This document shows positions 1-64,000 of a stretch of 64,000 nucleotides of DNA, in pieces. Positions within the stretch are counted from its first letter, which is position 1. Every line of letters starts with the position of its first letter. The DNA is from Streptococcus suis. GTDB taxonomy: Bacteria; Bacillota; Bacilli; Lactobacillales; Streptococcaceae. The DNA is taken from the NCBI RefSeq assembly GCF_902702775.1, contig NZ_LR738724.1:2125830-2189829 (forward strand). The letters are read 5' to 3'. A program made the position numbers and the translations under genes. The notes below the pieces were generated by a model. That model saw nothing but the letters and a program-made list of their open reading frames with translations, was not told the origin of the DNA and did no database searches.

Positions 1-824
1 CGATTGAGAAGAGCACAGGAGATAATGGTGGTAATTTCCACATGATTGAGCAAATAACTCCGTAAATCAGGATTGTCAATCGCCTCCAAGTCTAAATTGT
101 CTACCAAGATTCGATTGACTTTCAACTGCTGGTCAATTCGTTTAATCATGACAGACTCATTGACAGACTGGTCATTTCGCCCAATAAAGTAACGATAAAA
201 ATCTACTGGCAGATAGAACATCGTTTTCACAGCCTGTAAAGGGGTAAATACGAAAATATTATCCACATAGAAGGTATGTTCTGGTAGAACGAGACCAACC
301 TCGCGCAATAAATCTGTCCTGTAAATCAAGGAATGCATCATCATGTACTGACCCTTAGAAAAGGCACCCACATCCTCCCAGCCGAAAATACGGTTCTCAG
401 GTAGAGTGGATTGATAAGACATGGATTTTTTACGAGATTGTCCCTCTTTTTCGTAAACAAAGTTGGAGATAAAGGCATCAACTGGCGTATTTTCATCTTC
501 CAAAGCCTGCAAACTCTCCAGGATCTTCAAATAGGCCCTGGTATCGACCCAGTCATCTGAATCTACAACTTTAAAGTACTTCCCCTTGGCCTCACGTATC
601 CCTGTATTAACAGCTCCGCCATGGCCCTTATTGTCCTGATAGATGGCACGTACGTTTGAAAATTGATTCTCTAGTCCCTCTGCGATTTCCTGAGTCCGAT
701 CGGTCGACCCGTCGTTAATAATCAGAATTTCAACCTTGTCACCACCCATTACAAGGGAATGAACACAATAATGAAGGTAGGCCTCCGAATTATAACTCGG
801 AATGGCAATGCTTAGTAAGGTCAT
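1..824 (-). CDS. Family 2 glycosyltransferase, 3' end outside window
   Basis: The frame is open from the ATG at 824 to the window edge, so the C-terminus is missing. The start is preceded by a GGAGAG ribosome binding site. The N-terminus reads MTLLSIAIPSYNSEAYL, followed by the nucleotide-sugar motif IINDGSTDRT, then KGHGGAVNTG and the metal-binding VVDSDDW: a GT-A fold of family GT2. It should move a sugar from an activated donor to a lipid-linked or surface glycan at the inner membrane face; the sugar cannot be told. It follows the GH3 gene by 44 bp and is probably co-transcribed with it. Whether membrane segments follow, as in GtrB-type Und-P glucosyltransferases, is not visible. Confidence 0.85.
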   Translation of the reverse strand, partial: MTLLSIAIPSYNSEAYLHYCVHSLVMGGDKVEILIINDGSTDRTQEIAEGLENQFSNVRAIYQDNKGHGGAVNTGIREAKGKYFKVVDSDDWVDTRAYLKILESLQALEDENTPVDAFISNFVYEKEGQSRKKSMSYQSTLPENRIFGWEDVGAFSKGQYMMMHSLIYRTDLLREVGLVLPEHTFYVDNIFVFTPLQAVKTMFYLPVDFYRYFIGRNDQSVNESVMIKRIDQQLKVNRILVDNLDLEAIDNPDLRSYLLNHVEITTIISCALLN

Positions 825-868
825 CTTTCTCTCCATTTGACACAATTTGTTACTATTTTATCACATTT

Positions 869-3271
869 TCAGGAAAGTTGCTTTTGATATTTTCTTTTTG
901 CTTGATAGGCTCTCCATAGTTGGCCTAAACCCTTGAAAAAATGGCCATTGACAATAGTTAGAATCCCTTCTACCATCGGTAAATCGAGCATGTCACCTGT
1001 CATCTTTGCCATTGCCCTAAATGGCATATTATAAAGGAACAGCAGGTTCAAGTCAGGAGTCCCTTTCTGCTCTGCTTTTTTGAGTAAGCTAACCAATAGT
1101 TTATGCACACCACGTGCCAACCCACTCTTCGCAAATTGGAGTTTCAAAACTGGATCGTTCAGGCTCAGTTCTTGACCGATTTTCCAAGTTTCTTCTGGAA
1201 CTGGACGTCCAAGCAATTGTGCAAAATCCTGCGATGAAACAGCCTGTACTTGGGCTGTCAGATAAGTCGGAAGCTGTTCTGAAGCAGGAAATTGGTCTAC
1301 TGTACCATGCCGGGTAATCTCACCAACCAAGCGAATATCCTGACTACTTGCACCTACATACAAGAGATAATTTCCAGCCTCTACTTCAAATTGGCCTGTC
1401 TCTTTATTAAAATAACGGAAAGTATAGTCCTCAAAAGGGATAAAAATTTGTTTGGACTCGCCTGCTTTTATAAATACCTTTTTAAAGCCTTTTAATTCCT
1501 TTACAGGTCGGTAAATCTGACTGTCTTCTTTGCCTACGTACAATTGGATAATTTCAGCCCCATCTACCATTCCTGTATTAGTGATCGTGACGGAAATCCC
1601 TGATTCAGACACTTCTAATTGACTGTAAGAAAAGTCTGTGTAGGACAATCCATAGCCAAAGGGATACTTGACAACATTGTCAACACTTGTAAAGTAACGG
1701 TAGCCTACATAGAGAGATTCCTTATAGAGGGAAAAATCTCCCTCAGCAGGATAGCCCTCAGAAGACGGAACATCTGCCAATTCAACAGGATAGGTCTCGC
1801 TTAGTTTCCCTGACGGGTTGACACGACCTGTCAAGGTATCTAACATGGCTCTAGCGCCAGCTTCTCCTGATAGATAGCCGTGAAGAACCGCATCTACATC
1901 CACATCCCAATTCATATCCACAACCGAACCAGCTGATAGGACAACAACGATTTTTTTACCTGTCCCTACCAAGGCATTCAGTAAGGATACCTGGTTTTTG
2001 GGGAGACTTAGATGTTGACGATCCAAGCCTTCACTTTCACTCATTTCATCCAGCCCCATATAGTACAGAACAAGTTCTGCTTGGTTAGCAAGGTTGACAG
2101 CTTTGTCAACTAACTCCCCATCCTCTTTATCTACACGTTGATAGCCTTGTTCGTAACCAATGACATTTAATGGATAATCCGCGATACAATCCACTATTTT
2201 ATCTAATTGTCTTGTATTGATTAATGAAGAACCGGCTCCTTGATAGCGAGGATTTTGGGCAAATTCTCCGATGAGGGCTATTTTTATCTCGCTAGATAAG
2301 GGCAAGGTCTGATCCTTATTTTTTAATAATACAATGCTTTCAGCAGCAGCCTGACGGGCCAATTCATGTTGTGCAGAATAATCTACAGTTTGTTTTTCAG
2401 CATTGGCCAACTCCAAAACCACATCAAGTAGCTCATCCACGCGCTCATTCAATACCTGCTCGGACAGACGACCAGACTGAACAGCGTCAACAATTTCCTT
2501 TTGACCGACCTTTTTTGTACCTGGCATTTCCAAATGACTACCATTTTCAACACCGAGAACATGGTCATTGGAGCCTCCCCAATCCGATACGACAAAGCCA
2601 GTAAAGCCCCATTCGTCACGAAGAATGTCACGCAAGAGGCGCTTATCTTCATTAGCATAGACGCCGTTTATTTTGTTATATGCAGACATGATTGCCCTTG
2701 GATTTCCTTCACGCACAGCAATCTCAAATCCTGTCAGATAGAGCTCTCTCAGCGTGCGCTCATCAACAATGGAGTCTGAAGCCATACGGCGCAATTCCTG
2801 ACTGTTTACAGCTAAATGCTTAGGTGTTGCCGCAACACCTTGCGACTGCATTCCTCGAATCATTGCGGCCGCCAGTTTTCCCGCCTGATAAGGATCTTCT
2901 GAATAATACTCAAAGTTTCGACCACATAAGGGACTGCGCTTGATATTAAGCCCCGGACCCAAAATGACATTGACACCCAAGCTGTTTGCTTCTGCGCCGA
3001 GACCTTGTCCGACACGTTCAACCAGATCCACATCCCAAGAATTTGCCAAGGTAGCAGCTGTTGGGAAACAAGTTGCAGGGACAGACGCATTCAGCCCTAA
3101 GTGATCACCTTCACCTTCTTGCTTGCGAATTCCATGTGGCCCATCAGACAAAAAGATAGATGGAATTCCTTTTTCGGGGTAATCCTTGGTTTCCCAAACA
3201 GATTTTCCTGACATGAGTGCAGCTTTTTCTTCCAATGTTAAACGATTAATAATCTCCTGATGCTTCATCAT
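869..3271 (-). CDS. GH3 beta-glucosidase, cytoplasmic, classical domain order
   Basis: An 800-residue protein without signal peptide. The N-terminal GH3 barrel holds FLSDGPHG near residue 41, the substrate loop RSPLCGRNFEYYSEDP, KHLAVNSQE, and SDW with the nucleophile Asp near residue 230. The (alpha/beta)6 sandwich (ESIVLLKNKDQTLPL, IGEFAQ) and a C-terminal FnIII-like domain (VTITNTGMVDGAEIIQLYV) follow. This is the usual order of bacterial beta-glucosidases that release terminal glucose from beta-linked oligosaccharides. GAGG sits 5 bp before the ATG; a second ATG follows at once. It leads an operon with the GT2 gene. The promoter upstream carries a LytTR-type repeat pair and a cre-like site shared with the other GH3 gene. 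Substrate is unknown; beta-xylosidase activity is possible. Confidence 0.93.
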   Translation of the reverse strand: MMKHQEIINRLTLEEKAALMSGKSVWETKDYPEKGIPSIFLSDGPHGIRKQEGEGDHLGLNASVPATCFPTAATLANSWDVDLVERVGQGLGAEANSLGVNVILGPGLNIKRSPLCGRNFEYYSEDPYQAGKLAAAMIRGMQSQGVAATPKHLAVNSQELRRMASDSIVDERTLRELYLTGFEIAVREGNPRAIMSAYNKINGVYANEDKRLLRDILRDEWGFTGFVVSDWGGSNDHVLGVENGSHLEMPGTKKVGQKEIVDAVQSGRLSEQVLNERVDELLDVVLELANAEKQTVDYSAQHELARQAAAESIVLLKNKDQTLPLSSEIKIALIGEFAQNPRYQGAGSSLINTRQLDKIVDCIADYPLNVIGYEQGYQRVDKEDGELVDKAVNLANQAELVLYYMGLDEMSESEGLDRQHLSLPKNQVSLLNALVGTGKKIVVVLSAGSVVDMNWDVDVDAVLHGYLSGEAGARAMLDTLTGRVNPSGKLSETYPVELADVPSSEGYPAEGDFSLYKESLYVGYRYFTSVDNVVKYPFGYGLSYTDFSYSQLEVSESGISVTITNTGMVDGAEIIQLYVGKEDSQIYRPVKELKGFKKVFIKAGESKQIFIPFEDYTFRYFNKETGQFEVEAGNYLLYVGASSQDIRLVGEITRHGTVDQFPASEQLPTYLTAQVQAVSSQDFAQLLGRPVPEETWKIGQELSLNDPVLKLQFAKSGLARGVHKLLVSLLKKAEQKGTPDLNLLFLYNMPFRAMAKMTGDMLDLPMVEGILTIVNGHFFKGLGQLWRAYQAKRKYQKQLS

Positions 3272-3301
3272 CTTTTCCTCATTCTATTTCTTTACCACTA
3301 T

Positions 3302-3369
3302 CATATCAGACTAAAGGGGCAATTAAAACGCTTTCTTCATAATCTGTACGATTTTAGGCATAATCTGCT
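3302..3369 (-). promoter_or_regulatory. GH3 promoter with LytTR-type repeats and cre-like site
   Basis: On the minus strand CAGATTATG occurs at 3369-3361 and again at 3348-3340. The two copies are exactly 21 bp apart, the spacing of LytTR-regulator direct repeats (9-bp boxes, 12-bp spacer). A cre-like sequence TTAAAACGCTTTCT lies at 3325-3338 over the weak -35. The -10 TATGAT is at 3307-3302, 32 bp past the second box. The same architecture precedes the GH3 gene starting at 7059. Binding by the LytTR regulator at 7299 and by CcpA is inferred. Confidence 0.7.
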
Positions 3370-3370
3370 A

Positions 3371-3401
3371 CAAAAAACCTCCCCAGAAAATACTAGGGAG
3401 A
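3371..3401 (-). terminator. Terminator of the GH3-GtrA operon
   Basis: On the minus strand CTCCC (3400-3396) and GGGAG (3383-3379) form a stem with a 12-nt loop, followed by G and six T. It lies downstream of the GtrA gene and just before the promoter repeats of the next operon. Confidence 0.65.
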
Positions 3402-3417
3402 TCGCTCTTATTACTTC

Positions 3418-3631
3418 TTATACTCAATGAAAATAAAAATCAGGCTAGCTCCAACAGTCTGAGAATAGACTGTTGGAGGTGGGAGATAGGACGAACCTTG
3501 TTCGTTTCGATATGAGCAGATAGAACTCTGTCACTTTATTATTGTCAAGTGACAGGCTGGAAACCTCCACTGGAGCTTTCCACTCATCAAATCAAGTCAA
3601 CAACGGCTGAGTTTGATTTTCGAAGAGTATT
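3418..3631. repeat. BOX-like interspersed repeat element
   Basis: About 214 bp bounded by inverted ends: TATACTCAATGAAAAT at the left and ATTTTCGAAGAGTAT at the right, as in streptococcal BOX elements. Inside are several hairpins, for example CCAACAGTCT at 3451-3460 paired with AGACTGTTGG at 3467-3476, and GTCACTT paired with AAGTGAC around 3536-3552. The right end overlaps the stop codon of the GtrA gene by two bases. The boxA/B/C assignment is from memory of the family; the body diverges from the pneumococcal consensus. Confidence 0.65.
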
Positions 3632-4109
3632 ATTTCATGATTACAAACTTCATCATCGGATAGTTGACAGCCACTTGAACGAAAATATTGACCCAATTGG
3701 CTGCTGTCTGTGCCCAACCCAAACTCAAGCCCCATGATGTAAAAAGCTGAGTAGTATAAGGTGGTAGCACAATGGACAAAATTCCTGCAACTAGAACAGT
3801 TATGATATACCAATGGAGGGTTTTGGAAATATCATTTTCTGCACCAAATACCAACTTCCTTTGGACGATATAGTTGACAATCTGTGCCGCTACATAGGCC
3901 AATAAGAAGGAGAGAAAGCCGTTTAAACCGCCATTTTCTACGGAATAATGGAAGATGAACCAGTGAAATGGCTGACTTGACAAGGCTGTAAAGAGGAAAT
4001 TTGTCGACAACCAAAGAACACAGAAATTTGTAATGGTCGCTATGTTTGATAATACATTAAACTTGATAAATTCCCACAAGTCTGGGTGTTTAGCAATCCA
4101 TTCTTTCAT
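3630..4109 (-). CDS. GtrA-family membrane protein
   Basis: A 159-residue protein with four predicted membrane segments (around residues 17-37, 65-85, 97-117 and 130-150). The N-terminal FIKFNVLSNIATITNF and the NYIVQRKLVF motif after the second segment are typical of GtrA/DPMS-like proteins. Family members are thought to flip or handle undecaprenyl-phosphate-linked sugars during O-antigen, teichoic acid or polysaccharide glycosylation. It begins 37 bp after the membrane-anchored GH3 gene, so the two are probably one transcript. With the GT2 gene of the neighbouring operon it suggests a surface-glycan task; the pairing is an inference. Its stop codon lies in the edge of a BOX-like repeat. Confidence 0.82.
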   Translation of the reverse strand: MKEWIAKHPDLWEFIKFNVLSNIATITNFCVLWLSTNFLFTALSSQPFHWFIFHYSVENGGLNGFLSFLLAYVAAQIVNYIVQRKLVFGAENDISKTLHWYIITVLVAGILSIVLPPYTTQLFTSWGLSLGWAQTAANWVNIFVQVAVNYPMMKFVIMK

Positions 4110-4146
4110 ACGGTCTCCTTGAAGACAAGGGGGAAAGCCCCCCTTG

Positions 4147-7059
4147 TTATGCTGCGTTTTTTTCTTCTTTTTTCTTACCTGTCAACTTGACAAGACCGAA
4201 ACCTGTCAATCCGATTAGGGCAATATTGCTTGCTACTAAAGCTACAATCCACCATTTCGTTTTTGGTTTGTAGATGTCAAAGGCTGCAGAATGAGCAACG
4301 GTGTACAAGATATTTTTGCTTGCCTGACGAAGTGCTGCAACACCTTCTTCTGTACCTGTTGATGCTGCTGTAGGGAGGCTTCCCATAGGTGTCAACATGA
4401 GGTCACCACCATTGCGGATAGCCTGGTCTGGACTCATGTAATCCTTACCTGCAAAGTCTGTAATCACCATCCCTTTGAAGCCCCACTCGTCACGAAGGAC
4501 AGTATTCAAGAGGTCGCTATTACCCCCTGCCCAGAGGGTACCAATACGGTTAAAGGATGACATAATAGCAGTCGCTCCGCCTTCTTTTACAGGAATTTCA
4601 AAGGCTTTCAGATAGATTTCACGGATAGCTTGTTCATTAGACCATGTTGCAACACCATCACGGTTATCTTCTTGGTCATTGAGAGCAAAGTGTTTTGTGA
4701 AGGTATAGACTCCATTTTCCAGAGCTTTTGCTACCAGTGAGCTTGCCATTTTACCTGAAATCAGTGGATCTTCTGAATAGTACTCGAAGTTACGACCTGA
4801 AAATGGTGAGCGGTGGATGTTCACAGCTGGGGCATATAGACCAACGATACCATGTGCCAATGCCTCTTTGGCAAAAGCATCACCCATTTCTTCAGCCAAG
4901 TCAGTATTCCAAGTAGAAGCAACAACAACTTCTGAATTGTATTGAACACCTTTGATACCTTGGAAGATACCGTTAATACCAGCAGGGCCGTCCAAGTCAA
5001 CAACAGCTGGTTTATCAATTGATTTGACTGCTCCTGTTGCATAACCACCATAACCGATTAAGTTGACCATTTCGTCAATAGACATTTGAGCAACTAATTG
5101 TTCCCAACGCTCATCATCATAGTCTGCACCAATCAAATCAACCAAACGAAGTCCATTATCTTCTGTTGTTACTGTATCAATCGGTGTTTCTGAAGATTCG
5201 TCAATGCGGAAGTTCGAGCGATCAACCTCAGCAGCAATTTGCTCACTAGCTTCTTTATCTTTTGTACGTTCAGTTGGCAAAGTACTTTCCCAGTCCGCAC
5301 GGGTTACATACTTAACATCGCCAACAGCATATTCAAATGCATTAGTTACCTCAGCCTTGTCAGATGAACGTTGCTTCAAGACTTCCTTGCTGTCAACTGT
5401 GTAAGTTTCTGAGTCCAATACATCATGAGCATTATTCATGAGTTTGATCTGGTAGTCACCTTTATCCAATACATAGGCTTTTTCAGTCTTTTCATCGTAA
5501 GATGCCATGTCATCACGGTCGAAGGAAATTGTCATTTCTTCACTTTGTCCTGGTTCAAGTACATCTGTCTTGTCAAAGCCAGCCAAGACAACATGGGATT
5601 TTTCAATGCCACCTTCGGTATATGGAGCAGTGTAATAAACTTGTGCAACTTCTTTACCAGCTACATCACCAGTGTTAGTTACTTTGACATTGACCTCAAT
5701 CTTGTCACCATTTTCTTTCATACTGGTGATTTCTTGGTCAAATGTTGTATAGCTCAAACCGTAGCCAAATGGATATTGCACTGTTGCATCGTAGGCTGCC
5801 TCATCTACTTGACCAGTCGCGTTGTCAACAAAGCGAGTTTCATAGTAACGATAGCCTAGATAGATGCCTTCTTGGTAGTTAACAAATTTGTAGTTAAAGG
5901 TCTGAGGCTCTTTTGCTCCCCATGGAGTATCTTCATAAGTAATATTTGTATAAGAGAAGTCCCCTGTATTCCAGTAGGTTGGGTTGGTTTCCAAGTCATA
6001 GGCATAGGTATCGACCAAGCGACCAGACGGGTTGACATCTCCTGCCAAGACATTGGCTACACCGTTCAAACCAGTTGAACCTGGTCCTCCAATCCATAGA
6101 GCTGCATCGACACCTGCATCTTCCAAGAAGCCAAGTTCCATAGCATTTGAAGAGTTGACCAATACAACAACTTTGTCAAAGTTTTCAGTCACAGTTTTCA
6201 GCATAGCCTTCTCAACATCTTGAAGTTCAAGATAGTGCTTATCCTTGTCACCTTGTTGGTATTCTGCCATATTTTGTGGAAGGTCTGCACCCTCACCACC
6301 GTTACGAGAAATGACCAGCAAGGCTGTATCGGAGAAGTTCTTCGCGTTTGTTAGCAATTCATCTGTGTATTTGTCTTGAGTTGGCTCATAGATATTGTAA
6401 TCTCCACCATTAAGAGAGAAGATGTTAGTACCTTCTTTTTCTGGTAGGTTTTCTGTGTAGAAATCAGTCAATTCACTATTGACTTCAAAACCAGCATTTT
6501 CAAGACCTTGTTGCAGATTAACGTTTTTAGACTCATCCGCAGCACCTGAACCAGATCCTCCGTAAGTAATGGCTACAGAAGAAATACCAAAGACATTGAC
6601 CTTAGATGATTTTTCAAGCGGTAGGGTCTGATTTTTGTTTTCAAGCAAGACAGTGCCTTCTTCTTGAATAGTTGTTACCAAAGATTTAGAAACCTCTTCT
6701 GCCTCAGCTATTTTTGTCTCATCTGCATAAGACGGCGCAAAATAGGTGTCGATTACATTGACAAACATATTGACAGCATAGTTGGCACCAATGATTATTA
6801 CACCTAATAATGCCAAAAGTGAAGTAAAGATCTTTGATTTTTTGGAAACAAATGCCTTATTCTTCATACCTTTGTAAATATAGTATGCGAATAAAGCTAC
6901 GACTGCTAAGCTACCACATATTAAAACAGTCTTTGCAATCCCTGCTGCATCCCATGCTTGATAGGAACTGGCATAATCTTCCGCCGCAAATACCGTTACT
7001 CCGACATTTCCCATGAGAGTAACTAAACTTGCTAAACCAAGTTTTTTCCAAGCCTTCAT
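4147..7059 (-). CDS. Membrane-anchored GH3 beta-glucosidase with swapped domain order
   Basis: A 970-residue protein. The N-terminus has three hydrophobic segments (about 8-25, 42-60 and 80-100) and the C-terminus one more (WWIVALVASNIALIGLTGFG) before a lysine-rich tail, so the catalytic part is probably outside the cell and held at both ends. The GH3 sandwich domain comes first (EEGTVLLENKNQTLPL near 135, then GGSGSGAAD), then an FnIII-like domain (VNVKVTNTGDVAGKEVAQVYY near 460), and the barrel last, with VDLDGPAGIN, RSPFSGRNFEYYSEDP, KHFALNDQE and nucleophile Asp868 in VITDFAG. This reverses the order in the neighbouring GH3 enzyme. A GGAGG site precedes the ATG. It heads an operon with the GtrA gene; the promoter has LytTR-type repeats and a cre-like site. 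Confidence 0.9.
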   Translation of the reverse strand: MKAWKKLGLASLVTLMGNVGVTVFAAEDYASSYQAWDAAGIAKTVLICGSLAVVALFAYYIYKGMKNKAFVSKKSKIFTSLLALLGVIIIGANYAVNMFVNVIDTYFAPSYADETKIAEAEEVSKSLVTTIQEEGTVLLENKNQTLPLEKSSKVNVFGISSVAITYGGSGSGAADESKNVNLQQGLENAGFEVNSELTDFYTENLPEKEGTNIFSLNGGDYNIYEPTQDKYTDELLTNAKNFSDTALLVISRNGGEGADLPQNMAEYQQGDKDKHYLELQDVEKAMLKTVTENFDKVVVLVNSSNAMELGFLEDAGVDAALWIGGPGSTGLNGVANVLAGDVNPSGRLVDTYAYDLETNPTYWNTGDFSYTNITYEDTPWGAKEPQTFNYKFVNYQEGIYLGYRYYETRFVDNATGQVDEAAYDATVQYPFGYGLSYTTFDQEITSMKENGDKIEVNVKVTNTGDVAGKEVAQVYYTAPYTEGGIEKSHVVLAGFDKTDVLEPGQSEEMTISFDRDDMASYDEKTEKAYVLDKGDYQIKLMNNAHDVLDSETYTVDSKEVLKQRSSDKAEVTNAFEYAVGDVKYVTRADWESTLPTERTKDKEASEQIAAEVDRSNFRIDESSETPIDTVTTEDNGLRLVDLIGADYDDERWEQLVAQMSIDEMVNLIGYGGYATGAVKSIDKPAVVDLDGPAGINGIFQGIKGVQYNSEVVVASTWNTDLAEEMGDAFAKEALAHGIVGLYAPAVNIHRSPFSGRNFEYYSEDPLISGKMASSLVAKALENGVYTFTKHFALNDQEDNRDGVATWSNEQAIREIYLKAFEIPVKEGGATAIMSSFNRIGTLWAGGNSDLLNTVLRDEWGFKGMVITDFAGKDYMSPDQAIRNGGDLMLTPMGSLPTAASTGTEEGVAALRQASKNILYTVAHSAAFDIYKPKTKWWIVALVASNIALIGLTGFGLVKLTGKKKEEKNAA

Positions 7060-7116
7060 AAGACTTCCTCCTAAACGTTTCGGCTTTCATGTAAGCCTTT
7101 TCTTTTTCTTGAATCC

Positions 7117-7184
7117 ACTATATCAATTAACACACTCAATGAAAACCCTTTCTTCATAATCTGTCATTTAACCTTCATAATTTG
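7117..7184 (-). promoter_or_regulatory. Promoter of membrane GH3 operon with LytTR-type repeats and cre-like site
   Basis: On the minus strand CAAATTATG (7184-7176) and CAGATTATG (7163-7155) are 21 bp apart. The box closer to the gene runs into AAGAAAG-G-GTTTT as at 3339. A cre-like TGAAAACCCTTTCT lies at 7140-7153, with CC in place of the central CG. The -10 TATAGT (7122-7117) begins 32 bp after the second box, the same distance as in the first GH3 promoter. No good -35 is present, as expected for an activator-dependent promoter. Confidence 0.7.
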
Positions 7185-7298
7185 TAAATTGAGAAAAATA
7201 ATCCTACTCTTGCTATTTTATCATTTGATTTTTCTAAAATATAGCTAACAATTTCATTTTAATTTTGATATACTGATAGAAAATAAAAGGGGTACTTT

Positions 7299-8012
7299 AT
7301 GAAAATCGCGATTGTAGAAGATCAAAAAATCGAGCAAGATAGATTGTCCAATTACATCAAAACCTACTGCCAAAAAGCTGGGATTGCAGTGGAAATCAGC
7401 TGTTTTAATGACGGTCTCCATATCACTAGTGACTATCAAAAACAATTTGACCTGATTTACCTAGATGTCGAGATGGAGATTATGGACGGGATGACCACTG
7501 CTCAAAAGATTCGGTCTGTGGATAAAGATGTTCTCATCGTCTTTGTGACCAATCATTCCCATGTCGCTATTCAGGGTTATTCTGTTGAGGCCATTGATTT
7601 TCTTCTCAAACCACTGAGCTCCTTTGTCTTTGAGGAACATTTTAAAAAAATTCTGAGAAAATTACCCGATAGTCAAGAGAAACAAAGTTTGTATATAAAA
7701 AGCAAGCAATCCACTGTAAAACTCTATCAAGAAGATATTGTTTACCTAGAAAGTCAAGGACATCAGGTTCATATCTACACAGTTGACGGTGGCCTAACGA
7801 TTACCCATAATAGTCTCAAGAATCTCGAAGCCATGTTAGACAGTAAATTGTTTGTACGGGCCCACTCCGCCTATATCATCAATTTGTCCCACGTTCAAAA
7901 AGTGGAAGGTAGCCTTGTTTACGTCACAAATACAGCCTTGCCGATTAGCCGCCCAAGAAAAAAAGAATTTATGACAGCTCTAACCAACTTCATCGGAGAT
8001 AGCCTACTATGA
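7299..8012 (+). CDS. LytTR-family response regulator
   Basis: A 237-residue protein with a receiver domain (EDQ at 7-9; phospho-acceptor Asp56 in LIYLDVEME; conserved Lys in LLKPLSS) and a C-terminal LytTR DNA-binding domain (IVYLESQGHQVHIYT, LFVRAHSAYIINLSHV). This is the AgrA/ComE/BlpR class, which binds 9-bp direct repeats spaced 12 bp. Such repeats stand before both nearby GH3 genes, making them its likely targets. The start has an AAAAGGGG site; an extended -10 TGATATACT lies at 7266-7274. Its stop overlaps the start of the kinase gene, so the pair is co-translated. It diverges from the membrane GH3 operon. Confidence 0.92.
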   Translation: MKIAIVEDQKIEQDRLSNYIKTYCQKAGIAVEISCFNDGLHITSDYQKQFDLIYLDVEMEIMDGMTTAQKIRSVDKDVLIVFVTNHSHVAIQGYSVEAIDFLLKPLSSFVFEEHFKKILRKLPDSQEKQSLYIKSKQSTVKLYQEDIVYLESQGHQVHIYTVDGGLTITHNSLKNLEAMLDSKLFVRAHSAYIINLSHVQKVEGSLVYVTNTALPISRPRKKEFMTALTNFIGDSLL

Positions 8013-9316
8013 TCAATTTCCCTGATATTCCACGTTTCTATTCTGCTCTAACAGAAAGCTTGGCCTGCCTACTGGTCTGTTCCTCACTTGTTTTGTCTGA
8101 AAAATGGTCACACAAACAGTTCCGTATCTTCCTGATTTTCCTCATACAAATCTTACTTCAACTTGTAGCTGGCAAACTCCCTTTGCTTTTTTGGACTGTG
8201 GGAATGGGCATCAATATCGCTTGGATGTTTGTTTCCATTCGATTGCTTGGAGTTATCCACAAGAGGACAAGTCTCTATTTGACAGCAAAAGCCTTTATTA
8301 TTGCCGAATTAGTAGCCTCCATTACTTGGCATCTCTACTGTTTGACGATTTATCAACAACCTGTGGATAACTTGTGGACACAGGGGTTATTTCTGTTGAT
8401 AACTTCTCTACTTTCTTACTGGCTCATCTATCTACAAGATAAAAAAGTTTACTTAGAAGAATTGGATAAATTCATTGAGCAGCGAGATGTGACGGTAGCT
8501 GTCTTTACAACCTTATCTATCTTTGTTCTTAGTAATATTGGTTTCATCCTCTCAGGCACGCGCCAATTTCAAGACTCGACCAGCATTTTCATCCTCCGGA
8601 CAACCGTCAATCTCTCTGGTCTTCTGCTCCTATTTACCCAAGAATCTCAACAATACGATCGCTACTTACGGCAGGAATTGACTTCTATCAATAATATGTT
8701 TCAACTTCAATACAAGCAATACCAAGCCTATCGTGAAAACAGTGAGATTCTTGACCGTAAGGTCCATGATTTAAAGCATCAACTGGCCATCATTCAGCAA
8801 GAATCGGATAAAACAAAAAAGGAGAAATACCTGGAGGAAATGAGCGAGGTGATCCAGACCCTTGATGCCAAGATTGAAACAGGAAATCCCGTTCTAGATA
8901 CCATTCTCAGCCAGAAAAATTATTACTGTCTGCAAAATGGAATCAACTTTACCTGTATTGTTCAGGGAGAACCCCTTCATTTTATGGATGTAATGGATAT
9001 TTCAGCTCTGTTTGGAAATGCCATTGACAATGCCATCGAGGCTGTTGAAAAAATAGATAACCCTGAACAACGCTTGATTACTTTAAAGGTTGCCAGCCAT
9101 CAGCAATTTCTCATCATTCGATTAGACAACTACGATACCTCTTCACTAGACTTATCCACAGGACAGCTCCCTGAAACCTCAAAAACAAATAAGGACTACC
9201 ACGGATTCGGTCTTAAGAGTATGGAGTATGTTGCCAATAAATACGGTGGCAGTCTCACACTTAGCAAGGAAGATAATTGGGTGCAACTAAAAATCATTCT
9301 CCCCTTACAAGCATAG
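8009..9316 (+). CDS. GHKL-type sensor histidine kinase (AgrC/ComD class)
   Basis: A 435-residue protein. About 210 residues of hydrophobic segments (six or seven helices) precede a coiled linker and a GHKL kinase core: phospho-acceptor His253 in KVHDLKHQLAII, N box FGNAIDNAIEAVE, G box GFGLKSMEYVANKYGGSL. The kinase partners the LytTR regulator, whose gene overlaps it by 4 bp. Relatives often sense secreted peptides, but no peptide precursor or exporter gene lies beside it, so the signal could be a sugar or wall fragment. A bidirectional terminator follows immediately. The gene holds three perfect DnaA boxes, which its function does not explain. Confidence 0.92.
   Translation: MINFPDIPRFYSALTESLACLLVCSSLVLSEKWSHKQFRIFLIFLIQILLQLVAGKLPLLFWTVGMGINIAWMFVSIRLLGVIHKRTSLYLTAKAFIIAELVASITWHLYCLTIYQQPVDNLWTQGLFLLITSLLSYWLIYLQDKKVYLEELDKFIEQRDVTVAVFTTLSIFVLSNIGFILSGTRQFQDSTSIFILRTTVNLSGLLLLFTQESQQYDRYLRQELTSINNMFQLQYKQYQAYRENSEILDRKVHDLKHQLAIIQQESDKTKKEKYLEEMSEVIQTLDAKIETGNPVLDTILSQKNYYCLQNGINFTCIVQGEPLHFMDVMDISALFGNAIDNAIEAVEKIDNPEQRLITLKVASHQQFLIIRLDNYDTSSLDLSTGQLPETSKTNKDYHGFGLKSMEYVANKYGGSLTLSKEDNWVQLKIILPLQA
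8253..9160. promoter_or_regulatory. Cluster of three perfect DnaA boxes inside the kinase gene
   Basis: TTATCCACA at 8253-8261, its complement TGTGGATAA at 8362-8370, and TTATCCACA at 9152-9160. A near match TGTGGACAC follows the second box at 8374. Three perfect 9-mers within 0.9 kb is more than chance predicts in a 64-kb window. A DnaA-titration role is speculative. Confidence 0.4.
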
Positions 9317-9347
9317 AAAAATCCCGTTTAAAGGCGGGATTTTCTTT
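9317..9347. terminator. Bidirectional terminator
   Basis: AAAATCCCG (9318-9326) pairs with CGGGATTTT (9335-9343), with A and T tracts on both sides. It serves the plus-strand kinase gene and the convergent phosphoesterase gene. Confidence 0.85.
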
Positions 9348-9354
9348 CTATTCA

Positions 9355-10701
9355 TCATTTAGAAACCGTCACTTGCTCCACATCTCGACTTTGACTCCGT
9401 TTTATAATCACATCAAGATAATCAGCCAAGAAACTTCTCGGTGATGCTGCTTGCAAGGTCTGATAGGCTTGGCTTGGAAATACCGTCTCATCAAGCCAAG
9501 TCTGGTCCAATTTTTCTCCTGAAAAATAAGCACGATTGGCTGGCATGATAAATTGTGAAATTGCATCTGCCGTCTCGCCATCATACCACCGTTCATCGTT
9601 CAACACATTGTGGACCATGATGTCACTGGTATTGTCAAAGACGGTTTGTAAGTACTTTACGTGATCCTGTAAATTTGGATCACTAGGTTGGTGTTTTTCT
9701 GTCCACGAAGCCATATCAAGTTGAGTTTTTTGATAGTGAATGCTTGCATTACCTAGGCTCAATTGGCCGATAATTGCTGGATAAATAGAAAATGCTCCAT
9801 TGACCACTTCAGTATAGCTGACTTGCCCCAAGTCTTCTTCAACAATATTCTGAGAATGAGTGTGTCCTGAAAAACCAAATTGAATGCCATATTGATTGAA
9901 CAAGGCCTTCAAATCGGCAGTATTATCCAAAGTATAGCCTTTTGAGAGCATGGCATGCTGTTGCAAGACATTGTGATGGACAACAGGTATCAGGCTCACT
10001 CCAGCTTCCTTGGCTGCCTGAAGCTGTACTTCTATCCAATCCAAGGTCTCTTTTTTGATACGTCCATTGGTTGGAGGAGCTCCTTTACCGTAGCCATCAG
10101 AGTAGATGTTACTGTCTATCATCAGAAACCAAGCATTGGAAAATGGCTTGGCCAGATAGCTCAATGAGGCTTGATCACGACTGCTGGCTTGTTGATAGCC
10201 ATGATCGTCAAATATATCTGAAAATTGCTGAGCGGTGACCTGATCTGTCACTACCTGCTGATCTCCCTTAAAAGCCCTAGCCCAGCCACTGGCAATATCA
10301 TGGTTACCAGAAATGACCAAAACCTCTGTTCCTTTTTCTTCAATCTGGGTAAAATACTGCGCCAACTCAACCATGCTCTGCTTTTCACCATTGAGAGTCA
10401 AATCCCCACTGACTAGTAACAAGGACGGTTGCTCACGCTCAACCTGCTCAACCAAGGACTCCATCCGCTCTTTTCCATAACGTAAATCCTTGCCAGCAGC
10501 TGTTTTTTCGATATAAGAAAAAGCCTCTCCATCATCAAATAAATCCTGTGATAAATAATGCAAATCTGTGATAATCCAAATTTTATCTTGGTCTCTTAAT
10601 GCAGCCTCGACATAGGATTGCTGACGCTGGCCAGCAATAGCAGACCAAATCAAAACAATGACTGCAATAGCTCCTAACAATAATACTATTTTCTTCTTCA
10701 T
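9355..10701 (-). CDS. Membrane-anchored calcineurin-like metallophosphoesterase
   Basis: A 448-residue protein with an N-terminal signal anchor (MKKKIVLLLGAIAVIVLIW) and an exported catalytic domain. Metal-binding motifs appear in order: ITDLHYLS near 45, SGDLTLNG, SGNHDI, VVHHN and FSGHTHSQN, the full set for a two-metal phosphoesterase. The C-terminal 130 residues are a family-specific extension. The substrate outside the cell could be a nucleotide, phospholipid or wall phosphate; it is not visible in the sequence. Its promoter shows TTGTCG and TATACT 17 bp apart at about 10690-10720. It is convergent with the two-component operon. Confidence 0.88.
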   Translation of the reverse strand: MKKKIVLLLGAIAVIVLIWSAIAGQRQQSYVEAALRDQDKIWIITDLHYLSQDLFDDGEAFSYIEKTAAGKDLRYGKERMESLVEQVEREQPSLLLVSGDLTLNGEKQSMVELAQYFTQIEEKGTEVLVISGNHDIASGWARAFKGDQQVVTDQVTAQQFSDIFDDHGYQQASSRDQASLSYLAKPFSNAWFLMIDSNIYSDGYGKGAPPTNGRIKKETLDWIEVQLQAAKEAGVSLIPVVHHNVLQQHAMLSKGYTLDNTADLKALFNQYGIQFGFSGHTHSQNIVEEDLGQVSYTEVVNGAFSIYPAIIGQLSLGNASIHYQKTQLDMASWTEKHQPSDPNLQDHVKYLQTVFDNTSDIMVHNVLNDERWYDGETADAISQFIMPANRAYFSGEKLDQTWLDETVFPSQAYQTLQAASPRSFLADYLDVIIKRSQSRDVEQVTVSK

Positions 10702-10741
10702 ACCTTAAAAGTATATCATCTTAGATGAATGACGACAATAC

Positions 10742-10774
10742 AAAAAGAGGAGTTAGACTGTAGCCAACTCCTCA
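10742..10774 (-). terminator. Terminator of the flavoprotein gene
   Basis: On the minus strand GAGGAGTT pairs with AACTCCTC, followed by TTTTT, just downstream of the stop codon at 10784. Confidence 0.85.
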
Positions 10775-10783
10775 TATTAAAAT

Positions 10784-12301
10784 TTATTTCTTAGCAAATC
10801 CAGCTGCTTGTTCACCAGCCTGACGACCAAATACGATGATGTCTGCTACAGCATTACCACCAATACGGTTTTGACCATGAACACCACCAGTTACTTCACC
10901 AGCAGCATAAAGACCAGAAATTGCTGAACCATCTGTTTTCAATACTTCAGTATTGGTATTGATTTTCACACCACCCATTGTATGGTGAACACCAGGTGCA
11001 ACTTTAATCGCGTGGTAAGAACCAGTATTCAAAGCATGGTCCATACCTGATGTACGACCAAATGCCGCATCATTCTTATCTGCTACAGCCTTGTTCCAAG
11101 TATCAAGTGTTGTTTGAAGTGTATCCGCAGGTAGGTCAATTTCCTTAGCCAAATCTGCAAGTGTAGCACCCGTTTTTACAAGACCTTTTTCTTCGTATTG
11201 AGCAATAGCTTTCACACGATCTTTCAAGGCATCATCAAAGATAACATAAGCATAGTTTGGCTCTAAGCTATTGATAGCCGCAGAAACTTTATCACGAGTT
11301 TCCAATTCATTAACAAAACGCTCACCTTTTGAATTGACAAGGATAGCACCCTCACCACGAACAGCTTCCGTAATCAAGTAAGAAGTTTCTTGCTCAACAG
11401 TTGGGTGAATTTGGATTTGTTCCATATCAACAGTCGCAGCACCTTCTGATTCAGCAAGTGCAATACCGTCACCTGTTGAACCTTCTTGGTTAGTAGTGAC
11501 ATAACCTTCAAGTGCTGGATTGAATTTAGCAACCATGTCTAAATCCGCACCGAAACCACCTGTAGCCAATACAACTGCTTTTGCAGAAACTTTCTTAGTT
11601 TCACCAGCAATCTTCACTTCAACACCTGTTACAACTCCATCTTTATCTTGAAGTTTTGTAACATCTGCATTTACAAAAATTGGTACTTCACGTTCAACAA
11701 GATTGTGGTAAAGACCATTTACTAAGTAACCACCAACAGCTGAACCATCTGCTGGACGGTGGGTACGTTTCTCACTCATACCACCAGTTGTAGTTAGATT
11801 GCTAAGAGTGATCCCCATTCCATCCAACCAGTCAATTGCACCAGCAGAGTTATCTACAAGATAACGAAGCAATTCAGGATCGTTTGTCCCTTTACCACCT
11901 TTAAGCGTTTCTTCGTAGAATTTATCGTTTGAATCAGCAATACCTTCCGCTTCTTGGAATTTAGTCTGTGAAGCATTCATACCAGCTGATGATTTAGCCG
12001 TATTACCACCGATAACAGGCATTTTCTCCAAGAGAGCAACACTAGCACCAGCGTCTTTAGCTGAGATAGCTGCCGACATACCTGCACCACCTGAACCAAC
12101 AACGATAACATCGTAGCTATCTTTCAACTCAGATGGATCTGTATAAACTTTCTCAGATGCACCTGAAACAGCTTCTTCTGATGAAGAAGAAGTCGTAGAT
12201 GATGAAGATGTAGCTGTCTTTTCAGACTTACCTCCACACGCCACTAAAAACAAAACAGCAAGTAGACTCATCAACAAGCCTAACCAAGCTTTCTTTTTCA
12301 T
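10784..12301 (-). CDS. Extracellular FAD-dependent reductase lipoprotein (fumarate reductase/flavocytochrome c type)
   Basis: The start at 12301 is chosen because GGAGG lies 6 bp upstream and it gives a proper signal peptide; the frame is open further upstream to 12361. The 505-residue protein has a lipobox LFLVACGG, a serine-rich linker, then an FAD_binding_2 domain: VIVVGSGGAGMSAAISA, GGNTAKSSAG, the substrate loop HTMGGVKINTNTEV and C-terminal GGVHGQNRIGGNA. This matches the flavoprotein subunit of soluble fumarate or urocanate reductases. No separate FMN-binding domain is present. It probably sits on the outer membrane face; electron donor and substrate are unknown. A membrane-anchored thioredoxin-like gene lies 135 bp upstream. 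Confidence 0.88.
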   Translation of the reverse strand: MKKKAWLGLLMSLLAVLFLVACGGKSEKTATSSSSTTSSSSEEAVSGASEKVYTDPSELKDSYDVIVVGSGGAGMSAAISAKDAGASVALLEKMPVIGGNTAKSSAGMNASQTKFQEAEGIADSNDKFYEETLKGGKGTNDPELLRYLVDNSAGAIDWLDGMGITLSNLTTTGGMSEKRTHRPADGSAVGGYLVNGLYHNLVEREVPIFVNADVTKLQDKDGVVTGVEVKIAGETKKVSAKAVVLATGGFGADLDMVAKFNPALEGYVTTNQEGSTGDGIALAESEGAATVDMEQIQIHPTVEQETSYLITEAVRGEGAILVNSKGERFVNELETRDKVSAAINSLEPNYAYVIFDDALKDRVKAIAQYEEKGLVKTGATLADLAKEIDLPADTLQTTLDTWNKAVADKNDAAFGRTSGMDHALNTGSYHAIKVAPGVHHTMGGVKINTNTEVLKTDGSAISGLYAAGEVTGGVHGQNRIGGNAVADIIVFGRQAGEQAAGFAKK

Positions 12302-12435
12302 GATAAACCTCCAATTTTTATCTGATATTAGTATTATACAAGATTGTGAAATGTTTTTCAATCTGTTTTGAAATATTTTTCACAAACATGAACAAAAAAA
12401 TGTATGATATTCGATTCATACATTTTTAAAACTAT

Positions 12436-12885
12436 TTACTGCCCTTGAAGAGCTAAAAAATTCTCTATTTCGGATAGCGTTGCTTGACTCCCTTTACGAA
12501 GTATTCCAGATAATTTACCCGATTTATAATAGGTTAAACTAGGAACCGTAGCAAGACCTTGACTCTGTCGAAATTGTTGAATTTTTCCATTCGGATCCGA
12601 CTCGCTATCTAAATAGTAGATAGTCGCATGTGATTGTTCTACTGCCTCTGTTAATTTAGGAACAAAATCACGACAATAAGGGCATGTCTCACGACCTATG
12701 TATAATATAAATTCTTCCTCGTCTTGGACCTTTTGCTCCACTTCATCTATCGAAATAGCCTGATAACTCTTGACAGCCTTCACGTAGTCTGATTCATTTG
12801 GTGCAGCCGCTGATTGAGATAGAAAGAATGCCCCACCTACGACCAAAATAGTCAATACCACTAGCAAAGAATACTTACGCCACAT
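12436..12885 (-). CDS. Membrane-anchored thioredoxin-like protein
   Basis: A 149-residue protein with an N-terminal signal anchor (YSLLVVLTILVVGGAFFLS) and a thioredoxin fold with redox centre CPYC in IGRETCPYCRDFVP and the cis-proline region ATVPSLTYYKSG. It resembles thioredoxin-like accessory proteins of bacteriocin loci, but no bacteriocin genes are here. It likely handles disulfides on the outer face of the membrane. A GGAGG site precedes the ATG. It stands between rpsD and the flavoprotein gene; a shared role with that reductase is a guess. Confidence 0.8.
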   Translation of the reverse strand: MWRKYSLLVVLTILVVGGAFFLSQSAAAPNESDYVKAVKSYQAISIDEVEQKVQDEEEFILYIGRETCPYCRDFVPKLTEAVEQSHATIYYLDSESDPNGKIQQFRQSQGLATVPSLTYYKSGKLSGILRKGSQATLSEIENFLALQGQ

Positions 12886-12906
12886 AATCCCTCCTCAAAT
12901 ACAGAC

Positions 12907-12933
12907 AAAAAGCCCTTGTAAATAGGGCTTTTA
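12907..12933. terminator. Terminator downstream of rpsD
   Basis: AAAAGCCCT and AGGGCTTTT form a stem with a short loop (TGTAAAT) and T tracts on both strands, between the rpsD stop and the thioredoxin-like gene. Confidence 0.85.
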
Positions 12934-12950
12934 AAATATCGATACAAATC

Positions 12951-13562
12951 TTAGAGCATTTTGTTGTAGAATTCTACGACAAGAGCTTCGTTGATTTCTG
13001 GGTTGATTTCGTCGCGTTCTGGCAAGCGAGTCAATGAACCTTCAAGCTTTTCAGCATCGAATGATACGAAAGCTGGACGTCCAAGAGTTGCTTCAACAGC
13101 TTCAAGGATAGCTGGAACTTTGATTGACTTCTCACGAACTGAGATAACTTGACCAACTTCAACGCGGTATGAAGGAATATCAACGCGTTTGCCGTCAACA
13201 AGGATATGACCGTGGTTTACGAATTGACGTGCTTGACGACGAGTAGTTGCCAAACCAAGACGGTAAACGACGTTGTCCAAACGACGCTCCAAAAGAAGCA
13301 TGAAGTTGAAACCAAGAGTACCTTGTTTGATTTTAGTAGCTTGTACGAACAAGTTACGGAATTGTTTTTCACCCAAACCGTAAGAGAAACGCAATTTTTG
13401 TTTCTCAGCCAATTGCAAACCGTATTCTGACAATTTAGAACGGTTGTTTGGTCCGTGTTGACCTGGTACGTAGTTACGACGTGCCAATTCTTTACCTGTA
13501 CCTGTCAATGACAAGCCAAGACGACGAGCTTGTTTCCAAGATGGTCCTGTATAACGTGACAT
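12951..13562 (-). CDS. rpsD: 30S ribosomal protein S4
   Basis: A 203-residue protein of standard length. N-terminal [16 protein letters not shown] and [19 protein letters not shown] match zinc-free bacterial S4, followed by the S4 RNA-binding domain ([23 protein letters not shown]) and C-terminal [17 protein letters not shown]. It binds 16S rRNA early in small-subunit assembly. A strong AGGAGG precedes the ATG. It is transcribed alone from a promoter overlapping the terminator of the veg-like gene, through a structured leader of about 150 nt that fits S4 autoregulation. Confidence 0.98.
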
Positions 13563-13716
13563 AGTTATGTCCTCCTAAAAAATAAGTATTCTGTAGGAAA
13601 TAACCGTTTAAGCAAACCTGATTCGTGCAGGAGGCCTTCATCGAAACAGCAACGATTACTCTTCTTGCTGACCTTCTGTTGACGAGCTTCATTTTGCCCT
13701 GCTGTTATTTCGCACA
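13563..13716 (-). ncRNA. Structured 5' leader of rpsD, likely S4 autoregulatory
   Basis: Transcript sequence between the -10 at 13728-13723 and the rpsD ATG. GAAATAAC near its 5' end can pair with GTTATTTC about 100 nt later, and GCAGG with CCTGC inside that, giving a closed multi-stem fold ending shortly before the AGGAGG site. S4 represses its own mRNA through leader structures in Firmicutes; that this leader does so is inferred. Confidence 0.55.
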
Positions 13717-13722
13717 AAGATT

Positions 13723-13757
13723 AGTATAGCACAAAAAAAAGGCTCTGTAAAGCCTTA
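13723..13757 (-). promoter_or_regulatory. rpsD promoter nested in the veg-like gene terminator
   Basis: On the minus strand the hairpin AAGGCT-TTACAG-AGCCTT followed by eight T ends the upstream gene. The same bases hold a -35 TTTACA (13751-13746), and with exactly 17 bp between, the -10 TATACT (13728-13723). The promoter's -35 thus lies in the terminator loop and stem, and the T tract forms its spacer. Confidence 0.7.
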
Positions 13758-13765
13758 TATAGCGA

Positions 13766-14017
13766 TTAATCCAAATAATGAATCAAAATCTTTTCTGTCA
13801 AAATGTCTGAGTAAGTATAAGATTCCACAAAGGTATTGTTTGGATCTTCAAATTCAACGATAAAGAGAGACTGATAAACCTCCACAATACGCCCCTGCTT
13901 ATTCTTCTCACGCTTACGACCATTTTCAAGGGTCAATTCAACAATTTGTCCCTCATGGTCTTTAATATCTTGTTTGATTTGCTTCATTTTAGCAACATCT
14001 GTAAATGCATCACTCAT
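13766..14017 (-). CDS. veg: Veg family protein
   Basis: An 83-residue protein. IKQDIKDHEGQIVELTLENGRKREKNKQGRI followed by VEVYQSLFIVEF and SYTYSDILTE matches the Veg family (DUF1021), a small beta-barrel-like protein that in Bacillus stimulates biofilm matrix expression. It starts 3 bp after the dnaB stop and is in the dnaB-rplI-gdpP transcription unit. Its function in streptococci is not established. Confidence 0.85.
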   Translation of the reverse strand: MSDAFTDVAKMKQIKQDIKDHEGQIVELTLENGRKREKNKQGRIVEVYQSLFIVEFEDPNNTFVESYTYSDILTEKILIHYLD

Positions 14018-14020
14018 TCT

Positions 14021-15376
14021 CTATCCATCCTCCCTCTTGGAAATACTTGCAAATTTATTGTATTCTTTTTGGAACATGAGTTCCACGGTACCACGCGCAC
14101 CGGAACGGTTTTTCTCGATGATGACTTCAACCGTATTGTTAGGAATACCGCCATCTTCCTGCTCACCGCGCTCATAGTAATCATCACGATACAAGAAGGC
14201 AACAATATCCGCATCCTGCTCGATAGATCCCGATTCACGAATATCAGATAGAACAGGTCTCTTATCCTGACGTTGCTCCACACCACGCGACAACTGACTG
14301 AGGGCGATAACAGGAACTTTCAATTCCTTGGCCAAAATCTTCAGCTGACGGGAAATCTCAGAAACCTCTTGTTGTCGGTTTTCACGACCTGTTCCCGTAA
14401 TCAATTGAAGATAGTCAATCAAGATCAAGCCCAGATTGCCCGTTTCCTGAGCCAACTTACGTGAACGCGAACGAATCTCTGTAATCTTGATACCTGGTGT
14501 ATCATCAATATAGATACTAGCCCGAGCCAGGTTAGCTTGAGCCACCATGTACTTATTCCATTCTTCCTGCGTCAAATGCCCCGTACGAATAGCCCTCGAA
14601 TTGATAACTCCCTCAGAAGCGAGCATACGGTCAACCAAGCTTTCTGCACCCATCTCCAAAGAGAAGATAGCAACTGTCAAACCCAGTTTTGTACCGATAT
14701 TTTGTGCAATATTGAGCGCAAATGCCGTCTTACCAACCGCAGGACGAGCCGCAAGAATAATCAACTCTTCCTCGTGCAGACCCGTTGTCATGGCATCAAG
14801 AGCAGGATAACCAGTTGCAATCCCTGTAATATCCGACGTCTGCTTAGCACGAGTTTCAAGGTTATCAAAGTTGATATTTAAGACATCATCAATCCGCTTG
14901 AAACCACTTCGACTGGCTCCCTCACTGACATCAATCAAGGCTTTTTCAGCATTGGCAATAATGTCATCTGAACCATCCGCACCCTCATAAGCCTGATTAA
15001 CTGCATCCGTTAAACGGGCAATCAGTTTACGGAGATTAGACTTTTCAGCAACAATCTTGGCATAGAATTCCGCATTGGCTGCCGTCGGCACGGAACTAAT
15101 GATTTCAGCCAAATAGGCCAAGCCACCAATATTTTCCAAATCACCATGGTTCACTAAATAGTTACGCATGGTAGTCGCATCAATTGCCTCATTTCTATCA
15201 GAAAGAGCAATCATAGCTTTAAAAATTAGCTTATGAGCATGTTTGAAAAAATCTTCAGCTTCGATGTATTCACGAACGAAGACTAGCTTGCCTTCATCAA
15301 GGAAAATAGCTCCTAATACCGATTGTTCAGCTAGAATATCCTGCGGTTGCACCCGCAATTCATCCAACTCTGCCAA
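14021..15376 (-). CDS. dnaB: Replicative DNA helicase
   Basis: A 451-residue protein (called DnaC in Bacillus). It has the N-terminal dimerization domain (PQDILAEQSVLGAIFLDEG) and the RecA-like core with Walker A ARPAVGKTAF, Walker B LGLILIDYLQL and the DnaB motif IIEKNRSGARGTVELMF. It unwinds DNA at replication forks and binds primase and the loader. It lies 31 bp after rplI, in the usual Firmicute order gdpP-rplI-dnaB. Confidence 0.98.
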   Translation of the reverse strand: MAELDELRVQPQDILAEQSVLGAIFLDEGKLVFVREYIEAEDFFKHAHKLIFKAMIALSDRNEAIDATTMRNYLVNHGDLENIGGLAYLAEIISSVPTAANAEFYAKIVAEKSNLRKLIARLTDAVNQAYEGADGSDDIIANAEKALIDVSEGASRSGFKRIDDVLNINFDNLETRAKQTSDITGIATGYPALDAMTTGLHEEELIILAARPAVGKTAFALNIAQNIGTKLGLTVAIFSLEMGAESLVDRMLASEGVINSRAIRTGHLTQEEWNKYMVAQANLARASIYIDDTPGIKITEIRSRSRKLAQETGNLGLILIDYLQLITGTGRENRQQEVSEISRQLKILAKELKVPVIALSQLSRGVEQRQDKRPVLSDIRESGSIEQDADIVAFLYRDDYYERGEQEDGGIPNNTVEVIIEKNRSGARGTVELMFQKEYNKFASISKREDG

Positions 15377-15407
15377 GATCTCACCTCCTCACTGGCTAGA
15401 TAAATAA

Positions 15408-15860
15408 TTAAGCTTCCTTAATACTCAAATTAATGATGCCTGTTACATCTTGATAGATTTTAACTGGTACATCAATGAGACCAATCGCACGAATTGGGTG
15501 ATCCAGCTGAATATGGCGTTTATCAATCTTGATGCCAAATTGCTTGTCCAATTCTTCAGCAATTTTCTTGCTGGTAATAGAACCAAAGGTACGACCATCT
15601 GGACCAACTTTTTCGACAAATTTCACTAAAGTAGCTTCCTCAGCCAACTTAGCCTTGATAGCCTCTGCTTCTGCAATCATCTCTGCATGAGCCTTTTCCT
15701 TAGATTTTTCCTGACCACGAAGGGCGCTGATCGCTTGATTTGTTGCTTCCTTAGCCAAATTTTTCTTGATCAAGAAATTTTGGGCGTAACCTGTTGGAAC
15801 TTCCTTAATCTCACCCTTTTTACCTTGACCTTTAACATCTGCTAAAAAGATTACTTTCAT
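15408..15860 (-). CDS. rplI: 50S ribosomal protein L9
   Basis: Start set at 15860 ([18 protein letters not shown]), with AGGAGAACAGAT before it; the frame extends seven codons upstream without a better site. The 150-residue length is standard. The N-terminal lobe carries [13 protein letters not shown], followed by the long connecting helix and the C-terminal 23S rRNA-binding lobe ([15 protein letters not shown]). It begins 11 bp after the gdpP stop. Confidence 0.97.
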
Positions 15861-15870
15861 ATCTGTTCTC

Positions 15871-17832
15871 CTAATTTCCATTTATTTCTTCGCGGATTTT
15901 ATCCGTCAACTTTTCACATACTTCTGCGATTGTCTGGTCATATACCTGAGCGGCAGCTAGGTTAAAGTGGCCACCTCCACCCATTTCTTCCATAATGCGT
16001 TGAACATTGATCTTACTATGACTCCTTGCAGAAATAGATACATACCCTTTGGTATTTCTTGTTATAACAAATACCGCCTCAATTCCTGCCATGTCCAATA
16101 TTGTATTGGCAGCCTTGCTCGGAATAATATTATCGTATTCTTTAGTATCATCTGCACACGCAATAACAACATTGGACTCAATTCTCTGCCCACTTAAAAT
16201 CAGTTCATTGATTTGACGATATTCCTCAAAATCTGTCGCAGCAATCTGCTGAATTTCCAAGCTATCGCTACCACGAGTCCGCAAGTAACTAGCCACATCA
16301 AAAGTACGACTGGTCACACGAGATGTGAAATTTTTTGTATCAAGCATAATCCCAGCCATCAATAAACTAGATTGAATGCGATTAAGCTTATGGTGTTTAT
16401 CATTCTGGAACTGAATTAATTCCGTTACTAACTCACTCGCAGAACTAGCACCACTCTCTATATAAGTCAAAACTGCGTTATTTGGGAAATCTGTATCACG
16501 ACGATGATGATCAACCACCACAACTTGGGTAAATTGTTCATAGAAATCCTTATCCAAAGTCAAGCCAATCTTTGAATGATCTACCATGATTAACAACGAC
16601 TGGAAAGTGACCATCTTCATGGCTTCCTCAACCGTTAGCAAATTAGAACAATTTTCATCACTCAACTTCTTGATAGCACGTGCAATATCTGGTGCCATTT
16701 CATCTGGATTATACACCGTATAGGCATTGTTCATAATATTTTGAGCAAAGTACTGCATACCGACCGCGGATCCAAGCGCGTCCATATCTAAATTACGATG
16801 TCCCACCACAAAAACAGCATCAACCGATTTGAGTTTATCTGATACAGCAGTCATCATAGCACGAGTCCGCGTACGTGTTCGTTTAACGGAAGAAGCCGAG
16901 CCACCGCCAAAGAAAAGTGGCTGTTTACTCTCATCATTTTCCTTGACCACAACCTGGTCTCCACCACGAACCTCAGCCATATTGAGATTTTGGAGCGCAA
17001 CCTGTCCGATTTGGTGATGATTTTCATTACCATACGCCAATCCCATACTCAAAGTCAAACCTAAATCTAACTTTTTAGCCTCCTCGCGGAACTTATCAAT
17101 AACTGAAAACTTATTCTCTATCAATTTTTCCAACACAGCATAATCTGTAAAGAAATAGAATCGATCCATTGTACCGCGTCGGTAGTAGATACCGTAATCA
17201 TGGCAAAATTCCGAAACAAATTGAGCCAAGAAGGAATTGACTTGGCTGATTTGAGAATCTGTTACAGCATCCTCAAGCTCATCATAGTTATCAACTGAAA
17301 TAATCCCTATAACAGGACGGCTTCCGATCAAACTATTTGTCGCTGAATACTCTGTTGACGCATCAAAAAAGTAAAATAACCCTTGATCAAAATCAACGTT
17401 AACAGCGTATCTCTTGCCTGAAAAGTTCGCATAAATTCGCTCCTCATCCAGACCAACGTCAATAATTTCACGTAGTTTTTTTTGATCAAACTCACCATTT
17501 TCTTGAGCAAAAATCAGCTCAGCAAAGGGATTAAACCATTCTACCTGATTACTATCTGGTCGAACTTTGATAACTCCCACTGGCATTTTATCCAAGAGCA
17601 TCATCAAACCAGAATTGGCCTGATTATTGAGATATTCAATCTGTTCTAGCTCACTAAATTCATAAGAATGTTTTTGATAAATAAACAGCGCAATCAACAC
17701 CAACAGGCTGATGAGTAGCGCAAAAACTGTACTGGCACCAATTGGAAAAAGTCGGTGGACAAGAGCCACCAACCCAAATAAAATGACACCTATCATGACA
17801 AAGTGAATTGTCGAAAATCGAAATCTTTTCAT
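15871..17832 (-). CDS. gdpP: Cyclic-di-AMP phosphodiesterase
   Basis: 653 residues from the ATG at 17832, which has AGAGG 6 bp upstream; a GTG one codon earlier is possible. Two membrane helices (residues about 9-52) are followed by a degenerate PAS domain, a degenerate GGDEF domain ([16 protein letters not shown]), and the DHH/DHHA1 module: [34 protein letters not shown] and [13 protein letters not shown]. It hydrolyses c-di-AMP to pApA, setting potassium, osmotic and cell-wall homeostasis and beta-lactam tolerance. It leads the gdpP-rplI-dnaB-veg cluster. Confidence 0.97.
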
Positions 17833-17938
17833 CACTAACCTCTGCCTGCCATTCTACCATAAATTCAGTAAAAAAGCTACTTTTCACATGATTTTAAAGT
17901 AGTTGACATATAGCTGACATACAGCGAAAAGAACAGCC

Positions 17939-19855
17939 TTAGTGACTGTCCTTTGATTTGTTTTTAGAAATGGAACGACTGCGTCCTTCCAAGTAAACCA
18001 TGAGAATGGATATATCCGCTGGATTGACACCGGAAATCCGACTAGCCTGGCCAATGGTTTCTGGTGAAATCAGCTTGAATTTCTGACGAGCTTCCGTCGC
18101 TATGGAATCAATATCATCCCAGTCAATATCTGCTGGAATGCGTTTTTCTTCCATGCGTTTCATCTTCTCCACCTGATCCAAGGCCTTGGCAATGTAGCCC
18201 TCGTACTTGACCTCTGTTTCAATCAACTCAATGGTCTTGGCATCCAAGTCCTCTGCCGCAGGACCGATAAAGGCTACCGCATCTGCATAAGTCACATCTG
18301 GACGACGCATGAATTCCTTGGCGGTCAAAGCGTCTGTCAAGGGCTTGAAGCCCATAGCAACAACTTTTTCGTTAGTTTCCTTGATTGGCTTGAGTTTGAT
18401 AGATTCCAAGCGTTTCATTTCATTGTCAAATTGATTTTTGTGAATCTGGAAAAACTGCCAGCGTTCATCATCTACCAGGCCGACATGACGACCAATCTCC
18501 GTCAGACGCATATCAGCATTGTCATGACGCAAAATCAAGCGGTACTCTGCCCGACTGGTCAAGAGGCGATACGGCTCCACCGTTCCCTTGGTCACCAGGT
18601 CATCAATCATAACACCGATGTAGCCGTCGCTTCGTTTCAAAATCAACTCAGGCTTACCCTGTACCTTAAGGGCTGCATTGATACCAGCGACAATTCCCTG
18701 ACCTGCTGCTTCTTCATAACCTGATGTTCCGTTGGTCTGACCTGCTGTAAAGAGCCCAGAAATCTTCTTGGTTTCCAGCGTCGCCCGCAACTGATGAGGC
18801 ATAACCATATCGTACTCAATGGCATAGCCCGTCCGCATCATCTGAGCATTTTCCAAGCCTTTAATGGAGTGGATCAAGTCCTGCTGCACATCTTCTGGCA
18901 GACTGGTTGACAGCCCTTGGACATAGATTTCATCGGTATTACGACCTTCTGGCTCTAGGAAAAGCTGGTGGCGTTCCTTGTCGGCAAAACGCACAATCTT
19001 GTCCTCGATTGACGGACAATAACGGGGCCCAATCCCCTTGACAATCCCTGAAAACATAGGTGCCCGGTGGAGATTGCTGTTGATAATCTCATGGCTAGTC
19101 GCATTGGTATAGGTCAACCAGCAAGGGATCTGGTCCTGCAAATAATCCTCGTCCTTGGACAAGAATGAAAAGTGATTTGGCTTTTCATCGCCTGGCTGAA
19201 TCTCGGTTTCGTCGTAATTAATGGTGCGGGCATTGACACGCGGTGGTGTCCCTGTCTTGAATCGACCGATTTCAAGCCCCAATTCTTTCAGATTATCCGC
19301 CAGCGTGATAGAAGCTAGGCTATTGTTAGGGCCTGACGAATACTTGAGGTCACCGATGATAATCTCGCCACGCAGGGCTGTACCCGTCGTCACCACAACC
19401 GCCTTGGCAGAAAATTTCTGGTTGGTAGCCGTGCGGACACCGATAACCTTACCATCCTCCACCAAAATCTCATCAATCATGGTTTGGCGCAGGGTCAGAT
19501 TTTCCTGACGCTCCACCGTCCGCTTCATCTCCGCTGCGTACTCTGCCTTATCCGCCTGAGCCCGCAAGGCACGAACAGCTGGCCCCTTACCCATATTGAG
19601 CATCTTCATCTGGATATAGGTCTTGTCAATGTTGCGGCCCATTTCGCCACCTAGGGCATCGATTTCCCTTACCACAATCCCCTTGGCAGAACCACCAATG
19701 GAGGGATTACATGGCATAAAGGCCACCATGTCCAAGTTAATCGTCGCAAGCAAGGTCTTACAGCCCATCCGGCTGGCTGCCAATCCTGCTTCTACACCCG
19801 CATGCCCCGCACCGATCACGATGACATCGTAGTTTTCTGCAAATGTATGTGTCAT
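17939..19855 (-). CDS. mnmG: tRNA uridine-34 carboxymethylaminomethyl synthase subunit
   Basis: A 638-residue FAD protein: [19 protein letters not shown] at the N-terminus, then [20 protein letters not shown] and [12 protein letters not shown], and a C-terminal helical tRNA/MnmE-binding region. With MnmE it installs the cmnm5 group on U34 of tRNAs reading A/G-ending codons. The start codon overlaps the stop of the upstream NUDIX gene by 4 bp, so the two are translationally coupled. Confidence 0.98.
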
Positions 19856-20313
19856 ATTGTTTTCTCCTTCATATTCATGATGTGTTTGACTTGCCCATTC
19901 CAGTTTGGCAATTCTTGAGCCAGAAAGGCTGGCACGACATCTAGGTTGACAAGCTTGTCAACTTCAATCCATTCACAAGCTTGTTTCAACTTACCTTCAA
20001 TCATCTCCTTAGGCATTTCTCCAATAGGCTCAACAATAAAATGAAATTCGATATTATGAAAATCTATGTCTTCGTGTGTAAACTGATTTTCAACTACAAA
20101 AGCTAGTTGATTGACACAGCTGTCAACCCCTAATTCTTCTTTGACTTCCCGAACAACCGCATCTTGTGCAGTTTCGTTGACTGCAATCGCACCGCCAATG
20201 GTATAATAACGCCCCTTAGAGTCCTTCGTGAGGAATATTTTCCCATTTTTTATAATCAATGCAGTCGCCCGAACACCAAAAATCTGATTGTCAATTCTGG
20301 TCCTAAAATCCAT
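19852..20313 (-). CDS. NUDIX hydrolase A
   Basis: A 153-residue NUDIX-fold protein. The box reads [23 protein letters not shown], with the glutamates of the REVKEELG helix intact. [28 protein letters not shown] at the start is almost the same as in the next upstream gene, so the two are tandem paralogues. NUDIX enzymes cleave a nucleoside diphosphate linked to another moiety; the substrate is not predictable. It overlaps mnmG by 4 bp. Confidence 0.9.
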
Positions 20314-20349
20314 TCTTCCTTCTCTTTTCTAAAATTTCATTTAGATAGG

Positions 20350-20802
20350 CTAGCTTTCCCAATTAATAAAATGCTGCAACTGTCCCTTCCAACCAACTAG
20401 TTCCGTCTTGAGAAAGGCAGGGTTAAGGTCAAGATTTTTCAAGTCTGTAAAAGCAATCCACTCACACTGGCGAATAGAATTACCTTCTTCCAGATAGGTA
20501 ACTGGCTCAGACAGTGGGGTAACAAGATAAAGAAATTCAATCCGATGATAGGATTTCTCCTGCAAACTAAACTGATTTTCAACGATAAAAGCCAGTGGTC
20601 CAACCTCCACATCAATTCCAAGTTCTTCTCGCATTTCCCGTTGTACAGCCTCTTTAGTTGTTTCGCCAAGCTGAATAGCACCACCCAAGGTATAGTAGTT
20701 CCCCTCCGGTGCCCTTACAAGAAATAGTTTCTCATCTTTTACTAACAATCCTGTCGCACGAACACCAAAGGACTGATTACCTACCACTGTCCGAAAGTCC
20801 AT
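20350..20802 (-). CDS. NUDIX hydrolase B (tandem paralogue)
   Basis: A 150-residue NUDIX protein with the box GGAIQLGETTKEAVQREMREELG. It is about 50 percent identical by eye to the NUDIX protein encoded 37 bp downstream; each has NQF/IFGVRATxLxxK in the first 25 residues and ends in a WxGQLxHxxN motif. It has a GGAGAGAAG ribosome binding site. The start codon and 88 bp of leader are copied almost exactly at 21756-21846. Substrate unknown. Confidence 0.9.
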   Translation of the reverse strand: MDFRTVVGNQSFGVRATGLLVKDEKLFLVRAPEGNYYTLGGAIQLGETTKEAVQREMREELGIDVEVGPLAFIVENQFSLQEKSYHRIEFLYLVTPLSEPVTYLEEGNSIRQCEWIAFTDLKNLDLNPAFLKTELVGWKGQLQHFINWES

Positions 20803-20890
20803 CTTCTCTCCTCAATAGCAAAAAATAGCCAAAACTCTCGAAAACTGCAGGACAAAAAAGCCTACAATTCCCATGAGCTTTGACCATCAT
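20800..20890 (-). repeat. 91-bp direct repeat, copy 1 (leader of NUDIX B)
   Basis: Runs from the NUDIX B start codon through its ribosome binding site and leader. It matches 21756-21846 at 88 of 91 positions by eye. Confidence 0.85.
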
Positions 20891-20931
20891 AGTTCTTGTT
20901 AGAAATATTGTATCAAATCTGCTTCTAAAGT

Positions 20932-21564
20932 TCAAACCTTATAAGCAGTTAACTTTTCTAAAAGGAGTTTGTTCGTCCCGTTTTGATAAATATAATCGAC
21001 AAATGTTTTTCTTCTTAAAATTTTAGTCAATAGATGCTCATCAAAATTTGGTAAAATTTCCAAAAAAGAGCGTGTTGTCAACTGATGAAGATGCACTAAT
21101 TCAGTTGCTTCCTTCTTTTTACGTTCAGCATCTTGAACTGGATAGCCTGTATTAAATTCTCCATCAAATAATTTTTCCAAAGTATAACGTAAATTCAACT
21201 CGCCAGACCAACCAAAATTTAAGCCTAGTGGTAAAGAAACTACATTACCGTTGTTAATCCGACCAAATAGATAGACATCCTGAGGTGTTTGAACAAATCC
21301 ACAACGTAAACCTGGCAAGCTGTTACAAGCCATCATCATTCCTTGACCAGAAGAACATCCCGTTACAATAAAATCAGCTGCATTTGTTTCAATCAATAGA
21401 CTAATCATAACAGCTACTTCCACATAGGAGTAGTTTTCTATTTCTTCTGGAAATACGCCTAGATTGCCAACTTCATGTTGTTCTCCCGCAGCTTCACAAA
21501 CTGTATCAAATAAGAGCTGGTTGATTTCAGTTCTTGTACTAGCTTGAATAACTACAACACGCAT
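20932..21564 (-). CDS. RpiB/LacAB-family sugar-phosphate isomerase
   Basis: A 210-residue protein. MRVVVIQASTRTEINQLLFDTV, the active-site segment DFIVTGCSSGQGMMMACNSLPG with its catalytic Cys, and RINNGNVVSLPLG match the RpiB/LacA/LacB isomerase fold; the last 60 residues are an extension seen in some family members. It would interconvert an aldose and ketose phosphate in the cytoplasm. No sugar operon surrounds it, and it lies between two copies of a 91-bp repeat, so it may have been inserted or duplicated here. Confidence 0.8.
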   Translation of the reverse strand: MRVVVIQASTRTEINQLLFDTVCEAAGEQHEVGNLGVFPEEIENYSYVEVAVMISLLIETNAADFIVTGCSSGQGMMMACNSLPGLRCGFVQTPQDVYLFGRINNGNVVSLPLGLNFGWSGELNLRYTLEKLFDGEFNTGYPVQDAERKKKEATELVHLHQLTTRSFLEILPNFDEHLLTKILRRKTFVDYIYQNGTNKLLLEKLTAYKV

Positions 21565-21609
21565 CTTCTCCTCCCTCCTTTATACACATCTGTCAATTAG
21601 ATTGACATG

Positions 21610-21891
21610 CTACTCCTTAATCAAAAATCGAAGACCTTTCGATTTCAAGAACAGTTTTACATCATCTGTCATCAATAACACTGTTCCATCAATCGTTTTT
21701 AGATTAGGAAACTGACTCAGTTCTGATTCTGAAATTTTTGTAATATCAAAAAGGTCATCTTCTCTCCCCAATCGCAAAAAATAGCCAAAACTCTCGAAAA
21801 TTGCAGGACAAAAAAGCCTACAATTCCCATGAGCTTTGACCATCATGATAATTGTTACTCTTATTCTATCAAAAGATTTGTAGAATTTCAA
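21610..21891 (-). pseudogene. Chimeric open frame with unrecognised C-terminal remnant
   Basis: The frame codes 93 residues, but the first ~45 (including FCPAIFESFGYFLRLGRED) are just a translation of the 91-bp repeat that elsewhere is the untranslated leader of NUDIX B. Only the last ~47 residues (DITKISESELSQFPNLKTI, FLKSKGLRFLIKE) look protein-like, and I do not recognise them. Probably a gene fragment joined to a duplicated leader. Confidence 0.5.
21756..21846 (-). repeat. 91-bp direct repeat, copy 2
   Basis: A near-identical copy of 20800-20890. Its ATG equivalent leads into a frame that closes after about 13 codons, so here the copied ribosome binding site drives no obvious product. 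Confidence 0.85.
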
Positions 21892-21899
21892 ATCTAGTG

Positions 21900-22226
21900 T
21901 TACGCTAACGTTTCAATATATTCTAAGCCCCAAGCCTCAACAGCATCCAGTACCGAACGAAATTTTTCGCCCATCTCAGTCAAGCTATACTCTACACGAG
22001 GGGGGACTTCTGCATAGACCGTGCGACTAATAATGCGATCCTCCTCCAATTGTCTAAGGTGCCTTGTTAACATGGTTTGAGTAATACCTGGAATCAGTCG
22101 CTGTAATTCATTGAAGCGTTTCGTTCCTGTACTGAGTTGGTAGATAATCACCAATCCCCACTTACCAGTCAAGACTTTTTGTGTTGTTGCAAAAGGGCAA
22201 ATACCATATTCACTAACTTTTTTCAA
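21900..22226 (-). CDS. HxlR-family transcriptional regulator
   Basis: A 108-residue winged-helix protein. CPFATTQKVLTGKWGLVIIYQL, RFNELQRLIPGITQTMLTRHLR and VPPRVEYSLTEMGEKF match HxlR. The conserved N-terminal Cys (YGICPF) can make it redox- or electrophile-responsive. It is transcribed away from a SnoaL-like gene, its probable target, with a 16-bp palindrome between them. A GGAGAA site precedes the ATG. Confidence 0.9.
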   Translation of the reverse strand: MKKVSEYGICPFATTQKVLTGKWGLVIIYQLSTGTKRFNELQRLIPGITQTMLTRHLRQLEEDRIISRTVYAEVPPRVEYSLTEMGEKFRSVLDAVEAWGLEYIETLA

Positions 22227-22253
22227 AAAAATTCTCCTTTATTTATCACAATA

Positions 22254-22269
22254 GTATCACTTTTGATAC
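22254..22269. promoter_or_regulatory. Palindrome, candidate HxlR operator
   Basis: GTATCA-CTTT-TGATAC is a perfect inverted repeat midway between the divergent regulator and SnoaL-like genes. The plus-strand promoter TTGCAT/TATAAT lies about 25-50 bp downstream, near 22292-22320. Operator function is inferred from position. Confidence 0.5.
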
Positions 22270-22351
22270 CAACTAATGAAAAAGTACCTACTTGCATAAT
22301 GGAATGCTTCATCTATAATTGTACTATATCAAAAAAATTGGAGGACATCAA

Positions 22352-22742
22352 ATGTCAACAAACTTGGAAATTTTTAATGCCTATAACAATGCTCTCATCG
22401 CTGGTGATTTTGCAGCTCTTTTTGAAACAAATGGCTAATGACATTATCTGGCATCAACCCGGAAATCATTCAACATCTGGTGCTAAAATTGGTAAGGAAG
22501 TACTCGGAGCACATCTAGCAACTTTCGCCGAAAAAACAAATGGAACTTTCAAAGTAGTGACAAACTGGGTATCCGATAATGATACTCTTGTTGCCGCTAA
22601 CGTAACATTCCTCGGTACTCGAACAGATGGTGAAGAACTAAACATGAATGGCATCGATCTTTTCCGTATGGAAGATGGCAAAATCAAGGAAGTTTGGCTC
22701 TTCTCAGCCGACCAAAAAGCCGAAGATGCTTTCTGGGGATAA
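22352..22742 (+). pseudogene. SnoaL/NTF2-like protein gene, frameshifted
   Basis: From the ATG at 22352 (GGAGG 7 bp upstream) the frame reads MSTNLEIFNAYNNALIAGDF, then AALFETNG and stops. The rest of the domain, from QMANDIIWHQPG to EVWLFSADQKAEDAFWG, continues in the next frame to 22742. Removing one A from the AAA at 22425-22427 restores one frame of 130 codons (AALFE-QMANDIIW). The product would be a small SnoaL-like/NTF2 fold protein, often divergent from HxlR genes. The single-base gain is either a real inactivation or a sequencing error. Confidence 0.8.
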
Positions 22743-22745
22743 GAT

Positions 22746-22779
22746 AAAAAGCTTAGCATGAGGGTGCTAAGCTTTTATT
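22746..22779. terminator. Bidirectional terminator
   Basis: AAAGCTTAGCA and TGCTAAGCTTT form an 11-bp stem with T tracts on both sides, between the SnoaL-like gene and convergent mnmA. Confidence 0.9.
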
Positions 22780-22784
22780 TTTGA

Positions 22785-24056
<1,272 letters not shown>

Positions 24057-24123
24057 TCATCTAGGCATATTCTCTAACTGGAAAATTTGATATAATAGTA
24101 GCAAGAAAAACGTGAGGATTACT

Positions 24124-24795
24124 ATGACAAACTTAAAATTTCAGTCGGTCTTTGATATTATTGGACCTGTTATGATTGGCCCATCTTCTAGTCACACAGC
24201 TGGTGCGGTCCGCATTGGAAAAATTGTGTCTTCCATCTTCGGCGATGAGCCGACAGAGGTGGAATTTCAACTCTACAATTCCTTTGCCAAGACTTATCGT
24301 GGTCACGGTACGGATGTAGCCTTGGTAGCAGGTATTCTGGGCATGGATACGGATGATACCCGCATTCCTGACTCTCTTGATATTGCAAGAGAACGAGGCA
24401 TTAAGGTTTACTGGCGTGTCAACAAGGACAGCAATACCCCACATCCCAATACCACCAGAATCATCATAAAAAACGATAAAAAATCCATCTCAGCCACAGG
24501 CGTTTCCATCGGTGGGGGAAACATTCAAGTAACAGAGCTCAACGGCTTCTCTGTCAATCTCAATATGAATACGCCAACTATTATTATTGTTCACCAAGAT
24601 GTCCCTGGTATGATTGCGAAAGTGACCGATGTCCTTTCTAAGTATGACATCAATATCGCCCAAATGAACGTGACACGTGAAAAAGCTGGCGAAAAAGCCA
24701 TTATGATTATTGAAGTGGATGCTCGCCAATGTGAAAATTCTATTGCAGAAATTGAAAAAATTCCACACCTGCACAATGTAACCTTCTTCAACTAG
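24124..24795 (+). CDS. sdaAB: L-serine dehydratase, beta subunit
   Basis: Start at the ATG 24124 with GTGAGG 6 bp upstream; the GTG at 24112 is part of that site. The 223-residue protein has the SDH beta domain with GPSSSHTAGAVRIG and a C-terminal ACT domain (IIVHQDVPGMIAKVTDVLS). It pairs with the alpha subunit to deaminate serine to pyruvate and ammonia through an oxygen-sensitive Fe-S cluster. A -10 TATAAT lies at about 24091. sdaAA begins 12 bp downstream. Confidence 0.96.
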   Translation: MTNLKFQSVFDIIGPVMIGPSSSHTAGAVRIGKIVSSIFGDEPTEVEFQLYNSFAKTYRGHGTDVALVAGILGMDTDDTRIPDSLDIARERGIKVYWRVNKDSNTPHPNTTRIIIKNDKKSISATGVSIGGGNIQVTELNGFSVNLNMNTPTIIIVHQDVPGMIAKVTDVLSKYDINIAQMNVTREKAGEKAIMIIEVDARQCENSIAEIEKIPHLHNVTFFN

Positions 24796-24807
24796 AAAGA
24801 GAAAGAC

Positions 24808-25680
24808 ATGTTTTATACTATCGAAGAATTAGTTCAGCAAGCAGACAACTTTTCTGGTAATGTAGCTGAACTCATGATCGCTACTGAAATTGAATTGACC
24901 GGTCGTAGTCGCGAAGAAATATTGACAATTATGTCAAGAAACTTGACAGTTATGAAAGACTCCATCGTAGATGGACTTACTGAAAGCAAATCCGTATCTG
25001 GTTTAACAGGAGGTGATGCTGCCAAGTTAGATGCCTATATGAAATCTGGTAAAACCCTGTCAGATTCCGCTGTCCTATCCGCCGCAAGAAATGCCATGGC
25101 CGTTAATGAATTAAATGCCAAAATGGGCTTAGTCTGTGCCACTCCGACAGCAGGATCAGCTGGTTGTTTACCAGCCGTTCTAGGAGTTGCTATTGAAAAG
25201 CTCAATTTGATAGAAGAACAGCAACTTGACTTCCTATTTACAGCTGGAGCCTTTGGACTAGTTATCGCCAACAACGCCTCCATCTCAGGTGCAGAAGGAG
25301 GCTGTCAGGCAGAAGTCGGATCTGCCTCTGCTATGTCTGCCGCAGCATTAACTCTTGCAGCAGGTGGAACTCCCTACCAAGCCAGCCAAGCCATCTGCTT
25401 TGTCATCAAAAATATGCTGGGTCTGATTTGCGATCCCGTCGCTGGTCTGGTAGAAGTCCCTTGTGTCAAACGTAATGCAATGGGAGCAAGCTACGCCATG
25501 GTAGCTGCCGATATGGCTCTAGCAGGTATCGAATCCAAAATCCCCGTTGACGAAGTCATCAATGCCATGTACCAAGTTGGAGCAGCTCTACCAACTGCCT
25601 TCCGTGAAACTGCTGAAGGTGGCCTTGCAGCTACACCGACGGGTCGTCGCCTTGCTCAAGAAATTTTTGGAGAAGATTGA
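24808..25680 (+). CDS. sdaAA: L-serine dehydratase, alpha subunit
   Basis: A 290-residue protein. ATPTAGSAGCLPAVLG, ISGAEGGCQAEVGSASAMSAA and ICDPVAGLVEVPCVKRN supply the cysteines that bind the 4Fe-4S cluster. It forms the catalytic half of the two-subunit, Firmicute-type serine dehydratase. It is the second gene of the sdaAB-sdaAA operon; a terminator follows. Confidence 0.97.
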   Translation: MFYTIEELVQQADNFSGNVAELMIATEIELTGRSREEILTIMSRNLTVMKDSIVDGLTESKSVSGLTGGDAAKLDAYMKSGKTLSDSAVLSAARNAMAVNELNAKMGLVCATPTAGSAGCLPAVLGVAIEKLNLIEEQQLDFLFTAGAFGLVIANNASISGAEGGCQAEVGSASAMSAAALTLAAGGTPYQASQAICFVIKNMLGLICDPVAGLVEVPCVKRNAMGASYAMVAADMALAGIESKIPVDEVINAMYQVGAALPTAFRETAEGGLAATPTGRRLAQEIFGED

Positions 25681-25694
25681 CAATAATGTAAACC

Positions 25695-25720
25695 AAAAAG
25701 GACCATAACGGTCCCTTTTC
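25695..25720. terminator. Terminator between sdaAA and the membrane protein gene
   Basis: AAAAGGACC-ATAAC-GGTCCCTTTT: a 7-bp stem with T and A tracts, usable in both directions for the convergent genes. Confidence 0.8.
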
Positions 25721-26326
25721 TTATTGTTTCGTGAATGTTAGTTTCTCTAAGGTTGTATCATTGGCATCAATTTCTGTCAAAGTAAGAGTTGGACCATTCA
25801 AGGTATAACTATCTGCTTCGCCATCAATGTAGGCAAGTTTTTTATCTAAATCAAAGATAACTTGTTCAATATCTTGATCTCCATCTTTGTCAACTTCTGT
25901 CAAGGTTGCTTGATTCCCTTTTACAGTCAACGTGTAGGAGTCATTTCCAGATGTTGCTGTATAAGTACCATCTAGCTCAGAGGTATCAACTAACTTTACA
26001 CCGTAACTTGTTGCGAGTTGACTAGCAGAAGTTGTATTTACTGATGAGGCTGATGATGCATTAGCTTGTGCTATTACCTGTTGATTGTCATCATCATCTG
26101 CAATTCCAACTTGTCGCTCAATTTGATCTCCTAATGCCTCTAGTTTATTTTCATAGACTTCTGCTACGACAAAACCAGCCGTCACAAGTGCCAAGGCACC
26201 TACCGACAATAAGATAATCGATTTCTTACTCATGCCTGTAACCTTCTGTTTGACTGATTCCCAGACACCTGTTTTCTTACTTTCTACCACTTCAATAATT
26301 TCTTGTTGTTGATTGTTATTTTCCAT
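25721..26326 (-). CDS. Single-pass membrane protein of unknown function
   Basis: 201 residues that I do not recognise. A polar N-terminus (MENNNQQQEIIEVVESKK) is followed by one membrane helix (IILLSVGALALVTAGFVVA, about 36-54), a Ser/Asn-rich linker and a beta-rich outer domain rich in Thr and Asp (LDGTYTATSGNDSYTLTVKG), which looks like a small lipocalin- or DUF-type barrel. It lies 111 bp downstream of a response-regulator gene on the same strand, so it may be controlled by or feed back on that system. Confidence 0.7.
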   Translation of the reverse strand: MENNNQQQEIIEVVESKKTGVWESVKQKVTGMSKKSIILLSVGALALVTAGFVVAEVYENKLEALGDQIERQVGIADDDDNQQVIAQANASSASSVNTTSASQLATSYGVKLVDTSELDGTYTATSGNDSYTLTVKGNQATLTEVDKDGDQDIEQVIFDLDKKLAYIDGEADSYTLNGPTLTLTEIDANDTTLEKLTFTKQ

Positions 26327-26437
26327 TTTGTCCTCTTTTTAACTTGTTTTCTTCAGCTCTTGCTGATAAGTCTATTATAGCGGATAGGTTTTAACACTTT
26401 AGAGAAACTTTCTAAACAAATTCTAAACACTTATAAA

Positions 26438-27106
26438 TTAATCATTAAGACGATAGCCTGCTCCCCAGACAGTCTCAATCAAATCCGCTCCCAATTTATC
26501 TCGGAGTCGATTGACATGAACAGCAACTGTCGCACTATCTCCAACATAGTCATATCCCCAAATGGTTTCAAACAAGTGATCTTTAGAGAATACTCGGTTA
26601 GGGTGTTTTGCTAGATAAACCAGCAATTCAAATTCACGATTAGGCAATTTGATTTCCTGACCATCCAAAGTCACTTTCCAATTATCCAAGAAAATAGTCA
26701 TATTCCCAACTGTTAATTCATTATGATCATTATCCTTTTGAAAACGCTGGTAGCGAGCCAAATGAGCCTTTACACGCGCCACCAACTCCATGGGATCAAA
26801 AGGTTTGCTGATGTAATCATCCGCTCCCAAGCCTAGCCCTCTCACCACGTCCATAGTTTCTTGCTTGGATGTAACCATCAAAATAGGGAAGTCCACCTTA
26901 TCCCGTAAATCACGACAAAGATCGTAGCCAGTTTTATTTGGGAGCATGACATCCAGCATTAAAAGAGCATAATCCTCTTTTTTGAGTTGGTCCTCTACAA
27001 GACCACCGTCATGTACCAAATCTACTTGGTAGCCCTGCATTTCTAGATAATCTCGCTCCAAATAAGCAATCTCTACATCATCTTCTGCGATTAAAATCCG
27101 TGTCAT
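26438..27106 (-). CDS. OmpR-family response regulator
   Basis: A 222-residue protein with a receiver domain (EDD at 8-10, acceptor Asp in LLMLDVMLPNKTGY, Lys in YISKPFDPMEL) and an OmpR/PhoB winged helix (LPNREFELLVYLAKHPNRVFSKDHL, ATVAVHVNRLRDKLG). The regulon is not evident. The start of the kinase gene is overlapped by 4 bp on the upstream side (the kinase gene begins at 28485 and ends at 27103). Confidence 0.95.
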   Translation of the reverse strand: MTRILIAEDDVEIAYLERDYLEMQGYQVDLVHDGGLVEDQLKKEDYALLMLDVMLPNKTGYDLCRDLRDKVDFPILMVTSKQETMDVVRGLGLGADDYISKPFDPMELVARVKAHLARYQRFQKDNDHNELTVGNMTIFLDNWKVTLDGQEIKLPNREFELLVYLAKHPNRVFSKDHLFETIWGYDYVGDSATVAVHVNRLRDKLGADLIETVWGAGYRLND

Positions 27107-28485
27107 TTCGTATCCTTTCTAGGTAATCTAAAGATAAATCGAAGACCTGGAGTCGCCTCAACAGATACCTGACCATCCAGTCTCTCCATAATATTTTTTA
27201 CAATCGCTAACCCCAGACCATGGCCTTCTACTTGCTGTCTGGTATCGTCTTCCCTGTAAAATTCTTCAAAAATTAAGTCAAGTCTATCCTTTGCTACACC
27301 TTTTCCGTTATCTGTAAAAGTCCAAACAACTTCTTGCTCCTGCATTTGTCCAGTAATACTGATTATCAGGGGCTTTACAGCGGCATATTTTCGTGCATTG
27401 TCCACCAAATTATCTAGAATTCTACGAAATTGAATTGGATCAATCTCAACTGGCAATCCATCTGATACTTCCAAACTAAACCGAATATCCTCATCTACTA
27501 ATTCCTCAGTTTTCTCTCTTACATAGGACTGTAAAAAGATAGCCAAATCAAGCTGGACTTTATCAAATGGCATTTTATCTGTCTGCAATTGTGAAAAAGC
27601 AAATAATTTTTCCAGTAATTTCTCCATCACCTGAGATTTTTGATAGATAACAGTCAAATACTGATTACGTTTTTCGTCCGTATTGGCAATACCATCCAAA
27701 ATTCCCTTGGCATAACCTTTGATAGAAGTCAAGGGAGTCCGCAAATCATGCGAAATATCTGCAACCATCTGGGTTCGATTTTGTTCATACAGTCGATTTT
27801 TCTCACGGGCATCTAACAAAGAAGTCTGCATTTGATTGAATCCTTGGGTCAATTCTTCAAATTCCTTATCACCTTGATAGGTCAGAGGTACTGTATAATC
27901 TCCCTGCTGGATACGTTCTACACCGCTGTGCAATTCCTCCAAAGGACGCATGATGACATCTAGGAGACGGCGAGTAAAGAAGAAGTTAAGCACCACTACG
28001 ACCACGATACCTATTCCACCAACTAACAAAAGCTGTATCAGGAAGGCTTGAAATTCTTGGCTTTCTTGCTGGTCTTCCAAATCTTCTAACAAGGCATATA
28101 AATAATAAACTTGCCCATCCATGGCGAGTTTACGGCTAATCACAATTTCTCCATCTACATAGGAGGTGTGAGTGGTTGATGATACTGTCACTCCCAATAT
28201 CTCATCCGCATCATCTTTCAGATTTGAAAAGACAGCCTCACCATTACTTTCTACATAGAGTCGTGCATCATTCGATGCTAACTCATCTGCCAATACTGCA
28301 AAATCTAATCCCGAAAATTTTTCCAAACTCTGTTGACTACCTGCTGTCTTCTGGCTAGTGGACTGCCATGTTTCTTGGTTACGATAAATACTATTAACCA
28401 CATAGACACTTACCCCCAGCATCGCAACCAAGGAAAAAATAAGCATGATCATATTTAATCGAAAAATTCGTTTTTGTAATTTCAT
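27103..28485 (-). CDS. HAMP-containing sensor histidine kinase
   Basis: 460 residues. Two membrane helices (about 11-30 and 148-170) enclose an extracellular sensor domain; a HAMP domain, HisKA (phospho-acceptor His in DISHDLRTPLTSIKGY) and HATPase_c (LVDNARKY, FTDNGKGVAKDRL, GHGLGLAIVKNI) follow. It should phosphorylate the OmpR regulator encoded directly downstream with a 4-bp overlap. Unusually the kinase gene precedes the regulator gene. No ligand can be inferred. Confidence 0.94.
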   Translation of the reverse strand: MKLQKRIFRLNMIMLIFSLVAMLGVSVYVVNSIYRNQETWQSTSQKTAGSQQSLEKFSGLDFAVLADELASNDARLYVESNGEAVFSNLKDDADEILGVTVSSTTHTSYVDGEIVISRKLAMDGQVYYLYALLEDLEDQQESQEFQAFLIQLLLVGGIGIVVVVVLNFFFTRRLLDVIMRPLEELHSGVERIQQGDYTVPLTYQGDKEFEELTQGFNQMQTSLLDAREKNRLYEQNRTQMVADISHDLRTPLTSIKGYAKGILDGIANTDEKRNQYLTVIYQKSQVMEKLLEKLFAFSQLQTDKMPFDKVQLDLAIFLQSYVREKTEELVDEDIRFSLEVSDGLPVEIDPIQFRRILDNLVDNARKYAAVKPLIISITGQMQEQEVVWTFTDNGKGVAKDRLDLIFEEFYREDDTRQQVEGHGLGLAIVKNIMERLDGQVSVEATPGLRFIFRLPRKDTK

Positions 28486-28566
28486 AGTTCTTCTTTTCTA
28501 GTCAATTTTTTCACAATTATAAACAAAACAACCCTATCTGTAAAGCTAGACAACTTTCAACAATAG

Positions 28567-28592
28567 AAAAAAGTCTAGCATCGCGCTAGACC
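28567..28592 (-). terminator. Terminator of the LysM protein gene
   Basis: On the minus strand GTCTAGC-GCGAT-GCTAGAC followed by six T, 15 bp past the LysM gene's stop codon. Confidence 0.88.
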
Positions 28593-28606
28593 TCTTCTAA
28601 TTTATC

Positions 28607-29167
28607 TTAGTACCAACCATTTGCCAACCAGAAGGCCTTGGCTGCAGACCATGAACCATAGCGACTAGCAACATAAGCATCTGCTACACGCTCTTGGTTT
28701 TCTGGTGAGTAATCACCGTTCAAGTAAGTATTTGTCAACTGGTAACGACCAATGTAGATACCGTTACGGGCATCATAGCTACCGCTTGATTCCTTCATTG
28801 CAATCCATTCTTTTGCTGCTGCATCTTCAGCACTCAAGTTTGAAGAATAGGTGCTAGTTGTTGCTGTTGCAGTAGAAGTTGAGGATGTTGTTGATTGAGC
28901 TTGTTCAACTGAACTCTCTACTGTCTTCACTGTCACATCACCCAATTCGATAACTTGACCGACATGGATAAAATCTAAGTTGGTAATCTTATTCTGCTCT
29001 GCTAATTTTTCAACAGTAGTATTGTATGTTTCAGCAATTTCAGACAGGGTATCACCAGACTTTACAGTATAGGTTTCTGCACTGACTACACCCGCAGTCA
29101 AAAGGGAGATTCCCGCTACCAAACCAGCAATAGTTGTTTTTAAGTTTTTCTTTAATGTAATGTTCAT
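28607..29167 (-). CDS. Secreted LysM peptidoglycan-binding, transglycosylase-like protein
   Basis: Start set at 29167 (MNITLKKNLKTTIAGLVAG), giving 186 residues with a signal peptide cleaved near AGVVSAETYTV. One LysM domain (YTVKSGDTLSEIAETYNTTVEKLAEQ) follows, then a Thr/Ser linker and a C-terminal domain EWIAMKESSGSYDARNGIYIGRYQL ending in WLANGWY. The Glu in MKESSG sits like the catalytic Glu of lysozyme-fold, SceD/IsaA-like transglycosylases. It probably trims or remodels peptidoglycan at growth or division sites. It is monocistronic. Confidence 0.9.
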   Translation of the reverse strand: MNITLKKNLKTTIAGLVAGISLLTAGVVSAETYTVKSGDTLSEIAETYNTTVEKLAEQNKITNLDFIHVGQVIELGDVTVKTVESSVEQAQSTTSSTSTATATTSTYSSNLSAEDAAAKEWIAMKESSGSYDARNGIYIGRYQLTNTYLNGDYSPENQERVADAYVASRYGSWSAAKAFWLANGWY

Positions 29168-29271
29168 AATAGTCACATTCCTTTCTGTCATGTGTCTATC
29201 ATACCCTCTAACTATTACTTAGACTTTGTGAAATTGTTACAAATATTACAGACAAATTGAGATTAGACAAT

Positions 29272-29296
29272 AAAAACGCTATTTCTAGCGTTTTTT
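29272..29296. terminator. Terminator of the ecf operon
   Basis: AAAACGCTA-TTTC-TAGCGTTTT with T tracts on both strands, directly downstream of the ecfT stop. Confidence 0.88.
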
Positions 29297-29298
29297 AC

Positions 29299-30093
29299 TC
29301 ATTTTTTCAATATAAATAAGAGTCCAGCTAAAGCTAACATAACTAAAATTGCTAACGTATCTGCTAACTTCCATTCCAAAATCCGATACTTGGTTCTCCC
29401 ATCTCCGCCTTGATACCCACGCGCCTCCATCGCCGTCGCAAGAGCATCTGCCCTCTTAAAACTTGATGCGAATAAAGGAATCAAAATAGGAATAACTGAC
29501 CTTACCTTCTGAATAAGATTTCCCTCATTAAAGTCCACCCCACGAGCTCTCTGAGCATTCATAATCCGAGTGGTATCATCCATCAAGGTCGGTACAAAAC
29601 GCAAACTCATGGACAACATCAAACCAATTTCATGCACAGGAACTTTAAATTTCTTCAAAGGTGCAAGACCTGATTCAATACCATCTGCCAAGCTAAGGGG
29701 TGTCGTCGTCAAGGTCAATAGGGTTGAGAAGAAAATAATCAAAACAAAGCGAACAAAAATAATCGCCGCCTGTTGCAAACCCTCAACTGATAATTTAAAA
29801 ATCCAAAACTCCCATAAAAGTGTCGCTCCAGGTGTAAAGAAAACCTGAAAGAAAGTTGTAAATAGAATAATTCCTATCATCGGTTTCAAACCATTAATAA
29901 AAAATGATAAGCGAATACGAGATAAAACAACCATTCCTAAAACAAATGCTATCAACAAGGCATTGGTGACCAAATTATTGGCCCAAAAAATCATCAATAG
30001 AAATCCAAACATTGCTAAAAGCTTACTTCTTGGATCCAAGCGATGAATAATTGAATCCCCAGGAATATAGCGACCTAAAATTAATTTATCCAT
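29299..30093 (-). CDS. ecfT: ECF transporter transmembrane subunit EcfT
   Basis: 264 residues with five or so membrane helices and the cytoplasmic coupling motifs of EcfT ([10 protein letters not shown] and [14 protein letters not shown], the A-R-G signatures that contact the ATPases). It couples ATP hydrolysis to vitamin uptake by exchangeable S components encoded elsewhere. It overlaps ecfA2 by 8 bp in the standard ecfA1-ecfA2-ecfT order. Confidence 0.96.
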
Positions 30094-30928
30094 GTGTCAC
30101 CATCCCCGTAAATTCTTCAATTGTAATAGGAAGACGTTCAAATACAAAGCCTCTTCTCTCCAAATTAGCTGCAAATTTAGTAATCTTAGGTACTCCCAAC
30201 TGAATACTCTCTAAAAAATCTACCTCTTGAAAAATATCGACTGGTTTACCAGAACGGACCAGCTTTCCCTTTTCCATAATGTAAACAAAATCAGCATAGT
30301 TAGCCACATCGTCCATCAAATGAGTTACCAAAACGATTGTCATGCCTGATTCATGAAGCTTTTTGAAAATATCCATCAATTCCTGACGACCCGCAGGGTC
30401 CAAGCCAGCTGTTGGTTCATCCAAAACTAAGATACTTGGTTCCATTGCCAGAATCCCAGCAATAGCCACCCGACGCATTTGACCACCAGATAGTTCAAAA
30501 GGACTACGCTCAAACAAGCTTTCATCAATTCCAACCAAGGCCAACTTTTCACGCGCAATCGTTTCAGCCTCTTCCTGAGAAACTCCGAAATTTTGTGGAC
30601 CAAAAGCAACATCTTTCAAGACCGTTTCATCAAACACTTGACTTTCAGGAAATTGGAACACCAGCCCCACTTTCTTCCTTACTTGCTTAATATCCTTATT
30701 TTCAGACGTCGCTGTAATCACAACATCATCAATGACTACTCTTCCTTCTGTTGGTACATTTAATCCATTCAAGAGTTGTAAAATCGTTGATTTGCCCGAA
30801 CCCGTATGCCCAATAAGGGCCGTGTAAGAGCCATCAACAATCTCCAAATCCACACCAAAAAGCGCACGCCCCTCAAAAGGAGTGCCAGCTTGATAGGTAT
30901 AGCTTACTTCTTGGAGATCAATTCCCAT
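30086..30928 (-). CDS. ecfA2: ECF transporter ATPase EcfA2
   Basis: 280 residues: Walker [12 protein letters not shown] loop [11 protein letters not shown], signature [10 protein letters not shown], Walker [16 protein letters not shown]-loop LVTHLMDD. It forms the ATPase heterodimer with EcfA1. It starts inside the end of ecfA1 (25-bp overlap) and overlaps ecfT by 8 bp. Confidence 0.96.
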
Positions 30929-31743
30929 AAAGTTTCCTCTAATTCTTCCTCTGTAAAATAGCGGAGCGGTAAATCAAGTCCAGTCTGGCGCAAAGATGAA
31001 GCCAGTTCTGTCGTAAATGGTCTATCCAAGTCTAAATCTACCAAATCTTCTCGCATAAATAGTTCATTTGGAGTGCTAATTGATTCAACCTGTCCATTTT
31101 TCATCACGATAACTCGGTCACTCAATGCAACCTCATCCAAATCATGTGTTATAGAGATAACCGTCATACCATGACGATCCTTAATTTCACGGACAATCTT
31201 AATCAAGTCGAGACGACCTTCTGGATCCAACATAGACGTAGCCTCATCCAAAATAATAATTTTTGGACGCAAGGCAACCACTCCAGCAATCGCCACCCTC
31301 TGCTTCTGACCACCAGATAAACGAGCAGGCTCACGTGTTTTGAAATCAGTCATTCCAACTAATTCCAAAGCTTCGTCAACTCGACTACGCATCTCCTCCA
31401 AAGGGATTCCCTGGTTCTCTAAACCAAATGCAACATCATCTTCAACTGTGGCACCCACAAATTGGTTATCTGGATTTTGAAAAACCATACCAATCAAGCG
31501 TCGCTTCTCCCATACATTATCAATGGTTAAGGCATCACCGTCAATATAAATATCACCTGATTCAGCTTCCAACAAACCATCAATCAAACGAACTGTTGTT
31601 GATTTACCCGAACCATTATGTCCAATAATAGACAACCACTCTCCCTGTTTCACGTGAAACGAGACATCATTTAGGGTATAGCGCTCATCCTCTTGGTTGT
31701 ATTTATATTTAAGATTTTTTACTTCGATAATATTTGTCATCAT
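30904..31743 (-). CDS. ecfA1: ECF transporter ATPase EcfA1
   Basis: 279 residues: Walker [12 protein letters not shown] loop [11 protein letters not shown], signature [10 protein letters not shown], Walker [14 protein letters not shown]. It is the first gene of the group II ECF module. Its start overlaps the pgsA stop. The 5' part of the gene contains a parS-like site (31646-31661), so its codons there are constrained by chromosome segregation. Start uncertain by one codon (ATGATG). Confidence 0.96.
31646..31661. promoter_or_regulatory. parS site within ecfA1
   Basis: TGTTTCACGTGAAACG matches the ParB-binding consensus TGTTTCACGTGAAACA at 15 of 16 bases. The parB gene and a second copy (61109) lie in this window, about 30 kb to the right. 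Confidence 0.85.
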
Positions 31744-32279
31744 TTAAAAGTATCTTTGAATAAGTAAGAGGCACCCCTGAAATAATCATAGCCTGAATAT
31801 AGGGTGAAGAAAAGTGCAATATAGAGTGTTATTTGCCCCACGACGTTCCAGTGTAAGAGCAGGAAAATAACTGCAAACATCTGTGAAAATGTTTTGATTT
31901 TTCCTGGCATGGCCGCAGCTAGAACTGTTCCTCCATTTTCCACCAAGAGTAGACGAAGACCCGTCACTGCCAATTCACGACAAATAATAATTGCAACTAC
32001 CCAAGCTGGAGCAAAGCCAAGCTCTACAAGCATGATAAACGCTGTCATTACCAAAATCTTATCTGCCATCGGATCCGCAAATTTTCCAAAGTTTGTTACA
32101 ACCTGCCATTTACGAGCCAAGTAGCCGTCTAGATAATCCGTAATACTAGCTAATGCAAAAATAAGTGCTGCCAACACATGACTAATTGTTGAATCCCAAA
32201 CGGTCAGTAACAAGATAAAAATTGGGATTACCAAAATCCTACCTATCGTCAATGCATTGGGAATATTTTCTTTTTTCAT
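31740..32279 (-). CDS. pgsA: CDP-diacylglycerol-glycerol-3-phosphate 3-phosphatidyltransferase
   Basis: Start set at 32279 (MKKENIPNALTIGRILVIP), with AAAGG upstream, giving 179 residues; nine more codons are open upstream. The CDP-alcohol phosphotransferase motif D-x2-DG-x2-AR-x8-G-x3-D-x3-D is present as DYLDGYLARKWQVVTNFGKF then ADPMADK. It makes phosphatidylglycerol phosphate, the precursor of PG and cardiolipin, and has four or five membrane helices. It is co-transcribed with rodZ upstream and ecfA1 downstream. Confidence 0.96.
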   Translation of the reverse strand: MKKENIPNALTIGRILVIPIFILLLTVWDSTISHVLAALIFALASITDYLDGYLARKWQVVTNFGKFADPMADKILVMTAFIMLVELGFAPAWVVAIIICRELAVTGLRLLLVENGGTVLAAAMPGKIKTFSQMFAVIFLLLHWNVVGQITLYIALFFTLYSGYDYFRGASYLFKDTFK

Positions 32280-32298
32280 TCTAATACCTTTATTGCCC

Positions 32299-33153
32299 TT
32301 ATTCAAAATTTAAAGTGACCGCCCCTGTATCGGCTGTCAGAGCTGATATATCTAACTTTTGACCACCTACAGTTACCTCTACTCCTTTGACAACACCAAG
32401 AACAAGTGTAGTAGAAGTCACTCCTTCTTCAATAGTAGTAGTTACTGTTGGATTATCAGGTGTTAGTGTAACGCCCCCCTCTAACAAGGTGTCAGAAAGG
32501 CTGATCCAACTCGTTGTATTTTTTGCTGTTACAGTTACTTCTACTGGATAAGTCACTGTTTTAAGGGTCGCAACAATGTTAGAACCTGATCCTGAAATAG
32601 TCACATTTTCTGTAGCGGAACTACTTGAACTCGTTGAATTTGACTGCGCCTGCTCAGTAGAACTCGTCTCTGTGCCACTACTTGCTTCAGATACAGATTG
32701 CTCAACTATACTATATGACGTTGTAGTAGGCGTAATAGATGCTCTATTTTGGAGCCTGCTATGAACAATATAAGTCACAAAAATAATTATCAAACCCGTC
32801 GCAAGTAATAAGTAAATCAACGGAAGATAAGAGTTCTTTTTACGTTTACGAACCTTATAGCTTCTTTTCAATTCTGAAGATCGGAGTTCTTCTTCTCCAT
32901 CTTCATAATATTTCACTAAACTATTGGTCTCGTAAGCATCCAGTAGGACATCTGCATCTAATTCCAAAGCCTCAGCATATGCTCTTAAAATAGAATGAAC
33001 ATCATCTGAGTTTGCAATAAAATCAAAATCATTGTACTCAAGTGCCTGCAAATATTTAGCTTGGATTTTTGTTATCCGTTGCAAATCAACGAATGTCCAA
33101 CCCCGTCCTTCTCTAGCTGTTCTAAGTACTTCCCCTATACTCTTTTGTCTCAT
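32299..33153 (-). CDS. rodZ: RodZ-like cell shape protein
   Basis: 284 residues: an N-terminal helix-turn-helix (IGEVLRTAREGRGWTFVDLQ), a basic juxtamembrane stretch, one membrane helix (YLPLIYLLLATGLIIIFVTYI, about 110-130), a Ser/Thr-rich linker and a C-terminal DUF4115 beta domain. This is the RodZ architecture that ties the wall elongation machinery to the membrane. The linker is low-complexity (SSSTEQAQSNSTSSSSS). It is in the rodZ-pgsA-ecf gene run. Confidence 0.9.
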   Translation of the reverse strand: MRQKSIGEVLRTAREGRGWTFVDLQRITKIQAKYLQALEYNDFDFIANSDDVHSILRAYAEALELDADVLLDAYETNSLVKYYEDGEEELRSSELKRSYKVRKRKKNSYLPLIYLLLATGLIIIFVTYIVHSRLQNRASITPTTTSYSIVEQSVSEASSGTETSSTEQAQSNSTSSSSSATENVTISGSGSNIVATLKTVTYPVEVTVTAKNTTSWISLSDTLLEGGVTLTPDNPTVTTTIEEGVTSTTLVLGVVKGVEVTVGGQKLDISALTADTGAVTLNFE

Positions 33154-33234
33154 AATACCCTCTCTCTATCGCTCATCATGTACAGTATACTATTCTAACA
33201 AAATTCCAAAGAAATTTCGACGGGTTGCGCCCAC

Positions 33235-34518
33235 TTATTTTGGAAAAATCGTGAAATCTGTCATATCACAATGATCAATAAAGCGACGACCTGCCTCCCT
33301 GATATCATCTAACTGAAGACTTTGTATCATTTGAGGTATATCAAAAACATTTTCATATTCTGAATACTGAGAAACAAAGTGACTAGCTGTAAACTCAAGA
33401 GAATTTAAGCTACGAATAAAATCTCCATACATCTCGTTTTTCAACAATTGTAAATGATCCTCTGTCACATCTGCATCATCCTCAAATTTCCTAAGTGCTT
33501 TCATCAGTATACTAGAAAGCGTAATGGGTTCTTGAGTATCTCCCGAGATAATCAAATAGTGGTACTCAGGTGTAACCTCTAATTGGAACTGGAAAGAAGA
33601 ATCAATTTTTCCCTGCTCGTATAACTGTTGGTATCGTTTTGAAGTCCAACCAAACAACATGGCAAATAAAAATTGTAAACTGAGCCGATATTTCTGAATA
33701 GTCTCCTTATCAACCTCGTCATTTCCCCGTAAACCAACAGCCAATTTTGGGGTAGATACTTCAAATTGTTCTGAGAGATGCTCCTGTATCGGCAACTTTT
33801 GGACACCTGCCAATTCAAACGACTGAGCTGGATTATCCATCTGAGCTACTTGATAGCTTGAAATTTGTTTCCAAACTGCCTCTAAATCAAAATTACCAAT
33901 AACGAATAAATTCATGTTACTTGGATGATAAAACACATCAAAATTCTCATGTAAATCATCCGCAGTAATTGCAGAAATTGATTCAACTGTCCCTGCTATA
34001 TCATAGGCCAAAGGACTTTCTGGATAAAGCGATGATAAAATTCCCGTAAACAAGCGATAATCTGCATCATCTTGATACATCTCAATTTCTTGTTCAATAA
34101 TCCCCTGTTCTCTTTCTACATTGTCTTCTGTAAAATACGGTTCTCGAACAAAAGATTGTAAAAGTGATAGAGACTCCAATACTTTCTGAGTCGTTGAAAA
34201 TAAGTAACTAGTCTGTCTAAAACTGGTATAAGCATTTGCGCTTGCTCCCAATTTAGCAAACTCATTCATAATATCCTCTTCATTCTCAGTTTCAAACAGC
34301 TTATGTTCTAAAAAGTGTGCAATCCCTGCAGGATAGACAACACTATTACCATTAGCCAATGTAAATCGAGTATGAATACCCCCAAAATTGGTCGTTAGAA
34401 TTCCATATGTCTCATGGAAATCTACTTTAGGAAGTAAAACAACTGTCAACCCATTGTCAACTTTCCCATAAAAGACAGATTCTTTCATGTAAGGATACTT
34501 CTTCTCAACTAACTTCAT
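33235..34518 (-). CDS. M16 family zinc peptidase (YmfH-like)
   Basis: 427 residues. The inverted zinc motif HFLEH (in AGIAHFLEHKLFE near residue 68) and the downstream Glu region NVEREQGIIEQEIEMYQDD mark an active M16 subunit. It overlaps the paralogous gene upstream by 4 bp; together they form an active/inactive pair as in YmfH/YmfF of Bacillus. It acts in the cytoplasm on an unknown peptide. Confidence 0.93.
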   Translation of the reverse strand: MKLVEKKYPYMKESVFYGKVDNGLTVVLLPKVDFHETYGILTTNFGGIHTRFTLANGNSVVYPAGIAHFLEHKLFETENEEDIMNEFAKLGASANAYTSFRQTSYLFSTTQKVLESLSLLQSFVREPYFTEDNVEREQGIIEQEIEMYQDDADYRLFTGILSSLYPESPLAYDIAGTVESISAITADDLHENFDVFYHPSNMNLFVIGNFDLEAVWKQISSYQVAQMDNPAQSFELAGVQKLPIQEHLSEQFEVSTPKLAVGLRGNDEVDKETIQKYRLSLQFLFAMLFGWTSKRYQQLYEQGKIDSSFQFQLEVTPEYHYLIISGDTQEPITLSSILMKALRKFEDDADVTEDHLQLLKNEMYGDFIRSLNSLEFTASHFVSQYSEYENVFDIPQMIQSLQLDDIREAGRRFIDHCDMTDFTIFPK

Positions 34519-35768
34519 TCTTCTGTCCCCTCCATAAAGTAAACAGCCTGTAAATTAATCATCTGTCCTACTCGAATGACATCGTCTATTGATACAGATT
34601 TGATAGCCTCAATCCAATCTAGCCAACTTAAATTTCTATTTCCTAAGGTAACTTGATTATATACTTGTTCTATCAAATTATTCTGCCTATCTTGAGCCAA
34701 GGTTGCTGAATGAATCAACATGTTTTTTGTCAACTCTAATTCTTCTTCTGTAAATTTACCACATTTTAAATCAAGTAGTTGTTTACTAATTAACTTCATT
34801 ACCCTGAGTCTATTTTCGCGGCTAATTCCAGCATAGACCTTCAGCATTCCTGAAAAAATAGAGACCTGACTTCCAATTGTATAGGCCAAACTTTCTTTCT
34901 CACGAACATTCATAAATAATTTCGAATGGGAGAAAGCACCTAGTAGACCATTAAATACCATCAAAGCTGGATAGTTTACATCGTTGTAAACCACCTGTAA
35001 ATGATATGCCAATTCCAAAATGGACTGCCTTGCCTGTTTACGCTCGATTTTTTCTTGCGTTATGTTTGAGTATTCCTGATGATATTCTAACTCTAATTTT
35101 GGATTTCTATAAGTAAAACCAAAATCTTCAAGTTTTCTTTTGACTTGCTCTCTGTCAACCTTCCCTAAGACAAATATATCAATTTTATCCATACGCAACA
35201 TATTCCGATAAATCTGAAAGGTTGATTCTGCTGTTTCTTTTTCAACCAAATCAAGCCTACCGACGCGTGGAATTTGAAGAGAGGGATCTTTATAAAAAAG
35301 CTTACTCATTTCAACATCTGCATGATAAAAATTATCTTCTATCTCTGACTGAAGAAAATTGATTAAATTCGTTTTTTCAACCTCGAAAATCTGGCTATCA
35401 AATCCTCGTCCCTTTTTCAGTGGTCTAAATATACACGTGTATAAAAAATCAAGAATCTCTACTGTAATATCCTCATTTTCTGGCAAGTGACGAGGACTGA
35501 CATATGAAATTGTCACATCTACACAGTGCACCCTACCACGTTTTGAAACTGAGGTCGAGAACTGAGCACCATACAATTCTGCCAATCTTCTCCGAACAGC
35601 CTGAGCAGTCTGAAATTCTTGGTTACCCATTTCAAAAATATTTGCAACTAACACACGACCAGCAACGGTAGCCTCACTCATTTCAGCTGCAAAGCGAATA
35701 CGTATACGATTTGTCGTAAACTGATCTGTATCAATAAAATGAAGATCTACTCCCTCTTGTAATTTCAT
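34515..35768 (-). CDS. M16 family peptidase-like subunit without zinc motif (YmfF-like)
   Basis: 417 residues with the M16 fold (GLLGAFSHSKLFMNVREKESLAY near 285) but no HxxEH at the place where the partner has one; residues there read VLVANIFEMGNQEF. It is the likely non-catalytic partner of the peptidase encoded next. It leads the M16-M16 operon. Its extended -10 (TGGTATAAT) is shared with the left attachment site of the island. Confidence 0.9.
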   Translation of the reverse strand: MKLQEGVDLHFIDTDQFTTNRIRIRFAAEMSEATVAGRVLVANIFEMGNQEFQTAQAVRRRLAELYGAQFSTSVSKRGRVHCVDVTISYVSPRHLPENEDITVEILDFLYTCIFRPLKKGRGFDSQIFEVEKTNLINFLQSEIEDNFYHADVEMSKLFYKDPSLQIPRVGRLDLVEKETAESTFQIYRNMLRMDKIDIFVLGKVDREQVKRKLEDFGFTYRNPKLELEYHQEYSNITQEKIERKQARQSILELAYHLQVVYNDVNYPALMVFNGLLGAFSHSKLFMNVREKESLAYTIGSQVSIFSGMLKVYAGISRENRLRVMKLISKQLLDLKCGKFTEEELELTKNMLIHSATLAQDRQNNLIEQVYNQVTLGNRNLSWLDWIEAIKSVSIDDVIRVGQMINLQAVYFMEGTEE

Positions 35769-35798
35769 CTTCTTCCTCTTTCAAACATTGTACCTTCC

Positions 35799-35817
35799 AT
35801 TATACCATTTTGTGATA
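35799..35817 (-). promoter_or_regulatory. M16 operon extended -10 promoter overlapping attL core
   Basis: On the minus strand TGGTATAAT ends at 35799; its first six bases are in the 16-bp att core (35802-35817, ATACCATTTTGTGATA). The -35 region belongs to the island. The extended -10 makes the promoter little dependent on a -35. Confidence 0.65.
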
Positions 35818-35926
35818 AGGTATGCTTGGCTTTAGCATTTGGTTGCTTTACACGCCTTTTCAGTTGATTTTACTGGATTTTTGAAAAAAAGTGTAAACTT
35901 TATACAGCGTTACATTTCCCTAGAAA

Positions 35927-35947
35927 GTGTACAAAAAGGGGAACAAA
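35927..35947 (+). repeat. Left subterminal repeat, candidate integrase arm site
   Basis: GTGTACAAAAAGG-GGAACAAA here and GTGTACAAAAAGG-TGAACAAA at 46278-46298 differ at one base. They lie 110 bp and 75 bp inside the two att cores in the same orientation. Confidence 0.6.
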
Positions 35948-35975
35948 AAAAGCCTATCATTTATAGCATGATAGA
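35947..35975 (-). terminator. Terminator at left end of the island, minus strand
   Basis: On the minus strand CTATCAT-GCTATAA-ATGATAG is followed by GC and seven T; it would stop island transcription before the M16 operon. Confidence 0.75.
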
Positions 35976-36003
35976 CTAAAAATAATGAGTTCAGCAGGCA
36001 AGG

Positions 36004-36033
36004 ACTAGCGTATCCATTCGGTACGCTTTTTTG
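36004..36033 (+). terminator. Terminator at left end of the island, plus strand
   Basis: GCGTA-TCCATTCG-GTACGC followed by six T. The plus-strand transcript it would end is not known; 12 bases upstream (TCAGCAGGCAAG, 35991-36002) are complementary to the int leader at 45079-45090. The rest of 36034-36259 shows no gene or clear signal. Confidence 0.65.
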
Positions 36034-36259
36034 ATTGCTGATAAGTGTATTATATCATGCTTCTACTGTTTCCTACTGTGTTTTACTGTATCCGTTCAAA
36101 AATACCATTTTGGCGAAATAGACTGCGGCGCGTGGTTGCTAATTGCTCAAAAATTTCAAAAAGGGAAAATCGTGCACGGAAGAGGGCGGCGTTGTTTATT
36201 CCCGAACAAACCCACCCCCGTTCAAAAAAAGATGGGGGTATTTCCGAATGGTCCCAAAC

Positions 36260-36700
36260 TTAACTATCCAAGTGCTGCAGTAGTTCGCCACTACGGTACT
36301 GACCAGCGAACTCTAGCAAAGCTTCATTTTTAGCCAAGTAGTAAGTACTTTCAGCTATCCCAAGTTGTTGTGCCTGCTCTACTGATCGTAACTTGTCGGG
36401 TGATATATAACTCATGATAAGTATAGCTCGATGTCTTGGTTTAGCTATCGCGTTGATAGCTTTCAAAATCTCGTTGACCTCGTTTGGTGCCTCACGTTGC
36501 CAGCCGTGTACCTTGCCCTTGTAGTCTTCAGGGTCAAACTCAAACAGCTTTATGGTCCAATTCTCATCTACCTGTATCATGTCATGATGCAGAACTACCA
36601 CCCTGCACCAGCGGGGAAACTCCTTTAGTTTTCTTTTTGCTAGTTGTTTGCTCAAGTCAACGCCCTCCGTGTGATATAATAGTTTTAGAGTTTTATTCAC
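36260..36700 (-). CDS. ArpU-like phage transcriptional regulator
   Basis: 146 residues. The C-terminal half has a sigma-70 region-4-like helix-turn-helix (KPRHRAILIMSYISPDK, QAQQLGIAESTYYLAKNEALLEF), as in ArpU/RinA proteins that control late genes of Gram-positive phages. It is the last gene at the left of the island, downstream of the terminase-like gene, where it may drive packaging genes or read the helper's late promoter. Confidence 0.75.
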   Translation of the reverse strand: MNKTLKLLYHTEGVDLSKQLAKRKLKEFPRWCRVVVLHHDMIQVDENWTIKLFEFDPEDYKGKVHGWQREAPNEVNEILKAINAIAKPRHRAILIMSYISPDKLRSVEQAQQLGIAESTYYLAKNEALLEFAGQYRSGELLQHLDS

Positions 36701-36735
36701 AGAGTCGGTACAAGCGTGCTGGCTTTTTTTGTATC

Positions 36736-36867
36736 CTATTCGCCGTTATACCATTCATCTTTAATAATAACAGTATCATTTGTTTTTCTGTAGTGGTAAA
36801 AGATAATATCCCCTTGCTCGGCGTATCCTGCTAGCTTTTCCAGTCGTTTCTTTATTGATTTATTCAT
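36736..36867 (-). CDS. Small hypothetical protein, 43 residues
   Basis: MNKSIKKRLEKLAGYAEQGD begins almost like the product of the gene before it (MNKAIKRRLEKLKERTNQQG), so the two may be duplicates. Its ATG overlaps that gene's TGA, which supports translation by coupling. The middle reads IIFYHYRKTNDTVIIKDEWY. Function unknown. Confidence 0.65.
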   Translation of the reverse strand: MNKSIKKRLEKLAGYAEQGDIIFYHYRKTNDTVIIKDEWYNGE

Positions 36868-37112
36868 TCGTCATCTTCCACATAGTCAAAAAATAGAATA
36901 TAGTTGCCTTCTCGTGCAATGTCACTAGCCACTCGGTGCGCTTCTTCCTCTGATTGATAAGTATAATTTACTTCAGTAAAACCCTTAGTATAATCTTGGT
37001 GCTTAACCTCATAATTTCCAGACTCTAGGGGAGTTATGAAAATAAGGCCTATTCCCTGTTGATTTGTTCGCTCTTTCAATTTTTCTAGTCGTCTTTTAAT
37101 TGCCTTATTCAT
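36864..37112 (-). CDS. Hypothetical island protein, 82 residues
   Basis: Not recognised. A lysine-rich N-terminal helix (MNKAIKRRLEKLKERTNQQG) precedes a small alpha/beta domain (FITPLESGNYEV, YQSEEEAHRVASDIA, YILFFDYVEDDE). It overlaps the terminase-like gene by 8 bp and the next small gene by 4 bp. Confidence 0.75.
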   Translation of the reverse strand: MNKAIKRRLEKLKERTNQQGIGLIFITPLESGNYEVKHQDYTKGFTEVNYTYQSEEEAHRVASDIAREGNYILFFDYVEDDE

Positions 37113-37476
37113 CTAATAACTTGGCCTCCAATACTTCCAACTGTTCAACAATCTCCACCGCCTCAACTGCCTTGTATGCTGTTGTTAGGATTGTCTGGGC
37201 TGATTGTACCCTAGCGTAAGGGCTAGCGGTCTCATCTTCCATGATGTCAGTAAGCACCTTGACCGCCCTAATACTTGCCACTTGTAAAAGAGCTGTCGCT
37301 TCTTTCAGTTGCTCGCTCCTGCGTTCTCGATAAACACGCTTAAAGGTTGCGCTCTTCAAATATTCGTAACCTGTTTTGCGCGTGATGTTGGATAGTTCAG
37401 ACGCTTTTGCCACATTACCAGTCAAAAGTAAGTTAGCCAAAAAGGTCTCTTGTCGTTTGTTCAGTTTGTCGGTCAT
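37105..37476 (-). CDS. Small terminase subunit-like protein
   Basis: 123 residues. MTDKLNKRQETFLANLLLTGNVAKASELSNITRKTGYEYLKS is the helix-turn-helix of phage small terminases of the phBC6A51 type, followed by a long helical oligomerization region. In PICIs a private TerS redirects helper-phage packaging to island DNA; that role fits here. The large subunit is absent, as expected. Confidence 0.78.
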   Translation of the reverse strand: MTDKLNKRQETFLANLLLTGNVAKASELSNITRKTGYEYLKSATFKRVYRERRSEQLKEATALLQVASIRAVKVLTDIMEDETASPYARVQSAQTILTTAYKAVEAVEIVEQLEVLEAKLLDE

Positions 37477-37545
37477 AATATCGTACCACCCCCTCTAATT
37501 GTTACTTTCTGTATATGCACGAAAAGAGCCCTGGGGCTCTCTTCA

Positions 37546-38112
37546 CTATTCATCACGGCTGGCATATTGCCACAAGGCTTTAAACTCTCCCTCTGTGTCC
37601 AGACTTTTCAGTAAAGCCATAGCCTCGTCATCTACCACCTCTAGGTTGCTGTGCACGCCATTCACTGCCATATCTGGATAGTCATCATCTAGTACGCTGT
37701 CAGCAAGTTCCATAAACTCCAGCTCTAATCTGGCTGTTTTTTCCAGTAAGCTATCAAAGCTCTCTGTTTGTTTGAACTGTTCCACGCGCTTACGGATGTA
37801 TTCTTGTTCAGTCGCTTGCTGTTGTTCGTATTCGTTTAAATCATCAGGATTGTTGTAGTAGTCCTTAAAACTATCACAAATACGCTGGAATACCTTAATA
37901 AGGTCATCATCTTCCACGTACTCAACTGCTAATTGGTTATGAACTCCGCCCTGTCCGTCATTGTGGTAGCTGACTTCAATAACTGGCTGATCATAAGTTC
38001 CTGTCATATAGCCCATAAGCGCGTGACCTGCAACTTGTGCGGTGTCAAAGTCTTTGAATGTGTAGTTGAATGTGAATGTGTTTGGTGTATCTGAAAATGT
38101 TTTGTATGTCAT
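37546..38112 (-). CDS. Hypothetical island protein, 188 residues
   Basis: Not recognised. Acidic protein: an N-terminal beta-rich part (TPNTFTFNYTFKDFDTAQVAG) and a helical, glutamate-rich centre (EYEQQQATEQEYIRKRVEQF). It is in the island's late-side operon. The start has no strong ribosome binding site other than GGGAG 11 bp upstream. Confidence 0.7.
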   Translation of the reverse strand: MTYKTFSDTPNTFTFNYTFKDFDTAQVAGHALMGYMTGTYDQPVIEVSYHNDGQGGVHNQLAVEYVEDDDLIKVFQRICDSFKDYYNNPDDLNEYEQQQATEQEYIRKRVEQFKQTESFDSLLEKTARLELEFMELADSVLDDDYPDMAVNGVHSNLEVVDDEAMALLKSLDTEGEFKALWQYASRDE

Positions 38113-38191
38113 GTCTTTATTCTCCCTAGTTGTTTGATAAATTTGGAAAGTTTCCTTATTATTTCGGCATCATCGGTCACGGTGTCGCCTC

Positions 38192-38650
38192 CTACTGCAT
38201 TGCTAATAGTCCACTGACTGCAATATCTCGGATAAATTGGCTTTCCTGCTCTGCCGTCATATTCGGGTTGCCCTTCTTGACTTCCAACAACAGTTCTGCC
38301 AATTTGTCACTATCTGTCTGATATACCAGTTTCTTGACTGTATTCTGGAAGTGTAGTTCTAGATTTTCAATCATTGCTTCCATGCGGTCTGCAGTCTGAA
38401 ACAAATTATTGACGTGATAAGCAATTTTGGCGATTGTAGCAAAGAACTTCGCCCGAGTATCTGGATGTTTGTAGAGTTCGTAAACATTCAAAGTCACGTC
38501 CTCAGCCGCAATACGATTCCCGATTTCTAAAAAGTTCTTATAGTCTGCTTCGTTCAGTTCTTCAAAATCCATGGCCATAAACTCAGCCCTTCGTTGGTCA
38601 AGTTCTGCGATGTCTTTTTCTGCTTGCTCAAAAAAATCTTGTTCGGTCAT
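38192..38650 (-). CDS. Hypothetical island protein, 152 residues
   Basis: Not recognised. Mostly helical and acidic (FFEQAEKDIAELDQRRAEFM, LNVYELYKHPDTRAKFFATI, ESQFIRDIAVSGLLAM). The start has an AAGAGGATATAG ribosome binding site. Lies between the iteron region and the 188-residue gene. Confidence 0.7.
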   Translation of the reverse strand: MTEQDFFEQAEKDIAELDQRRAEFMAMDFEELNEADYKNFLEIGNRIAAEDVTLNVYELYKHPDTRAKFFATIAKIAYHVNNLFQTADRMEAMIENLELHFQNTVKKLVYQTDSDKLAELLLEVKKGNPNMTAEQESQFIRDIAVSGLLAMQ

Positions 38651-38668
38651 ATCTATATCCTCTTTTTG

Positions 38669-38728
38669 TCATTTACTTATTTTTTTTACAATCCGCTTGT
38701 GTTTCCCATAAAATAATTTGATTTCCAT
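38669..38728 (-). CDS. Possible 19-residue basic peptide
   Basis: MEIKLFYGKHKRIVKKISK has an excellent GGAGG 7 bp before the ATG and ends 18 bp before the next gene. It may be a real small protein or a leader peptide. Confidence 0.35.
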   Translation of the reverse strand: MEIKLFYGKHKRIVKKISK

Positions 38729-38752
38729 GTTTTTTCCTCCATTTTTGGTCAG

Positions 38753-39010
38753 ACCCCTGATACTTTTACAGGGGTAGCCACAGACCCCTGATACCGATAA
38801 ACCCTTGATTTTACTGGTTTGGTACAGGGGTACAGGGGGTTACAGGGGTTTTCTTATATACATTTACTATTTTTTTGTTTTTGTACTAATTTTATATATG
38901 TATTTTATGTCTTAATTTTTTTATTTTTCTTTTTGTCCTATAGTAACCTATGTATACCCCTGATACCACTAAACCCTTGATAATACTGGGGTTTACCAAA
39001 TGCCAACCAA
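38753..39010. other. Iteron region, candidate replication origin of the island
   Basis: ACCCCTGATAC occurs at 38753, 38784 and 38956; the last two are followed at the same 14-bp offset by TAAACCCTTGAT. Inverted copies of the core (ACAGGGGT and variants) lie at 38768, 38825, 38833 and 38841. A very AT-rich stretch (38850-38940) separates the two groups, and GCCAACCAA repeats follow at 39002 and 39013. It is directly downstream of the replication organizer gene. No gene other than the 19-residue frame lies in 38651-39069. Confidence 0.7.
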
Positions 39011-39069
39011 TTGCCAACCAAATGTCCGCATAGGTTAGGTAAGGATAGGAGAGGAGAGGAGAGTGTAAG

Positions 39070-39963
39070 CTAGATTAGGTCTTCGGTCTCCTCCTCAACA
39101 GATAGGTTTTGGAATTTTTCCCAATCTTCAATGGTGTATACATTCTCTTTTTCCAGATTCTGCAAAGACGTAGTAACATAAGCAACCGAATCAGCTCCAT
39201 GAAGCCCTGCTCGTTTGTATATCTCTTTAACTAATAATCTATCGAACTTGTTCAACCTTTTCTTTATGGTGTTTATTTCATAAGTATCTGGTTCACGATT
39301 GAAAGAGTAATATGTTAAACCTGCTATGAATTCTTCGTCAGTTGCATCTATCAGAAATTCATCACTCATAACATCAACAGAATAACCAGTATTAGACAAA
39401 GCCATTTTTACAAATGATGGTGATGCTTCGTCAAAATCAAAGATATAGTTTTTTTCTTTTTTTGACTTTGACTCTGCTTCTAATTCTATCTCTATCTCTT
39501 TTTTTGACTCTATCTTTGATTCTATCTCTGACTCTATCTCTGTTGGACACGAGTTGGAATTTGTCAAAGATTTTTGGACATTGTCCAAACTATCTTTATT
39601 TTGTCGTTGTCCACGTTTGTAACTTGCCCAGTTTGTTTCACTCATAACCATTGCTTTGGCTTGTGTTAGTTCTGCGTTTTTGTCTTCATCAATCTGAATC
39701 AGCCCACATTTTGTAAAATATTCTATGGTCATTTCCATGTCTTCTTCAGAAACATCTAGTTTCAATGCCAATTCATCTTTGAGGTTATCAAAATAACCCT
39801 CATAGTACAAGATACAATCACTGTCAAGGCTTTCCAGTAGAAGACGCATGTATATTACTGTCATTGCGTAGCCATTAGGGGTTGTCTTTAATTTCTTGAT
39901 AAAAATATTGTCAAAGAATTTCTTATCAATCTTTAACCAGAAATATACCTTAGTTTTTGCCAT
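39070..39963 (-). CDS. Phage-type replication organizer
   Basis: 297 residues. The N-terminal winged-helix region (MAKTKVYFWLKIDKKFFDN, YAMTVIYMRLLLESL, LDVSEEDMEMTIEYFTKCGL) is that of phage replisome organizers. A striking charged low-complexity linker (ESEIESKIESKKEIEIELE) and a C-terminal domain follow. It should bind the neighbouring iterons and recruit host helicase. No separate helicase loader gene is present. It overlaps the upstream gene by 14 bp. Confidence 0.8.
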   Translation of the reverse strand: MAKTKVYFWLKIDKKFFDNIFIKKLKTTPNGYAMTVIYMRLLLESLDSDCILYYEGYFDNLKDELALKLDVSEEDMEMTIEYFTKCGLIQIDEDKNAELTQAKAMVMSETNWASYKRGQRQNKDSLDNVQKSLTNSNSCPTEIESEIESKIESKKEIEIELEAESKSKKEKNYIFDFDEASPSFVKMALSNTGYSVDVMSDEFLIDATDEEFIAGLTYYSFNREPDTYEINTIKKRLNKFDRLLVKEIYKRAGLHGADSVAYVTTSLQNLEKENVYTIEDWEKFQNLSVEEETEDLI

Positions 39964-40231
39964 TGTCCACTCCCAAAAATATCAAAATATCACTGACCCT
40001 ATAGAAGATTTTTCTAGTATCCTCTAGCGGTGGTTGGTATCGTCTCAGTCCGTTATCCTCCCAACGCTTCAGGGTCTTGTATTCGACATCTAGCTCATCT
40101 TTTATCTGCTGGGCAGTGATTAGCCCAAGTAACCTTGGTTTGACCTTCTCACGCGCATCCAAGTACTTACCAACCATATCCAGCAAGCCGTGAGTTAGAT
40201 CCTGCTCGCTCTCTCTGCTTAGGCTAAACAT
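39950..40231 (-). CDS. MerR-like helix-turn-helix protein, possible excisionase
   Basis: 93 residues. ITAQQIKDELDVEYKTLKRWEDNGLRRYQPP and RKIFYRVSDILIFLG match MerR/excisionase-type winged helices. It may direct integrase to excision or regulate the replication operon. It overlaps genes on both sides (8 and 14 bp). Confidence 0.75.
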   Translation of the reverse strand: MFSLSRESEQDLTHGLLDMVGKYLDAREKVKPRLLGLITAQQIKDELDVEYKTLKRWEDNGLRRYQPPLEDTRKIFYRVSDILIFLGVDNGKN

Positions 40232-40559
40232 CTCGGTACTTCCTCCAATCTTCTAAGTCAGCAGTCAAAAGCGCGTGTATACGCTTGTGTTCCTGGTCGT
40301 ATTGCTTTTGGAGTGGTAGCACCCCTGCAAGTCGTTCCACTTCATTCTGGGGGATATAGTAGCCTCCTAGCTTGTTATCACGTCCGCCACATACTGGAAT
40401 ACCATAATCAACTATAAGCTGGCGTATATGCTCCCGAATGGTTCGGATGTCCAAGCCTGTCAGCCGTTCAATATCTGTCCCCGTGATAGGCAATTCCATT
40501 CCAAGCGGTAGTAGCTTGAAAACTTTGTATAGGTGTGGTGGTAGTTGGTTTTCTGTCAT
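40224..40559 (-). CDS. Winged-helix DNA-binding protein
   Basis: 111 residues. LTGLDIRTIREHIRQLIVDYGIPVCGGRD then LGGYYIPQNEVE is a helix-turn-helix with wing, common in phage replication operons. Overlaps neighbours by 8 and 4 bp, so it is translated with them. The exact target is unknown. Confidence 0.7.
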   Translation of the reverse strand: MTENQLPPHLYKVFKLLPLGMELPITGTDIERLTGLDIRTIREHIRQLIVDYGIPVCGGRDNKLGGYYIPQNEVERLAGVLPLQKQYDQEHKRIHALLTADLEDWRKYRDV

Positions 40560-40741
40560 GCTTGCACCTCCAGCAGATTCATCCAGTCAATGATCCATTG
40601 CTTTTTCTCTTCTTGGGAAAGTGTCAAAAAGCGTTCTTCTTCCTCTTTAGGTATTTTGTTCTCTATGATGCCAATGATAAGCCCATAGAGTGCTGGGCGT
40701 TTTTCTTTGATTTCCTCAAGTATCTGGTCTAGTTTGTTCAT
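40556..40741 (-). CDS. Small hypothetical protein, 61 residues
   Basis: Start placed at 40741 (MNKLDQILEEIKEKRPALYG) because AGGAGG stands 6 bp upstream; twenty more codons are open. A helical acidic protein, not recognised. Its stop overlaps the next gene's start by 4 bp. Confidence 0.65.
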   Translation of the reverse strand: MNKLDQILEEIKEKRPALYGLIIGIIENKIPKEEEERFLTLSQEEKKQWIIDWMNLLEVQA

Positions 40742-40751
40742 GTTTGTCCTC

Positions 40752-40955
40752 CTAATTGTAGTATCTGCCCTGTGATTGAATATAAGCCCCATAGTTCGCA
40801 TTTGTCAGCGGTCTGGTATCTTTACCCTCGGTCTTGATTTTAGGCTCTATATCAAGCTGAAAAGTGCCTAAACCAACGCCAAACCATAGAACCATGTTCA
40901 GCGGTGTAAAAATCGCTAGTAGGGTCAAAGCTGTTTCGATTGTCATTTCTTGCAT
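40752..40955 (-). CDS. Small membrane protein, 67 residues
   Basis: One hydrophobic helix (ALTLLAIFTPLNMVLWFGVG) and a polar C-terminus ending in YIQSQGRYYN. Not recognised. It overlaps the upstream gene by 13 bp. Confidence 0.55.
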   Translation of the reverse strand: MQEMTIETALTLLAIFTPLNMVLWFGVGLGTFQLDIEPKIKTEGKDTRPLTNANYGAYIQSQGRYYN

Positions 40956-41344
40956 GTCTTAGCTTCCTTTCTGGACAATTTTTTCATATGCTCAAAATCT
41001 TGTAAAGCTAGTTTCAAATACCACATCGGATTACCTGCCCCTACATTATCCTCGTAACCAGCTTTCAAGAGTAGCATCCTAGTATGTTCAATTCTTGAAA
41101 CGAAACTATTTAAAGCAAGTTCAATTGCTGTCAAATCACCATATGGAACTCGAACAACATCCTCGTGAAAGTATTTCAGCATGATGCCGGTTAGATAGTG
41201 CAATGTCCATCCTGTTTCATGATCTAGCTGATATACTTTGCTGATAACAGCTTCCAGCTCTTCCGATATTGCAGCCTTTACTGGTGCATATTCATTGCTA
41301 GATGCTTCAAAATGGATTATCGTATCTCTGCTACTATCTTTCAT
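40943..41344 (-). CDS. Hypothetical island protein, 133 residues
   Basis: Not recognised; helical, with HFEASSNEYAPVKAAISEEL, ETGWTLHYLTGIMLKYF and HMKKLSRKEAKTCKK at the basic end. It is first in the run of small genes leading to the replication organizer. Confidence 0.65.
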   Translation of the reverse strand: MKDSSRDTIIHFEASSNEYAPVKAAISEELEAVISKVYQLDHETGWTLHYLTGIMLKYFHEDVVRVPYGDLTAIELALNSFVSRIEHTRMLLLKAGYEDNVGAGNPMWYLKLALQDFEHMKKLSRKEAKTCKK

Positions 41345-41372
41345 GTGTTTTTACCTCGTTTTTTAATCTGTC

Positions 41373-41508
41373 TGGTCAAAGTGTCCTAGATATGCTATAA
41401 TCTAGCTATAAAACATTTACTAAAACCCTTACGGCTTGCCTGCTTGTAATTTGTGTTTTAGTTCTTGGTTGAAAGGCTCTGCGGTGTGGTTATTGCTAAG
41501 CCTTTTTT
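41373..41508 (+). ncRNA. Candidate small RNA with own promoter and terminator
   Basis: On the plus strand, TGGTCA (41373) and TATAAT (41396) are 17 bp apart. About 100 nt downstream AAAGGCT (41472) pairs with AGCCTTT (41499) and a T run follows. No frame with a ribosome binding site lies between. The transcript would hold the 23-nt sequence around ACGGCTTGCCTGCT that recurs in the int leader. Both flanking genes are on the other strand. Confidence 0.45.
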
Positions 41509-41516
41509 GTTGTGTA

Positions 41517-41846
41517 TTATTCTGCAGCTGTCGTTTTCACTAAAATGTAGCCCCTGTTTGCGTGGTCAGTTTCTAGTTCAATGATTTTGTAGGCTGTGCC
41601 ACGGTGTTCAACGTACATAGAATTATCAAACGGCGGATGTGGATGGTAACGGATGCCAAAGGTTTTGGTAGCCTTCCCGCTTTCAAGTCCTGATGCTGTT
41701 TTGAAATCTCTGACACTCGAACTTGACACCTCTGCCCAACAGGAATATACGTCTGTCCGTATGCTGTCTACAACTTCGCCATCTTCGTTCTGCCCTGCAG
41801 TTCTGGAAAAAAATGTGATACGCTCGTTCATTCTGCTAGTGTTCAC
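41517..41846 (-). CDS. Phage head-tail adaptor (SPP1 gp16-type)
   Basis: 109 residues. MNTSRMNERITFFSRTAGQN, VYSCWAEVSSSSVRDF and GTAYKIIELETDHANRGYILV match phage head-tail joining/stopper proteins. It is the only virion-like gene in the island and lies in the early regulatory operon. It overlaps the Rha gene by 4 bp. It might be a remnant, or act on helper-phage assembly. Confidence 0.75.
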   Translation of the reverse strand: MNTSRMNERITFFSRTAGQNEDGEVVDSIRTDVYSCWAEVSSSSVRDFKTASGLESGKATKTFGIRYHPHPPFDNSMYVEHRGTAYKIIELETDHANRGYILVKTTAAE

Positions 41847-42496
41847 TCTGTACTGTCCTTTCTTGTTCTCACGCGCCTGCTGGTGCGTTTTTTAATGGTC
41901 TGAATACCATTTGTCTTTATGTCTTGGTAAGTCATGCCAAGGTTAATCATAGCGATTGCCATGTCTTCTAGTGCCTGGTATCTGATTAGTTCTTGACTGG
42001 TTAGGCTGTCAATGCCTGTCAGACCTCCACGTTTTGCCACTAGCTGACGTTTGTTCATACCTGTTGTTCCCTTTAGCAAAAGATTCGTAACGGTGCTGTG
42101 CGCGTGTCTGGGTCTCGCTTCCCAGTTCTCTATGCTGTCGTGCAAAGTTTTCCGCTTAGGCTTTTCCAGTGCCCTCTGGTAGCGAAAGGCTGCTACCTCA
42201 TCCCGCATCTCGAAGAATGCTTTGACTAGGTTTTCCTTAAAGTTTGCGACTTGCTCGGTATTTTTTAAAAACGTGATTAGCAATGTTGCTTGTTGTTCGT
42301 TTAGAATATAATCTTTTGACTGTTGCCCACTCTCCATAGCTTGGATTTTAAATCCAACCTTTCCGAAACGTTCAAAGCGTTCAAGATTTTTTCTGATTAT
42401 ACGTGTAACAGTGTGGTGTTGCACCTCTGCACATTCTGCCACTATGCTACTCAATGTATACGGCTCTTTCCGTCCGTCCATGTAGACTAATTCCAT
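41843..42496 (-). CDS. Rha-family phage regulatory protein
   Basis: 217 residues. The N-terminal Rha domain reads MDGRKEPYTLSSIVAECAEVQHHTVTRIIRKN and continues to NEQQATLLITFLKNTEQVANFKENLVKAFF; the basic C-terminus (KKRTSRRVRTRKDS) suits nucleic-acid binding. Rha proteins interfere with growth of some phages and regulate temperate phages. It begins 4 bp after the HTH-BRO gene stop. Confidence 0.85.
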   Translation of the reverse strand: MELVYMDGRKEPYTLSSIVAECAEVQHHTVTRIIRKNLERFERFGKVGFKIQAMESGQQSKDYILNEQQATLLITFLKNTEQVANFKENLVKAFFEMRDEVAAFRYQRALEKPKRKTLHDSIENWEARPRHAHSTVTNLLLKGTTGMNKRQLVAKRGGLTGIDSLTSQELIRYQALEDMAIAMINLGMTYQDIKTNGIQTIKKRTSRRVRTRKDSTE

Positions 42497-42499
42497 TGA

Positions 42500-43258
42500 C
42501 TAACCTCCAATCACTGACACTAGCTTAGCCACTCGCTCAAGACCTGCGGTGATGTCTGCTAGATTGTCCATTTCCTGCACCTCAGCTATCTTATTTTTGA
42601 TATAAGTTAAGTCGCTGATACCTGGTAAGGACTGAGTTGTCGGTTGGTCCTGAATGAGTTCGCCCTGCATGTAGTAGCCTTGTGTTCGGATTTCTTTTAA
42701 GATTTGCTTGACTGCTTTTCGGAATTCCTTAGCTTTTGGTTTGCTTGAACGCATAAGCACTTCATATAGTCCGTACTCGGTTAAAAACCACATCGTCTGC
42801 CCGCTACGAAAATTTTTCGTAGTACCTTCTAAAGGTGTACATTTTACTTTTTCATCGTCGTCTACTTTCCTCAACATCGCCTGTACATCATAGTAACCTT
42901 GACTTGTCTTTGTATACTCAATCATTTCAGCTACTTCTCTAGCCATGAATAATGGATTTTCAAAATCACCGTAAACATCTAGCGGGTGTCCGTGAAAATT
43001 ATCCGTGTGGATAACTTGTAAATAGCGACTGCGGTCGTTTGTTTCATCAAAAATACTTACCTGTGTTGTCATGTTCAGTTTAACCTCTCTATAAAGTTTA
43101 TTCAGCTTCTGTCTGCTCTTTGGGCTAGGGATGTTCTTCCCCTGCCACCATTTGCCGACTGTCCTAGGGTCTGTTCCTATTCGTTGACCAATAGCCACAA
43201 GATTCAGCCCGTAGCCATTGCGTAGCTCGTCAATGACTTTACTGTAGTTTCTCCTCAT
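42500..43258 (-). CDS. HTH-BRO antirepressor-like protein
   Basis: 252 residues. Residues 1-60 form a helix-turn-helix (NLVAIGQRIGTDPRTVGKWW). A BRO-N domain follows (FHGHPLDVYGDFENPLFMAREVAEMIEYT, MWFLTEYGLYEVLMRSSKPKA) and a short helical tail. An internal ATG at 43072 has GAGAGG upstream and would make a 190-residue BRO-only protein (MTTQVSIFDETN). Antirepressors of this class counteract CI-type repressors, here perhaps in response to helper phage. A perfect DnaA-box 9-mer occurs at 43006. Confidence 0.8.
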   Translation of the reverse strand: MRRNYSKVIDELRNGYGLNLVAIGQRIGTDPRTVGKWWQGKNIPSPKSRQKLNKLYREVKLNMTTQVSIFDETNDRSRYLQVIHTDNFHGHPLDVYGDFENPLFMAREVAEMIEYTKTSQGYYDVQAMLRKVDDDEKVKCTPLEGTTKNFRSGQTMWFLTEYGLYEVLMRSSKPKAKEFRKAVKQILKEIRTQGYYMQGELIQDQPTTQSLPGISDLTYIKNKIAEVQEMDNLADITAGLERVAKLVSVIGG

Positions 43259-43273
43259 TGCTTGCTTACCTTT

Positions 43274-43474
43274 CTAGCTGTAAAATAGTTCGTCAATGGT
43301 GATGTCTGGCTTAATTTCCGCGACAATGGTCTTGAGTGCTCTTTTTTCCTTGTCATTAAATGGAGTCTTGCCTGTTTCTTTGTTGTTGTATGACTGCAAA
43401 GAAATATCTAGCTTGTCCGCCATAGCTTGCTGGGTTAGCCCTAACATGACACGGTAGCCTTTGAGTTTGCTCAT
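43274..43474 (-). CDS. XRE-family regulator (Cro-like)
   Basis: Start set at 43474 (MSKLKGYRVMLGLTQQAMADKL) with AAGGAG 7 bp upstream. The 66-residue protein is one helix-turn-helix domain. As first gene of the early operon opposite the CI-like gene it holds the Cro position. Promoter: TTGACA (43597-43592) and TATCAT (43574-43569), 17 bp apart. Confidence 0.85.
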   Translation of the reverse strand: MSKLKGYRVMLGLTQQAMADKLDISLQSYNNKETGKTPFNDKEKRALKTIVAEIKPDITIDELFYS

Positions 43475-43568
43475 GCCGTTCTCCTTTCTTTGAAAAATCC
43501 CCCTCCATAGATTGAAAGTGTGAAAGGTCGTGGAGGGTGTATGCGCAATTTTATTGTGCTTGATTTGA

Positions 43569-43655
43569 ATGATACACAATAATTCTATTCTTGTCAACTA
43601 TTTTTTGATAAAATACACAAAAAAAGTGTACTTTTTTCAAATTATGGTATATAAT
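43569..43655. promoter_or_regulatory. Divergent CI/Cro control region
   Basis: Minus-strand early promoter TTGACA/17 bp/TATCAT (43597-43569) and plus-strand -10 TATAAT (43650-43655) for the CI-like gene. ATACACAA occurs at 43572-43579, overlapping the early -10, and at 43613-43620, the latter facing GTGTA at 43626-43630. These are likely operators. Confidence 0.6.
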
Positions 43656-43678
43656 CGCTTTTGAAAGGTCGTGAAATT

Positions 43679-44185
43679 ATGAATAGATTGAAAGAATTAA
43701 GGCAAGAAAAAAAGCTATCTCAGAAAGAGTTAGCTAAAAAAATTGGTGTGCATTATAGAACTTTACAAAATTGGGAAAACGGAGAGAGCCAAATCAAACC
43801 AGACAAAGCCCAGGCACTTGCTGACTATTTTGGGGTAAGTGTTGGGTATCTGTTGGGGTATGAAACAAACCCTAAAAAATATGACGATGAACTTGTTCTC
43901 ACAAATCCTCGAACTAGCAGAATATTTACTCACTCATACAAACAGGAAAAAGAAAAAGTAAAAGATGCGTTCGGTAACTTTGTATTAGAAAATTCACTTT
44001 TACTAACTGACCAACAGATTCAAGCATTTTCTTCCATGATTGCTGACTTACATATAGGGGCTGACTACAAATATTTTGGTCAATCAATACAAAAAGATGG
44101 ACTATTTGAGCCTGTCGCTGACCTTGACGGCGTGCTAGAACAAATGAAAAAAGATGGCTACAATTCCATTTTTCCCGAAGACTAA
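43679..44185 (+). CDS. CI-like XRE repressor
   Basis: Start at 43679 with GAAAGG upstream; 168 residues. The N-terminal helix-turn-helix reads MNRLKELRQEKKLSQKELAKKIGVHYRTLQNW and ends in GYLLGYETN. The C-terminal part lacks the Ser-Lys peptidase motifs of LexA-like repressors, so release from repression is more likely by an antirepressor than by RecA cleavage, as in PICI Stl proteins. It diverges from the early operon. Confidence 0.85.
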   Translation: MNRLKELRQEKKLSQKELAKKIGVHYRTLQNWENGESQIKPDKAQALADYFGVSVGYLLGYETNPKKYDDELVLTNPRTSRIFTHSYKQEKEKVKDAFGNFVLENSLLLTDQQIQAFSSMIADLHIGADYKYFGQSIQKDGLFEPVADLDGVLEQMKKDGYNSIFPED

Positions 44186-44250
44186 CCCACGCACCTAGGA
44201 GCCTCCCAGGCACGTTCAAACACTCCTCTGGTATATTTACCCTGCAAGGA

Positions 44251-44340
44251 AATTCTTCAACATTGAAGAATTCGGAACTGCATAGCGATGTGGTAGAGGG
44301 CTGTGTTTCCCAAATCTGACAACGTTGTCACATTTGGAAA
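44251..44340. repeat. Two palindromes downstream of the CI-like gene
   Basis: AATTCTTCAA-CA-TTGAAGAATT (44251-44272) is perfect. Between 44306 and 44340 a longer near-perfect palindrome centres on TGACAACGTTGTCA, flanked by CAAAT and ATTTG, with a short T-rich tail. The second could end the repressor transcript; the first lacks a T tract. Confidence 0.6.
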
Positions 44341-44411
44341 TTCTTTAGCTACTTTCATCGTTCGACTAGGTAAAAGTATCTAACTCAGGGGCGTTCTGGT
44401 GGGCTGTGGGG

Positions 44412-44516
44412 AGTGAAAAAAGTTACGATTTGTTACGAGTGAAAAAAGTCCTCATTTGTCCGCATTAAAAATGTTAGCTTTTGTTAATAGCTGAAAAAAG
44501 TAAGGTTTTGTAAGGT
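44412..44516 (+). repeat. Four ~26-bp tandem repeats, each with a 10-bp-phased hexamer pair
   Basis: Each unit is an A-rich run followed by a hexamer starting GT, then ATTT or TTTT, then the same or nearly the same hexamer: GTTACG twice (44422, 44432), GTCCTC/GTCCGC (44448, 44458), GTTAGC/GTTAAT (44473, 44483) and GTAAGG twice (44500, 44510). Units start 26, 25 and 27 bp apart. The hexamers differ between units but match within a unit. No gene overlaps; purpose unknown. Between 44517 and 44659 I see nothing definite. Confidence 0.8.
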
Positions 44517-44659
44517 TGTATATTTTAGCAATTTGTCAGCGCGTGATACTATCATCGTCCAAGGAAGTAAAATACTGTATAATGCCAGTCTATTTTGATA
44601 CTATCCTACGTTTCTCGCATTCTAGGGCAGTAAAACGCAACATAATGCCGTTAAACCAT

Positions 44660-44773
44660 TTGACAACTGAATAAAGGGGTGCTATACTTGGGGTAAGATG
44701 ATGAAAGGATTTCACTTTGACAAGTAAGTCCAAACAAAAAGCCCCCAACGGTCCGAACGTTGAGGGTTTTTAT
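44660..44773 (+). ncRNA. Antisense RNA II of an Fst/par-type toxin locus
   Basis: Promoter TTGACA (44660-44665), 17 bp, TATACT (44683-44688). The transcript would start near 44695, contain the direct repeat TTTGACAAGTAA (44716-44727) and end at the terminator hairpin 44736-44771, about 78 nt. The same 12 bp (44881-44892) cover the toxin start codon on the opposite strand, so the RNA can pair with the toxin mRNA at both the repeats and the terminator, as RNA II does in plasmid pAD1 par. Confidence 0.75.
44736..44773. terminator. Bidirectional terminator shared by toxin mRNA and antisense RNA
   Basis: CCCCCAACG and CGTTGAGGG form the stem, with A and T tracts on the two sides. The two RNAs are convergent and overlap here. 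Confidence 0.85.
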
Positions 44774-44789
44774 TTTGCCCCGAAAGGCT

Positions 44790-44888
44790 TTACTTGTTGC
44801 GGTTGTTTAGCCAATACTCAAACAATGCTGTTAGAATACCAACCAACAAAGGCAAAAGAAACGTGATGATGATGGTTTCATTTGACAA
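44790..44888 (-). CDS. Fst-family type I toxin, 32 residues
   Basis: Start TTG at 44888 with GGGAGG 8 bp upstream. The peptide MSNETIIITFLLPLLVGILT continues ALFEYWLNNRNK: a single membrane helix and a charged tail, as in Fst/Ldr toxins. The mRNA promoter is TTGACA (44957-44952), 18 bp, TATGAT (44933-44928). In the family, overexpression damages the membrane, and the labile antisense RNA prevents translation. It may stabilise the island. Confidence 0.82.
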   Translation of the reverse strand: MSNETIIITFLLPLLVGILTALFEYWLNNRNK

Positions 44889-44927
44889 GTAAATCACCTC
44901 CCTTCAATAAAATCCGGGGGCTTGTCT

Positions 44928-44957
44928 ATCATATCAGAATATTATCCACCCTGTCAA
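44928..44957 (-). promoter_or_regulatory. Toxin mRNA promoter
   Basis: On the minus strand TTGACA and TATGAT with an 18-bp spacer, 40 bp upstream of the toxin start codon. Confidence 0.75.
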
Positions 44958-45108
44958 ACGCTCCAAAACGCCCATATTCGCATTTTAATCTTGACCGATA
45001 TATTTTACCCTACTAAGCCAAAATAAACGAAAATAGAGCTATTCTCGTGGCTTTACGCATGATATAAAACCTTTACGGCTTGCCTGCTGATGATAGAAAG
45101 GGAATATC

Positions 45109-46275
45109 ATGAAAATAACTGAGGTAAAAAAGAAAGATGGTAGCATTGTCTACCGTGCCAGTGTTTACCTAGGAGTAGATGCCATCACTGGTAAGAAAGT
45201 CAAGACTAATATCACGGGCAGGACCAAGAAGGAGGTTAAAAACAAAACTCAGCAAGCTATTGCAACTTTTAAAACAGACGGGGCAACACGCTACCAAAGT
45301 GCCACCACAACCAGTTATAAAGAGTTGGCAGAATTGTGGTGGAATAGCTATAAGCACACAGTAAAGCCAAATACCCGTGGGAATGTCAAAGCACTGTTAA
45401 ATAGGCACGTCATTCCACTATTCGGAGCCTATAAGCTCGATAAACTGACGACCCCACTCCTCCAAAGTATCGTCATCAAATTAGCAGACAAAACAAATAC
45501 AGGGGAAGCTGGTGCCTGTCTGCACTATGACAAAATCCACGCGCTGAACAAACGTATATTGCAATACGGTGTTGTTATGCAAGTTCTGCCATACAATCCA
45601 GCTCGGGAAGTCATATTGCCCAGGAACGCAAAAAAAGCCACTAGGCAGAAAGTTAAGCACTTCAACGATAAGCAACTTAAGCAGTTTCTTGACTACTTGG
45701 ACGGCTTGGACCTATCTAGGTACAGAAACCTCTACGAAGTGACTTTATACAAGTTTCTATTAGCCACTGGTTGCCGTATCAATGAGGTGCTGGCACTGCA
45801 CTGGTCAGATATTGACTTGAACAACGCCACGGTCAGCATCACAAAAACACTAAACCGCTACGGATCAATCAATTCCCCCAAGTCAAACGCCAGCATACGT
45901 GATATAAACATCGACGGGCAGACGGTAGCCATGTTGAAAGAGTACAGACGGCGACAGATACAAGAGGCTTGGACCCTCGGACGTTCTGAAACGGTAGTAT
46001 TTTCCGACTTTATCCATGACTATCCTGAGGATAAGACCCTAGGGAACAGGTTGACCACACGCCTGAGGAATATCGGACTGCCTAACATCGGCTTTCACGG
46101 TTTCCGCCACACGCACGCTAGTTTGCTGCTTAACTCCGGAATACCCTATAAGGAACTCCAGCATCGCCTTGGTCATTCCAGAATATCAATGACCATGGAC
46201 ATCTATAGCCACCTTTCAAAAGAGAGGGCAAAAGATGCTGTTACATTTTATGAAAAAGCTCTCGGGAATCTTTGA
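45109..46275 (+). CDS. Tyrosine site-specific integrase
   Basis: 388 residues: an N-terminal arm-binding domain (VYRASVYLGVDAITGKKVKT), a SAM-like core-binding domain, and a catalytic domain with Arg in LLATGCRINEVLALHWSD, HxxR in GFHGFRHTHASLLL and Tyr in MTMDIYSHLS. It sits 97 bp from attR and should catalyse integration and excision of the island. The leader contains CTTGCCTGCTGA, discussed as a possible RNA target. A AAAGGG site precedes the ATG. Confidence 0.96.
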   Translation: MKITEVKKKDGSIVYRASVYLGVDAITGKKVKTNITGRTKKEVKNKTQQAIATFKTDGATRYQSATTTSYKELAELWWNSYKHTVKPNTRGNVKALLNRHVIPLFGAYKLDKLTTPLLQSIVIKLADKTNTGEAGACLHYDKIHALNKRILQYGVVMQVLPYNPAREVILPRNAKKATRQKVKHFNDKQLKQFLDYLDGLDLSRYRNLYEVTLYKFLLATGCRINEVLALHWSDIDLNNATVSITKTLNRYGSINSPKSNASIRDINIDGQTVAMLKEYRRRQIQEAWTLGRSETVVFSDFIHDYPEDKTLGNRLTTRLRNIGLPNIGFHGFRHTHASLLLNSGIPYKELQHRLGHSRISMTMDIYSHLSKERAKDAVTFYEKALGNL

Positions 46276-46277
46276 GG

Positions 46278-46298
46278 GTGTACAAAAAGGTGAACAAA
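46278..46298 (+). repeat. Right subterminal repeat, candidate integrase arm site
   Basis: One-base variant of 35927-35947, just after the integrase stop. TTTACAGGACT and TTACAGGACT follow in tandem at 46303-46325. Confidence 0.6.
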
Positions 46299-46372
46299 TT
46301 CAGTTTACAGGACTTTACAGGACTGTAAAAGTCCTTGATACGACTGGGTTTTCAGCACATAAAATCAGAAAC

Positions 46373-46392
46373 ATACCATTTTGTGATATAAT
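46373..46392 (+). promoter_or_regulatory. yaaA-recF extended -10 promoter overlapping attR core
   Basis: The att core ATACCATTTTGTGATA (46373-46388) ends inside the -10 TATAAT (46387-46392), preceded by TG one base upstream, an extended -10. The island supplies the -35 region, which is poor. Confidence 0.65.
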
Positions 46393-46412
46393 ATTCTGTA
46401 ACGAGGTGACTT

Positions 46413-46796
46413 ATGGAATTTAAATTATTTGATGACTACATCACATTACAAGCATTATTAAAAACGACTGGTATTCTCCATTCAGGAGGGGCCATTAAAG
46501 GATTTTTAGAAGAAAATACCATTCTTTTCAATGGAGAGGATGAAAAAAGACGCGGTAAAAAAATCCGTGTCGGAGATGTTATCACACTCCCAGACCACAA
46601 CACCAGCATCACAATCGTCGCACCTAGTGCAGAAGAAATACAGCAACACCAAGAAGATCAAACTGAAAAAGAACGTGTGGCTGCAATCGTTAAAAAGTTA
46701 AATCAAGAAAATAAAAAGAATAAGAAACAGGTAAAAACTCCTAAAAAAGCAACTAAAAAGACTGAAAGAAAACCTGTTCGTTTCCCTGGTATGTAG
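46413..46796 (+). CDS. yaaA: S4-domain RNA-binding protein YaaA
   Basis: 127 residues: an S4-like fold ([32 protein letters not shown] and [14 protein letters not shown]) and a lysine-rich tail. The family lies between dnaN and recF in many Firmicutes and assists ribosome assembly. Here it directly precedes recF (2 bp apart) but is not near dnaN. A GAGGTGA site precedes the ATG. Confidence 0.9.
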
Positions 46797-46798
46797 AC

Positions 46799-47893
46799 AT
46801 GTGGCTAGAACGATTAGAGTTACAACATTTTCGCAATTACAACCAATTAGATATTGAGTTCCACAAAGGGCTCAATGTCTTTTTAGGCGAAAACGCCCAA
46901 GGAAAAACCAATATTCTAGAATCTATCTATGCTTTAGCTTTAACACGAAGTCATCGAACACGGACAGATAAGGACCTACTACAGTTTCAAGAAAAGGAAT
47001 TATCTATTTCGGGTTTACTCCATCGCGCAAGCGGTAAAGTTCCACTTGACATTCACTTGACAGATAAGGGGCGAGTGACCAAGGTCAACCATCTCAAACA
47101 AGCAAAACTTTCTAATTACATTGGACATATGAACGTCGTCCTATTTGCTCCAGAAGATTTACAGCTGATAAAAGGTGCCCCTGCTTTGAGAAGAAAGTTC
47201 ATCGATGTCGAGCTCGGGCAAATCAAACCACTCTATCTCTCTGACCTATCGAATTATAACCACGTTTTAAAACAAAGAAATACTTACCTCAAATCTACAG
47301 ATAAGATTGATGAGAACTTCCTATCCGTGTTAGATCAGCAACTTGCTGAATATGGTAGTCGTGTTATCCAACATCGTATTGACTTTCTAAAGAAATTAGA
47401 GGAATTCGGAAATAGAAAAGTTCAAGATATTTCAGATAAGAGAGAGGAACTAACTATCGAATATCAATCCTCAATTAAGTTTACTAATTCTGTCAATTTA
47501 ATTGACATATTCTTGACGGAATTGGAAAGGTGTCGCAAACGTGATTTATTTAAGAAAAATACAGGAGTTGGACCACATCGAGATGATGTAGCTTTCTTTA
47601 TAAATGGAATGAATGCCCATTATGGTAGTCAAGGACAACACCGCAGTCTCGTTCTGTCACTCAAACTGGCTGAAATCGAGCTGATGAAAGAAGTCACACG
47701 AGAGTACCCAATTCTACTCTTAGATGATGTTATGAGTGAGCTGGATAATAATCGTCAAATCAAGCTACTAGAAACTATTACAGATACGATTCAAACATTT
47801 ATTACAACGACCTCTTTAGACCATTTACATAAGCTACCTGATAGTTTAAAAATCTTCCATATTGAGTCTGGTAAGGTTACTGAGTCAGAATAA
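46799..47893 (+). CDS. recF: DNA repair and replication protein RecF
   Basis: 364 residues: N-terminal [19 protein letters not shown], Walker [18 protein letters not shown], signature [18 protein letters not shown] and Walker [17 protein letters not shown]. It loads RecA at single-strand gaps with RecO and RecR. Second gene of the yaaA-recF operon; the promoter lies at the island's right end. Confidence 0.97.
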
Positions 47894-47933
47894 GATTGTT
47901 TACACTATTGTCAATAAAATTTACAAAAAAGTA

Positions 47934-47961
47934 AAGACCCTGTCAAGAGGGTCTTGTTTTT
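47934..47961. terminator. Bidirectional terminator between recF and guaB
   Basis: AAGACCCT-GTCAAG-AGGGTCTT with T tracts on both strands; the genes converge. Confidence 0.88.
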
Positions 47962-47963
47962 GT

Positions 47964-49460
<1,497 letters not shown>

Positions 49461-49631
49461 TTATTTATGTGTAGCTTGATTGCTATTTGTATTTTAATTA
49501 TGATAACATTTTGAAATCATTTGTCAATCATTATTCGCTTTAATATTGTCAATCCTAAAAATTCAGAAAATTCTATTCAGTTTTATCTATAAAAATCGAA
49601 CGTTTGTTTTTTGCTGTGTCGTAAAACAAAT

Positions 49632-49665
49632 GAAAAAAGCAACATTTTTTCAACATTGCTCTTTT
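49632..49665 (-). terminator. Terminator of trpS
   Basis: On the minus strand GCAATGTT and AATGTTGC can form an 8-bp stem with two G-U pairs, followed by six T, a few bases after the trpS stop. Confidence 0.7.
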
Positions 49666-49675
49666 ATTGTTAACC

Positions 49676-50978
<1,303 letters not shown>

Positions 50979-51050
50979 GGTCAGTAAAGCCTTGACGCTA
51001 CCAAGAGAATGATGGATAATAGTATAGAATTATTTTTTGTGGAGCTTATT

Positions 51051-51920
51051 ATGCAACGATTTAAAGAGTTTTTTCTAGTTACCATTGGTACCTTTATCAT
51101 GGCTGTTGGCTTTAACAGCCTCTTTTTAGCGAACAACATCGCTTCCGGGGGTATAAGTGGTCTGGCTATTAGTATTAACAAATTATTTGAAATAAATCCA
51201 GCCACCTTTGTATTTATCGTTAACATTCCCCTACTTATTGCATGTTACGTTTTTCTAGGTAGAACAACCTTTTTGAAGACCGTATATGGTTCTAATATTT
51301 ACCCATTTTTTCTTAAACTCACAGACTCACTTCCAACACTTACTAAAGATCCGCTATTAGCAGCACTATTTGGTGGTATTATTGTTGGAATTGGAATTGG
51401 TCTTGTTTTTCTTGGAAATTCTTCAACTGGCGGTACTGGAATTATTACTCAATTACTCAATAAATTAACCCCGATTCCTATTGGGATTTTAATGGGTATA
51501 ATTGATGGAATAATCGTTATTATAGGTTTTATTGCTTTTGATCCTGATTCTGTAATGTACTCCATCCTCGCACTGATGACCATCACTTATATTGTCAACT
51601 TGATGATGTCCGGTGCTGATTCCTCTCGAAATGTAATGATTATATCGAGATATCATGAAGAAATAAAAGAATACATTACAACAGTTGTTGATCGAGGTGT
51701 TACTGAATTTCCTGTTGTTGGTGGGTTTACAGGTAAAGAACAACGAATGCTGATGACAACCGTTTCACGTCCAGAAATTCAAAAACTTGAAACAAATATT
51801 CTTGCAATCGACGATACTGCATTTCTAATTGTCATGCCAGCAACTCAAGTTAAAGGACGTGGATTCAGTCTTCAAAAAGACCACAAACAGTATAATGAAG
51901 ATATTTTGATTCCAATGTAA
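51051..51920 (+). CDS. YitT-family membrane protein (DUF161/DUF2179)
   Basis: Start set at 51051 (MQRFKEFFLVTIGTFIMAVG) with GGAG 7 bp upstream; the promoter TTGACG/GATAAT near 50992-51020 makes the earlier in-frame ATG at 51009 unlikely. 289 residues with five or six membrane helices (SLFLANNIASGGISGLAI, GNSSTGGTGIITQLL) and a C-terminal cytoplasmic DUF2179 domain. Function unknown; a transporter role is assumed in the family. Confidence 0.9.
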   Translation: MQRFKEFFLVTIGTFIMAVGFNSLFLANNIASGGISGLAISINKLFEINPATFVFIVNIPLLIACYVFLGRTTFLKTVYGSNIYPFFLKLTDSLPTLTKDPLLAALFGGIIVGIGIGLVFLGNSSTGGTGIITQLLNKLTPIPIGILMGIIDGIIVIIGFIAFDPDSVMYSILALMTITYIVNLMMSGADSSRNVMIISRYHEEIKEYITTVVDRGVTEFPVVGGFTGKEQRMLMTTVSRPEIQKLETNILAIDDTAFLIVMPATQVKGRGFSLQKDHKQYNEDILIPM

Positions 51921-51984
51921 TTCATTGAAAATTCAAGTTCTTTCTAGTACAATAAAACTAATAGACAGAAAAATAGGAGAAACT

Positions 51985-53607
51985 ATGCTTACAGTATCAG
52001 ATGTGTCGCTACGTTTCAGCGATCGTAAATTATTCGATGATGTTAACATTAAGTTTACAGCAGGAAATACCTATGGATTGATTGGTGCTAATGGTGCCGG
52101 AAAATCTACTTTTTTAAAAATCTTAGCAGGAGATATCGAACCAACAACTGGCCATATTTCCCTTGGTTCTGACGAACGACTTTCTGTCCTTCGTCAGAAC
52201 CATTTCGACTACGAAGATGAACGTGTGATTGACGTCGTTATCATGGGAAATGACCAACTTTACAGCATCATGAAAGAGAAAGATGCCATCTATATGAAGG
52301 AAGACTTTTCTGATGAAGATGGTGTCCGAGCTGCCGAGTTAGAAGGTGAATTTGCTGAACTTGGTGGATGGGAAGCTGAGAGCGAAGCTTCACAGTTACT
52401 CCAAAACCTCAACATCTCAGAAGACCTTCACTACCAAAATATGAGCGAATTGACAAATGGTGAAAAGGTCAAAGTTCTCTTAGCCAAGGCGCTTTTTGGT
52501 AAACCCGATGTTCTTCTTTTGGACGAGCCAACCAACGGTTTAGACATCCAATCCATCAACTGGTTGGAAGACTTCCTCATTGATTTTGAAAATACCGTCA
52601 TTGTTGTTTCCCATGACCGTCACTTCTTAAATAAAGTATGTACACATATGGCTGATCTTGACTTCGGTAAAATCAAGATTTTCGTTGGTAACTACGACTT
52701 CTGGAAACAATCTAGTGAATTAGCAGCTAAACTACAAGCTGACCGTAATGCCAAAGCAGAAGAAAAAATCAAGGAATTACAAGAATTCGTTGCTCGTTTC
52801 TCTGCTAATGCCTCTAAGTCTAAGCAAGCTACTTCACGTAAGAAGATGTTGGATAAAATCGAGTTGGAGGAAATTATTCCTTCTAGCCGTAAGTATCCAT
52901 TTATCAACTTCAAATCAGAACGTGAAATCGGTAATGACCTCTTAACAGTTGAAAACTTAAAAGTTGTCATCGATGGTGAAACGATTCTTGACAATATCAG
53001 CTTTATCCTGCGTCCAGGTGACAAGACTGCTCTTATTGGTCAAAACGACATCCAAACAACTGCTCTCATTCGTGCTCTTATGGGTGATATTGAATATGAA
53101 GGTACTGTCAAGTGGGGTGTCACTACTAGTCAATCCTACTTACCAAAAGACAATACTCGTGACTTCGATACAAACGAATCTATCCTTGATTGGCTCCGTC
53201 AATTTGCCAGCAAGGAAGAAGATGACAATACCTTCTTGCGCGGTTTCTTGGGACGTATGCTCTTCTCGGGTGATGAGGTTAACAAACCTGTAAACGTCTT
53301 GTCAGGGGGCGAAAAAGTGCGCGTGATGTTGTCAAAACTCATGCTCCTCAAGTCAAATGTCTTGGTCTTAGACGATCCAACCAACCACTTGGACTTGGAA
53401 TCAATTTCCAGTCTAAACGATGGTTTGAAAGCTTTTAAAGAGTCCATCATCTTTGCCAGCCACGACCACGAATTTATTCAAACTTTAGCAAACCATATCA
53501 TCGTCATTTCTAAAAACGGTGTTATCGATCGAATCGACGAAACTTATGATGAATTTTTGGAAAATGCTGAAGTACAGGCTAAAGTACAAGAACTTTGGAA
53601 AGCATAA
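51985..53607 (+). CDS. ABC-F family ATPase
   Basis: Start set at 51985 (MLTVSDVSLRFSDRKLFDDV) after TAGGAGAAACT; 540 residues. Two ABC domains: Walker A GANGAGKSTF and signature MSELTNGEKVKV with Walker B VLLLDEPTNGLD; the second has GQNDIQTTAL, a degenerate Walker A, and LSGGEKVRV with LVLDDPTNHLD. No membrane helices. ABC-F proteins act on ribosomes. The overall form is YbiT-like rather than a known resistance type. The altered second Walker A (GQNDIQTT in place of GxxGxGKT) is notable. Confidence 0.9.
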   Translation: MLTVSDVSLRFSDRKLFDDVNIKFTAGNTYGLIGANGAGKSTFLKILAGDIEPTTGHISLGSDERLSVLRQNHFDYEDERVIDVVIMGNDQLYSIMKEKDAIYMKEDFSDEDGVRAAELEGEFAELGGWEAESEASQLLQNLNISEDLHYQNMSELTNGEKVKVLLAKALFGKPDVLLLDEPTNGLDIQSINWLEDFLIDFENTVIVVSHDRHFLNKVCTHMADLDFGKIKIFVGNYDFWKQSSELAAKLQADRNAKAEEKIKELQEFVARFSANASKSKQATSRKKMLDKIELEEIIPSSRKYPFINFKSEREIGNDLLTVENLKVVIDGETILDNISFILRPGDKTALIGQNDIQTTALIRALMGDIEYEGTVKWGVTTSQSYLPKDNTRDFDTNESILDWLRQFASKEEDDNTFLRGFLGRMLFSGDEVNKPVNVLSGGEKVRVMLSKLMLLKSNVLVLDDPTNHLDLESISSLNDGLKAFKESIIFASHDHEFIQTLANHIIVISKNGVIDRIDETYDEFLENAEVQAKVQELWKA

Positions 53608-53637
53608 TAAAAAGGCGATTTATTCGCCTTTTCTTTT
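53608..53637 (+). terminator. Terminator of the ABC-F gene
   Basis: AAAAGGCG-ATTTATT-CGCCTTTT followed by CTTTT, between the ABC-F and YfhO genes. Confidence 0.8.
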
Positions 53638-53643
53638 AAATCT

Positions 53644-56223
53644 ATGAAAAAAATATTTACAAAAACATCCATTTATTATCTCTTCTCTTTCCTTATTCCG
53701 CTGACTATTATTTCTATCGTCTTAGCATTTCAAGGAATCTGGTGGGGAAGTGATACAACAATATTGGCCAGTGATGGCTTCCATCAGTATGTTATTTTTA
53801 ATCAAACATTACGAAATACTTTACACGGAGACGGCTCTTTATTTTACACATTTTCAAGTGGTTTAGGACTCAATTTTTATGCTCTATCCTCCTATTACCT
53901 AGGTTCATTCCTGTCTCCAATTGTCTTTTTCTTTGATTTACAATCCATTCCTGACGCTATCTATCTTGTCACTATTGTCAAATTTGGATTGACTGGGTTG
54001 TCAACTTATGTCAGCCTAAAGGGTATCCATAAAAATTTGAAAGAAGAATGGGCACTATTACTCGCTATTAGTTTTTCTCTGATGAGTTTTAGTACAAGTC
54101 AATTAGAAATAAACAACTGGCTAGACGTTTTTATACTCCTCCCACTAATTCTTCTTGGATTACATCGATTATTAAAAAAACAGGGTCCGATTCTCTACTA
54201 CATAACATTAACATGCTTGTTTATCCAAAACTATTACTTCGGGTATATGGTGGCTATTTTTCTAACATTATGGACATTGGTTCAATTATCATGGATAGAT
54301 AGTCAGAGAATCAAAAGATTTATCAACTTTACAATAGTGTCAATTTTATCTGCTCTAAGTAGCATGTTCATGTTGTTACCAACCTACTTGGATTTAAAAA
54401 CTCACGGTGAGACATTTACAAAAATTGTCAACCTAAAAACCGAAGACTCTTGGTATCTGGACTTCTTTGCAAAAAACTTAGTTGGTAGCTTTGATACAAC
54501 AAAATTCGGTTCTATTCCCATGATCTCTGTTGGTCTCGTTCCACTAATACTCGCTTTATTATTCTTTACATTAAAAGAAATAAAACCAACTGTCAAACTC
54601 TCCTATTCTCTATTCTTTACATTCATTATTTCAAGTTTCTACCTACAACCACTCAATCTTTTTTGGCAAGGTATGCATGCGCCAAATATGTTCCTCTATC
54701 GTTATGCATGGGCTCTATCAATAACCGTTATCTATTTAGCAGCAGAGACATTGGTACGACTACGTCAAGTAAGTATTAAAAATTTTACTCTGATTGTTTC
54801 ATTTTTACTCATTTGCTTTGCTTCTACCTTTATTTTTAGAGATCATTATGAGTTTCTAATGGATGTAAATTTCCTACTCACACTAGAATTTCTAATAGCC
54901 TACTTCATTCTTTTTGTAGCAATGATTCGCTATAAATCATCCTTAAAATGGACTAATATTGTTTTATTGTTCTTCACTTTCTTAGAACTTGGATTACATA
55001 GTCATTATCAGGTTCAGGGGATTTCTGATGAATGGCATTTCCCTAGCCGATCAAACTATGAAGAAAAATTGACAGATATTGACAGTATTGTAAAGTCTAC
55101 AAAGACTACAACTGATTCATTTTATCGTATAGAACGTCTATTACCACAAACTGGCAATGATAGCATGAAATTCAATTACAACGGTATTTCTCAATTCTCC
55201 TCCATTCGAAATCGTGCTTCCAGCTCAGTACTAGATAAGCTCGGTTTCCGTTCAGACGGTACCAATTTGAATCTTCGTTATCAGAATAATACAATTATTG
55301 CTGATAGCCTATTCGGAATCAAATATAATTTAGCTACTACGGACCCAAATAAGTTTGGTTTCACACTGAATCAGAGTCAGTCTACTATTAATCTTTACGA
55401 AAATAGTTTTAATCTAGGGTTAGCACTATTGACTGAAGGGATTTACAGAGATGTCAATTTTACAAATCTGACTCTCGATAATCAAACAAATTTTCTTAAT
55501 CAACTAACCGGGCTATCTCAAAAATACTACCACACTTTATCAGATGTTGTTTCACAAAATACAGTTGAACTGAACAATCGAATGACTGTCAACAAAGTTG
55601 ACAATGAGGATGCTGCAAAGGCAACTTTCTTAGTAAATATACCTGCAAATAGCCAGGTATACTTAAATTTGCCAAATTTAACATTCTCAAATGAGAATCA
55701 AAAAAAGATTGTCATTACTGTCAATAATCAGTCAAGTGAGTTTACACTAGATAATGCTTTCTCTTTCTTCAATGTGGGGAGCTTTACTACAGATGTACAA
55801 GTTCAAGTCGATGTATATTTTCCTGAAAATAATCAAGTTTCTTTTGATAAACCACAATTTTATCGATTGGACTTATTAGCTTTCCAACAGGCTATTTCCA
55901 TTCTCCAAGAAAAACAAGTAGTAACAAAAACTGATGGTAATAAAGTAACCGTTGATTTTGTAACCGATAAAGAAGCCTCGCTCCTCCTTACTTTACCCTA
56001 TGATAAAGGATGGAATGCAACCATTGATGGTAAACCTATCAAAATCCAAAAAGCGCAAGAGGGTTTTATGAAAGTGGATGTAAGTCCAGGTCAAACTAAA
56101 CTAGTTTTAACCTTTATACCAAATGGTTTCTATCTAGGTTTACTGATTTCTTTTGGTGCAGTTTTTGTATTTTTCTCCTATCAATTCATTAGATACTATT
56201 ATTCTAAGAACCGAGAATCCTAA
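53644..56223 (+). CDS. YfhO-family polytopic membrane protein
   Basis: 859 residues: about 12 membrane helices in the first 480 residues (YYLFSFLIPLTIISIVLAFQ, GLGLNFYALSSYYLGSFLSP), a large extracellular domain (480-825) and a last helix (FYLGLLISFGAVFVFFSYQF). YfhO proteins are GT-C-like and take part in glycosylation of lipoteichoic acid in Bacillus. The conserved N-terminal loop SDGFHQYVIFNQTLR fits. It starts 7 bp after the terminator of the preceding gene, and its own terminator overlaps the stop. Confidence 0.88.
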   Translation: MKKIFTKTSIYYLFSFLIPLTIISIVLAFQGIWWGSDTTILASDGFHQYVIFNQTLRNTLHGDGSLFYTFSSGLGLNFYALSSYYLGSFLSPIVFFFDLQSIPDAIYLVTIVKFGLTGLSTYVSLKGIHKNLKEEWALLLAISFSLMSFSTSQLEINNWLDVFILLPLILLGLHRLLKKQGPILYYITLTCLFIQNYYFGYMVAIFLTLWTLVQLSWIDSQRIKRFINFTIVSILSALSSMFMLLPTYLDLKTHGETFTKIVNLKTEDSWYLDFFAKNLVGSFDTTKFGSIPMISVGLVPLILALLFFTLKEIKPTVKLSYSLFFTFIISSFYLQPLNLFWQGMHAPNMFLYRYAWALSITVIYLAAETLVRLRQVSIKNFTLIVSFLLICFASTFIFRDHYEFLMDVNFLLTLEFLIAYFILFVAMIRYKSSLKWTNIVLLFFTFLELGLHSHYQVQGISDEWHFPSRSNYEEKLTDIDSIVKSTKTTTDSFYRIERLLPQTGNDSMKFNYNGISQFSSIRNRASSSVLDKLGFRSDGTNLNLRYQNNTIIADSLFGIKYNLATTDPNKFGFTLNQSQSTINLYENSFNLGLALLTEGIYRDVNFTNLTLDNQTNFLNQLTGLSQKYYHTLSDVVSQNTVELNNRMTVNKVDNEDAAKATFLVNIPANSQVYLNLPNLTFSNENQKKIVITVNNQSSEFTLDNAFSFFNVGSFTTDVQVQVDVYFPENNQVSFDKPQFYRLDLLAFQQAISILQEKQVVTKTDGNKVTVDFVTDKEASLLLTLPYDKGWNATIDGKPIKIQKAQEGFMKVDVSPGQTKLVLTFIPNGFYLGLLISFGAVFVFFSYQFIRYYYSKNRES

Positions 56224-56239
56224 ACTTTCTCGGTTTTTT
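56211..56239 (+). terminator. Terminator overlapping the YfhO gene end
   Basis: CCGAGAA (56211-56217, inside the last codons) pairs with TTCTCGG (56227-56233), then TTTTTT. Confidence 0.8.
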
Positions 56240-56250
56240 CTTGTAAAAAA

Positions 56251-56303
56251 CAAAAAACCTTGATTTCTCAAGGTCTCCTATGCTTTATCTACTCCGCCAA
56301 CAG
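56251..56303. repeat. attL-like copy of the tRNA-Asn 3' end
   Basis: Duplicated tRNA end and terminator; differs from 60041-60093 only at 56275 (C for T). Confidence 0.85.
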
Positions 56304-56592
56304 ATAATTGTACGTTAAAATAAGTTAAAATAGATAACAAAAATAGCGATAATCAAGGGTTTGTCACTTATCTATGGAGTAATGAAAAGAAGGAATTTGA
56401 CCAAATTTTGACCACATGAAATTTTATAAAATATTTATGTATTTCCTAAATTATGCAGAATTTTTATAATAATACAGTCTGACCAAGTTTTGACAAAGAA
56501 GTATTTCGGAGTAACTAAAAAATTTAAAATTCTATTAACATTCCTAAAAATTGTTAGAATAGCGTAGTCTTTCTGAAATTTTTAGGAATCCA

Positions 56593-56628
56593 AAAAATCT
56601 TCCTACAATATGTAAGAAGATTTTTTAG
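56593..56628. terminator. Terminator of the LPXTG gene
   Basis: AAAAAATCTTC and GAAGATTTTTT form an 11-bp stem, followed by T on the minus strand, 10 bp past the surface-protein stop codon. Confidence 0.85.
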
Positions 56629-56637
56629 TTATCTTAA

Positions 56638-59181
56638 TTAAATTGTTCTTTTATTTCTTTTTTTACTTAAACCAGCCAAGCCAAGTAGACCGATTCCGAT
56701 ATACAACATGATATTTTCAGTTTCTCCTGTAACAGGTAACGTGTTGTACTCAACTGCAACCTTAGCAGGCTCAGTTTGAGGTGCAACTACAGGAGCTGGA
56801 ACAGGAACAGAGCTGGCAACCTGAGTAGTTGTAAGAGGAACAGTAACCACAGGAGTATCAACCTTAGTGTCAACCTTGCCGTCAACCTTGCCGTCAACCT
56901 TAGCGTCAACCTTATCTAGCAATTCTTTTGGAATTTCAAGAGCTGGTAACTCATGGTAAGCAGGCTCACCTTTAGAAGTGATTGGGAGAAGTGACCTCAA
57001 GTAAGTAAGATTTGCCTCAGCTCGACCTAAAGCAACCTTCAAGTTAGCCAAACGAGTTTCAGCAACCTCCAAGTCAGCCTTAGCTTGAGCCAACAATGTA
57101 CCTGCATTGCGTACATTGTTCAACTTAGCTTTCAACTCATCACGTACTTTGACCGCTTCAGCGTAGGTAGAGCGTGCTTTGTCCAAGATACCCTGAGCTG
57201 TAGCCAGCTTACCTTGAAAATGTGCAAGTGTAACCTTCTCAGAGTCCAAACGAGCCACAGCCTGAGCCTGAGTAACCTCAGCGTTCTCAAGTGTCTTTTG
57301 AGCTGTCGCCAAAGTTTGTTTAGCTTCTACTTCTTTTGCTTTCAAGTTATTGTAAGTAGCTTGAACCTCAACCAGTTTTTGACGGCTTGCATTCAAGCGA
57401 GCTGTTGCCTCCGCAAGAGTACGTTCAGCATCTGCAAGGTTAGAGGTGCCTGATTTCAAACGGTCAAGTTCAGCTTTAGCAGAGTTGTAAGCAAACTGTG
57501 CATTTTGCAACTCAAACTCAACAGCAGTAACTTTTTGACTCGCAGTACCTTGTTGAGCCAAAGCTGTGTTGTAAGCTGTTTTAGCATTTGCTAGGGCTGT
57601 TGCACGTGTGTCAGTTGCAGATGATGGGGCTGTGCGAACGTTTGTGTCTTGGAGTTTTGCCATCTCCACACCTTCAGTGAAAATGAAGTGAATCTTACGT
57701 GAACTGTACGGGTCACCTACAAACTTAGTTACACCTACAGTAGTGTAATCTAAATTAGCCCTCATCATCCAACTTGCGTGTCCCCAACGAGCATGGTCGT
57801 CAACGTATAACATCAACATAGCTTGACTAAAGATATCACGCTTGAGCGTAGCCATAGTTTCTACACCTTCATTACCTCCTGCGTAGCCAATATTATCAAT
57901 AATAGTACGTACACCGAATTCTTTAGCTACCTAACGTTGAGTCGTAAGGTCATGTCCCATTAGGCGAGTATTAGTTCGAGAGTCAAGAACAGATGCCATT
58001 TCAACCATCTTATCTGAAGTTTTAAACTCAGATACCCCAAAAGCTTCACGAACAGGCTTCACGACAGCTAGGAAGTAATCATTTAACTCACTACGCTGAG
58101 CATCTGTCAAATTACCAATCTCAACTCGACGAGAGTTGTCGTAGTCTGAGTACTTCAAAATCCAGTCAGTATCTTGAAACTTAACAAGTTGACCGTCAAG
58201 AACGTTCATAGAGGTTACACCGACTTGCTTGTAAGCCTCAGCACCCAACTCTTTCAAGCGATTTGAAAGCTCTGTACTGCGACTACCGCCTGCAATATAC
58301 GCTTTAAGAGTGTTTAAATACTCGGCAGAAATAGGAATAGTCAACTGAGTTTCTTCGCCTGTAGCTTGAGCAGTCAAAGCATCCAAGGTAGACTTAGTTT
58401 CAGTGACTTTATTTGTTGCAGTAACCAACTCAGACTTAGCTGTGGCAAGAGCTTGAGATTTAGTATCTACAGTAGACTTAGCCTCAGCAACGATACCCTC
58501 TTGAGTAGCAAGAGCTTGAGCTTTGTCTTGCTCGGCAACCTTAATAGTATCAACCTGAGCAGTTGCAACCTCAACGGCTTTCTCATCAGCTACAACAGTA
58601 GCTTGAGCTTGAGTAAGTGTTTCGTCAATGTTTTTCAAACCGTCAACATTAGCTTGAGCATCAGTTACAGCTTTCTCTGCATTCACAACAGTCGTATTTG
58701 CAACCTCAACTGCCTTTTCAGCCTCGGAAACGATACCCTCTTGAGTAGCCACAACCTCTTGAGCTGGAGTAACTGACTGTTCGGCAGTAGCCACATTAGT
58801 TTCTGCTTGAACAACTGTTTCTTCAGCCTTAACTGTAGCTGTTTCCAATTCAGCAACGACCTCTGGCGCCACAGCAGACAAATCTTCCACCTGAGTAGAA
58901 ACCTGAGCAACGACATCTTCTTGAACTGTCACTTGGTTTGTAAGCTCAGTAACCTGAACTTGAGCCGTGTCAACATCAGCTTGAGTTACCTCAACAGGTT
59001 GAGCAACATCTTCTGAAACTACAACAGACTCAGTAGTCGTAGCAACTTCTTGAGTAGCAACCTCTTCAGCCGAAACTGCTGAACCAAAAATAACCGAGGT
59101 AGCAAGCGTTGAAACCACTGCACCTGTGCGAAGTTTACGGATAGAACCGTAGGACTTCATTGTATTATCAAATTTCTTCAT
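56638..59181 (-). pseudogene. LPXTG surface protein (SEC10/PgrA-like, CAP domain) with in-frame amber codon
   Basis: One continuous frame of 848 codons from the ATG at 59181 (GGAGG upstream) is cut by TAG at 57933-57931. The N-terminal 416 residues hold a YSIRK-like signal (SYGSIRKLRTGAVVSTLA), a Val/Thr/Glu-rich coiled coil and the first part of a CAP/SCP-like domain ending GHDLTTQR. After the TAG it continues VAKEFGVRTIIDNIGYAGG, HARWGHASWMM, a second coiled coil, a KVDGKVD-rich repeat and the sorting signal LPVTG with helix and KKRNKR tail. As it stands the product would be secreted but unanchored. The order resembles surface-exclusion proteins of conjugative elements. A 405-residue internal frame (ATG 57855) lacks a signal. 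Confidence 0.88.
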
Positions 59182-59206
59182 AAAACCTCCATATGCAATA
59201 AACTAA

Positions 59207-59307
59207 TCTTTTAAGGTTATTTTACCACATTTTTTAGTCTCTAACAACTAAAATAGATGATTAAAAACCTTTTAAGAAGTTTCTTCTTTACTATAAACCT
59301 TGTAAGA
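59207..59307. promoter_or_regulatory. Three operator-like repeats between surface protein and XRE genes
   Basis: AACCTTTTAAGA at 59266-59277, AACCTTGTAAGA at 59296-59307 and the inverted TCTTTTAAGGTT at 59207-59218 share the motif AACCTTNTAAGA (the last with TTAAAAGA). They cover the divergent promoters and are probably bound by the XRE protein. Confidence 0.6.
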
Positions 59308-59330
59308 TAATTATTAACGAGGTATTCAAG

Positions 59331-59663
59331 ATGGAAAATGCGAGTTTGAGACAATATATTGGTAAGAGAATACGCCATTTACGACTAGAAAAAGGTTGGA
59401 CACAAGACGAATTAGAAGAAAAAGCCGACCTTGGAATGAATTACGCTTATAAGATAGAACAACTAGCCACAAATATTAAAATTGATACGTTTGAAAGAAT
59501 TTTAGAGGCTCTTGAAACAGATATTGAACACTTTTTTGATATCAGCATCAAGGAAAATAGCCCTGAACTCTCACAATTATTAGATTCACTATCAGAACTG
59601 CCAAAAGATAAACAGGAAAAAAGTATAAAAGCTTTTCAAAGTTTATTGGAACAGATGAAGTAA
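59331..59663 (+). CDS. XRE-family regulator
   Basis: 110 residues: helix-turn-helix (IGKRIRHLRLEKGWTQDELEEKADLGMNYAYKIEQ) and an acidic helical C-terminus (LSQLLDSLSELPKDKQEKSI). It is divergent from the LPXTG gene and likely represses it and itself through the three repeats between them. A GAGG site stands upstream. Confidence 0.88.
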   Translation: MENASLRQYIGKRIRHLRLEKGWTQDELEEKADLGMNYAYKIEQLATNIKIDTFERILEALETDIEHFFDISIKENSPELSQLLDSLSELPKDKQEKSIKAFQSLLEQMK

Positions 59664-59670
59664 TATAGTA

Positions 59671-59716
59671 AAAAGCATGATACACAATAATTATTGTTAG
59701 TACCATGCTTTTTTAT
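59671..59716 (+). terminator. Terminator of the XRE gene
   Basis: AAAAGCATG and CATGCTTTT enclose a nested palindrome ACAATAATTATTGT, followed by T. Confidence 0.8.
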
Positions 59717-59741
59717 TTATCAAAAATAATAAAATAAAGCT

Positions 59742-59909
59742 ACCTACATCAGTATTTTACTTGCTGAAGGAATCGATATTTGGACACTTTCAAAAATCGT
59801 AGGTCATAAGGACACAAAGCAGATTATAGAAACTTACTCTCATCTTATTAAGGAAAAAGAGGAGGAAGAAACTGAAAAAATTAGGAAAATCATGTCATCT
59901 ACCAATTGA
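59742..59909 (+). pseudogene. Tyrosine integrase, C-terminal remnant
   Basis: 55 codons with no start: TYISILLAEGIDIWTLSKIV, GHKDTKQIIETYSHLIKEKE, ending IMSSTN. This is the last part of a tyrosine recombinase: the TxxLxxGxDxxxxxxxLGH-like segment and the catalytic Tyr in ETYSHL. The rest of the gene, including Arg and HxxR motifs, is absent, so the island cannot excise by itself. Confidence 0.85.
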
Positions 59910-60040
59910 CCAAGTTTTGACCAAATTTCCCTTTTGTATGATTATTCATGCCAATTTTTCACTATTTTTTCATTCTTATCCAAGATGCAATAGAAGTTGA
60001 AATATTTGTAAGTTCATTGACCAAGTTTTGACCAAAACAG

Positions 60041-60093
60041 CAAAAAACCTTGATTTCTCAAGGTTTCCTATGCTTTATCTACTCCGCCAACAG
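60041..60093. repeat. attR-like repeat with native tRNA-Asn 3' end
   Basis: Holds the tRNA terminator (ACCTTGA/TCAAGGT with T tract on the minus strand) and 12 bases of the tRNA. Confidence 0.85.
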
Positions 60094-60154
60094 GGCTCGA
60101 ACCTGTGACATCATGATTAACAGTCATGCGCTCTACCAACTGAGCTATGGCGGA
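60082..60154 (-). tRNA. tRNA-Asn (GTT)
   Basis: 73 nt on the minus strand: acceptor TCCGCCA/TGGCGGA, D arm AGCTCAGTTGGTAGAGC, anticodon loop CTGTTAA with GTT, T arm ACAGG-TTCGAGC-CCTGT, discriminator G. No encoded CCA. Its 3' end is the integration target of the decayed island. Confidence 0.95.
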
Positions 60155-60159
60155 AGAAA

Positions 60160-60231
60160 TAGTCCGTACGGGATTCGAACCCGTGTTACCGCCGTGAAAA
60201 GGCGGTGTCTTAACCCCTTGACCAACGGACC
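60160..60231 (-). tRNA. tRNA-Glu (TTC)
   Basis: 72 nt on the minus strand: acceptor GGTCCGT/ACGGACT, anticodon loop CTTTTCA with TTC on the stem CCGC/GCGG, T arm ACGGG-TTCGAAT-CCCGT, discriminator A. It precedes tRNA-Asn by 5 bp in the same transcript. Confidence 0.95.
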
Positions 60232-60343
60232 ATTTTTAGAACAATAACTAGTATAATACATGTGACTTTGTTTGTCAATACATTTTTTTGATTTTTTATT
60301 GTATTGACAGAGTGCTTTGTTTAATGTAAAATAAAATGGTTAA

Positions 60344-60417
60344 GGTTCCATAGCTCAGCTGGATAGAGCATTCGCCTTCTAAGCGAACGGTCGCAGGTTC
60401 GAATCCTGCTGGAATCA
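60344..60417 (+). tRNA. tRNA-Arg (TCT)
   Basis: 74 nt: acceptor GGTTCCA/TGGAATC, D arm AGCTCAGCTGGATAGAGC, anticodon stem-loop TTCGC-CTTCTAA-GCGAA with TCT, T arm GCAGG-TTCGAAT-CCTGC, discriminator A. Its last three bases overlap the stop codon of the convergent membrane protein gene. Confidence 0.95.
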
Positions 60418-61098
60418 TTTAGACCTACCTCGAGTAGGTCTTTTTTCTTGCCATAATTCATAATTAATATATAAAACTGGCAAAATTAGACCGATAAGGG
60501 CATATTCTTCAAATTGGAAGGATAGGTGAGTAGATATAATGACACCTAGCATAAACCCTATAATGGTCAATAAGATGTTTCTACCTGTTTTTCTAAGTTC
60601 TGAATCTTTTTCAATAACTCCTTTAAACCAGAGATAAGCAGCATTTTTGACATTCCCTGTCATCATCACATTGGCATACGGAGCACCTCGTAACCTTCTA
60701 AATGTTTCTACTTGAATAGAGGCTACGAAGGCTAGGCTAGCAATTGTAAAAGACGCAGGCATAATAGGTGAGAAAATGATAGTTAGTAAAATAAGAACTA
60801 ACATCATTACACTACTACCAAAGTGCCAAGACCATGTTTGTTTTTCAAAATACCTTCTTGCTAAGTAGGTAAAAAATTGTCCGAATACAAAAAATAAAAT
60901 GGGAATGGAAAAATTAACTACCTGCGCAAAGTCACCTTTAGCTAAAAAATAAGCTAGGGAAATAACATTTCCAGATTGTACACCAGCAAAGCGACCACCC
61001 TGAGTCACAAAAGTAAAGGCATTTAAATAACCACTGATAAACGTTAATGAACAAGCAATTCTCAATCCCTCAAAAACACGATAATCTTTTTGATTCAT
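60415..61098 (-). CDS. YoaK/DUF1275 family membrane protein
   Basis: Start set at 61098 (MNQKDYRVFEGLRIACSLTF) with AGGAG upstream; 227 residues. Six membrane helices and the family motifs SGYLNAFTFVTQGGRFAGVQSGNVI and RLRGAPYANVMMTGNVKNAA. A transport role is supposed for the family; the substrate is unknown. The tRNA-Arg terminator lies inside its 3' end. Confidence 0.9.
   Translation of the reverse strand: MNQKDYRVFEGLRIACSLTFISGYLNAFTFVTQGGRFAGVQSGNVISLAYFLAKGDFAQVVNFSIPILFFVFGQFFTYLARRYFEKQTWSWHFGSSVMMLVLILLTIIFSPIMPASFTIASLAFVASIQVETFRRLRGAPYANVMMTGNVKNAAYLWFKGVIEKDSELRKTGRNILLTIIGFMLGVIISTHLSFQFEEYALIGLILPVLYINYELWQEKRPTRGRSK
60421..60447 (+). terminator. Terminator of tRNA-Arg
   Basis: GACCTAC-CTCGA-GTAGGTC followed by six T. 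It also codes for the last residues of the convergent YoaK-like protein. Confidence 0.88.
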
Positions 61099-61108
61099 TT
61101 TCACTCCT

Positions 61109-61124
61109 TGTTTCACGTGAAACT
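61109..61124. promoter_or_regulatory. parS site between YoaK-like gene and rlmH
   Basis: TGTTTCACGTGAAACT matches the parS consensus at 15 of 16 bases. It covers the end of rlmH and the leader of the downstream gene, 1.9 kb from parB. Confidence 0.9.
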
Positions 61125-61602
61125 ACTTATGATATGGGCTTCCCTGCTGAATCATAAATGCACGATAAATCTGCTCGATGAGAACTAATTTCATTAGTTG
61201 ATGGGGAAGTGTCAACTGTCCAAAACTCATCAACAAATTAGCTCTTTTTTTAATACAAGAATCGAGACCCAAACTACCACCGATGATAAAAGTTATATCT
61301 GAATACCCATTTACTGCAATATCAGATAGCTTTTGACTAAATTCTTCCGATGGAAATTGTTTCCCTTCTATCGCTAAGGCAATGACAAAATCTCGCTCTC
61401 CAATTTTAGACATAATTCTATCGGCTTCTTTTTTTAATATTTGTTCATTCTCTGCCTGACTGGCTTTATCTGGTGTTTTTTCATCAGGAAGCTCAATCAT
61501 ATCCAACTTAGTAAATCGTCCCAATCGTTTACTATATTCTGCAATACCTTCTTTGAGGTACTTTTCTTTCAATTTTCCAACGGTAATCAATTTTATTTTC
61601 AT
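61123..61602 (-). CDS. rlmH: 23S rRNA pseudouridine-1915 N3-methyltransferase
   Basis: 159 residues from the ATG at 61602 ([20 protein letters not shown]). SPOUT methyltransferase with the SAM-binding [10 protein letters not shown] and C-terminal [20 protein letters not shown]. It methylates Psi1915 in helix 69 of 23S rRNA. No clear ribosome binding site is present. It stands next to htrA as in other streptococcal origin regions. Confidence 0.97.
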
Positions 61603-61616
61603 AAAATAATTGTAAC

Positions 61617-61701
61617 ATATCCACAAACATACGACAGAAAATATTTTTAGAAAATCATGATATGGCTACAGTTTTTCACATAATTCACAGAGTTATCCAC
61701 A
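61617..61701. promoter_or_regulatory. DnaA boxes between rlmH and htrA
   Basis: TTATCCACA at 61693-61701 is perfect; ATATCCACA at 61617-61625 has one mismatch; TGTGGATTG at 61706-61714 has two. They may belong to a bipartite origin or put DnaA in control of htrA. Confidence 0.6.
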
Positions 61702-61710
61702 GGTTGTGGA

Positions 61711-61742
61711 TTGATTTTTGAAAACTTTAAGCTATAATTAAG
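61711..61742 (+). promoter_or_regulatory. htrA promoter with CiaR-type direct repeat
   Basis: TTGATT (61711), 16 bp, TATAAT (61733-61738). TTTAAG (61726-61731), CTATA, ATTAAG (61737-61742) is an exact fit to the CiaR motif NTTAAG-N5-WTTAAG and overlaps the -10. htrA is a CiaR target in pneumococcus. Confidence 0.75.
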
Positions 61743-61793
61743 AAAGCAAGAGTAATCTTAAGGAAAATTAAAGAAATGGAAAGGATTCCTTAT

Positions 61794-62972
61794 ATGAAAA
61801 AATATTTGAAATTTGCGATTCTATTTGTAATTGGATTTTTTGGGGGTCTTATCGGGGCCTTATCAGCCTCATTCTTCCAACCACAGGTTCAACAAGCAAA
61901 TTCTGCTATCACTAGTGTCAGCAATGTTCAATATAATAATGAAACTTCCACCACAAAAGCTGTAGAGAAAGTACAAAATGCTGTTGTGTCTGTTATTAAT
62001 TACCAAAAGTCAGCCAACAATAGTCTTGGTGCTATCATTGGAAATATTGAATCATCTGACGAACTAGCTGTTGCTGGAGAGGGGTCTGGAGTTATCTATA
62101 AAAAAGATGGTCAATATGCCTATATTGTGACAAATACGCATGTTATTAATAACGCAGAAAAGATTGATATTCTTTTAGCATCTGGAGAAAAAATCAGCGG
62201 TGAACTCGTTGGTTCCGATACCTATTCTGATATAGCTGTTATAAAAATATCAGCAGATAAAGTCACTACTGTTGCTGAATTTGCTGATTCCGATACAATC
62301 AAAGTTGGAGAAACTACTATCGCAATTGGTAGTCCTCTAGGTAGTGTCTACGCCAATACAGTTACTCAAGGTATTATTTCCAGCCTAAGTCGGACAGTTA
62401 CTTCACAATCAGAAGACGGACAAACAATCTCAACCAACGCTATTCAAACTGATACAGCTATCAACCCTGGAAACTCTGGAGGACCATTGATTAATATCCA
62501 AGGACAAGTGATAGGCATTACCTCTAGCAAAATTACCTCAAGTTCTGCAAATAGCTCAGGCGTGGCTGTAGAAGGGTTGGGATTTGCTATTCCTGCAAAT
62601 GATGCCGTAGCTATTATCAATCAGCTTGAAAAAACTGGACAAGTTAGCCGACCTGCTCTTGGAGTTCATATGGTTAACTTGACGACCTTGTCAACTAGTC
62701 AATTAGAAAAAGCTGGATTATCAAATACGGAATTAACATCCGGTGTCGTAATTGTCTCTACACAAAGTGGACTACCTGCAGATGGAAAATTAGAAACTTT
62801 TGATGTCATTACTGAGATTGACGGAGAAGCTATTCAAAATAAGAGTGATCTCCAGAGCGCTCTCTACAAACATCAAATTGGTGACACAATCACTGTAACT
62901 TATTACCGCAATAATCAGAAACAAACTGTTGACATTAAGTTGACACATTCTACAGAAGAACTTAGCGAATAA
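61794..62972 (+). CDS. htrA: HtrA/DegP serine protease
   Basis: 392 residues from the ATG at 61794 (MKKYLKFAILFVIGFFGGLI), which has AAAGGA upstream; the ATG at 61776 is possible. A signal anchor is followed by the trypsin-like domain with His in TNTHVINNAEK, Asp in YSDIAVIKI and Ser in NPGNSGGPL, and one PDZ domain (TSGVVIVSTQSGLPADG). It acts outside the cell on misfolded proteins and competence peptide in relatives. A CiaR-type repeat overlaps its promoter. Confidence 0.96.
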   Translation: MKKYLKFAILFVIGFFGGLIGALSASFFQPQVQQANSAITSVSNVQYNNETSTTKAVEKVQNAVVSVINYQKSANNSLGAIIGNIESSDELAVAGEGSGVIYKKDGQYAYIVTNTHVINNAEKIDILLASGEKISGELVGSDTYSDIAVIKISADKVTTVAEFADSDTIKVGETTIAIGSPLGSVYANTVTQGIISSLSRTVTSQSEDGQTISTNAIQTDTAINPGNSGGPLINIQGQVIGITSSKITSSSANSSGVAVEGLGFAIPANDAVAIINQLEKTGQVSRPALGVHMVNLTTLSTSQLEKAGLSNTELTSGVVIVSTQSGLPADGKLETFDVITEIDGEAIQNKSDLQSALYKHQIGDTITVTYYRNNQKQTVDIKLTHSTEELSE

Positions 62973-62981
62973 TTGACAAAT

Positions 62982-63016
62982 GAGACTTTACACAATTGTA
63001 AAGTCTCGTTTTTTTT
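62982..63016 (+). terminator. Terminator between htrA and parB
   Basis: GAGACTTTAC and GTAAAGTCTC form a 10-bp stem, followed by eight T; some transcripts may still read on into parB. Confidence 0.88.
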
Positions 63017-63032
63017 GCTAGAATAAGGATAT

Positions 63033-63797
63033 ATGGAAGAATTACGTACACTAAATATTTCAGAAATCCATCCCAATCCCTATCAGCCAAGAATTCATTT
63101 TGATAAAAAGGAGCTACTTGAGCTCGCTCAATCTATTAAGGAAAATGGCTTAATTCAACCGATTATTGTAAGAAAATCTTCTATTATCGGATATGAATTA
63201 TTAGCTGGAGAAAGAAGGTTGCGAGCCAGTCAATTAGCTGGACTGACTACAATACCAGCAGTGGTAAAAGAACTGACTGATGATGATTTACTCTATCAGG
63301 CTATCATAGAGAATCTGCAGCGTTCTAACTTAAATCCGATAGAAGAAGCAGCCTCTTATCAAAAATTGATTAGTAGAGGGTTAACACATGATGAAGTTGC
63401 TCAAATCATGGGAAAATCAAGACCATATATCAGTAATTTATTGCGCCTACTAAATCTATCATCTCAGACTAAACAAGCTGTAGAAGAAGGAAAAATTTCA
63501 CAAGGGCACGCGCGACAATTGGTATCATTTTCAGAAGAAAAGCAATCCGAATGGGTTCAACTCATTTTATCAAAAGATTTAAGTGTGCGTACGCTTGAAA
63601 AATTAATAGCTGCAAATAAGAAAAAACACACTAAGCTTAAACAACGCGACCAATTTTTAAAAGAACAGGAAGATTCACTCAGTAAAACTCTTGGAACAGC
63701 TACAAAAATTCTCAAGAAGAAAAACGGGAGCGGAGAAATTCGAATTAGCTTTAATGACCTCGATGAATTCGAAAGAATTATCAACAATTTAAAATAG
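63033..63797 (+). CDS. parB: Chromosome partitioning protein ParB (Spo0J)
   Basis: 254 residues: ParB/Srx N-terminal CTP-binding domain (HPNPYQPRIHFDKKELLELA, LLAGERRLRAS, AIIENLQRSNLNPIEEA), the KorB helix-turn-helix (THDEVAQIMGKSRPYISNLLRLL) and a C-terminal dimerization domain. It loads at parS and spreads, recruiting SMC. Two parS sites are in this window. No parA (soj) precedes it, as usual in streptococci. No strong ribosome binding site is seen before the ATG. Confidence 0.97.
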   Translation: MEELRTLNISEIHPNPYQPRIHFDKKELLELAQSIKENGLIQPIIVRKSSIIGYELLAGERRLRASQLAGLTTIPAVVKELTDDDLLYQAIIENLQRSNLNPIEEAASYQKLISRGLTHDEVAQIMGKSRPYISNLLRLLNLSSQTKQAVEEGKISQGHARQLVSFSEEKQSEWVQLILSKDLSVRTLEKLIAANKKKHTKLKQRDQFLKEQEDSLSKTLGTATKILKKKNGSGEIRISFNDLDEFERIINNLK

Positions 63798-63828
63798 ACT
63801 TGTTTACAATTTATTTTTATAAACACTC

Positions 63829-63945
63829 TTTTCCACACTAAAATCATTACAAAAAGTCAGGACCAGCAAAGGTTCTGACTTTTATTCACATCTTGTGGAA
63901 AACTTTTTCTTAACAGTGTGGATTTTTAAAATTATCTGTGGAAAA
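63829..63945. other. oriC: DnaA-box cluster upstream of dnaA
   Basis: TTTTCCACA (63829-63837), TGTGGAAAA (63894-63902), TGTGGATTT (63917-63925) and TGTGGAAAA (63937-63945) are one- or two-mismatch DnaA boxes in an AT-rich region. A hairpin AAAGTCAG/CTGACTTT (63854-63882) within it probably terminates parB. Confidence 0.85.
63851..63883 (+). terminator. Terminator of parB within the oriC region
   Basis: AAAGTCAGGACC pairs with GGTTCTGACTTT around AGCAAA, followed by TTATT. Confidence 0.7.
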
Positions 63946-64000
63946 CTTTTATTTTTTATGGTACACTATTCTAACGAATATAATGTGAAAGGGGGAAAAT
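63946..64000 (+). promoter_or_regulatory. dnaA promoter and ribosome binding site at the window edge
   Basis: An extended -10 TGGTACACT (63959-63967) and, further on, TATAAT (63979-63984). The last bases, AAAGGGGGAAAAT, form a strong ribosome binding site, so a gene, by position dnaA, starts just past 64000. Confidence 0.65.

Follow-up and report, generated by a model that had tools for sequence, protein, structure and literature searches.

LytTR two-component systems are known chiefly from quorum sensing, bacteriocins and virulence. The regulators of this family use two 9-bp direct repeats separated by 12 bp, which lie upstream of the -35 element at a distance of about 10 bp (PMC6193735). 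We analyzed a locus in a 64-kb stretch of Streptococcus suis DNA (the window) in which a LytTR regulator gene adjoins genes for two GH3 proteins, a GtrA-family protein and a GT2 glycosyltransferase, which we call the module. Judged against the available part of PMC6193735, the module shares its LytTR domain and repeat geometry with AgrA/ComE-type regulators and with the LytTR Regulatory Systems (LRS) HdrR and BrsR. It differs from both groups in its targets, which are GH3, GtrA and GT2 genes, and in the lack of a repeat pair at the regulator's own operon. We considered the module as an LRS and rejected this classification because LRS regulators are partnered by a membrane inhibitor, whereas the regulator here contains a receiver domain and is paired with a histidine kinase.

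The comCDE promoter of Streptococcus pneumoniae is LytTR-regulated and is also bound by CcpA (PMC10269683). We propose a similar combination of a LytTR regulator and CcpA on one promoter for the module, although comCDE comprises competence genes and has atypical cre sites. The locus itself resembles a region of difference, RD38 (SSU1927-SSU1931), which was listed as variable (44/55 strains) in a hybridisation survey of S. suis published in 2011 (PMC3142484). RD38 measures 8.444 kb, compared with 8448 bp here and 8445 bp in genome G246, whose GC content of 41.6% it shares. We matched the two by size and by content, which the study gives as 'beta-glucosidase, two-component regulatory system'. 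A sequence-only reading of the window had known of no description of such a system. That statement stands for the regulation, since the accessible RD38 entry holds no boxes, regulon or gene exchange, and is not quite right for the locus itself, which RD38 matches in size and listed content.

GtrA-based lipid-linked sugar systems combine a GtrB-like GT2 protein that has membrane helices, a GtrA protein and a membrane transferase. The module is similar in that its GT2 and GtrA genes appear to be co-regulated through shared boxes. It differs in that its GT2 protein has no hydrophobic segment by scan, and in that no third transferase was found among the nine proteins scanned, with a surface GH3 protein present instead. 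Our search of open-licence PMC found no paper on a LytTR locus with GtrA or a GH3 beta-glucosidase, which does not imply absence from print. The titles seen there on S. suis and LytTR, or on the LytTR family and beta-glucosidase, did not concern this locus. The main text of PMC3958366, on the sugar response of S. suis, has no gene words for it, and the available part of PMC9927446 held nothing relevant.

Genes of the module and its two-component system

The module genes lie on the minus strand and form two apparent units. The first begins with GH3tm (4147..7059, 970 aa), a membrane-anchored GH3 protein with a permuted domain order, followed by the GtrA-family membrane protein gene (3630..4109, 159 aa). 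The GtrA domain scored 33.3 bits (cut-off 26.1). The second unit consists of GH3a (869..3271, 800 aa), a GH3 protein that lacks a hydrophobic segment and is predicted to be cytoplasmic, and the GT2 gene (1..845), which is cut by the window edge; the whole gene, at L164:11641-12675, encodes 344 aa. A terminator-like hairpin at 3376..3403 (minus strand), identified by a consensus scan, marks the boundary between gtrA and the GH3a promoter and splits the two units.

GH3 domains were found in the GH3 proteins, and their catalytic residues are intact. Among 103 aligned GH3 sequences, some of them near-duplicates, D868 is present in 103 and E256 in 102. We presume that these residues are the nucleophile and the acid/base, respectively. 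The closest solved relatives are named beta-glucosidase, an activity that is putative here. The AlphaFold model of GH3tm has a mean pLDDT of 71.4, with 195 residues below 50, and the predicted topology probably places the catalytic part outside the cell. With GH3tm and the GtrA protein in the membrane, and GH3a and the GT2 protein presumably inside the cell, the module gives the impression of a gene set devoted to some surface glycan or glycoside.

The gene at 7299, divergent from GH3tm, had been read as a LytTR regulator, and domain searches agree. It encodes a 237-aa response regulator (7299..8012, plus strand) with a receiver domain (Response_reg, 54.8 bits; cut-off 30.2) and a LytTR DNA-binding domain (62.0 bits; cut-off 22.6). 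Its phospho-acceptor, Asp56, is kept in 19/19 orthologues. The adjoining gene (8009..9316, plus strand) codes for the cognate sensor histidine kinase, a 435-aa protein with a multi-helix N-terminus and a GHKL ATPase domain (94.2 bits), in which His253 is present in 19/19 orthologues. A candidate promoter for this operon (CTAACA, 18 bp, TATACT) lies at 7245..7274 on the plus strand by consensus match.

Paired repeats at the module promoters

The sequence-only reading had described a pair of boxes with a 21-bp period and a -10 element 32 bp further on in front of both GH3 genes. Both promoters have this architecture, and its box coordinates were correct to within 2 bp. On the minus strand, the GH3a promoter contains two candidate LytTR boxes, CAGATTATG at 3359..3367 and again at 3338..3346, followed by the gap AAGAAAGCG with the -35 element TTTTAA (3323..3337) and the -10 element TATGAT (3300..3305), which is 17 bp from the -35. 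The GH3tm promoter, on the same strand, contains candidate boxes CAAATTATG (7176..7184) and CAGATTATG (7155..7163), the gap AAGAAAGGG with the -35 element TTTTCA (7140..7154), and the -10 element TATAGT (7117..7122). The better copies of the boxes agree with about 8 of 9 positions of what we take to be the general LytTR consensus.

We searched the 2.19-Mb genome of this strain for the box pair and found it at 0 mismatches at the GH3a and GH3tm promoters only. Three further matches had 3 mismatches each, compared with one match for the reversed control. One of the three overlaps the GH3tm promoter pair as a degenerate third repeat. We dropped this repeat as a candidate element because L155, which has different DNA upstream, lacks it.

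We then compared the box pair across 284 Streptococcus genomes. It is present in 20 of them, and the reversed control in one; 36 of the 37 sites in those 20 genomes lie inside the module. The pair occurs in all 19 genomes that have an intact orthologue of the adjacent regulator (identity of at least 62%) and in 1 of the 265 others (Fisher p 1e-28, a value that ignores relatedness, and kinship of the genomes inflates these counts). LytTR regulators in general are commoner, with matches at E<=1e-15 in 98/284 genomes, so the association of the box pair is with the module orthologue. In G247, a single deletion took half of the regulator, both promoters, GH3tm, GtrA and most of GH3a.

The placement of the pair follows the transcription units. 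Allowing up to 3 mismatches, we found it at 39 of 40 unit starts and at none of 39 genes inside units in 19 loci. These starts comprise 19/19 first genes and 20/21 later genes that begin at least 139 bp behind the previous gene; the 39 genes without it have gaps of at most 135 bp, a boundary that was picked after the table was seen. In two of those 39 entries the gene is the latter half of a split GH3tm. At the GH3a promoter of L150 the pair has decayed to 4 mismatches. A single geometry describes the 39 promoters, with 9-12-9 repeats and 10 bp to the -35, and matches the published LytTR rule. A -10 of the form TANNNT lies 32 bp from box 2 in 36 of them and one base nearer in three GtrA promoters. 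The sequence-only reading had proposed conservation of the repeats in orthologous promoters as a test of itself, and the repeats are conserved. Its further claim of one regulon spanning two GH3 units agrees with the box pair that heads both GH3tm-GtrA and GH3a-GT2. A one-locus LytTR regulon, with binding and activation by the regulator predicted, is well supported. A box code this strict would make the regulon legible from sequence.

Two promoters that look alike within one genome might also be recent copies of a single upstream region, with no regulatory code in them. We regard this as highly improbable. The likeness is confined to the boxes, gap, -35 and spacings, whereas the flanks and both spacers (12 and 17 bp) are different; in three GtrA promoters the boxes precede a different stretch, TAAAAACGC; and genes that sit within operons (L153, L141) have no pair.

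The best explanation, to which we assign a probability of about 80%, is that the LytTR kinase-regulator pair activates the units of the locus through the box pairs, with damping by CcpA. The GHKL kinase would sense a signal and phosphorylate the regulator, which would bind the two repeats on one helix face just upstream of the weak -35. Recruitment of RNA polymerase would then turn on every transcription unit of the locus. These units are GH3tm-GtrA and GH3a-GT2 here; in other species GtrA can stand as its own unit, or the locus can form one operon. Sequence leaves the sign of regulation unproven, and the genome contains a second LytTR gene (162 aa as listed, beside a membrane-protein gene). 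The regulator might bind the boxes and mainly repress, or the boxes might serve that other protein. Either variant is unlikely: a site upstream of a weak -35 is the activator position of LytTR regulators and leaves the -10 uncovered, while the second gene is far from the module and the pair goes with the module regulator in 19/19 genomes.

The cre-like stretch and CcpA

The CcpA part of this model rests on a cre-like stretch that overlaps the 10-bp gap and the -35, which LytTR promoters have anyway. Compared with the cre consensus WTGNAANCGNWNNCW, both window promoters show 1 mismatch on the plus strand and 2 on the minus strand; the 64-kb background contains 27 places at <=1 mismatch and 402 that reach 2, counting both strands. 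At the GH3a promoter the stretch holds the conserved core AAANCGNTTT. At the GH3tm promoter the mismatch falls in the CG core, which is absent. This core is present in 16/16 GH3a, 3/4 GtrA and 0/19 GH3tm promoters. Among paralogous Streptococcus GH3tm promoters, 4/4 have a cre at <=1 mismatch, two of them perfect (a fifth, L171, was left out), and at the level of the family this speaks for CcpA.

A claim that CcpA turns off both GH3 promoters is therefore upheld only in part: the stretch is real and conserved, but its CG core is missing from every GH3tm promoter. CcpA input to the module promoters is plausible. Damping by CcpA is probable for GH3a and for those GtrA genes that have a promoter to themselves; for GH3tm it is possible and would be weaker. 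The near-consensus sites at both window promoters and at the four paralogous ones could instead suggest that control lies chiefly with CcpA and that the repeats contribute little. This is very improbable, as the 9-mers and their spacing are conserved as well as the cre-like stretch, the GH3tm promoters lack the core, and a cre by itself leaves the co-occurrence with the LytTR regulator unexplained.

Exchange of the GH3tm gene and recurrence outside Streptococcus

Two results of our sequence comparisons go beyond the sequence-only reading: the repeated replacement of GH3tm, and the recurrence of the pairing of a two-component system with GH3 genes in other Bacillota and in Actinomycetota. At least three times, a distant family member has taken the place of the membrane GH3 gene, with promoter and neighbours kept. 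The GH3tm tree was built by a quick method (LG+G4) from 17 module rows. L143, which is near-identical to L142, is not among them, and neither are the split copies of L141 and L148; the paralogues L170 and L171 are also absent from the tree. In the S. suis group, the neighbouring genes are 94-99% identical to those of the window, and the gene in the GH3tm position of five other genomes shows 90, 90, 63, 39 and 37% identity.

We tentatively suggest, at somewhat less than even odds, that the locus works as a slot for regulated exchange. The LytTR sensor, the box promoter and the GtrA/GH3a/GT2 core would stay constant, and different ancient lineages of surface-anchored GH3 would enter between the boxes and gtrA with almost codon-exact joints, so that strains would change surface glycosidase specificity with control unchanged. 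If so, exchange might be a response to phage pressure, to changing glycans or to glycosides of the host or of plants. Natural enzyme swaps that left the promoter as it was offer ready-made experiments on the purpose of enzyme specificity.

Recurrence was assessed from gene neighbours in 69 loci, after L010, L012, L040, L042, L063 and other Streptococcus loci were dropped. The tie of a LytTR system to a membrane-anchored GH3, GtrA and GT2 in Bacillota and Actinomycetota points to an uncharacterised sensed-glycan system. We also counted repeats upstream of module genes in loci outside Streptococcus, excluding duplicates, locus L010 (which is from S. suis) and three paralogue loci from Streptococcus. 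In loci that lack the regulator, 21-bp repeats are not enriched (1/45); at a looser cut (8/10 bases) the 21-bp period is above average there too, with 11/45 against a mean of 6.0 and a largest value of 14 for other periods. In loci that have the regulator, 21-bp repeats are enriched, with 12/86 against a mean of 1.9 over 39 other periods.

Box promoters of the GH3 module

The genes for GH3tm (a membrane-anchored GH3 protein) and GtrA lie on the minus strand of the window, followed by a terminator-like hairpin and then by the genes for GH3a (a GH3 protein without hydrophobic segment) and GT2; those for the LytTR regulator and the GHKL kinase are divergent from GH3tm. At locus L010 of S. suis 10581, the regulator is 99% identical to that of the window, the kinase 97%, GT2 98%, GtrA 97%, GH3a 94% and GH3tm 90%. 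By its sequence, the window DNA is that of S. suis or a very near relative. By size and content, the locus is a probable match to RD38 of P1/7, a region of difference described as SSU1927-SSU1931, 8.444 kb with 41.6% GC, present in 44 of 55 strains (PMC3142484). Searches of the open-licence literature found no account of the boxes or the regulon, which does not prove its absence from print.

Both GH3 promoters read, 5' to 3', CARATTATG, 12 bp, CAGATTATG, AAGAAAGNG, TTTTNA, 17 bp and TATNNT. A whole-genome scan found mismatch-free matches to this pattern only at these two promoters, with three further matches at 3 mismatches; a reversed control gave one match. The 39 promoters of the 19 loci (19 GH3tm, 16 GH3a and 4 GtrA) align without gaps. 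The sequence-only reading had suggested scanning related genomes for the box pair at the same distance from the -10; a -10 of the form TANNNT lies 32 bp beyond box 2 in 36 of the 39, and one base closer in three GtrA promoters. Reading the 9-mer as ACAGATTAT gives 9-12-9 spacing with 10 bp to the -35, an arrangement shared with the LytTR regulator sites described in PMC6193735.

We counted pairs with up to 3 mismatches in 19 loci (the window and L141-L159 without L147). All 19 first module genes have a pair in front of them, as do 20 of the 21 later genes that are separated from the preceding gene by at least 139 bp; the exception is GH3a of L150, whose pair has decayed to 4 mismatches. The pair is absent in front of all 39 genes whose gap is at most 135 bp, 9 of which reach 4 mismatches; the 135/139-bp boundary was chosen after the table was seen, and in two of these 39 cases the gene is the second half of a split GH3tm. 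The boxes thus track transcription units, not genes. A single pair heads the GtrA-GH3tm-GH3a-GT2 run in L141 and the GH3tm-GtrA-GH3a run in L153. In L144, L145 and L149, the GtrA gene lies 156-179 bp behind GH3tm and is preceded by a pair of its own.

In genome G083, GH3tm-GtrA occurs twice (L148:8051-15387), each with its own pair, and one GH3tm copy is broken into two frames. L155 holds a 409-aa gene (L155:5083-6312) between regulator and box promoter; its product has a Fic-like motif, HPFxDGNGR. A stretch of ~210 bp in the window, from gtrA to the boxes of GH3a (3421-3630), contains a perfect 12-bp inverted repeat, is missing from L146, L155, L157 and L158, and looks like a small inserted element.

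Association of the pair with the regulator

Of 284 Streptococcus genomes, 20 carry the pair (including AAGAAAGNG, up to 3 mismatches), with 37 sites in total; a reversed control matched one genome. Full-length regulator orthologues with at least 62% identity occur in 19 genomes, and all 19 have the pair. The next matches are a truncated remnant in G247 and then paralogues of at most 35%. Among the other 265 genomes, only G078 matched; its single site has 3 mismatches, and the 18.8 kb read around it contains no module gene. The association has a Fisher p of ~1e-28, a statistic that ignores shared descent. A search for GH3tm at E<=1e-100 matched 17 genomes, each of them one of the 20 with the pair; in the two remaining module genomes, G057 and G177, the GH3tm gene is divergent. 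In G247 (L169, ~8558-9154), a single deletion has left the end of GH3a joined to the latter half of the regulator region; it removed both box promoters, GH3tm and GtrA, and the kinase and GT2 genes are still there. The window genome, a single contig of 2,189,829 bases, has two LytTR genes; the other (L163:8686-9174) is short and precedes a membrane-protein gene, with which it forms an LRS-like pair.

Regulator, kinase, GH3a, GtrA and GT2 recur near GH3tm in 79 loci, drawn from the best 80 of 204 candidates. The 69 loci outside Streptococcus include the kinase in 37, regulator in 35, GH3a in 23, GtrA in 17 and GT2 in 7; the most frequent of the other families are found 8 and 7 times. A regulator lies within 6 kb of 17 of the 28 GH3tm genes that encode hydrophobic segments at both ends and have at least 4 kb on each side. 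In loci with the regulator, 12 of 86 unique regions upstream of module genes contain a 21-bp repeat (9/10 bases; 39 other periods: mean 1.9, largest 8); in loci without it, 1 of 45 does. At 8/10 bases the counts are 26 against a mean of 10.6 with regulator, and 11 against 6.0 without. Boxes in Oceanobacillus and Listeria resemble variants of CAGTTNATG or CAAATTATG, as do weaker boxes in Halolactibacillus and a Ruminococcus.

Five more Streptococcus GH3tm genes (L160, L161, L162, L170 and L171) each adjoin their own LytTR two-component system, with regulators of 29-35% identity; the one in L171 seems to be broken. A different box word, of TTACGACAG type, is common to L162 and L170; repeated at a 21-bp period, it is exact in L162 and imperfect in L170. 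In L160 and L161 no repeat was recognised.

Exchange of GH3tm behind the box promoter

The most surprising result is that the box promoter is kept through replacement of GH3tm. Five S. suis-like genomes have GH3tm neighbours that share 94-99% identity with those of the window, while GH3tm itself, over the best BLAST stretch, is 90% (L154, L157), 63% (L158), 39% (L155) or 37% (L146) identical. DNA identity in L146 is 95% through GH3tm codon 6, is then lost except for short patches, and resumes 11 bp ahead of gtrA; in L155 it stops 7 bp ahead of the GH3tm start and resumes 10 codons before the stop. The nearest relatives are Konateibacter for L146 (57%), the paralogues in L160 and L161 for L155 (75-76%), and Faecalicatena and Olsenella for L151 (54-57%). 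A tree of 44 proteins rejected a single origin of the 17 module GH3tm proteins (AU p 1.6e-52) and requires at least 4 label changes. Since the replaced genes retain the box promoter, these comparisons say that the promoter itself, and not just the gene, is conserved.

Probable catabolite control and possible function

A single mismatch separates each window promoter from the cre consensus on the plus strand; the same holds for 14 of 16 GH3a and 13 of 19 GH3tm promoters, each read on the opposite strand from its gene. The AAANCGNTTT core occurs in 16 of 16 GH3a, 3 of 4 GtrA and 0 of 19 GH3tm promoters; its occurrence at GH3a is the sole one in the 64-kb window (a palindrome, both strands counted). 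A cre with at most 1 mismatch is present in each of the paralogous GH3tm promoters of L160, L161, L162 and L170; in two of these it is perfect and sits between repeats and -10. Scanned on one strand, the upstream regions of 7 of 14 chosen loci outside Streptococcus have a cre within 1 mismatch, the one perfect site being in Listeria floridensis. comCDE provides a precedent, with a LytTR-driven promoter on which CcpA is reported to act (PMC10269683). We read the CcpA input as probably real in this family, good at GH3a and GtrA and weak or absent at the GH3tm promoter.

GH3tm aligns to solved GH3 beta-glucosidases, and the presumed catalytic residues are present. Its hydrophobic segments are flanked by lysine-rich stretches, which by positive-inside reasoning suggest that the catalytic part lies outside the cell. 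The module-region proteins scanned included no sugar transporter. The presence of GtrA and GT2 suggests lipid-linked sugar transfer.
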